DNA of 35,049 bases from Halothiobacillus sp. (GCA_018623495.1 JAAZVP010000025.1:1-35049); one strand, 5' to 3'; shown: positions 1 to 35,049, numbered from the stretch's first letter. Notes: generated by a model from the sequence alone, not told the origin. Program-made: numbers and translations.

Positions 1-209
1 CGATTCGCTCCTGGCGAATCGGTCCCGGCGGATTTGTGCAGCTCTGGTAAAGGGCGCAGGCAGACCGGAGCAACACGGGTTGCTCCGCATGCTGCCGGAG
101 CGCGGAGCGCAGCGGAGCTGGAACGACGGCCATTCACTGCGAGCTGCGCCTTGCATCTGGACCCTTGGCGGTCCCGCAGAGACACTATTGATTCGTGCAG
201 AGGTTCCCT
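1..209. repeat. MITE-like element, copy 1 (right part only, cut by window start)
   Basis: The last 25 bases (185-209) match the right terminal inverted repeat of the central copy at 16101-16125 with two C-to-T differences, and 122-184 match its inner sequence closely. A core TGCAGCTCTGGTAAAGGGCG near 37-56 is also shared. Between these lies about 70 bp absent from the central copy. Perfect hairpins are visible: CGATTCGC/GCGAATCG at 1-8 and 14-21, and CGGAGCAAC/GTTGCTCCG at 66-74 and 79-87. No transposase reading frame is recognisable, so I read it as a non-autonomous element. The left end lies outside the window. The element ends 1-2 bp before the AGGAG ribosome-binding site of the transporter gene. 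Confidence 0.8.
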
Positions 210-226
210 CAGGAGCACCCGACCCG

Positions 227-1834
227 ATGATCATGCCCCGGCCGCTGTTCCCCAACCGCGCCAGCCGCGGGATCTTCCGCGGGATGAACCCCTCCACCTC
301 GGTGGCTTCCATCGTCATCCTGCTGGCGCTGATGATCCCCGGGCTGGTCTACACCGAGGGCTTCGGCCGGGCGATCGCCGCGGCCCGCGAGGCGGTCACC
401 CCGATGCTGGAATGGTTCTACGTGGCGCTGGTGGCCTTCTTCTCGGCGCTGATGATCTGGCTGGGGATGGGCCGCTACCGCGACGTGCGCCTGGGCCCGG
501 ACGACTCGCGGCCGGAATTCGGCCTGTTTCCCTGGATCTCGATGCTGTTCGCCGCCGGCACCGGCATCGGCCTGCTGTTCTGGAGCATCGCCGAACCCAT
601 CAGCCACATGGCCGGCAACCCGTTCGTGGAGTCGGCCCGCAGCCCCGAGGGCGCCACCGTGGCCCTGCGCCTGGCCTTCTTCCACTGGGGCTTCAACGGC
701 TGGTGCATCTTCGGCATCGTCGGGCTGGTGCTGGCCTACTTCGGCTACCGCCGCAGCCAGGCGCTCACCGTGCGCGCCGCGCTCTTCCCCATCATGGGCC
801 GGCGCGTGGACGGACCGCTCGGCCATGCGGTGGACACCTTCGCCGTGCTGGCCACGGTCTTCGGCATCGCCACCACCCTGGGACTGGGCGTGCAGCAGAT
901 GAACCGCGGCCTCGACTACGTCTTCGGCATCGCGGTCAACGAGACCAACCAGCTGATCATCATCGCCGTGGTCACGGTGATCGCCACGCTCTCGGTGATG
1001 TCCGGTCTGCGCCGCGGGGTGCGCCGGCTGTCGGTGTTCAACATCTGGCTGAGCCTGCTGCTGCTGCTCTTCTTCTTGGCCGTGGGCCCCACCAACTACC
1101 AGCTGAACGTGTTCATCCAGACCACCGGCGACTACCTCCAGCACCTGGTGGAGATGACCTTCTACACCAACGCCAACGGCATCCACGCCTGGCAGCGCGA
1201 GTGGACGGTGTTCTTCTGGGGCTGGTGGATCGCCTGGTCGCCCTTCGTCGGCATGTTCATCGCCCGCATCTCGCGCGGGCGAACCCTGCGCGAGTATGCC
1301 TTCGGGGTGTTGCTCGTCCCCAGCCTGTTCACCTTCATCTGGATCGCGAGCCTCGGCGGCACCGCCATCCACCAGGAGCTGTTCGGGGCGGGTGGCATCA
1401 CCGAGGCCGTCACCGCCGACGTCAGCACCGCGCTCTACAAGACCATGGAGGCCATGACCGACTCGCGGTGGCTGTTCCAGGCAGCCAGCCTGGTGGCGAT
1501 CCTGTTGATCGCGGTGTACTTCGTCACCTCGGCGGACTCCGGCACCCTGGTGATCAACACCATCCTCTCCAACGGCGACCCCGACCCGCCCCGCGCCCAC
1601 CGCCTGGCCTGGGGTCTGGGCATCGGCGTGCTCACCGCCATCCTGATGCTGGCCGGCGGCGTGGCCACGCTGCAGGACGCGGTGGTGCTCGCCGGCTTTC
1701 CCTTCTCGGTGATCATCGTGCTGATGACCGTCGGCCTGATCCGCGAGCTCAAGCGCGAACGCTACGCCGGCCGAACGCCCGAGAAACAACGCCTGGCCGA
1801 GGAACCCTGGACGGGCTACGACCGCTCGCTGTGA
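227..1834 (+). CDS. BCCT-family (betaine/carnitine/choline) transporter
   Basis: This is a secondary transporter for quaternary ammonium compounds such as glycine betaine or choline, in the inner membrane, used for osmoprotection or as nutrient uptake. About 535 aa with roughly 12 hydrophobic segments. The family hallmarks are clear: FAAGTGIGLLFWSIAEP near residue 105-120, the Trp-rich WTVFFWGWWIAWSPFVGMFI segment in the middle, followed by ARISRGRTLREY, and the late SADSGTLVINT motif. The Gly-rich stretch is of the all-glycine type (GTGIG), which in characterised members goes with Na+ rather than H+ coupling; that is inference. ATG 227 has AGGAG at 211-215; ATG 233 is an alternative. The frame stays open upstream into the repeat element, whose end is at 209, so the native upstream region has been replaced. 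It lacks the long C-terminal tail of E. coli-like BetT. Substrate cannot be read from sequence. Confidence 0.93.
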   Translation: MIMPRPLFPNRASRGIFRGMNPSTSVASIVILLALMIPGLVYTEGFGRAIAAAREAVTPMLEWFYVALVAFFSALMIWLGMGRYRDVRLGPDDSRPEFGLFPWISMLFAAGTGIGLLFWSIAEPISHMAGNPFVESARSPEGATVALRLAFFHWGFNGWCIFGIVGLVLAYFGYRRSQALTVRAALFPIMGRRVDGPLGHAVDTFAVLATVFGIATTLGLGVQQMNRGLDYVFGIAVNETNQLIIIAVVTVIATLSVMSGLRRGVRRLSVFNIWLSLLLLLFFLAVGPTNYQLNVFIQTTGDYLQHLVEMTFYTNANGIHAWQREWTVFFWGWWIAWSPFVGMFIARISRGRTLREYAFGVLLVPSLFTFIWIASLGGTAIHQELFGAGGITEAVTADVSTALYKTMEAMTDSRWLFQAASLVAILLIAVYFVTSADSGTLVINTILSNGDPDPPRAHRLAWGLGIGVLTAILMLAGGVATLQDAVVLAGFPFSVIIVLMTVGLIRELKRERYAGRTPEKQRLAEEPWTGYDRSL

Positions 1835-1838
1835 CCCG

Positions 1839-2129
1839 TCACTCGTAGACCGGGTTGCCACGGTAGTAGCCCTTGATCCGCCGACCCCCTGGAGCCGGCT
1901 GCGAGGCCGACCCGGGAGCCGGGTCCTCCGCCGGCGTCCGGCCGCGGTAGACGCGCGGGGCGCGCAGCATCTCGCCGAGCTCCCGCAGGTCGGGATCCTC
2001 GCTCACCGCCACCAGGCGCAGCAGGCGCGCCTCCAGCTGGCCCAGGTCGTCGTCGATGGTCACGCCCAGTTCCCTTTCCAGCCCCCGCTTGAGCGAAATC
2101 AGCAGCTGGAGCTTTTGCTTGTTCAGCAT
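1839..2129 (-). CDS. Small conserved-looking hypothetical protein, 96 aa
   Basis: I do not recognise a named family. The protein begins MLNKQKLQLLISLKRGLERE, a basic amphipathic helix, continues with an acidic helical stretch (DDDLGQLEARLLRLV), then a Pro/Ala-rich linker and a distinctive C-terminus RRIKGYYRGNPVYE. No membrane segment or signal peptide. The start at 2129 is set by a purine-rich GGGGAGAGGGAGG directly upstream; the frame is open further upstream but that part is Pro/Arg-rich and looks non-coding. It is convergent with the BCCT transporter (4 bp between the stop codons) and divergent from trmL across about 180 bp that I take as a shared upstream region. Confidence 0.7.
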   Translation of the reverse strand: MLNKQKLQLLISLKRGLERELGVTIDDDLGQLEARLLRLVAVSEDPDLRELGEMLRAPRVYRGRTPAEDPAPGSASQPAPGGRRIKGYYRGNPVYE

Positions 2130-2295
2130 CCTCCCTCTCCCCCCGGATCGGTGAGCGAATGCCCTTGCAATATCCGCTCCAGTCCCAGGCGGGCCCGGGG
2201 TTGTCCGTCCCCGGGGACCTTCCCGACTCGGCCCCTGCACCACGCCGGGGCCCGGCCCCGTCTCTCGCGCACCGGCACGACGCAACAACACCGGC

Positions 2296-2304
2296 TGCTA
2301 GAAT
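2296..2304 (+). promoter_or_regulatory. Extended -10 promoter of trmL
   Basis: TGCTAGAAT is an extended -10 (TG, one base, TAGAAT). It ends 6 bp before the trmL ATG at 2311, so the predicted transcript would be leaderless or nearly so; consistently, no good ribosome-binding site is seen. No convincing -35 hexamer. The same TGnTAGnnT form recurs upstream of atpZ, ctpA and the ATP-grasp operon. Confidence 0.5.
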
Positions 2305-2310
2305 AGGGCG

Positions 2311-2790
2311 ATGCTGCACGTGGCCCTCTACCAGCCCGAGATCCCGCCCAACACCGGCAACATCATCCGCCTGTGCGCCAACACCGGTGCGCGCCTGCAC
2401 CTGATCCACCCGCTGGGGTTCTCCACCGACGCGCGCCAGCTGCGCCGCGCCGGCCTGGACTACCACGCCCTGGCCGACGTCCGCGAGCACGCCGACTGGC
2501 CGGCCTTTGGCCGCTGGGCGGGCGAGCGGCGCATCTGGGCCCTGTCCACCCGCGGCCGGCGCAGCCACGTGGAACCCGACTACGCCGAAGACGACATCCT
2601 GCTGTTCGGCCCCGAGGGCCGCGGGCTTCCCGCCGACCTCTTGGCCGGGCTGGGCGGCTCGCGTATCATCCGCGTCCCCATGCGCGCGGGCAGCCGCAGC
2701 CTCAACCTGGCGAATGCCTGCGCGGTCGTGCTCTACGAGGCCTGGCGCCGGCAGGATTTCGCCGGGGCGGCCGATACGCCCACGCCCTGA
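2311..2790 (+). CDS. trmL: tRNA (cytidine/uridine-2'-O-)-methyltransferase TrmL
   Basis: SPOUT-class enzyme that 2'-O-methylates the wobble base 34 of tRNA-Leu isoacceptors with S-adenosylmethionine. At 159 aa it has the single-domain size of TrmL, lacking the extra N-terminal domain of TrmH/RlmB. The N-terminus MLHVALYQPEIPPNTGNIIR is characteristic, as are GPEGRG (100-105) and SLNLANA (130-136), which form the knotted cofactor site. Start 2311 is fixed by the family N-terminus. It heads a plus-strand run with the DUF1275 gene 12 bp downstream. Confidence 0.95.
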   Translation: MLHVALYQPEIPPNTGNIIRLCANTGARLHLIHPLGFSTDARQLRRAGLDYHALADVREHADWPAFGRWAGERRIWALSTRGRRSHVEPDYAEDDILLFGPEGRGLPADLLAGLGGSRIIRVPMRAGSRSLNLANACAVVLYEAWRRQDFAGAADTPTP

Positions 2791-2802
2791 CCGGCCGCTG
2801 CC

Positions 2803-3537
2803 ATGCCTTACGCGATCTTCGAAGGGACCGACCGACGTTTCTCCAACCAGCGGGTGTTCTGGATCGGGGCGATCCTCGCCGCCATGGCCGGCTACCTGAA
2901 CCTGATCATGCTCAACCTGTTCCAGGTGCCCGTGAGCCACATGACCGGGGCGACCACCCGGCTCTCGGGCGACCTGGGCAGCCTGCGCGTCGACGACCTG
3001 CTGCTGGTGGCCTCGATCTTCTTCGGCTTTCTGCTCGGGGCGATCCTCTCGGGGCTGGTGGTGGGGCCGCAGACCATGCAGGAGAACCCCCGCTACGGCT
3101 ACGCGCTGATCTTCCAGGGCCTGCTGGTGGCCGCGGCGACCGCGCTGGGCGTGCTGGGTGTCCAGTGGGGCGTGGCCTTCGGCGCCACCGCCTGCGGGCT
3201 GCAGAACGCCATGGCGGCGAGCTACCGCGGCCTGGTGCTGCGCACCACCCACGTCACCGGCATCGTCACCGACATCGGGGTGTTTCTGGGCCACCGCCTG
3301 CGCGGGCGGCGCATCCACGTCTGGAAGCTGTGGCTGCTGATCACCCTGCTGGGCGGCTTCTTCGTCGGCGGGCTCGGGGGCGTGTTCGCCTACCGCGCCC
3401 TGGGGATGTACGCCCTCGGGGGCACCGCCCTGCTGTCGCTGGCCCTCGGGGGCTACTATCTCCACTGGCTGGCCCACCGACCGGAGACCGTCGGCCCGGT
3501 GGACCCGGCCGCCATCGACACGGAGCGCGACTCGTGA
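2803..3537 (+). CDS. DUF1275 (YoaK-type) membrane protein
   Basis: A 244-aa protein with about six hydrophobic segments. The family signature is GYLNLIMLNLFQVPVSHMTG near residue 30-50, and ACGLQNAMAASYRGLVLRTT followed by HVTGIVTDIG near 130-160. Function of the family is not established; members are multi-pass inner-membrane proteins, sometimes called putative permeases. The C-terminal tail after residue 225 is hydrophilic. Its stop codon overlaps the GTG start of the antiporter gene (GTGA at 3534-3537), which suggests translational coupling of two membrane proteins. Confidence 0.88.
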   Translation: MPYAIFEGTDRRFSNQRVFWIGAILAAMAGYLNLIMLNLFQVPVSHMTGATTRLSGDLGSLRVDDLLLVASIFFGFLLGAILSGLVVGPQTMQENPRYGYALIFQGLLVAAATALGVLGVQWGVAFGATACGLQNAMAASYRGLVLRTTHVTGIVTDIGVFLGHRLRGRRIHVWKLWLLITLLGGFFVGGLGGVFAYRALGMYALGGTALLSLALGGYYLHWLAHRPETVGPVDPAAIDTERDS

Positions 3538-5384
3538 GCGAACATGCCCTCGCGGCCCTCGCCGGCATCGGCGTGCTGGCCATCGTCTGCCAGTGGCTGT
3601 CCTGGCGCACGCACCTGCCGGCCATTCTCTACCTGCTGCTGGCCGGCATCCTGGCCGGCCCGGCCACCGGCTGGCTGGACCCGGACGCCCTGTTCGGCGA
3701 GCTGCTGTTCCCGATCATCTCGTTCGCGGTGGCGGTGATCCTCTTCGAGGGCAGCCTGACGCTCAAATTCCGCGAGATCAGGGGCCTCGAACGGGTGATC
3801 CGCAACATGGTCTCGGTGGGGATCGTGATCACCTGGATCATCATCTCGCTGGCCACCCACTGGCTGATGGACTTCCCCTGGAGCCTCTCCTGGCTGTTCG
3901 GGGCGATCATGGTGGTCACCGGGCCCACGGTGATCGAGCCCATGCTGCGCACCGTCCGGCCCAGCCACCGGGTGGCCAAGACCCTGCGCTGGGAAGGGAT
4001 CCTCATCGACCCGCTGGGGGCGCTGCTGGCGGTGCTGGTGTTCGAGTTCATCGTCTCCCGCGGCACCGGCGACGGCGCCATCGGCCACACCCTGTTCACC
4101 TTCGCCCAGGTGCTCGCCGTGGGCATCGTGGTGGGCTCGGTGGCCGGCTACAGCCTGGGCGTGATCCTGCGCCGCCACCTGCTGCCGGAATACCTGCACA
4201 ACACCACCACCCTGCTGCTGGTGTTCGCCGTGTTCTCGCTCTCGGACATGATCCAGGCCGAGTCCGGGCTGCTGACGGTGACCGTGATGGGCGTGTGGAT
4301 GGCCAACATGCGGGGCCTGCACCTCGACGACATCCGCGGCTTCAAGGAGGATCTCAGCCTGCTGCTGATCTCGGGGCTGTTCATCATCCTCGGCGCGCGC
4401 ATCGACCTCGAACAGGTGGCCACCCTGAGCTGGGCCGCCCTGCCGCTGCTGCTGGTCTTCCAGTTCATCGCCCGGCCACTCAAGATCGCCGTCTCCACCG
4501 CCGGCTCGTCGCTCAGCTGGCAGGAGCGGGCGATGCTCTCGTGGATCGCCCCGCGCGGCATCGTCGCCGCCGCGGTGGCCTCGCTGTTCGCCATCAAGCT
4601 CGAGCAGCTGGGCTATGCCCAGGCCGAACTGCTGGTGCCGCTGACCTTCATGATCATCGTCGGCACGGTGGTGGTCCAGGGGGTGACGGCCCGGCCCATC
4701 GGCCGCCTGCTGGGGATCGCCCAGCCGCCTCCCAACGGCTTTCTGATCGTGGGCTCCAACCCGCTGGCGCGCGAGATCGGCGTGGCCCTCAAGGACCAGG
4801 GGCGCACGGTGATGATCGCCGACCGCAACCCCGAGGGCATCCACAAGAGCCACATGCGGGGCATCCCCACCTACTACGGCAACCCGGTGTCCACCCACGC
4901 CAGCCTGTACATGGACCTCACCGGCATCGGCTACATGCTGGCCATCACGCCGCAGTCGGACCTCGCCGACCTCGCCGTGCTCCACTTCCGCGGGGAACTG
5001 GGCAAGAACAACGTCTATCGCCTGCCCGAGTCGGCCCAGACCAGCGATACCCGGGAGAAGCGCGAGACCCTGCCGCAGCAGGGCAGCCAGAACACCCTGT
5101 TCGGCGAGAACGCCAGCTACCATCGCCTGGCGAGCCTGCTGAGCCAGGGGGCGCGCATCCACACCACGCCGCTCACGCGCGACTACAGCTTCCTCGACTT
5201 CCAGAAGCAGCACGGCAAGAACGCCGTGCCGCTGTTCTTCGTCGACCCGCGCAAGAAGCTCTGGATCTGCTCGGCCGAGGAACAGAAGCGACCCGGCGCC
5301 GGCTGGACCGTGATCAGCCTGATGAAACAGTCCGACCCCGAGCAGGAAAACGTGAAACCGGCCGAGGGCAGGGTGGCGCGATGA
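3534..5384 (+). CDS. CPA1-type cation:proton antiporter with C-terminal nucleotide-binding domain
   Basis: Inner-membrane monovalent cation/H+ exchanger of about 616 aa. Residues 1-395 form the membrane part, with the ion-site motif EGILIDPLGA at 154-163 (Glu154, Asp159), the preceding GPTVIEPMLRTVRPSHRVAK at 130-149 and APRGIVAAA at 339-347. Residues 400-500 look like a TrkA-N/RCK Rossmann fold (NGFLIVGSNPLAREIG, then VMIADRN), typically a nucleotide-gated regulatory domain. Residues 500-616 are a hydrophilic tail that I cannot assign. Start is GTG 3534, overlapping the DUF1275 stop by four bases; this gives VSEHAL and the normal first helix. It likely serves Na+ or K+ export and pH control, fitting a salty habitat. 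Ion specificity is not readable. Confidence 0.9.
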   Translation: MSEHALAALAGIGVLAIVCQWLSWRTHLPAILYLLLAGILAGPATGWLDPDALFGELLFPIISFAVAVILFEGSLTLKFREIRGLERVIRNMVSVGIVITWIIISLATHWLMDFPWSLSWLFGAIMVVTGPTVIEPMLRTVRPSHRVAKTLRWEGILIDPLGALLAVLVFEFIVSRGTGDGAIGHTLFTFAQVLAVGIVVGSVAGYSLGVILRRHLLPEYLHNTTTLLLVFAVFSLSDMIQAESGLLTVTVMGVWMANMRGLHLDDIRGFKEDLSLLLISGLFIILGARIDLEQVATLSWAALPLLLVFQFIARPLKIAVSTAGSSLSWQERAMLSWIAPRGIVAAAVASLFAIKLEQLGYAQAELLVPLTFMIIVGTVVVQGVTARPIGRLLGIAQPPPNGFLIVGSNPLAREIGVALKDQGRTVMIADRNPEGIHKSHMRGIPTYYGNPVSTHASLYMDLTGIGYMLAITPQSDLADLAVLHFRGELGKNNVYRLPESAQTSDTREKRETLPQQGSQNTLFGENASYHRLASLLSQGARIHTTPLTRDYSFLDFQKQHGKNAVPLFFVDPRKKLWICSAEEQKRPGAGWTVISLMKQSDPEQENVKPAEGRVAR

Positions 5385-5953
5385 GCTGGATGGCCACCTT
5401 CAGCGAGCTCGAGGCCTTCATGGACCGCTTCCTGGCGGCCCACCGGGAGCGCTTCGGCGGACTGCCGGAAACCGACTGGGACCCCGACTGGCCCTCGCCC
5501 TGCCAGGTGGGCGAGCCGGAGGACGACCGCCGAATCCGCTGGCAACCGGTGCGACGGGAACCGCATGGCGACTTCGCCCGCCTCGAGGAGGCGCTGGAGA
5601 CCGCCTTCCATCCCGACATCCGCGCCTACTACACCACCTTCTGGTCCGAGGGCATGGACGCCCGCGCCGACGACGGCGGTTTGTTCCTGCTCCAGGTCTG
5701 GAACGAGCGCGACTTCGAGCGCCTCCAGGAGAACCTCATCGGCCACGCCCTGGCCAAGCGCCAGATGCGCCAGCCCCTGACGCTGTTCTTCGCCACCACC
5801 GACGACCCCGACCTGTTCCTGTCGGTGGACAACGACAGCGGCCGGGTGCTGCTGGAAAGACCCGGCTTCAAGCCGCTGCGCGAGATCGCCGACTCCCTGC
5901 CCGCGTTCCTCCACGGCCTCGAACCCGTGGTGGACACCTCGCCGTGGTCGTAG
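5381..5953 (+). CDS. syd: SecY-interacting protein Syd
   Basis: A 190-aa soluble, acidic protein matching Syd, which binds the cytoplasmic face of SecY and is thought to proofread translocon assembly. Recognisable features are the N-terminal helix MSWMATFSELEAFMDRFLAA, the stretch near 85-105 around YYTTFWSEGMDA, and VWNERDFERLQENLIGHALA near 110-130. E. coli Syd is 181 aa, so length fits. The ATG overlaps the antiporter stop (ATGA, 5381-5384), so translation is probably coupled. I see no obvious functional link to the antiporter beyond both being membrane-associated. Confidence 0.9.
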   Translation: MSWMATFSELEAFMDRFLAAHRERFGGLPETDWDPDWPSPCQVGEPEDDRRIRWQPVRREPHGDFARLEEALETAFHPDIRAYYTTFWSEGMDARADDGGLFLLQVWNERDFERLQENLIGHALAKRQMRQPLTLFFATTDDPDLFLSVDNDSGRVLLERPGFKPLREIADSLPAFLHGLEPVVDTSPWS

Positions 5954-5980
5954 GCGCGACCATCGAAACGAGTCACCCCC

Positions 5981-6694
5981 ATGCACATCGAGCTCGAGAC
6001 CATCGGCGTCATCCACTCCTGTTTCAAGGAGAAGTTCGGCATCCCGCGCCAGCCGGGGCTGATCCGCGAGGCGCGGGCCGAGCTGGAGCTGCTCGCCCCC
6101 TTCGATCGCCCCGAGGCCCTGAACGGGCTGGAGGGCTTCTCCCACGTCTGGGTGAGCTTCATCTTCCACCAGGCCATCAAGGGGGAGTGGCGGCCCACGG
6201 TGCGCCCGCCCCGGCTGGGCGGCAACCGGCGCCAGGGGGTCTTCGCCACCCGCTCGCCCTACCGGCCCAATCCCCTGGGGCTGTCGGTGGTCTCGCTCGA
6301 GGGCATCGATCGCGAGCGCTGCCGGCTGCAGCTGGGCGGCGTGGACCTGCTCGACGGCACCCCGGTGGTGGACATCAAGCCCTACCTCCCCTACGCCGAC
6401 GTGGTGCCCGGCGCCCGCGGGGGCTTCGCCGACCGCGCCCCGGCCACCGAGGCGCTACCCGTGCACTACACCGCCGAGGCCGACGCCGCCGTGCGGGCCA
6501 GGGAGGCGGACCTCCCCGAGCTGCGCGCGCTGATCGAGTCCATCCTGCGCCACGACCCCCGGCCGGCCTACTTCGGCCACGTCCACCAGCGTCGTCGCTT
6601 CGGCATGCGCCTCCACGATTTCGACCTGCAATGGCGGATGGACGAGGACGGGATCACCGTCCTGTCACTGGAAGACGAGCGCCGGGAAGGGTGA
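5981..6694 (+). CDS. trmO: tRNA (N6-threonylcarbamoyladenosine-37 N6)-methyltransferase TrmO
   Basis: TsaA/YaeB-family enzyme adding a methyl group to t6A37 of tRNA using S-adenosylmethionine. At 237 aa it matches the E. coli protein. Motifs: the start MHIELETIGVIHSCFKEKFG, IPRQPGLIREARAELEL, the RSPYRPNPLGLSVV loop near residue 93-106 and DLLDGTPVVDIKPYLPYAD near 125-143, all typical of the beta-barrel UPF0066 fold. It starts 27 bp after syd and closes the plus-strand run that began with another tRNA methylase (trmL). The ribosome-binding site is weak. Confidence 0.93.
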   Translation: MHIELETIGVIHSCFKEKFGIPRQPGLIREARAELELLAPFDRPEALNGLEGFSHVWVSFIFHQAIKGEWRPTVRPPRLGGNRRQGVFATRSPYRPNPLGLSVVSLEGIDRERCRLQLGGVDLLDGTPVVDIKPYLPYADVVPGARGGFADRAPATEALPVHYTAEADAAVRAREADLPELRALIESILRHDPRPAYFGHVHQRRRFGMRLHDFDLQWRMDEDGITVLSLEDERREG

Positions 6695-6955
6695 CCGCCG
6701 GAAGCTGGAAGCCAATGATGGCGGGCACCCCAAGACGCAGTGGCAAGCGATCAGGGTGCATCGCCATACCTCGCCAGAAAGCGACCCGGGCATCTACTGC
6801 GAGCCACCACCGCAGCCCCGCAGGTTGGGCTGAACGCAATGAGCTCGGCGCCTTGACCGGGAAACAAGATCCCGGGCGCATCACGTCTCGTGACCCGGAG
6901 GACAGAAGCAGGGGTCAGTCCAGCAGACCCCTCTTCCAGCTTCAAGCTATTAAAT
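6695..6955. other. Non-coding 261-bp interval bracketed by an 11-bp inverted repeat
   Basis: Lies between the convergent ends of trmO and gpsA. GAAGCTGGAAG at 6701-6711 and CTTCCAGCTTC at 6933-6943 are perfect inverted repeats. Inside are hairpins CCGGGA/TCCCGG (6857-6862 and 6870-6875) and AGGGGTC/GACCCCT (6910-6916 and 6926-6932). No reading frame in it resembles a protein I know. It may be a decayed small mobile element or an extended 3' region. Confidence 0.4.
6910..6932. terminator. Candidate bidirectional terminator hairpin between trmO and gpsA
   Basis: A 7-bp stem AGGGGTC/GACCCCT with a 9-base loop, between two convergent genes. It lacks a clear T-run on either side, so intrinsic termination is uncertain. 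Confidence 0.35.
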
Positions 6956-7966
6956 TCAGAGATTTTCCGGCTTCTGTTCCCGGGTCAGCAGCTCGTGGAC
7001 CGCGGCCTTGGCAGGCAGGTCCTCGTAGATCACCCGGTAGACCTGCTCAATGATGGGGGCGTCCACCCCCAGGCGCTCCACCAGCCGGTGCGCGGCAGCG
7101 GCGGTCTTGACGCCCTCCACGGCCTGGCCGATGTGCTCGATGGCCGCCTCGACCCCGCGACCCTCGGCCACCAGCAGGCCGAAGCGGCGGTTGCGCGACT
7201 GGTCGTCGGTGCAGGTGAGCACCAGGTCGCCCAGCCCGGCCAGCCCCATCAGGGTCTCGCGCCGGGCACCCAGGGCATCGCCCACCCGCATGATCTCCGC
7301 CAGACCGCGGGTGATCACCGCCGCGCGGGTGTTGGCGCCGAAGTGGAAACCATCGGCGGCGCCGGCGGCGATGGCCAGGACGTTCTTGAGCGAGCCGCCC
7401 AGCTGCACGCCGACGAGATCGTCGACGGTGTAGGCGCGGAAGGTCTCGCAGTGCATGGCGCGGGCGACCCGTGTGGCCAGTTCGGCGTCGGGCGAGGCCA
7501 CGGTGACGGCGGTGGGCATGCCCGCGGCCACCTCCCCGGCGAAGGTGGGACCCGAGATCACCGCGCGCGGCACCCCGGGCCCCAGCTCCTCGTCGAGGAC
7601 CTCGCTCATCAGCTTGGCCGAATCGTGCTCCAGGCCCTTGGTGCCCCAGGCGACCGGGGCCCCGCAGGCCCGCAGGGCGGCGCCGGCGCTGCGCAGGAAG
7701 GACCGGAAGGCGTGGCTGGGGACGACGACCAGGGCGAGGTCACAGCCCTCGAGGGCGTACTCGAGGTCGCTGGTGGCCTCCAGGCCGTCGGGGAAGGGGT
7801 GCTCGGGCAGGTAGCGGACGTTGACCCGCTCGGCCTGCATCGCCTCCACGCCGTCCTGCGGCCGGCCCCAGAGGCGCACGCGCTGGCCGTGGCGGGCCAG
7901 CAGGATCGCCAGCGCCGTGCCCCAGGAACCGGCCCCGAAGACGGCGACGTTCATGCCCCCTGCCAT
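6956..7966 (-). CDS. gpsA: Glycerol-3-phosphate dehydrogenase [NAD(P)+]
   Basis: Cytoplasmic enzyme reducing dihydroxyacetone phosphate to sn-glycerol 3-phosphate, the backbone for phospholipids. At 336 aa it has family size. The Rossmann motif GAGSWGTALA is at 11-20; GTKGLE, SGPTFAGEVA and the catalytic-lysine segment GGSLKNVLAIAAGAADG follow, then GLAGLGDLVLTC. ATG 7966 has GAGG six bases upstream; ATG 7954 (MNVAVFG) is a possible shorter start. It is last in the rhodanese-grxC-trxC-secB-gpsA run, 7 bp after secB, the same neighbour as in E. coli. Confidence 0.97.
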   Translation of the reverse strand: MAGGMNVAVFGAGSWGTALAILLARHGQRVRLWGRPQDGVEAMQAERVNVRYLPEHPFPDGLEATSDLEYALEGCDLALVVVPSHAFRSFLRSAGAALRACGAPVAWGTKGLEHDSAKLMSEVLDEELGPGVPRAVISGPTFAGEVAAGMPTAVTVASPDAELATRVARAMHCETFRAYTVDDLVGVQLGGSLKNVLAIAAGAADGFHFGANTRAAVITRGLAEIMRVGDALGARRETLMGLAGLGDLVLTCTDDQSRNRRFGLLVAEGRGVEAAIEHIGQAVEGVKTAAAAHRLVERLGVDAPIIEQVYRVIYEDLPAKAAVHELLTREQKPENL

Positions 7967-7973
7967 CGGCGCC

Positions 7974-8453
7974 TCAGTGGCTGGCCTGCTCGGCCTGTTC
8001 CTGCTGCTGGCGCAGGTGCTGGGCGTAGAGGGCGTCGAAGTTGATGGGCTGGAGCATCATCTGCGGGAAGCCGCCCTTGCCGGCCAGGTCGGAGACCACC
8101 TCGCGGGCATAGGGGAAGAGCAGGCCGGGGCAGTAGCTGCCGAACATGTGGCCGAGCTCCTCGTCGGAAAAGCCGCGGATGCCGAAGATGCCGGCCTGCT
8201 GGACTTCCACCAGGTAGGCGGTCTGCTCGCCGGACTTGACGGTCACGGTGACGGTGAGCACCACTTCGTGGTTGCCGTCACCGAGGTCCTGGGTGGCGGT
8301 CTCCACCTGGACGTTGGCATCGGGGTTCCAGCCTTCCTCGCGAAAGATCGCCGGCGCCCGCGGGGATTCGAAGGAGACGTCCTTGGTGTAGAGCTTCTGG
8401 ACCACGAACTGCTTGCCCTGGGCCTCGTTGCTTGCGGATTCGTTCTCGGCCAT
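7974..8453 (-). CDS. secB: Protein-export chaperone SecB
   Basis: Homotetrameric cytoplasmic chaperone that keeps preproteins unfolded and delivers them to SecA. 159 aa. Diagnostic segments are VQKLYTKDVSFESPRAP, the beta strand region EVVLTVTVTVK, AYLVEVQQAGIF, and the C-terminal helix region CPGLLFPYAREVVSDLAGKG followed by FPQMMLQPINFDALY. The C-terminal tail is Gln-rich (RQQQEQAEQ). A good AAGGA precedes the ATG. It follows trxC by 15 bp and shares the operon with gpsA downstream. Confidence 0.97.
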   Translation of the reverse strand: MAENESASNEAQGKQFVVQKLYTKDVSFESPRAPAIFREEGWNPDANVQVETATQDLGDGNHEVVLTVTVTVKSGEQTAYLVEVQQAGIFGIRGFSDEELGHMFGSYCPGLLFPYAREVVSDLAGKGGFPQMMLQPINFDALYAQHLRQQQEQAEQASH

Positions 8454-8468
8454 GTCGATTCCTTCGGT

Positions 8469-8894
8469 TTAGTGGGAAGTCTTGTCCAGCCACTGCTCCA
8501 GCCGGCGGGCGTCGAGTGCGCCGTTGCGCCGGCCGAGCTCGCGGCCACGGCGGAAGAGCACCAGCGTGGGCACGCCCTGCACCCGGTGCCGGCGCGCCAC
8601 CTGCGGGGTCTCGGCGAGATTCACCTTGAGCACCCGCAGGCGCGGCTCGAGCCGGGGCGTGAGCTTCGCCAGCACCCCGGCCAGCATCTTGCAGGGCCCG
8701 CAACCCGGTGCCCAGAAGTCCACCAGCACCGGCACGTCGCTCTTCTTGAGGTGCTGATCGAGCCCGCGGCGATCCACGGTCAGCGGCTTGCCGGTGAACA
8801 GGCGGTCGCCGCAACGGGGGCAGCGATCCTCGCCGGGGGCGGCGCGCACCGCGCTGTCGCAGCCGGGGCAGACGACGCGGCGCGCACCCTTCAT
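8469..8894 (-). CDS. trxC: Thioredoxin 2 (TrxC) with altered active-site flank GCGPC
   Basis: Zinc-containing thioredoxin of 141 aa that reduces protein disulfides in the cytoplasm. The N-terminal zinc ribbon is present as CPGC (Cys9, Cys12) and CPRC (Cys25, Cys28). The redox centre is FWAPGCGPCK with Cys65 and Cys68; the residue before Cys65 is Gly where nearly all thioredoxins have Trp. The cis-Pro loop GVPTLVLF and the C-terminal helix are normal. Its ATG overlaps the grxC stop (ATGA at 8891-8894), so the two are translationally coupled. Insertion of trxC between grxC and secB departs from the E. coli order. Confidence 0.92.
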   Translation of the reverse strand: MKGARRVVCPGCDSAVRAAPGEDRCPRCGDRLFTGKPLTVDRRGLDQHLKKSDVPVLVDFWAPGCGPCKMLAGVLAKLTPRLEPRLRVLKVNLAETPQVARRHRVQGVPTLVLFRRGRELGRRNGALDARRLEQWLDKTSH

Positions 8895-9160
8895 GCCCCG
8901 GTGCCCCCTGCCAGCAGCCGGTCGAGCTCGCCCGAGCGGTGGGCCGCCTGCAGGTCGTCGAAGCCGCCCACGTGGGTGTCGCCGACGAAGACCTGGGGCA
9001 CGGTGGCCCGCCCGCTGGCGCGCTCCATCTCCGCGAACCGCTCGGGACGCCCCTCGACGCGGCGCTCCTCGAAGGCCACGCCGCGCTTTCGCAGCAGGCG
9101 GCGCGCGAGGATGCAGAAGGGACACCAGCGGGTGGTGTAGATCACCACGGGAGCGCTCAT
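8891..9160 (-). CDS. grxC: Glutaredoxin 3-like (GrxC)
   Basis: Small 89-aa dithiol glutaredoxin reducing disulfides with glutathione. Active site WCPFC (Cys13, Cys16) follows the first strand VVIYTT; CPFC replaces the more common CPYC. The TVPQVFVGDTHVGGFDDL segment carries the cis-Pro and the glutathione-binding GGFDD turn. Start 9160 is one base after the rhodanese stop codon; a longer open frame upstream is a shadow of the rhodanese gene. The neighbours on both sides are also thiol enzymes. Confidence 0.95.
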   Translation of the reverse strand: MSAPVVIYTTRWCPFCILARRLLRKRGVAFEERRVEGRPERFAEMERASGRATVPQVFVGDTHVGGFDDLQAAHRSGELDRLLAGGTGA

Positions 9161-9161
9161 G

Positions 9162-9587
9162 TCACTTCTTCTTGACCGGGAGCTTGTCGCTCTGCCAGGC
9201 GCGGATGCCGCCGGCGAGGTTGTAGACATCCTCGAAGCCCTCGCCCACCAGCCGCGAGCAGGCACGCGCCGAGCGGCTGCCGGTCTGGCAGTAGACCACC
9301 ACCGGCTTGTCCTTGAAACGGGCCAGCTTGCCCAGCTGGTCGCCCAGCTCGCCCATGGGGACCTGGCGGGCCCCGGCGATGTGGCCCTCGCGGAATTCCT
9401 CGGGCTGGCGCACGTCGAGGATCACGCTCTCGTCGCGGTTGATCACCGGGACGATCTGCTGCGGTCCCCATTCCTTGTACTTGCGCGTGGCCCGGCGGAT
9501 CTCGCCGCCGATCAGCAGGCCCAGGATGACGAACAGGGCCAGGACCAGGAACGGGTGGTTGCCGGCGAATTCGGTCAAGCGCTCCAT
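9162..9587 (-). CDS. Membrane-anchored rhodanese-like sulfurtransferase (YibN type)
   Basis: 141 aa. One N-terminal membrane anchor (about residues 11-27, FLVLALFVILGLLIGG) followed by a single rhodanese domain. ILDVRQPEEFREGHIAGARQ is the conserved N-terminal box and VVYCQTGSRSARA holds the active-site loop with the catalytic Cys near residue 100 and a CxTGxRS-type loop; NLAGGIRAW closes the domain. It probably transfers sulfane sulfur or carries persulfide near the inner face of the membrane. In E. coli the orthologue yibN also precedes grxC-secB-gpsA. Here a DUF2892 protein gene lies just upstream, so rhodanese and DUF2892 together equal the two halves of E. coli YgaP. Confidence 0.92.
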   Translation of the reverse strand: MERLTEFAGNHPFLVLALFVILGLLIGGEIRRATRKYKEWGPQQIVPVINRDESVILDVRQPEEFREGHIAGARQVPMGELGDQLGKLARFKDKPVVVYCQTGSRSARACSRLVGEGFEDVYNLAGGIRAWQSDKLPVKKK

Positions 9588-9630
9588 ATCGGCTCCATGC
9601 CCGGCGCGGCGGCGCGGGATCAGGCGGTGC

Positions 9631-9846
9631 TCACTGCGCGCGGCGCACGCCCATCTTCTCGAGGATCGAGTCCAGCGGGCAGAAGCGGGTGAAGCCGCTC
9701 TGGAACAGGTTCAGCCCGACGAAGAAGGTGAACCACAGCCAGCCGAAGCGGGTCAGATCGACCTGCTCGTTGAAGACGTGGGCGAGCACCAGGGTGGCCA
9801 TGATGAAGAAACCGGCCACGATACGCACGATACGATCGGTGGTCAT
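9631..9846 (-). CDS. DUF2892 (YgaP-type) small membrane protein
   Basis: A 71-aa protein with two hydrophobic segments (about 10-24 and 33-50) and the family C-terminus NLFQSGFTRFCPLDSILEKM. This domain is the membrane part of E. coli YgaP, where it is fused to a rhodanese; here it is free-standing, 43 bp before the rhodanese gene. The conserved Cys in TRFCPLD is present. GGGAGA lies nine bases before the ATG. Probably co-transcribed with the ArsR gene 49 bp upstream. A sulfur-related membrane role is inference from context. Confidence 0.88.
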   Translation of the reverse strand: MTTDRIVRIVAGFFIMATLVLAHVFNEQVDLTRFGWLWFTFFVGLNLFQSGFTRFCPLDSILEKMGVRRAQ

Positions 9847-9895
9847 GATCGGGTCTCCCGATGAAAGCTGGGTGAAGGTGAGTCGCGGAAACCGC

Positions 9896-10243
9896 TCAGG
9901 ATCGGATGGTGCAGAAGACGTCCTGCATCATTTCGATCAACCGCAGGGTACGGTTGTCGCCGACGCGGTAGTATACACGATTGGCCTCCTTGCGGGACGC
10001 GAGGATGCCTTTGTCGCGCAGGATGGCCAGGTGCTGGGAGATGTTGCTCTGGGAGGTTCCCACGGCGGCGACGATCTCCTGCACGCTGCGCTCGTCGGCG
10101 CCCAGCACGCACAGGATCTTGAGCCGCAGCGGATGGGACATGGCCTTGAGCGAGCGCGAGGCCCGCTGGATGTCCTCCTCGCGCGACATCAACTCGGGGA
10201 TGCTGGAAGTCATGGAATCGGATTCTTTTTCGATCGCGGTCAT
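9896..10243 (-). CDS. ArsR-family regulator, BigR/SqrR/YgaV-like persulfide sensor candidate
   Basis: Winged-helix repressor of 115 aa. The DNA-binding part is SVQEIVAAVGTSQSNISQHLAILRD split over about 53-76, followed by the wing RVYYRVGD. There are exactly two cysteines, Cys45 (KILCVLG) and Cys111 (DVFCTI), 66 residues apart. In BigR and SqrR the sensing pair (Cys42/108 and Cys41/107) also lies 66 apart, forming a tetrasulfide or disulfide on exposure to persulfide. No metal-binding ELCVCDL box as in ArsR/SmtB. It is upstream of the DUF2892 and rhodanese genes, likely its targets, and divergent from envC. An inner ATG at 10213 is an alternative start: the candidate -10 TAATAT (10251-10256) leaves almost no leader for ATG 10243. 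Confidence 0.88.
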   Translation of the reverse strand: MTAIEKESDSMTSSIPELMSREEDIQRASRSLKAMSHPLRLKILCVLGADERSVQEIVAAVGTSQSNISQHLAILRDKGILASRKEANRVYYRVGDNRTLRLIEMMQDVFCTIRS

Positions 10244-10308
10244 CCCTCAAATATTAGAGAATCCTCAAGCAAAGTTACAGCCGCAATCCGCCGAGGCCCG
10301 TGCCGACC
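10244..10308. promoter_or_regulatory. Divergent promoter/operator region between the ArsR-type gene and envC
   Basis: The only AT-rich patch nearby: CCTCAAATATTAGAGAATCC at 10245-10264, with CCTCAA repeated at 10245-10250 and 10263-10268 (18 bp apart) and a TAATAT -10 candidate on the minus strand at 10251-10256. An AT-rich operator overlapping the promoter is what is expected of an autoregulated BigR/SqrR/YgaV repressor. Exact operator limits cannot be set by eye. Confidence 0.45.
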
Positions 10309-11445
10309 ATGTCCCGCCATGCCGCGACAATCCTGATGCTTCTCTGCCTCGCCGCCGGTACCGGGGCGGCCGACGAGCGCCCGGCACCGGAGCGACTGGA
10401 GGCCCTCGAGGCACGCATCGAGGCCCTGGCCCGTGCGCACCGCGAGCAACGCCGGGAGCGCGACGCGGCCCGCGCCGAGCTGGCCGAGGCCGAGACCGCC
10501 ATCGGCGAACTCAACCGTCGCCTGCGGACTCTGGCCCAACGCACCGACGCCGCCGAGCAACGCCTGGAGACGCTCGACGAGCGTGCCGAGACCCTGGCCG
10601 CGCGGATCGCCGAGCAACGCCGGTCGCTGGCCGCGCAACTGCGGGGTGCCTACACCGCCGGCCGCCAGCCGGTGCTGCGCATCCTCCTGGGGGGTGAATC
10701 ACCGGGAGAGCTGTCACGGATGCTGGAATACGCCCGGCGACTCTCCGCCCACCAGGGCCGGGCACTGGAGAACCTGGCCCGGGAGCAGGCCGCGCTCGCC
10801 GAGCTGCGCACGGAACAGGCCGAGACCACCCGTCGGCTGGCGCGGCTCGAGCGCGAGACCCGCGAGCGACGCGCCAGCCTGGCCGACCAGCGCGACCGTC
10901 GGGCGGCCCTGGTGGCCCGGCTGGATGCCCGGGTGGCAGACCAGGCGGAGGAACTCGAGCAGCTGCGGGCAGACCAAGAGGAACTGGAGGCCCTGGTGGC
11001 CTCGATCGACCGGGCGGTGGCGGACGAGGCGGCCCGGGCCCGGCCGGAGACGCCCTTCCCGCGGCTCAAGGGCGAGCTGCAGCCGCCGCTCGAGGGTGCG
11101 ATCCGGCGCAACTTCGGCGAGCGCCTGGGTGGCGGCCTGCGCTCGCGCGGCTGGCTGATCGACGCCGGCCGGGGCGACCCGGTGCGGGCGGTCGCCGACG
11201 GCCGGGTGGTCTTTGCGGACTGGCTCAACGGCATGGGGCTGCTTTTGATCGTCGATCACGGCGACGGCTACATGTCCCTCTACGGCCACAACGACAGCCT
11301 GTTCGCCGACGTCGGCGAGCAGGTGGTGGCCGGCGAACCCGTGGCCGCCGCGGGACGCAGCGGGGGGCTGGGCGACAGCGGGCTGTACTTCGAGATCCGC
11401 CACCAGGGCGAGCCGGTGGATCCGCGGCAGTGGTGCAGGCGCTAG
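10309..11445 (+). CDS. envC: EnvC-like murein hydrolase activator
   Basis: Periplasmic divisome factor that switches on N-acetylmuramyl-L-alanine amidases (AmiA/AmiB in E. coli). 378 aa: signal peptide 1-20 (MSRHAATILMLLCLAAGTGA), a long Ala/Arg/Glu-rich coiled coil to about residue 235, then a LytM/M23 domain. The zinc ligands of active M23 peptidases are missing: the first His position reads SRGWLIDAG and the HxH pair reads YFEIRH, so it should be a non-enzymatic activator, as in E. coli. The Trp-rich and GDGYMSLYGHN segments are intact. ATG 10309 is chosen (GAGG twelve bases upstream, clean signal peptide); GTG 10300 is possible. ctpA follows, as in many proteobacteria. Confidence 0.93.
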   Translation: MSRHAATILMLLCLAAGTGAADERPAPERLEALEARIEALARAHREQRRERDAARAELAEAETAIGELNRRLRTLAQRTDAAEQRLETLDERAETLAARIAEQRRSLAAQLRGAYTAGRQPVLRILLGGESPGELSRMLEYARRLSAHQGRALENLAREQAALAELRTEQAETTRRLARLERETRERRASLADQRDRRAALVARLDARVADQAEELEQLRADQEELEALVASIDRAVADEAARARPETPFPRLKGELQPPLEGAIRRNFGERLGGGLRSRGWLIDAGRGDPVRAVADGRVVFADWLNGMGLLLIVDHGDGYMSLYGHNDSLFADVGEQVVAGEPVAAAGRSGGLGDSGLYFEIRHQGEPVDPRQWCRR

Positions 11446-11472
11446 CCCGGCACGGGAAAACGACGCGCAAGA

Positions 11473-11481
11473 TGCTAGGAT
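11473..11481 (+). promoter_or_regulatory. Extended -10 promoter of ctpA
   Basis: TGCTAGGAT in the 79-bp gap after envC. It overlaps the in-frame ATG at 11480, which argues that the real start is the later ATG 11525. No clear -35. Confidence 0.4.
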
Positions 11482-11524
11482 GAACCGAATTGATACAGGT
11501 ATCGAGTTTCGGAGTGGCAAGCCA

Positions 11525-12847
11525 ATGAGTTACAGAATGCGGGCCCTGGGCCTCCTCTTCGTCGGCGTGAGCCTCGGTGCGGGACTGACCACGGCCACCG
11601 GCGTGCTCGCCGAGAAGGAGCCGCCGGCCGAGGCCCTCCCGCTCGACGAGCTGCGCACGTTTTCCGACATCTACGCGCGCATCAAGAGCGACTACGTCGA
11701 AAAAGTCAGCGACGACAAGCTGCTCGACAACGCCATCCGCGGCATGCTCTCGGGCCTTGACCCGCACTCGAGCTACCTCGACGCCGAGGAATACGAGGAG
11801 CTGCGCATCGGCACCACCGGCCAGTTCGGCGGGCTGGGCATCGAGGTGGGCATGGAGAACGGCTTCGTCAAGGTCATCGCGCCCATCGACGACACCCCGG
11901 CCGAGCAGGCCGGCATCCAGGCCGGCGACCTGATCACCCGGCTGGACGACAAGCCGGTCAAGGGCATGTCGCTGTCGGACGCGGTGGACATCATGCGCGG
12001 CGAGCCGGGCTCGGACATCGAGCTCACCGTGGTCCGCGAGGGCGAGGACAAGCCGCTGCGCATCACCATCACCCGGGACGTGATCAAGGTCAAGAGCGTC
12101 AAGAGCCGGATGCTCGAGCCCGGCTTCGGCTACGTGCGCATCTCCCAGTTCCAGTCGCGCACCACCCGCGACCTCTACGACGCCGTGGAATCCCTGCAGG
12201 AAAAGGCCGACGGCCACCTCAAGGGCATGGTCCTCGACCTGCGCAACAATCCCGGCGGCGTGCTGCAGGGCGCAGTGGGCGTTTCCGACGCCTTCCTGGA
12301 GAAGGGACTGGTGGTCTACACCGAGGGCCGCATCGAGGATTCCCAGCTGCGCTATGCCGCCAAGCCGGGCGACGTCCTCGACGGCGCCCCGCTGATCGTG
12401 CTGATCAACGGTGGCTCCGCCTCGGCCTCCGAGATCGTCTCCGGCGCCCTGCAGGACCACGGCCGCGCGGTGATCGTCGGCAGCCAGAGCTTCGGCAAGG
12501 GCTCGGTGCAGACCATCCAGGAGCTCGCCAACGGCGGCGCGGTCAAGCTGACCACCGCGCGCTACTTCACCCCCAGCGGCCGCTCGATCCAGGCCGAGGG
12601 CATCCACCCGGATATCGCCCTCGACCCGCTCAAGGTCGCCGGGGTGAAGAGCGGGCCGCGCCCGCTCAAGGAGGCCGATCTCAACAACCACCTCGACAAC
12701 CCCAACGGGGAAGGCGAGGCCGGCGGCACCGGCGACCAACAGGCCGCGGAAGGGGAATCGCTGGCCGAGCGCGACTTCACGCTCTTCCAGGCACTCAACC
12801 TGCTCAAGGGCATGGCGCTGCTGGGCAGGGACTCCGCCGGTTCCTGA
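11525..12847 (+). CDS. ctpA: C-terminal processing peptidase, S41 family (CtpA-like)
   Basis: Periplasmic serine protease of 440 aa. A signal peptide or anchor spans residues 5-29 (MRALGLLFVGVSLGAGLTTA), then the N-terminal S41 region, a PDZ domain (about 95-180, FGGLGIEVGMENGFVKVIAP), and the catalytic part. The Ser/Lys dyad is Ser300 in NGGSASASEI and Lys325 in SFGKGSVQ, with Gln329 in the expected place; spacing of 25 residues matches Prc. The segment after residue 395 is low-complexity (Gly/Glu) and variable. GGAG about ten bases before ATG 11525 supports that start. It follows envC, as in many proteobacteria, and probably trims cell-wall hydrolases or lipoproteins; the substrate is not readable. 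Confidence 0.94.
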   Translation: MSYRMRALGLLFVGVSLGAGLTTATGVLAEKEPPAEALPLDELRTFSDIYARIKSDYVEKVSDDKLLDNAIRGMLSGLDPHSSYLDAEEYEELRIGTTGQFGGLGIEVGMENGFVKVIAPIDDTPAEQAGIQAGDLITRLDDKPVKGMSLSDAVDIMRGEPGSDIELTVVREGEDKPLRITITRDVIKVKSVKSRMLEPGFGYVRISQFQSRTTRDLYDAVESLQEKADGHLKGMVLDLRNNPGGVLQGAVGVSDAFLEKGLVVYTEGRIEDSQLRYAAKPGDVLDGAPLIVLINGGSASASEIVSGALQDHGRAVIVGSQSFGKGSVQTIQELANGGAVKLTTARYFTPSGRSIQAEGIHPDIALDPLKVAGVKSGPRPLKEADLNNHLDNPNGEGEAGGTGDQQAAEGESLAERDFTLFQALNLLKGMALLGRDSAGS

Positions 12848-12859
12848 CCGGCCGAACGG

Positions 12860-12882
12860 GAAGCCCCGCAAGCCCGGGCTTC
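12860..12882 (+). terminator. Candidate terminator after ctpA
   Basis: GAAGCCC (12860-12866) pairs with GGGCTTC (12876-12882) around a nine-base loop, followed by TGTCCTTTC. The pyrimidine tract is short, so termination may be partial. Confidence 0.45.
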
Positions 12883-12943
12883 TGTCCTTTCAGCCCGGCA
12901 TCCGGGGGAGACCCGGACCGTGAACAGCGCGAGGGAGAGATCC

Positions 12944-13495
12944 ATGGCGAAGGTTCTGGTTCCGCTTGCCGAGGGCTTCGAGGAACTCGAGGCCGTCACC
13001 ATCACCGACCTGCTCACCCGGGGCGGGATCGACGTGGTCACCGCCGGCCTGGCGGACGGGCCGGTCCGGGCCAGCCGCGGGCTCACGGTGATCCCCGACC
13101 GTTCGCTGGACGCGGCCCTGGAGGACGATTACGCGATGGTGGTCCTCCCCGGCGGCCTGCCGGGGGCCGATCACCTGCGCGACGATCCGCGCATCCAGCG
13201 GCTGCTCAGGTCGATGGCCGAGCAGGGCCGCTACACCGCTGCCATCTGCGCCGCCCCCAAGGCCCTGTCGGCCGCCGGCCTGCTGGCCGGCAAGCGGGTG
13301 ACCGCCTTCCCCACGGTGCAGGACGCCATCCGCGTCGGGGACACGGAGGTCACCGGCTCGCCCATCGAGGAGGACGGGCGGGTGATTACCTCCCGCGGTC
13401 CCGGTACGGCCATGGACTTCGCCCTGCGGCTGGTGGAGATCCTGGCGGGCAAGGACCAGCGCGACGCGGTGGAGGCCAGCCTGGCACGGCCCTGA
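12944..13495 (+). CDS. yajL: DJ-1/PfpI superfamily protein, YajL-like
   Basis: 183-aa cytoplasmic protein of the DJ-1/YajL group, linked in E. coli to protection from oxidative and carbonyl stress. The nucleophile elbow is AAICAAPKAL with Cys102; the partner acid is Glu16 in EGFEELEAVT. LPGGLPGADHLRDD and TSRGPGTAMDFALRLVE (TSxGPGT box) are diagnostic. The arrangement EAVTITDLLTRGGIDVVTAG is closest to YajL among family members known to me. GAGGGAGAG precedes ATG 12944; an upstream GTG at 12920 in frame is less likely. Flanked by hairpins on both sides, so probably a single-gene unit. Confidence 0.92.
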   Translation: MAKVLVPLAEGFEELEAVTITDLLTRGGIDVVTAGLADGPVRASRGLTVIPDRSLDAALEDDYAMVVLPGGLPGADHLRDDPRIQRLLRSMAEQGRYTAAICAAPKALSAAGLLAGKRVTAFPTVQDAIRVGDTEVTGSPIEEDGRVITSRGPGTAMDFALRLVEILAGKDQRDAVEASLARP

Positions 13496-13530
13496 GCGGG
13501 AAGGACCGAGCCACGCTCCCCCGAGGGCAG

Positions 13531-13562
13531 AACGCCCCGCGGCCGGCGGCCGACGGGGCGTT
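13531..13562. terminator. Bidirectional hairpin terminator between yajL and the membrane protein gene
   Basis: AACGCCCCG at 13531-13539 pairs perfectly with CGGGGCGTT at 13554-13562 around a 14-base GC-rich loop. It sits between convergent genes; the AA/TT ends give a weak T-tract in both directions. Confidence 0.65.
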
Positions 13563-13611
13563 CGCGTCCTCGTCTGCTCGATCGTCGGTCGAGGGCGCTG
13601 GGCCCTCACGT

Positions 13612-14136
13612 TCAGCCCGTTGCCGCCGGGCCTTCCTCGCCGGGCACCTCGGGCGAATGATCGAGCCCCGCCGGGCTCCAGGCCTGCAGCGTGAACTGCC
13701 AGAGCGAGACCAGGCCCCAGGCCAGCCCCACGGCCACGCCCAGGTCGACGATGCCCCGCCACGGTTGTACCAGGCCCTGGACGGCGATCACCAGGCCGAT
13801 CATCACGATCACCATGACCGTGGAGATGATGATCCGCTTGCGCGGGGCGTGGAAGAAGCCCAGGCAGAACAGCGGCGCCAGCAGGGTGCGGATCACCGCC
13901 GGGTGGTCGTGGAGGTGGCGGACCCGCGCGGCGATCCGCGGCGACCAGCCCCGGCGCAGGGCGAAGTGCCCCTTGCCCACGGCCGTCACCGCGAGCCACA
14001 GCGCGAACACCGCCCAGTGCAGCGGATCCCAGGCCACGGCGAGGCCCTCCAGGCCGATCAGCCCCAGGCGATAGATCGCCCAACCCAGCAGGGCGGTCAC
14101 CCCCAGCAGTCCCCAGACGGGCCCTATCCAGCGCAT
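13612..14136 (-). CDS. Hypothetical multi-pass membrane protein, 174 aa
   Basis: I do not recognise a named family. Four hydrophobic segments are visible: about 5-32 (LLGVTALLGWAIYRLGLIGL), 38-52 (LHWAVFALWLAVTAVG), 100-122 (IIISTVMVIVMIGLVIAVQG) and 130-150. Between the second and third lies a basic loop with HFALRRGWSPRIAARVRHLH and a conserved-looking LAPLFCLGFFHAPRKR. The C-terminal tail is short and acidic. GAGG precedes the ATG at 14136. Divergent from the tautomerase gene across 192 bp with no clear element. Function unknown. Confidence 0.75.
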   Translation of the reverse strand: MRWIGPVWGLLGVTALLGWAIYRLGLIGLEGLAVAWDPLHWAVFALWLAVTAVGKGHFALRRGWSPRIAARVRHLHDHPAVIRTLLAPLFCLGFFHAPRKRIIISTVMVIVMIGLVIAVQGLVQPWRGIVDLGVAVGLAWGLVSLWQFTLQAWSPAGLDHSPEVPGEEGPAATG

Positions 14137-14328
14137 GTCGACTCCCTCGTTGCGGTTCCTCGGCCGCCAGTATGCACGCCCGGCGGGGAATTACACCCCG
14201 CGGTTCGCCGACGATTTCAGCGGGGCGTCATGGGCAGCCGCTAGGCTCGGTGGCGAAACGGTTCATTCTAGGCCTTCGGGGCGCGGGCACAATCCGGCGC
14301 CGGCAGGCCGACCGGGAGGAACACGGCC

Positions 14329-14757
14329 ATGCCGCTGATCGAACTGACCTATCCGCAGGACGCCATCGACGACGGGGCCCGGGACACCCTGGCCGCCCGG
14401 CTCACGGACGCGCTGATGCAATGCGAGCTCTCGCGACGCAATCCGCGCGCTCGGGCGCTGATCTGGACGCAGTTCAACCCGCTCGGCGAGGAGCGACTGT
14501 TCGTCGCCGGCCGGGCCGCCCCCAGGCCGCACTACCGGCTGGACGTGACGCTGATGGCGGGGGTGATGGAAGCGCCGGTGCGGGCCTCGGTGGTGGAGGC
14601 GATGACGCGGGCCGTCCTCGAGACCGAGGGCAGCGATTTCAACCCCCTCAATGCCGGCCGGGTGTGGGTGCTCTTCCACGAGATCCCCGACGGCCGCTGG
14701 GGCGGCGGGGGCCGGCTCTACACCCTCGACGAGCTGCGCCGGCTGGTGGCGGGCTGA
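14329..14757 (+). CDS. Tautomerase-superfamily protein
   Basis: A 142-aa protein beginning MPLIELTYPQDA; Pro2, exposed after Met removal, is the catalytic base of the 4-oxalocrotonate tautomerase/MIF superfamily. A second beta-alpha-beta half follows (RLDVTLMAGVMEAPVRAS ... AGRVWVLFHEIPDGRWGGGG), so this is a double-unit, fused-type tautomerase rather than the 62-residue short form. Substrate unknown. GGGAGG ten bases before the ATG. Its last 40 bases overlap the 3' end of the convergent diguanylate cyclase gene. Confidence 0.85.
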   Translation: MPLIELTYPQDAIDDGARDTLAARLTDALMQCELSRRNPRARALIWTQFNPLGEERLFVAGRAAPRPHYRLDVTLMAGVMEAPVRASVVEAMTRAVLETEGSDFNPLNAGRVWVLFHEIPDGRWGGGGRLYTLDELRRLVAG

Positions 14758-16049
14758 GTCGGGGGCGTGGGCCGGCAGGGGGCCAGGCCGGGACGGGCAC
14801 AACGCACCCGGTCGCGCCCCTCCGCCTTGGCCCGGTAGAGGGCCTGGTCCGCGCGGCCGAGCAGGGCATCGACCCCCTCGCCGGCCAGCGAGGCGGTGAC
14901 CCCCACGCTGGCGGTCACCCGGCCCACACCGGCAAAGGGTTGGCCGGCGATCCGCCGGCGCAGTTTTTCCGCCATTTCCCGCGCGGCCCGGGGGTCGCTC
15001 TCGGGGGCGAGCACCACGAATTCCTCCCCGCCCCAGCGGGCCACGATGTCGCTGCGCCGAACGGCCCGGGCCACCCGTTCCGCCACCTCGGCGAGCACCT
15101 GGTCACCCACGAGGTGACCGTGGGTATCGTTGACCTGCTTGAAATGGTCCAGGTCGATGATCGCCAGGCCCACCGACGAGCCGTACCGCTCGGTGCGCGC
15201 CAGTTCGCGCTCCAGCGTGGTCTCGAGCTGGAAGCGGTTGGCCAGGCCGGTGAGCCGGTCGGTGGTGGCATGGCGGTAGAGGTCACGCTCGGCCTCCACC
15301 CGGTCGGTCATGTCCCCGCCCACGGCGACGTAGTGGCTCACGTCGCCGTGGGCGTCGCGGATGGGGGAAATGGTCTGCTCGATGTAGAACCGGCGGCCGT
15401 CCTTGGCGCGGTCGAGGAACACCTCGCGGAAGGACTCGCCGGCACCGACGGCGCGCCAGAGGGCCTCGTAGAAGCCCGGCGGATGCTCCCCCGACTGCAG
15501 CAGGCGGGGATTCTCCCCCACCACCTCGGCGGCCCGATAACCGGTGATCCGCTCGAAGGCGAGGTTGACGTAGCGGATGCGGCCCTCGGTGTCGGTGACC
15601 ATGATGGCATCGCCCGAGGAATCGACGGCCGAGGCCAGCACGTCGGGGGCGAAGGCGGTCTCCGCCCGCAGGGCGCTCTGCTGGATCATGGCGAAGCGCC
15701 GCTGGCCGTCCGCTCCGCCCCGCAGCGGGGAGAGCAGCCAGCGCCCCGAGCGGGACGGGCCCTGCGCGGGCCGGAGGATGGCATCCAGCTCGCAGACCTC
15801 GCCCTGGCGCACGCAGGACCGGGCCCGCAGGGTCGCCCGCCGGTCCGGGGTCTCTAAGGGAACCTCTGCACGAATCGATGGCGTCTCTGGCTTGCGGGTT
15901 TGTTCGCAATCGAGGCGCCGGTTTGAGGCGGGCTGATTGCCCGTCGAGGACCGGCAACAAAGAGTGCGGGCAAACCCGCAAGCCCCATTCGGGCGGGCCG
16001 CCAAGGGCCCATCTGCTGTGTTGCAGCTCTGGTAAAGGGCGACGGCCAT
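14718..16049 (-). CDS. PAS-GGDEF diguanylate cyclase, 3' part of an element-split gene
   Basis: Encodes most of a signalling enzyme making cyclic di-GMP from two GTP. As an open frame from ATG 16049 it is 443 aa, of which 1-64 come from the inserted element. Native sequence resumes at LETPDRRATLR. It holds the remainder of a first PAS domain (to about 120), a complete second PAS (about 138-250, GDAIMVTDTEGRIRYVNLAF, NPRLLQSG) and a GGDEF domain with GGEEF at 340-344. The inhibitory I-site RxxD (RRSD 331-334) is five residues before it. The catalytic part is intact, so this piece could be active if translated by restart at ATG 16049, which directly follows the stop codon. No good ribosome-binding site is seen there. 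Confidence 0.75.
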   Translation of the reverse strand: MAVALYQSCNTADGPLAARPNGACGFARTLCCRSSTGNQPASNRRLDCEQTRKPETPSIRAEVPLETPDRRATLRARSCVRQGEVCELDAILRPAQGPSRSGRWLLSPLRGGADGQRRFAMIQQSALRAETAFAPDVLASAVDSSGDAIMVTDTEGRIRYVNLAFERITGYRAAEVVGENPRLLQSGEHPPGFYEALWRAVGAGESFREVFLDRAKDGRRFYIEQTISPIRDAHGDVSHYVAVGGDMTDRVEAERDLYRHATTDRLTGLANRFQLETTLERELARTERYGSSVGLAIIDLDHFKQVNDTHGHLVGDQVLAEVAERVARAVRRSDIVARWGGEEFVVLAPESDPRAAREMAEKLRRRIAGQPFAGVGRVTASVGVTASLAGEGVDALLGRADQALYRAKAEGRDRVRCARPGLAPCRPTPPTQPATSRRSSSRV

Positions 16050-16125
16050 TCACTGCGAGTTGCGCCTTGCATCTGGACCCTTGGCGGTCCCGCAGAGGCA
16101 CCATCGATTCGTGCAGAGGTTCCCT
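15857..16125. repeat. MITE-like element, copy 2 (complete) inside the PAS-GGDEF gene
   Basis: Perfect 25-bp terminal inverted repeats at 15857-15881 and 16101-16125, beginning AGGGAACCTCTGCACG when read inward. The core from GGG to CCC is 267 bp (15858-16124). It is flanked by TAA on the left and TAG on the right (plus strand), which reads as a 3-bp target duplication with one change; IS5-type elements use short TA-containing targets, but the family is not certain. Interior hairpins include TGCGGG/CCCGCA at 15965-15970 and 15975-15980. It encodes no transposase, so it must be moved in trans. Net insertion is 270 bp, a multiple of three, and removal restores the host reading frame. Confidence 0.9.
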
Positions 16126-16307
16126 AGCGGCAGGTCGGTGATCGCCCGGCCCCGCAACGCCCCCGGCCGGGTGCCGAGCAGGTCGCTGAAGGCCTGGTTG
16201 GCGTAGTGGACCGTGGGCCCGGAAGGCCCGTCGGTGAGGATCAGCACCCCGTGACCGGAATGCTCGATGGCGGCTTCGAAGAGGTTGAGGCGTTCGGCGA
16301 GGTCCAT
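16050..16307 (-). pseudogene. 5' fragment of the split PAS-GGDEF gene
   Basis: Encodes the native N-terminus MDLAERLNLFEAAIEHSGHG through ALRGRAITDLPL, the first half of a PAS domain (FSDLLGTRPGALRG is the typical PAS helix). From there the frame runs about 25 codons into the inserted element and ends at a TGA at 16050-16052, directly followed by an ATG in the same frame. Joined to the 3' part without the 270-bp insertion, the ancestral product would be about 439 aa: PAS-PAS-GGDEF. Upstream lie 88 bp to the glmU stop with no evident promoter. Confidence 0.85.
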
Positions 16308-16395
16308 CTCGGCGGCGTCCGACGGTTGGGGCTCGAGACCTCATGGTAGTGCAACATTGTGGCCCGTGCATCCACCGCGGCCGGACCGGCCGGTT

Positions 16396-17769
16396 TCAGG
16401 CCTCCGAATCCCGCTCCCCGGGGCGCCGCCAGCCACTGACGTGGCGCTGTCGCGGGCGGGAGAGGGCCAGCTCGCCTTCCCCCACGTCGCGGGTGATGGT
16501 GGACCCGGCACCCACGGTGGCCCCTGCCCCCACCACCACCGGCGCCACGAGTTGCGTGTCGGAGCCGATGAAGGCCCGGTCGCCGATCACGGTCCGGTGC
16601 TTGGCGTGACCGTCGTAGTTGCAGGTGATGGTCCCGGCGCCGAGGTTCACCCCGCGGCCGAGCTCGGCGTCGCCGACATAGCTCAGGTGGTTGATCTTGG
16701 AGCCCTCGCCGATGGCCGCGGCCTTGGTCTCGACGAAGTTGCCCACGCGGGCACCGGCGTCCAGGCGCGTCCCCGGGCGCAGGCGGGCAAAGGGACCCAC
16801 CCGGCAGTCGGGGCCCACGCGGGCGCCGTCCACCACGCTGTGGGACTCCACGCGGGCACCGGCCGCCAGCTCGCAGTCGCGCAGCACGCAGTTGGGCCCC
16901 ACGGTCACCCCCGGGCCGATGCGGCAGTCGCCCTCGATCACCACGTTGACGTCGATCCAGACGTCCTCGCCGTGCTCCAGCCGCCCGCGGATATCGACCC
17001 GCGCGGGATCGGCCATGCCCACCCCGGCGAGCATCAGCGCGCGGTTGCCCCGCAGCTGGTAGGCCCGCTCCAGCGCCGCGAGCTGGACCCGGTTGTTCAC
17101 CCCGCTGACCTCGGTGGGATCCGCCACCCGGCGGCCGGCCACGGACTCTCCGGCCGCCGCCGCCAGGCCCACCACGTCGGTGAGCAGGTATTCCTGCTGG
17201 GCGTTGTCGGCATCGAGGCGGTCGAGCCAGCCCCGCAGCGGCTCGGCACGCGCCGCGAGGATGCCGGTGTTCACCTCGGTGATGGCCCGCTCCGAGGGGC
17301 TGGCGTCCTTCTCCTCGACGATCCGGCAGACCTGGCCGGCATCGTCGCGCACGATCCGCCCGTAGCCGGTGGGGGCCTCCACCTCCATGGTGAGCAGGGC
17401 CAGCGGGCCGTCCTCCAGGCCGCCGAGGAGCGTACCGAGGGTGTCGGGGCGCGTCAGCGGCACGTCGCCGTAGAGCACCAGCACGTGGCTGTCCGCCTGC
17501 ACCCGCGGCATGGCGCATTCCACCGCGTGACCGGTGCCCAGCTGGCGGTCCTGCTCCACCCAGTCCACCCCCGGGGCGTCACAGGCGGCCCGCACCCGCT
17601 CCGCCCCGTGGCCGTGGACCACGTGCACGGCCCGGGGCTCGAGGGCCAGCGCGGTGTCGATGACATGCGCCAGCATGGGCCGCCCGCCAATGGGGTGGAG
17701 CACCTTGGGCAGGCGCGAGCGCATCCGCGTGCCCCGGCCCGCGGCGAGGATGATCACTTCCAGCTGCAT
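16396..17769 (-). CDS. glmU: Bifunctional GlmU: glucosamine-1-P acetyltransferase / GlcNAc-1-P uridyltransferase
   Basis: Makes UDP-N-acetylglucosamine for peptidoglycan and lipopolysaccharide. 457 aa, against 456 in E. coli. The uridyltransferase domain has LAAGRGTRMRSRLPKVLHP at 8-26, QLGTGHAV, LYGDVPL and ITEVNTGIL. The C-terminal left-handed beta-helix carries FVETKAA, INHLSYVGDAELG, GAGTITCNYDGHAKH (catalytic His region) and a short basic tail. The start 17769 (MQLEVIIL) gives the standard N-terminus; the frame is open to 17832 but that part overlaps the atp terminator. It follows atpC, the usual gammaproteobacterial order, separated by a strong terminator. Confidence 0.97.
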   Translation of the reverse strand: MQLEVIILAAGRGTRMRSRLPKVLHPIGGRPMLAHVIDTALALEPRAVHVVHGHGAERVRAACDAPGVDWVEQDRQLGTGHAVECAMPRVQADSHVLVLYGDVPLTRPDTLGTLLGGLEDGPLALLTMEVEAPTGYGRIVRDDAGQVCRIVEEKDASPSERAITEVNTGILAARAEPLRGWLDRLDADNAQQEYLLTDVVGLAAAAGESVAGRRVADPTEVSGVNNRVQLAALERAYQLRGNRALMLAGVGMADPARVDIRGRLEHGEDVWIDVNVVIEGDCRIGPGVTVGPNCVLRDCELAAGARVESHSVVDGARVGPDCRVGPFARLRPGTRLDAGARVGNFVETKAAAIGEGSKINHLSYVGDAELGRGVNLGAGTITCNYDGHAKHRTVIGDRAFIGSDTQLVAPVVVGAGATVGAGSTITRDVGEGELALSRPRQRHVSGWRRPGERDSEA

Positions 17770-17797
17770 CAAGCGTCTCTCCCGGGAATCGGCAACA

Positions 17798-17823
17798 AAA
17801 AAGGGGCACCGAAGCCCCTTTTT
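17798..17823 (-). terminator. Rho-independent terminator of the atp operon
   Basis: AAAAAGGGGC (17798-17807), loop ACCGAA, GCCCCTTTTT (17814-17823). On the minus strand the stem has a UUCG-containing loop and is followed by a run of six T. It lies between atpC and glmU and would also work in the other direction. Confidence 0.9.
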
Positions 17824-17848
17824 CCTGGTCATCCTGCGAAGGTGCCGC

Positions 17849-18283
17849 TCAGCGGCGGTCCTTCACGCCGCGACGGCGGAGCTCCTGGATCCAGCGCAGG
17901 CGCTCGGCGGCCTCGATCAGCTCGGACTTGGCCCGGGCGTAGTCGAAGTCGGCCTTGCGCTGTTCCATCGCCTCCTCGGCCTTCTGCTTGGCCTCCTTGG
18001 CGGCCGCCTCGTCGGCGTCCTCGGCGCGCATCGCGGTGTCGGCCAGCACGGTGATCACGTGCGGCTGCACCTCGATCACCCCGCCGGAGACGAAGAAGAA
18101 CCGGTCTTCCCCGCTCTCGTCGGTGAGGCGCACCTCGCCCGGCCGCAAGCGGCTCAGGAGCTGGGTGTGGCGGGGGGTGATCCCGAGCTCGCCGTTCTCC
18201 CCGGGGGCCGCCACGAAGCTGGCCTTGCCGGAGAAGATCGGCGCCTCGGCGCTGACCACCTCCACATTCATCGTCTTGCCCAT
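17849..18283 (-). CDS. atpC: F1F0 ATP synthase epsilon subunit
   Basis: Central-stalk subunit coupling c-ring rotation to catalysis and inhibiting ATP hydrolysis. 144 aa: an N-terminal beta-sandwich ([40 protein letters not shown]) and a C-terminal helical hairpin ([37 protein letters not shown]). GGAGG six bases before ATG 18283 supports this start over ATG 18271. Last gene of the operon, 12 bp after atpD. Confidence 0.97.
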
Positions 18284-18295
18284 TTCCGGCCTCCG

Positions 18296-19687
<1,392 letters not shown>

Positions 19688-19725
19688 TCAAGCAATCAAA
19701 TTCGTGACTCGGTCGAAGCGGAGGA

Positions 19726-20586
19726 TCAAACGGCCGACGCGCCGCCGACGATCTCGGCGATCTCCTGGGTGATGGCCGCCTGACGCGCCTTGTTGTAGGC
19801 CAGCTTCAGGTCCTTGATGATGTCGCCGGCGTTGTCGGAGGCGCTCTTCATGGCGATCATTCGCGCAGCCATTTCGCAAGCGACGTTCTCCACCACGGCC
19901 TGGTAGACCTGGGACTCGATGTAGCGCGTCAGCAGGGTGTCGAGCACCTCCTTCGCCTCCGGCTCGTAAATGTAGTCCCAGTGGTGCTTGAGCGACTCTT
20001 CCTCGACCTGCGGCACGGGAATCACCTGGGCCACCTCGGGGCGCTGCGCCATGGCCGACTCGAAGTGGTTGCGGGCCAGGTGCAGGGCGTCGATCCGGCC
20101 CTCGTCATAGGCGTCCAGCATCACCTTGACCGCGCCGATGACGTCGGTCAGGTGCGGCCGGTCACCCAGCTTGGACTTGTCGGCGACGATGTTGCCGCCC
20201 AGGCGCTTGAAGAACGCCGTGCCCTTGGAACCGATGGTGCAGATGTCGACATCGACGTCGTCGTTGTCGAACTGCTCCATGGCCTTGACGGTTTCCCGGA
20301 ACAGGTTGGTGTTGAGACCCCCGCAGAGACCGCGGTCACTGCTGATGACGATCACCCCGACACGCTTGACCTCGCGATCGACGAGGTACGGGTGCCGGTA
20401 CTCGGGATGCGCGTTCGCCAGGTGGCCGATTACCGCCCGCATCCGTTCGGCGTACGGACGGGTTGCCTCCATCCGCTCTTGAGCCTTACGCATCTTGCTC
20501 GCGGCCACCATCTCCATGGCCTTGGTGATCTTCTGCGTATTCTGGGTGCTCTTGATCTGATTGCGGATCTCTTTGGAACCGGCCAT
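19726..20586 (-). CDS. atpG: F1F0 ATP synthase gamma subunit
   Basis: Rotating central shaft of the enzyme. 286 aa, E. coli 287. N-terminal helix [20 protein letters not shown] followed by [13 protein letters not shown], the [13 protein letters not shown] segment, and C-terminal helix [20 protein letters not shown] are diagnostic. Lies 10 bp after atpA. Confidence 0.98.
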
Positions 20587-20596
20587 ATCCTTCCCC

Positions 20597-22138
<1,542 letters not shown>

Positions 22139-22150
22139 TTGTTCTTCCCC

Positions 22151-22687
22151 TTACCGACTCATGGAGGTGGCAAGATTGGCCAGCTTGCCCCGGATCGAGC
22201 CGTCGATAACCAGGTCCCCGGCGCGAACGATGGCACCGCCGATGAGGGATTCGTCGACTTCACTCTCGATCGTGATTTCGGCGCTCAGGCGCTTGGCCAG
22301 ACGGTCGGCGAGCTTGGTCTTCTGCTCGTCGGTCAGCGCCTGTGCGGAGACGACCCGGGCGGTCAACTTGCCCTGCTGTTCGTGTCTGAGCTGTTCGAAA
22401 CGCTCGGCGATCGCCGGTAGCAGGGCGAGCCGGTCGTTCTCGACCAACACCTTGACCAGATTGTTGCCCTGCTCGTCGAACTGCTCGGAGCAGACGGAAA
22501 TGAAGAGCTCGGCCAGCCGCTCGCCGGACACGGACGGGTCGTCCAGCACGGCTTCCATCTCGGGATTGCTGACGACTGCTGCGCCAAAGGCGAGCATGTC
22601 GGACCAGCGGTCCAGCTCGCCTTTCTCCTGTGCCAGGTCGAAAACCGCCTGGGCGTAGGGTCGGGCTGCCTTGGTCAATTCGGACAT
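22151..22687 (-). CDS. atpH: F1F0 ATP synthase delta subunit
   Basis: Peripheral-stalk subunit joining F1 alpha to the b dimer. 178 aa. Typical N-terminus ARPYAQAVFDLAQEKGELDR and C-terminal part AEITIESEVDESLIGGAIVR followed by GDLVIDGSIRGKL. 10 bp after atpF. Confidence 0.97.
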   Translation of the reverse strand: MSELTKAARPYAQAVFDLAQEKGELDRWSDMLAFGAAVVSNPEMEAVLDDPSVSGERLAELFISVCSEQFDEQGNNLVKVLVENDRLALLPAIAERFEQLRHEQQGKLTARVVSAQALTDEQKTKLADRLAKRLSAEITIESEVDESLIGGAIVRAGDLVIDGSIRGKLANLATSMSR

Positions 22688-22697
22688 GATTCAATCC

Positions 22698-23168
22698 CTA
22701 GATTTGCGCGGCGAGATCGTCGAGAGCACTCTCGTGGGCCTTGGCATCCACTTCGCGCTTGAGCACCCGCTCGGCACCGGTGACCGAGAGCCGGGCGACC
22801 TGGGCGCGGAGATCTTCCTTGGCCCGGTTGAGCTCCTGCTCCACCTCGGCACGGCCCGCGTCGATGATGCGGTCGGCCTCGGCTCGGGCGTTCTCCTTGG
22901 CCTCGTCGAGGATCTCGTTGTGGCGGCTCTGGGCCTGGGCAACGATCTCGGCGGCCTTCTCCTTGGATTCCTTGAGGATCTCGGTGGCCCGTTCTTCGGC
23001 AAGCTTCAGCTCGTGCTTGCCGCGCTCGGAAGCGGAGAGCCCTTCGGCGATCTTCTTGCGGCGGGCCTCGAGAATCGAGGAGACAGGCCCCCACAGGAAC
23101 TTGTTGACCAGCCAGACCATGATCACGAACGCGATGATCTGGGCAATCAGGGTGACTGTGATATTCAC
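22698..23168 (-). CDS. atpF: F1F0 ATP synthase b subunit
   Basis: Peripheral stalk, one membrane anchor (about 4-26, [20 protein letters not shown]) followed by a long charged helix ending in [20 protein letters not shown]. 156 aa, same as E. coli. Start codon is GTG at 23168, with AGAGGA about eight bases upstream. A single b gene, so the stalk is a homodimer. Confidence 0.97.
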
Positions 23169-23199
23169 GGTTCGCTTCCTCTATGCTGGGCTCGGACGT

Positions 23200-23223
23200 C
23201 CCGCCCCGGGCGTGCGGGGCGGG
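23200..23223 (-). promoter_or_regulatory. Intercistronic hairpin between atpE and atpF
   Basis: CCCGCCCCG (23200-23208) and CGGGGCGGG (23215-23223) form a perfect 9-bp GC stem with a six-base loop, 22 bases after the atpE stop codon in the 76-bp gap. There is no T-tract, so it is more likely an mRNA-stabilising or attenuating structure than a full terminator. Such a structure could help raise atpE dosage relative to downstream genes, since the c-ring needs many copies. Confidence 0.55.
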
Positions 23224-23244
23224 GCTTTCAGCAAGCGATCGGCC

Positions 23245-23532
23245 TTACAGGGCGCCGATGGCCGCCTGCAGAGCGCCAACGAAGGGGTTAGCGAACAGGA
23301 ACCACATGGCGAATGCCAGGATGATGAAGGGGAAGGACTCCATCAGACCCGCGAAGATGAACATGTTGGTCATCAGCTGCGGGCGCATCTCGGGCTGGCG
23401 AGAGATGCCTTCCAGGGTCTTGGAACAGATCAGGCCCCAGCCGATGGCAGAGCCCAGGCCGGCGGCGGCCAGGATCACACCAACACCAACAGCCGTGTAG
23501 GCATAGATCATCGCGAGCATATCAGCGTTCAT
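23245..23532 (-). CDS. atpE: F1F0 ATP synthase c subunit with Glu65-Ser66 and Trp32
   Basis: Proteolipid forming the rotor ring. 95 aa, two membrane helices joined by the polar loop [12 protein letters not shown]. The ion-carrying carboxylate is Glu65 in GLMESFPFI, next to Ser66, unlike the Asp-Ala of E. coli. The sequence aligns without gaps to the Na+-type Ilyobacter tartaricus c subunit, including the ANPFVG end, but the Na+ ligand Gln32 is Trp32 here (AIGWGLIC). H+ is therefore the safer guess, with unusual surroundings. Upstream is a long pyrimidine-rich leader and AGGAG seven bases before the ATG. Confidence 0.96.
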
Positions 23533-23583
23533 GGTCGATCTCCTAGATTGCGGTTGAGAACAAGGGTGAAAAGAAAGCGGTCG
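23533..23583 (-). promoter_or_regulatory. Pyrimidine-rich atpE translation-initiation region
   Basis: The 51 bp between atpB and atpE read on the minus strand contain TTTCTTTTCACCCTTGTTCTC, unusually GC-poor for this window, then TAGGAGATCGACC before the ATG. E. coli atpE has a U-rich unstructured enhancer in the same place that raises c-subunit translation; the parallel is inference. Confidence 0.45.
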
Positions 23584-25015
<1,432 letters not shown>

Positions 25016-25036
25016 CACTCCCCCGCGCCGCGCTGG

Positions 25037-25065
25037 ATTCTATCACCGGGCCATGGGGGGCACAA
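25037..25065 (-). promoter_or_regulatory. Promoter of the atp operon
   Basis: On the minus strand TTGTGC (25060-25065), a 17-bp spacer, then TGA plus TAGAAT (25037-25042) as an extended -10. Predicted start about 25030, some 15 bases before atpZ. It lies in the 72-bp gap after parB, so the atp genes need not depend on the parAB transcript. Confidence 0.6.
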
Positions 25066-25087
25066 CCAACCGCGCGGGCCAGGGAAA

Positions 25088-25942
25088 TCAGTCGAAGTGG
25101 TCAATGATCCCGTCCAGTTCGTCGAGGCTGGAGTAGCGGATCACCAGGCGACCGCGGCCACTCTTGCCGTGCTGGATGTCGATGCCGGCCCCGATGCGCT
25201 CGGACAGGCGCTCCTCGAGCCGCTGGATGTTGGGGTCCTTTTTCGGGGCCGGGGACTCGCCGCGGCCCTCGAGGCGCTCGCGCACCAGGCGCTCGATCTC
25301 GCGCACGGTGAAGCCGCGGCGGGCGATACGCCGGGCGACCTCGACCTGCTCGTCGGGCCCCAGCGGCAGCAGGGCCCGGGCGTGGCCCATCTCGATGGCC
25401 CCCTCGGCGAGCATCTCCTTGACCGCCGGCGCCAGCTCGAGCAGGCGCAGCATGTTGGAGACCGCCGAGCGCGAGCGACCCACGGCCTCGGCCACCTCGC
25501 GATGGGTGAAGCCGAACTCGTCGAGCAGGCGGCGCAGGCCGGTGGCCTGCTCCAGCGGGTTCAGATCCTCGCGCTGGATGTTCTCGATCAGCGCCAGGGC
25601 GGCGGCCTCGCGGTCGGAGAGCTCGCGCAGGACCGCGGGGATACGCTCGATGCCGGCCTGCTGGGCGGCCCGCCAGCGACGCTCACCGGCGATCAGCTCG
25701 AAGTCGCCGTCGCCGCGGGCGCGCACCACCACCGGCTGGACCACGCCCTGGCGGCGAATCGACTCCGCCAGCTCGGCCAGCGCGTCGTCGTCGAATTGCT
25801 GCCGGGGCTGGTAGGGGCTGCGATGGATGCGCTCGACGGCGATGCGCCGCAGGCTCCAGTCGTCGCCGCCCGCGGGCGCGCCTTCGCGCGCCCCGCTCAA
25901 GAGTGAATCGAGTCCCCTGCCCAGTCGTTTCTTGCCTGCCAT
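25088..25942 (-). CDS. parB: Chromosome-partitioning protein ParB
   Basis: CTP-dependent DNA clamp that loads at parS and spreads. 284 aa. N-terminal ParA-interacting tip KKRLGRGLDSLLSG; CTP-binding motifs GERRWRAAQ at 86-94 and ENIQREDLNPLEQA at 120-133; helix-turn-helix about 146-168 (THREVAEAVGRSRSAVSNML); C-terminal dimerisation domain ends SSLDELDGIIDHF. Translated 9 bp after parA. No canonical parS palindrome was found in the window. Confidence 0.97.
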   Translation of the reverse strand: MAGKKRLGRGLDSLLSGAREGAPAGGDDWSLRRIAVERIHRSPYQPRQQFDDDALAELAESIRRQGVVQPVVVRARGDGDFELIAGERRWRAAQQAGIERIPAVLRELSDREAAALALIENIQREDLNPLEQATGLRRLLDEFGFTHREVAEAVGRSRSAVSNMLRLLELAPAVKEMLAEGAIEMGHARALLPLGPDEQVEVARRIARRGFTVREIERLVRERLEGRGESPAPKKDPNIQRLEERLSERIGAGIDIQHGKSGRGRLVIRYSSLDELDGIIDHFD

Positions 25943-25951
25943 GCCCGTTCC

Positions 25952-26746
25952 TCAGGATATCCGCTCGGCCGCGCCCGCCTGCTCCTCGCGCCGCAGCATC
26001 TCGCCCACCAGCGCCAGGTAGGCCATCGCCCCGCGCGAGCCGCGGTCGTACTGCAGCGCCGGCAGCCCGTGGCTGGGGGCCTCGGCGAGGCGGATGTTGC
26101 GCGGGATGAGGGTGCGAAAGACCCGCCGGCCGAAGTACTGTTCCAGCTGGCTGGAGACCTCGTTGGAGAGATTGCTGCGGGCGTCGAACATGGTGCGCAG
26201 CACGCCGTAGACCTCGAGGTCGGGGTTCACCGACTCGCGCACCTGTTCGACGGTGTCCATGAGCGCCGAGATGCCCTCGAGGGCATAGTACTCGCACTGC
26301 ATGGGGATGATCAGCCCCTCGGCAGCCACCAGGGCGTTCACCGTGAGGATGTTGAGCGCCGGGGGGCAGTCGATGATGACGAAGTCGTAGGCGTCACCGA
26401 TGCCGGCCAGCGCCCGCTTGAGACGCATCTCCCGGCCGATGCGCGAGACCAGCTGGACCTCGGCGGCGGTGAGATCGATGTTGGCCCCGAGCAGGTCGAA
26501 GCCCGACTCGCCCGGCCGCGGGATGACCGCCTCGCGCAGGGTGGCCTCCTCGAGCAGCACGTCGGTCACCGAGCGCTCCAGGCCGTTCTTGTCCACGCCG
26601 CTGCCCATGGTGGCATTGCCCTGCGGATCCATGTCGATCAGCAGCACGCGCCGGCGCATCGCCGCCAGCGAGGCAGCGAGGTTGACGGCGGTGGTGGTCT
26701 TGCCCACCCCGCCCTTCTGGTTGGCGACGGCAATGATCTTTCGCAT
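25952..26746 (-). CDS. parA: Chromosome-partitioning ATPase ParA (Soj)
   Basis: Deviant Walker A ATPase that moves ParB-parS complexes over the nucleoid. 264 aa; KGGVGKTTTA at 11-20 with the signature lysine, VLLIDMDPQGNATMGSG (switch I region) and YDFVIIDCPPALNILTVNAL (Walker B) are intact. No N-terminal DNA-binding domain, so it is the small chromosomal type. 23 bp after rsmG. Confidence 0.97.
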   Translation of the reverse strand: MRKIIAVANQKGGVGKTTTAVNLAASLAAMRRRVLLIDMDPQGNATMGSGVDKNGLERSVTDVLLEEATLREAVIPRPGESGFDLLGANIDLTAAEVQLVSRIGREMRLKRALAGIGDAYDFVIIDCPPALNILTVNALVAAEGLIIPMQCEYYALEGISALMDTVEQVRESVNPDLEVYGVLRTMFDARSNLSNEVSSQLEQYFGRRVFRTLIPRNIRLAEAPSHGLPALQYDRGSRGAMAYLALVGEMLRREEQAGAAERIS

Positions 26747-26769
26747 GGCAGTTCCCGGCCGGGACCGGA

Positions 26770-27411
26770 TCAGTCGTGTCGGAGAATCACGAGGTGGCGG
26801 CTGGAATCCAGCCCGGGCACGTCCAGCGCCCGGACCGCTTCCAGCCGGTAGCCGTCCGGCAGTTCGGCGAGTTCCTCGGCGGGGTATTTCCCCTTCATGG
26901 CCAGCAGTTTACCAGACCGGCAGGCGAGATGGCCGCTCCATTCGAGCATCTGCGCCAGGCTGGAGAAGGCCCGCGAGACCACCGTGTCGAAGCAGGCCGG
27001 CGGCTCGAAGGCCTCCACCCGCGACTGGACCACCTCGCAGTTGGCCAGCCCCAGGCTGCGCACCACGTGGCCCATGAAGCGGGTCTTCTTGCCGTTGGTA
27101 TCCAGCAGGGTGACCGCCAGCGCCGGGCGGGCGATCGCCAGGGGTATGCCCGGCAGCCCGGCCCCGGCACCCACGTCCAGCAGCCGGCCCTCGCCGGTCT
27201 CGGGGAGGATCGCCAGGCTGTCGAGCAGGTGCAGGCGCACCATCGCCGCCGGGTCGCGGACCGCGGTGAGGTTGTAGGCGCGGTTCCAGCGCGCCAGCAG
27301 GGCCAGGTAGTCCAGCAGCCGCTCGCGGGCCGCCGGCGCCAGCCCGATGCCCAGGGCCTCCAGGCCGGCGCCGAGGTCCGCCGCCAGCGACTCGCGGGGG
27401 AAGTCCGCCAT
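26770..27411 (-). CDS. rsmG: 16S rRNA (guanine527-N7)-methyltransferase RsmG (GidB)
   Basis: Methylates G527 of 16S rRNA. 213 aa. SAM motif LLDVGAGAGLPGIPLAI at 78-94, then LLDTNGKKTRFMGHV and VVSRAFSSLAQMLEW. Its ATG shares one base with the mnmG stop (TGATG at 27409-27413), so translation is coupled. A very long open frame upstream in the same frame is a shadow of mnmG. Confidence 0.97.
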   Translation of the reverse strand: MADFPRESLAADLGAGLEALGIGLAPAARERLLDYLALLARWNRAYNLTAVRDPAAMVRLHLLDSLAILPETGEGRLLDVGAGAGLPGIPLAIARPALAVTLLDTNGKKTRFMGHVVRSLGLANCEVVQSRVEAFEPPACFDTVVSRAFSSLAQMLEWSGHLACRSGKLLAMKGKYPAEELAELPDGYRLEAVRALDVPGLDSSRHLVILRHD

Positions 27412-29297
27412 CAGCCGGCGCGGCGCCAGGCGCGCTTCTTGAGATGCACCAGCAGCAGCGAGATGGCCGCCGGGGTGACCCCCGGGATGCGCGCCGCCCG
27501 GCCGACGGTGGCCGGCCGCTGGGCGGCCAGCTTCTCGCGGATCTCCGCCGACAGGCCGTCGACCCGGGCGTAATCGAGGTCCTCGGGCAGCTCGGTCTCC
27601 TCGTGGCGCCGGTTCTTGACCACCTCGGCCTGCTGGCGCTCGAGGTAGCCGTGGTACTTGGCACGGATGTCGATCTGCTCGGCCACCGCGGGGTCGTCCA
27701 CTCCCGGGCCGATCCCTTCCACCGCCGTCAGCGTGGCGTAATCCAGCTCCGGCCGGCGCAGCAGCTCGCTGGCGCGTGCCTCGCGCGCCACGCGCTGGCC
27801 CGAGGCGGCCTCCAGGGCCGCGGCCGCGGGACTGCCCGGGCGTACCAGCAGGTCCTCCAGGCGCGACTGCTCGGCCTCCAGGGCATCGCGCTTGGCGACG
27901 AAGGCGGCCCAGCGGTCGTCGTCCACCAACCCCAGCGCGCGGCCGTGCTCGGTGAGCCGGGCGTCGGCATTGTCCTCGCGCAGCATCAGCCGGTACTCGG
28001 CGCGGCTGGTGAACATGCGGTAGGGCTCGCGGGTGCCCTGGGTGATCAGGTCGTCGATCAGCACCCCGATGTAGGCCTCGTCGCGCCGCGGCGTCCAGGG
28101 CTGCTCGCCGCGGCTGCGCCGGGCGGCGTTGAGTCCGGCGATCAGTCCCTGGGCGCCGGCCTCCTCGTAGCCGGTGGTGCCGTTGATCTGGCCGGCGAAG
28201 TAGAGCCCGCCGATGAAACGGGTCTCCAGGCTCGCCTGGAGGTCGCGGGGGTCGAAGAAGTCGTACTCGATGGCATAGCCCGGCCGGGTGATGTGGGCGT
28301 TCTCGAAGCCGGGGATGGAGCGCACCAGGGCCACCTGCACGTCGAAGGGCAGCGAGGTGGAGATGCCGTTGGGATAGACCTCGCGACTGGTGAGCCCCTC
28401 GGGCTCGACGAACACCTGGTGGCGGTCGCGGCCGGCGAAGCGCACCACCTTGTCCTCGATCGACGGGCAGTAGCGCGGCCCGATGCCCTCGATCTCGCCG
28501 GAGAACATCGGCGAGCGCGCCAGTCCCCCCTCGATGATCGCGTGGGTCTCGGGGTTGGTGTAGGTGATGAAGCAGCTCACCTGCTCGGGGTGCTCGTCCG
28601 CCGAGCCCATGAAGGAGAACACCGGCACGGGCGTGTCGCCGGGCTGCTCCTCCATCACCGAGAAGTCGATGGAGCGCGCGTCGATGCGCGGCGGCGTGCC
28701 GGTCTTCAAGCGCTCGACGTTGAAGGGCAGCTCGCGCAGGCGCTCGGCCAGGGCGATGGCCGGCGGATCGCCGGCCCGGCCGCCGGAATGGTTCTGCTGG
28801 CCGATGTGGATGCGCCCGCCGAGGAAGGTGCCCACCGTGAGCACCACGGTGGGGGCCAGAAAGCGCAGGCCCATCCGGGTGACCACCCCGCGCACGGCCT
28901 CGCCCTCCACCACCAGGTCGTCCACCGCCTGCTGGAACAGCCACAGGCCGGGCTGGTTCTCGATGGCCTCGCGGATGGCCGCCTTGTAGAGCACGCGGTC
29001 GGCCTGGGCGCGGGTGGCGCGCACCGCCGGACCCTTGCGCTGGTTGAGGGTGCGGAACTGGATCCCCGCGCGGTCGATGGCGCGGCCCATGATCCCGCCC
29101 AGGGCATCGATCTCCTTGACCAGGTGGCCCTTGCCGATCCCGCCGATGGCGGGATTGCAGCTCATCTGGCCGAGGGTGTCGATGTTGTGGGTCAGCAGCA
29201 GGGTGCGCGCGCCGGTCCGCGCCGCCGCCAGGGCGGCCTCGGTGCCGGCGTGCCCCCCGCCGACCACGATCACGTCGAATGACTCGGGATAGTCCAT
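27411..29297 (-). CDS. mnmG: tRNA uridine 5-carboxymethylaminomethyl modification enzyme MnmG (GidA)
   Basis: FAD-dependent partner of MnmE in wobble U34 modification. 628 aa, E. coli 629. FAD motif [19 protein letters not shown] at 12-30; [20 protein letters not shown] and [15 protein letters not shown] are signature stretches; [13 protein letters not shown] holds a conserved Cys; C-terminal domain ends [11 protein letters not shown]. Start 29297 ([15 protein letters not shown]) gives the canonical N-terminus. First gene of the origin-proximal block. Confidence 0.98.
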
Positions 29298-29391
29298 GGG
29301 TCTCGATCCGGCGGGCGTTGGATAACTGATTGACATTACACGAAATCGACACGCCGGGGAAGGATTCGTTCCCCCGCCCCGGGCATGGGGA

Positions 29392-29397
29392 TATAAT
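29392..29397 (+). promoter_or_regulatory. Consensus -10 (TATAAT) upstream of the oxygenase gene
   Basis: A perfect TATAAT in the 197-bp divergent interval between mnmG and the oxygenase gene. No good -35 in front of it. The predicted transcript would have a leader of about 90 bases before ATG 29495. Confidence 0.45.
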
Positions 29398-29494
29398 CGC
29401 TGCCGATCCGGTCCCAGGATCGAAACCTGCCGCCGTGCCGTCCCCGGCACCCGGTCCCGTCGCCCCGGCGACACGCTTTTCCGGAATACCGACA

Positions 29495-30142
29495 ATGGAA
29501 GCCATCATCGATCCCGCCCCCGGGGCGGACCCGGCCGCGGTGGTCGACGCCCTCTTCGAGCGCGGCTGGTTCGTGGGCCCGGGTTTCGTCCCGGCCGCGC
29601 TCTGCCGGACACTCCTGGCCGAGGTGGAGTCCGCCGACGCCCGCGGCGAGCTGCAGCGTGCCGGCATCGGCCGCGGCAGCGAGCACACCGTGGCCGAGAC
29701 CGTGCGCGGCGACCGCACCCGCTGGCTGCGTGCCGACTCCGCGCCGCAACTGGCCTTCCTCGAGCGCATGGAATCCCTGCGCCTGGCCATCAACCGGCAG
29801 CTGATGCTGGGGCTGTTCGACTACGAGGCCCACTTCGCCCTCTACCCGCCCGGCAGCTTCTACAAGCGCCACCTGGACAGCTTCCGCGGCAGCAACGCCC
29901 GGGTGGTGACCACGGTGGTCTACCTGACGCCGGACTGGCGCGCGGAGGACGGCGGCGAGCTGGTGCTCTACGACCCGGACGACGGCCGGCCGATGGCCGA
30001 GGTCCGGCCGCGGGCGGGCACGCTGGTGAGTTTTTTCAGCGAGCGGATCCCCCACGAGGTGCGTCCCACCCGCCGGGCCCGGGCGAGCATCGCCGGCTGG
30101 TTCCGGCGCAATCCCGCCGGCCTGCCCGACCCGGCCCGCTGA
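29495..30142 (+). CDS. 2-oxoglutarate/Fe(II)-dependent oxygenase (prolyl-4-hydroxylase-like)
   Basis: 215-aa enzyme that would couple oxidative decarboxylation of 2-oxoglutarate to hydroxylation of an unknown substrate. The iron triad is visible: His126 and Asp128 in [11 protein letters not shown], and His187 in ERIPHEVRP, with Arg196 in RARASIAGW as the 2-oxoglutarate carboxylate ligand. [19 protein letters not shown] is the typical central strand region. ATG 29495 is chosen because the family fold starts just after it; the open frame from 29330 is Pro-rich and includes the promoter. Convergent with the CocE-like gene, 3 bp apart. It could act on a protein such as a ribosomal or elongation factor, but nothing here shows that. 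Confidence 0.88.
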
Positions 30143-30145
30143 TCC

Positions 30146-32170
30146 TCAGACCAGGTCGCGGGGAATGCTCACGTCCCAGTTGTCGGCATACACCCGGCGG
30201 TCGCCCTCGTAGGCATCCAGCTCGGCGTGGATGTGGAAGGCCTCGGGGCTGGAGGTGAGCACGGTGCGGGTGACCGTGCGCACCCGCCAGTTGCCGCGCC
30301 GGTAGCCCCGCTCCCAGAGGGTCTCGCCGCGCGGCGAGTGGTAGTCGTAGCCGCGGTAGGAGTACCACTCGCGGGCGGCGCGCTGCATCTCCAGGTCCAC
30401 CGGGCCCAGGTGGACCGTGCCGTCGTCGTTGATCACCTCCAGGGTGGACTCGTCGGTCTCCAGGTCGCGGATCACCCGCCACTTGTGCTCGCCCGCCTGC
30501 AGCCGCTCGGTGGGCGTGGGCCGGGCGCCTTCCGCCGGGGCGAAGCCGATGGTCTGGTCCTCGGCGTCGCGCCGGGGCCGCTCGGGCAGCACCAGCCGCG
30601 AGGTCCCGGTGAAGACCGTCAGCCGGACCGGCTCCGGCGCGGGCCAGGCCAGGGGAAAATAGGAGGTGGAGATGGACAGGCGCAGCCGGTTGCCCTCGGG
30701 GAAGGCATGGGCGATGTCGTTGAGCTCGACGGTCACCCGGTAGCGCTTGCCCGGCTCCAGCGGTTCGGGGTGCTCCGAGCTGTCGCGGTGGGTGAGGTTG
30801 AGCAGGCCGTAGGTCACCCGGGTGGCCTTGTCGTCGGGGGCGACGTCGGAGATCCGCACCGCCACCATGGCCACCGGCCGGTCGGCGGCCACCTCCAGCT
30901 CCAGGCGCGCGGCCCCGAGGATCTCCATCGGCGCCTCCAGGGGCTCGCTGTCGAAGACCAGGGCCCCGCCGTCCTCCTCGCGCTGGTCGTGGGGCAGGTC
31001 GGGGGTGGCGGCGTAGGAACACCACTTGCCCGCGAACAGCCCCACCGAAAGCGGTGACTGGTTGGTCATGATCGCCTCGCCCACTGCCTGCCCCGCGGGC
31101 TCCAGCGTGCCCGGGCTGGCCAGCGTCAGGGCGCGCTCGCGGATGTTGGGCGAGGGCCATTCCGGCTCGCCCACCCAGCGGCCCGGCCGCTCGCTGTAGA
31201 AGGTGGTGGGCGGCATGTGGTCCTGCATCCAGGCCCGCAGCATGGGCTCGTCCATGATCCCGGTCTCGCGATCCTTGAGCCAGTGGTCCCACCAGCGCAG
31301 GCACTCCTGGAGAAAGCCGACGGCCGGCCCCGGTACGCCCTGGTGGGGGTACTTGTGGCTCCAGGGACCCACCAGCCCCAGCCGGGGCACGCGCAGGTTG
31401 GCCATCAGCCGGAACACCGAGTTGGTATAGCCGTCGGCCCAGCCGGAGACCGCCATCACCGGGCACTGGATGGCATCCCAGTCCTCGCAGACCGAGCCGT
31501 GCTGCCAGTACGCGTCCCGGCGCTGGTGGCGCAGCCACTTCTCCAGCCACAGGCCGCTGCCCCGGAGGCGGTCGAACCACATCTCCCGCCAGCGCTCGCC
31601 GACGACCTCCGGGTCCGGCGGCAGGGAGTTGAAGGCGAACATGGTGGAGGCCCAGGAGAGGTTGTCCCCCAGCAGGCAGCCGCCCATGTGGTGGACGTCG
31701 TCGGCGTAGCGGTCGTCGGTGGAGGCCACGCTGACCACCGCCTGCAGGCCCGGCGGGCGCAGGGCGGCGATCTGCAGGCCGTTGAAGCCGCCCCAGGAGA
31801 TGCCGATCATGCCCACCCGGCCGCTGCACCAGTCCTGGCCGGCGAGCCAGCGGATGATTTCCACGCCGTCGTCGAGCTCCTGCTGGAGGTACTCGTCCTC
31901 CAGCACGCCCTCGGAATCGCCGCTGCCGCGCAGGTCCACCCGCACGCAGGCGTAGCCGTGGGCGGCGAACCAGGGGTGCATGACGTCGTCGCGGGGGCGG
32001 GTGTTGTCCCGCCGGCGGTAGGGGATGTATTCCAGGATCGCCGGCACCGGCTCGGCCTCGGCGTCTTCCGGCAGCCAGATGCGCGCGGCCAGCCGGGTGC
32101 CGTCGCTCAGGGGTATCCAGCAGTGCTCGATCTCGCGCACCGGGCGCGGCAGGGGATCGACGATCTTCAC
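30146..32170 (-). CDS. CocE/NonD-family alpha/beta hydrolase (X-Pro dipeptidyl-peptidase S15-like)
   Basis: Serine hydrolase of 674 aa acting on an ester or amide/peptide bond. The N-terminal alpha/beta-hydrolase has Ser125 in GISWGGFNG, Asp246 in GWADGYTN and His272 in GPWSHKYPH; ILEYIPYRRRD near 45-55 supplies the oxyanion region. The C-terminal third (from about 430) is the jelly-roll X-Pro peptidase domain (LELEVAADRPVAMVAVRISD). No signal peptide, so it should be cytoplasmic. Start is GTG 32170, with AGGAGG six bases upstream; the open frame beyond is a shadow of the ATP-grasp gene. It lies 43 bp after two ATP-grasp genes and is probably co-transcribed, so it may cleave or trim the product they make. 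Confidence 0.9.
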   Translation of the reverse strand: MKIVDPLPRPVREIEHCWIPLSDGTRLAARIWLPEDAEAEPVPAILEYIPYRRRDNTRPRDDVMHPWFAAHGYACVRVDLRGSGDSEGVLEDEYLQQELDDGVEIIRWLAGQDWCSGRVGMIGISWGGFNGLQIAALRPPGLQAVVSVASTDDRYADDVHHMGGCLLGDNLSWASTMFAFNSLPPDPEVVGERWREMWFDRLRGSGLWLEKWLRHQRRDAYWQHGSVCEDWDAIQCPVMAVSGWADGYTNSVFRLMANLRVPRLGLVGPWSHKYPHQGVPGPAVGFLQECLRWWDHWLKDRETGIMDEPMLRAWMQDHMPPTTFYSERPGRWVGEPEWPSPNIRERALTLASPGTLEPAGQAVGEAIMTNQSPLSVGLFAGKWCSYAATPDLPHDQREEDGGALVFDSEPLEAPMEILGAARLELEVAADRPVAMVAVRISDVAPDDKATRVTYGLLNLTHRDSSEHPEPLEPGKRYRVTVELNDIAHAFPEGNRLRLSISTSYFPLAWPAPEPVRLTVFTGTSRLVLPERPRRDAEDQTIGFAPAEGARPTPTERLQAGEHKWRVIRDLETDESTLEVINDDGTVHLGPVDLEMQRAAREWYSYRGYDYHSPRGETLWERGYRRGNWRVRTVTRTVLTSSPEAFHIHAELDAYEGDRRVYADNWDVSIPRDLV

Positions 32171-32213
32171 GGCATGCCTCCTGTGGACGCAAACATCAGC
32201 GATGCACGGCGGC

Positions 32214-33506
32214 TCAGCCCGCCGGCGGTCGGAACTCCAGCCCCAGGCCCTCCAGGCAGCGCCGGTACCGGGCCTCCAGGTCCTCGGTATCGCGGCCACC
32301 GACGAACACCGTGGCCACCTCGAAACTGTAGCTGTCCTGGTCGCGCAGCGCGGAGAGGCGTTGCCCCTCGCGCACGTGCAGCCGGATCCGGCTGCCGGGC
32401 ACCGCGCGTTCCAGCGCCCGGATCGCGTCGGCGTCGGGCACCCCCACGACCCGCGCGTCGGCATAGCGACGGACCATGAACTTGGCCGCCACCGCGTGCT
32501 CGCCCTCTCCCCGCGGCATGGCGGGGTCTTCGCCCAGGGCGCAGGCCAGCATCACGTGGTAGTGGCTGATGCCGTCCACCATCTCGAACAGCGGGGCTTG
32601 GGACCGGGACAGGCGGGTGTTGATCTCCAGCAGGCGGAGCCGGTCGCTGTCGGGGTCCCAGTAGAACTCGATGTTGAAGGGCCCGTCGGCATAACCGATG
32701 TGGCCCATGACCCGGGCGGCGACGGCCCGGATCCGTTCGGCCACCGCCCCCGGCAACCGCGAGGGGTACTGGTAGCGGGAAAAGGTGGAGCCGGCCGGCC
32801 CCTCGCGCAGCGAATCCACCAGCCCGTAGCCGACCACCTCGCCGCGATGGACGTAGCCCTCCAGCGTGCACTGGTGGCCGGCGGAGATCAGCCCCTCGAC
32901 GATGCAGTGGTAGCCGTCCACCGCGGCCACCTCCCGGGGCAGCCGGGCGAAACCCGAGAGGTAGTTGAACGGCTCGGCGAAGCGACCGATGCCGGCCCGG
33001 ATGCGCTCCAGGGCGGCCTGCAACCCCGCGGCATCGGCGACCCGGAAGCCCATGTCGGAGAGCACCGACTTGACCGGCTTGATCCAGAAGGGGAAGTCGA
33101 TCACCAACGCCTCGATGCTGGCGGGATCGAAGGGATCCACGGCCTGGAAGGCGGGAATGCACTCCGGGATCACCGCCTGCTGCTCTAGGCGCGACCAGTA
33201 CTTGTGCTCGCACTTGAGCACCGCCTCCAGCGACGGCCCGGGCAGGCCGGCATCGCGGCGGATGATCGGCAGCGACGTGCTCACCGGGAAATCCCAGTAG
33301 CCCACCACCGCGTCCACGGAGCCGGGGAAGGCCTGCAGGCGTTCGCGGGCCTCGCGCAGCAGCCGGCGCACCGGGAAGACGTCCCGGTGGCGGACCTCGT
33401 CGGCGGTGAACAGGGCGTGGAAGGCGAGCCCGCCCGCCTCCGGCAGCCGCTCCAGCAGGTCGCGGTCGGAGTCGTCGAGGCCGACGACGAAGACGTTGCG
33501 GGTCAT
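32214..33506 (-). CDS. ATP-grasp ligase, second of a tandem paralogous pair
   Basis: 430-aa protein of the ATP-grasp superfamily (carboxylate plus ATP plus amine or thiol, via acyl-phosphate). Lys143 in DFPFWIKP, Glu280 in FNIEFYWD and Glu294/Asn296 in LLEINTRLS mark the ATP/Mg2+ site. An N-terminal Rossmann-like pre-ATP domain starts NVFVVGLDDSDRD, and a C-terminal domain (about 340-430) ends DSYSFEVATVFVGGRD. It is similar along its full length to the upstream gene product, with key residues at identical positions. Its ATG overlaps the upstream stop (ATGA at 33503-33506). Substrate not recognisable; the acceptor-side residues differ between the two copies (for example SVLSDMGF here against IGFSSQMV upstream). 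Confidence 0.85.
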   Translation of the reverse strand: MTRNVFVVGLDDSDRDLLERLPEAGGLAFHALFTADEVRHRDVFPVRRLLREARERLQAFPGSVDAVVGYWDFPVSTSLPIIRRDAGLPGPSLEAVLKCEHKYWSRLEQQAVIPECIPAFQAVDPFDPASIEALVIDFPFWIKPVKSVLSDMGFRVADAAGLQAALERIRAGIGRFAEPFNYLSGFARLPREVAAVDGYHCIVEGLISAGHQCTLEGYVHRGEVVGYGLVDSLREGPAGSTFSRYQYPSRLPGAVAERIRAVAARVMGHIGYADGPFNIEFYWDPDSDRLRLLEINTRLSRSQAPLFEMVDGISHYHVMLACALGEDPAMPRGEGEHAVAAKFMVRRYADARVVGVPDADAIRALERAVPGSRIRLHVREGQRLSALRDQDSYSFEVATVFVGGRDTEDLEARYRRCLEGLGLEFRPPAG

Positions 33507-34804
33507 CCGTCCCCGCTCCCGGCCGGCGCGAACTCCAGCGGCAGTCGCTCCACCACCTCCCGGTAGCGGGCCTCCAGCTCGTGGCGGTCCTGTCCGCCCA
33601 TGAAGATGACCGCCACCTCGAAGCTGTACACCTCTTGGCCGCGCAGCTCGGAGAGCCGGTCGCCCTCCTCGATCTCCACCTGGATGCGGGTGCCGGGAAA
33701 GGCCGACTCCAGTTCGCGGATCTCCTCGCGGGTGGGCACGCGGGTGACGATGCCGTCCTCGAAACGCCGCAGCATGAACTTGGTGGAGACGTTGTAGCGA
33801 CCCTCCCAGCGGGGGAAGTCCGGCCGGCGCCCGAGGGCCACGTCGATGGCGACCTCGTGGTGGGAGGCGCCGCAGACGTCGGCGAACAGCGGCGAGTGGG
33901 ACTTGGAGATGCGGGTGTTCACCTCCAGCAGCCAGATGTGGTCGGCCTGCTGGTCCCAGAAGAACTCGATGTTGAAGGGCGTCTCCTCCAGGCCCAGTAC
34001 CAGCACCGTGCGGCGGGCGATCTCGGCCATGCGCTCGCGCACCGACTCGGGCAGGCGCGAGGGAAACTCGTAGCGGGCGAAGGAGGAACGCAGGGCCCCT
34101 TCGCGGATGGAGTCCACGACCCCGTAGATGACCGGCTCGCCCTGCTGGACGAAGCCCTCCAGGGTGCACTGCCAGCCGCCGATGGGCTTTTCCAGCACGC
34201 AGTGGTGGGCATCGATCCCGGCCGGGATGTCGCGCGGCAGCTCGGCCCGCTCCATGAAGCGGGCGAAGGGATCGCCGAACCGGCCGATGCCCTGGCGGAT
34301 GCCGGCCAGCGCGTCGTGGAGCTCCCAGGAGTCACTCACGTGGTAGACCATCTGCGAGGAAAACCCGATGTTGGGCTTGATCCAGAAGGGAAAATCCATC
34401 TCCACCCTGGCCTCGGCCCGGGGATCGAAGGGGTCGAGGCTCTGGAAATCGGGGATGTTCTCGGGGATCGCCTTGGCCTGGCGCAGCCGGGCCCAGTACT
34501 TGTGGTCGGCGATCAGGGTAGCCGCCAGGCTCGGCCCGGGAAGGCCGAGGTCCCGGCGAAAGACCGCCAGCAGAGCGGTGGTGGGAAAGTCCCAGTGGCC
34601 GATGATGGCATCCACCGAGACGCCGCTGGCGCGCAGCTCCTCCCGGCCCTGCTCGATCATCTCGTCGACCGGGTAGCTCTCGGGGTTGACCACCATGTCG
34701 AAGGGCAGCAGGCCGTGAAAGGCATAGCCCTCGGCGTTGCGGATGGTCCGGAGCTGGGCGAGGTTGAATTCGTCCAGGCCGATGATGAACACGTTCGTGG
34801 TCAT
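33503..34804 (-). CDS. ATP-grasp ligase, first of a tandem paralogous pair
   Basis: 433-aa ATP-grasp protein. Lys143 in DFPFWIKPN, Glu280 in FNIEFFWD and Glu294/Asn296 in LLEVNTRIS mark the nucleotide/Mg2+ site; GWQCTLEGFVQQGEPVIYGV lies in the region that in biotin-carboxylase- and amino-acid-ligase-like members forms the lid strands. Begins NVFIIGLDEFNLAQL, a GLD-type N-terminal strand. GGAGG five bases before the ATG. It overlaps the second ligase gene by four bases, so equimolar synthesis and a hetero-oligomer are possible. Automatic tools often label such proteins biotin carboxylase, but there is no biotin carrier protein or carboxyltransferase nearby. The repeat element lies 103 bp upstream. 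Confidence 0.85.
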   Translation of the reverse strand: MTTNVFIIGLDEFNLAQLRTIRNAEGYAFHGLLPFDMVVNPESYPVDEMIEQGREELRASGVSVDAIIGHWDFPTTALLAVFRRDLGLPGPSLAATLIADHKYWARLRQAKAIPENIPDFQSLDPFDPRAEARVEMDFPFWIKPNIGFSSQMVYHVSDSWELHDALAGIRQGIGRFGDPFARFMERAELPRDIPAGIDAHHCVLEKPIGGWQCTLEGFVQQGEPVIYGVVDSIREGALRSSFARYEFPSRLPESVRERMAEIARRTVLVLGLEETPFNIEFFWDQQADHIWLLEVNTRISKSHSPLFADVCGASHHEVAIDVALGRRPDFPRWEGRYNVSTKFMLRRFEDGIVTRVPTREEIRELESAFPGTRIQVEIEEGDRLSELRGQEVYSFEVAVIFMGGQDRHELEARYREVVERLPLEFAPAGSGDG

Positions 34805-34866
34805 GACTGCCTCCCGCGACTGGGTCGGTCGGGGCGGCGAAGGAAACAGCGACCGCCCCAGCCCCG

Positions 34867-34875
34867 AGACTAGCA
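34867..34875 (-). promoter_or_regulatory. Extended -10 promoter of the ATP-grasp/hydrolase operon
   Basis: TGCTAGTCT on the minus strand, giving a predicted start near 34861 and a leader of about 56 bases. Just upstream is a hairpin GCCCCG-CAA-CGGGGC at 34879-34893 that could be an operator or the end of an older terminator. No convincing -35; the repeat element begins at 34907. Confidence 0.4.
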
Positions 34876-34906
34876 GTTGCCCCGCAACGGGGCGACGCGC
34901 CGGCCT

Positions 34907-35049
34907 AGGGAACCTCTGCACGAATCGATGGCGCCTCTGGCTTGCGGGTTTGTTCGCAATCGAGGCGCCGGTTTGAGGCGGGCTGATTGCCCGTCGAGGA
35001 CCGGGCACAACCCGGCAGGAAAGCCGGGTTGCACGCCCACTGGGCGCCC
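34907..35049. repeat. MITE-like element, copy 3 (left part only, cut by window end)
   Basis: The first 25 bases (34907-34931) are identical to the left inverted repeat of the central copy, and identity continues nearly perfectly to about 35003 (one C for T at 34934). After ACCGG the sequence diverges completely and contains a perfect hairpin CAACCCGGC/GCCGGGTTG at 35008-35016 and 35023-35031. The orientation is the same as in copies 1 and 2. The right end is outside the window. Confidence 0.85.

Follow-up and report, generated by a model that had tools for sequence, protein, structure and literature searches.

The conserved element at this locus of Halothiobacillus sp. is a two-gene unit in which a gene for a CocE/NonD hydrolase follows one for an ATP-grasp ligase, and not the tandem ligase pair found in the window (the whole stretch of DNA analyzed, 35,049 nucleotides, which is an entire contig of a 2.46-Mb assembly and covers only 245 bp upstream of the first ligase gene, AG1). 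Computation established the order of the genes, their conservation and joint inheritance, the folds and active-site residues of the proteins, and an association with osmolyte-making genomes. The best explanation, to which we give a rough probability of 0.45, is that a small metabolite of amide or peptide-like kind is synthesized by the ligase and degraded by the hydrolase, and that it serves in salt adaptation, perhaps as a compatible solute not described before. Current thinking credits salt-adapted bacteria with only a few compatible solutes; the pair is a tangible candidate for a solute pathway that this list lacks.

Two ATP-grasp genes and one CocE/NonD hydrolase gene were confirmed as coding, all on the minus strand (Table 1), with the positions and lengths given in a preliminary description of this DNA. 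The ligases had been described there as similar throughout and as carrying Lys143, Glu280, Glu294 and Asn296 at the same numbers in both; the residues are as described, and in an alignment of 428 columns with two gaps the proteins are 50% identical. The overlap of 4 bp between the ligase genes and the spacing of 43 bp from the AG2 stop to the CocE start also hold at the sequence level, and translational coupling of AG1 and AG2 through the overlap is likely. The GTG start of CocE is supported by a ribosome-binding site in front of it. A scan of the region for promoters and terminators gave no signal exceeding chance. A convergent gene for a 2OG-Fe(II) oxygenase (29330-30142) was left out of the parts.

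Table 1. Features of the ligase-hydrolase locus, in coordinates of the window.
Feature	Coordinates	Strand	Remarks
AG1	33503..34804	-	433 aa; ATP-grasp ligase, L-amino-acid-ligase-like; probable old partner of the CocE gene
AG2	32214..33506	-	430 aa; second ATP-grasp ligase; belongs to a different clade than AG1; probable insertion between AG1 and CocE
CocE/NonD serine hydrolase	30146..32170	-	674 aa; GTG start; Peptidase_S15 and PepX_C domains; S125/D246/H272
ATGA stop/start overlap of AG1 and AG2	33503..33506	-	junction reads ggATGAcc
AG1 ribosome-binding site GGGAGG	34810..34815	-	5 nt ahead of ATG
CocE ribosome-binding site AGGAGG	32177..32182	-	ahead of the GTG start

A scan with one genome per species yielded at least 570 ligase relatives, of which the best 80 loci were retained, and further loci came from class- and phylum-wide draws. 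Ligase genes with at least 1 kb of downstream sequence were counted, 115 in total, a sample rich in Halomonas whose members are not independent phylogenetically: CocE lies directly downstream on the same strand in 84 of them and within about 5 kb in 14 more, while about 15% have no CocE nearby. The earlier suggestion that ligase and hydrolase form a functional unit is thus borne out. The preliminary description had also made its reading depend on the three genes occurring together elsewhere; for the exact trio this did not hold, since it is rare, while ligase and hydrolase are commonly found together. The unit was seen in Pseudomonadota, Thermodesulfobacteriota, Nitrospirota and one actinobacterial metagenome-assembled genome (MAG), and, provided that the MAG bins are reliable, in five phyla. 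Beyond CocE, no gene general to the neighborhoods was found among the loci compared; hydrogenase and DctQM clusters beside units of Thioalkalivibrio and Nitrosomonas were set aside as synteny among relatives.

Pairwise identities of ligases and hydrolases correlate strongly (Mantel r 0.89, 58 pairs), a result that shared ancestry alone could yield. Unrelated hosts also cluster alike in the ligase and CocE trees (e.g. loci L096/L097, L075/L100 and L058/L079); such groups crossing taxonomy place a Nitrosomonas MAG beside Nitrospirales, Thioalkalivibrio XN8 beside alphaproteobacteria, and the actinobacterial MAG beside Lamprobacter. Since the same host groups recur in both trees, the ligase-CocE pair looks like a cassette that has been transferred as a whole.

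The unit usually has a single ligase. Apart from the window, ligases paired on one strand were found only at L093, in a Balneolales MAG, and at L137, where the duplicate is partly decayed, so that an obligate ligase pair was rejected; a need for two ligases, as implied in the preliminary description, is not supported. The trees suggest how the pair in the window arose. AG1 forms a clade with ligases of Halothiobacillus and Microbulbifer sediminum (support 100/100), and the window CocE forms one with the CocE proteins of these two and of genome G362 (100/100); the Halothiobacillus, Microbulbifer sediminum and G362 loci in these comparisons have one ligase each. AG2 falls with ligases of Thioalkalivibrio, Ectothiorhodospira and Lamprobacter (100/98). 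Because AG1 and CocE group with the same hosts and AG2 groups elsewhere, AG1 and CocE appear to be the old pair, and AG2, coming from another clade, was probably inserted between them later. In-situ tandem duplication was rejected, as the two copies fall in separate, well supported clades. The two ligases may give two products. No further ligase of this family was found in the strain's own genome beyond the pair in the window.

AG1 scores 51.6 bits against PF13535 ATP-grasp_4 (cut-off 27). AG2 is slightly below this threshold (24.4 vs 27) and scores 33 bits against PF02786 CPSase_L_D2 (cut-off 19.8). No NCBIfam equivalog fits either protein, and our searches turned up neither a characterised family nor a known substrate for them. 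The ATP/Mg residues K143, E280, E294, N296 and R298 are invariant in a 55-member alignment that includes AG1 and AG2, and by these residues both ligases look intact. A structure model of AG1 (pLDDT 96) has an amino-acid-ligase-like fold, which supports the idea of a peptide-like product in the preliminary description: in a Foldseek search BacD was the top match by E-value (1e-23), BL00235 had the highest TM-score among the PDB matches listed (0.73/0.76), and L-amino acid ligases took ranks 1, 2 and 5 with TM-scores of 0.67-0.73. AG1 has the ATP-grasp architecture of BacD/YwfE (3vmm, 3wo1), BL00235 (3vot) and RizA (4wd3), but identity to these enzymes is only 14-17%, the genomic setting differs and no NCBIfam model fits. 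It is quite likely that the ligase forms an amide or peptide bond.

The profile of the 55 ligases also matched urea carboxylase and carbamoyl-phosphate synthetase, in addition to BL00235, in a sequence search. Biotin carboxylase and urea carboxylase share the E-x-N-x-R motif and C-terminal similarity with the window ligases. In biotin carboxylases the Glu of the QVEH motif is the catalytic base. QVEH of urea carboxylase aligns with SKSH in the ligase family, no member shown in the alignment has Glu at this position, and a biotin carrier or carboxyltransferase partner was not seen. Bicarbonate carboxylation of the biotin-carboxylase type is therefore disfavored.

The hydrolase scores 237 bits against TIGR00976 CocE_NonD (cut-off 66.3), a family of cocaine esterase, alpha-amino acid ester hydrolase and X-Pro dipeptidyl-peptidase with which it shares the catalytic and PepX_C domains, the triad and the fold (TM 0.65/0.75 of the model to cocaine esterase). 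Against the PRK05371 Xaa-Pro dipeptidyl-peptidase models it reaches 103 bits, far from the cut-off of 642. The triad, assigned correctly in the preliminary description, is invariant among 30 CocE relatives. Unlike characterised CocE/NonD enzymes, the window protein has an extra all-beta C-terminal region of about 130 residues without a Pfam match and is operonic with an ATP-grasp ligase. No signal peptide was evident on inspection by eye, and the enzyme should therefore work in the cytoplasm. The bond that it cuts could be an ester, as CocE-fold enzymes hydrolyze esters too.

Relatives of this hydrolase on alphaproteobacterial plasmids have equal length and 43-54% identity. An SBP_bac_5 binding protein, two permeases and one or more ATPases adjoin them in all seven annotated plasmid records that were opened. 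A Dpp/Opp-type importer next to CocE is the layout expected where a small peptide-like compound is taken up and hydrolyzed, and it suggests the substrate class of the halophile CocE; conversely, the unit supplies a substrate hypothesis for these plasmid operons. Plasmid-borne relatives of the ligase (31-38% identity) form a distant branch without CocE.

The named carriers, which include Halomonas, Thioalkalivibrio, Ectothiorhodospira, Halorhodospira, Wenzhouxiangella and Nitrosomonas marina, are halophilic, haloalkaliphilic or marine, in a sample selected for resemblance to a query sequence that itself comes from an ectoine producer. We searched 369 gammaproteobacterial genomes for the ligase, ectoine synthase (EctC) and glycine/sarcosine N-methyltransferase. 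At least one osmolyte marker was found in 12 of the 15 genomes with a close ligase, in 9 of 11 families, and in 57 of the 354 others (odds ratio 21, p = 2e-7); with the strain's own genome left out, the figure is 11 of 14 carriers (p = 1e-6). The halophile link drawn in the preliminary description was thus upheld. A close ligase occurs in only 12 of the 69 osmolyte-making genomes of the sample; since most makers are without it, the ligase marks a subset of them and is no universal osmolyte gene. One operon (L065) contains genes for glycine methyltransferase and sarcosine/dimethylglycine methyltransferase, ProVWX, the ligase and CocE in full, and the methyltransferase and ProVWX set recurs upstream of ligase-CocE at L006/L125, which are from one genome or near-identical genomes. 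On a separate contig of the strain's own genome lie ectA, then ectB, then ectC, the first two identified by eye, and the strain therefore very likely makes ectoine. A role of the unit in salt adaptation is likely. That the product is itself a compatible solute has somewhat less than even odds; the salt link of the carriers is no proof of it.

What follows is our inference as to the reaction, the type of substrate, the direction in which the hydrolase works and the role as a solute. The ligase would activate a carboxylate with ATP, as an acyl-phosphate judging from its fold class, and would join it to an amine, giving a small peptide-like or amide compound. This compound would accumulate in salt; in the simplest case it would be a compatible solute kept together with ectoine or glycine betaine. 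When salt falls, cytoplasmic CocE would cut the bond made by the ligase and the pool would be turned over or recycled. In the window, AG2 would add a second or altered product. A wider form of this proposal is a pathway that makes and recycles compatible solutes of a new amide or peptide class, possibly based on diamino acids, ectoine or betaine, a pathway which spread as a cassette through halophiles of several phyla and whose product alphaproteobacteria scavenge through Dpp-type importers and related CocE enzymes. This is a speculative picture, and we consider it rather unlikely in its entirety.

Genes near some of the units point to other substrates. The ligase could modify or store a known solute or precursor, such as ectoine, N-gamma-acetyl-diaminobutyrate, glycine betaine or another diamino-acid derivative. 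Such a compound would be linked through its carboxylate to an amine and set free again by CocE. This possibility draws on a convergent fusion protein of five genomes in two genera that combines a ligase of the family with an ectoine-synthase-like domain; all five genomes have a set of ligase, CocE and M20 deacylase, directly adjacent in four. Glu-57, Tyr-84 and His-92 are the iron ligands of ectoine synthase (PMC6344544). The fused domain keeps W21, R25, T40, Y52, E57 and the Tyr ligand; except at position 38, the residues reported to bind N-gamma-acetyl-diaminobutyrate (PMC6344544) are conserved. It lacks the third ligand, having Ile or Val for His in 5/5 fusions, so that the full set of three iron ligands expected of an ectoine synthase is absent. 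Replacement of this ligand makes cyclizing activity doubtful, and the domain may bind rather than cyclize, judging from these residues. ArgE/DapE-type M20 deacylase and GNAT genes recur near units, as in Ectothiorhodospiraceae clusters, where they and a Ddl-like ATP-grasp gene stand beside the unit, and an aspartokinase-like gene (read by eye) follows one Halomonas ligase. However, the fusion is limited to one family, EctC is absent from about half of the close carriers and most units have no ect gene nearby, and we regard modification of a known solute as unlikely. A class-III aminotransferase beside Halomonas units was rejected as ectB, as its cluster mixes families; by eye the Halomonas members resemble bioA of a biotin operon, indicating local synteny. 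Another possibility is a link to cyanophycin, in which the ligase would take Asp/Arg-type (iso)dipeptides, or the amino acids that they contain, as substrates of a nitrogen or amino-acid storage system. Genes for cyanophycinase, cyanophycin synthetase and isoaspartyl dipeptidase lie upstream of ligase-CocE in three genomes of the same family as the fusions (G370, G379 and G380), as a cphB-cphA-iadA-ligase-CocE-M20 run that is split over contigs in G380, and cphB/cphA are near the ligase in three Thermodesulfobacteriota loci. Yet CphA was found in only 3 of the 15 close carriers, all of one family, and is absent from the strain's own genome, and most loci have no cph gene; cyanophycin was rejected as a general setting and is an improbable one for the ligase. 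Metabolites common to these neighborhoods are diamino acids and small carboxylates, which is a hint at the substrate, not evidence.

BacD being the closest solved fold by E-value, the product could also be a bacilysin-like dipeptide secondary metabolite with the hydrolase serving self-protection or processing. This seems very improbable: the pair is not accompanied by an exporter, tailoring genes or a regulator, and its salt association and strong conservation over phyla better fit housekeeping or stress metabolism. Other ATP-grasp ligases, RimK and Ddl, are known to modify macromolecules, and the Ddl-like gene of some Ectothiorhodospiraceae clusters would suit a ligase acting on a protein tail or cell-wall peptide that CocE trims. 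No cell-wall or acceptor-protein gene recurs, however, and the small-peptide importers beside the alphaproteobacterial CocE relatives point to small substrates; this is the least probable of the readings.

If the preferred reading of synthesis by the ligase and breakdown by CocE is right, the unit resembles the osmolyte system for N-acetylglutaminylglutamine amide (NAGGN), in which an ATP-grasp ligase makes a peptide-like solute that a partnered peptidase can degrade. The NAGGN gene set comprises an ATP-grasp/GNAT synthetase (TIGR03103), AsnO and an M42 peptidase. In contrast, the window ligases have no TIGR03103 match among NCBIfam hits at E <= 1, no AsnO or M42 partner was seen with the conserved unit, and its hydrolase is a CocE serine enzyme. 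We found no description of the ligase-CocE pair in the open-access literature; subscription journals could hold one. According to a 2005 review, enzymes for neutral dipeptide and derivatised amino-acid solutes were then unexplored (PMC1224877), and the pair may bear on such peptide- and amide-type solutes. An enzyme for carbamoyl-glutamine amide was not found in the literature searched. Ligase-CocE is present in Ectothiorhodospira haloalkaliphila (L064); the halophile amide solute of that review was reported from one phototroph, whereas the pair is widespread. The NAGGN synthetase has been modelled since the review appeared (TIGR03103).

Genes for cyanophycinase and cyanophycin synthetase adjoin the ATP-grasp ligase in two phyla, and gammaproteobacterial loci of this kind also carry isoaspartyl dipeptidase, the serine hydrolase CocE and an M20 deacylase. 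The fusion of the ligase with an ectoine-synthase-like domain is conserved in five genomes, with Ile or Val replacing the third iron-ligating His of that domain. At L131, same-strand genes following the fusion resemble, by eye, a hydroxamate siderophore cluster.

Features of the window and of related loci
Feature	Position	Strand	Remarks
Cyanophycinase and cyanophycin synthetase genes adjoining ligase	L191 2465-11903; L192 2072-11432; L195		Also L088, L089, L099
Ectoine-synthase-like domain fused to ATP-grasp ligase	L131 11053-12807	(-)	Also L191, L192, L193, L194
2OG-Fe(II) oxygenase	window 29330-30142	(+)	PF13640
Aspartokinase-like gene	L092 11372-12682	(+)	Judged by eye
Distant ligase relative	L019 7737-9080; L020 5689-8564		34-38%; conjugative Sphingobium/Sphingomonas plasmids

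On alphaproteobacterial plasmids (L165-L170, L172), CocE relatives are adjoined by a Dpp/Opp-type ABC importer, usually accompanied by a LysR or other regulator; these CocE-importer sets likely represent scavenging operons. A D-Ala-D-Ala-ligase-like ATP-grasp gene recurs next to CocE genes or to their M20 neighbour in Ectothiorhodospiraceae and relatives (L033, L037, L044, L074, L127) and is possibly a second type of ligase. A second Halomonas ligase (L092), which lacks CocE, lies 55 bp upstream of its aspartokinase-like neighbour.

Vitamin-K-epoxide-reductase-family and RND efflux genes adjoin the distant ligase relative on these plasmids, and in L020 it is interrupted by an IS3 element. In the window, the oxygenase gene and CocE are convergent, with 3 bp between their stop codons; a TTG start is listed for the oxygenase, and the true start may be further downstream.
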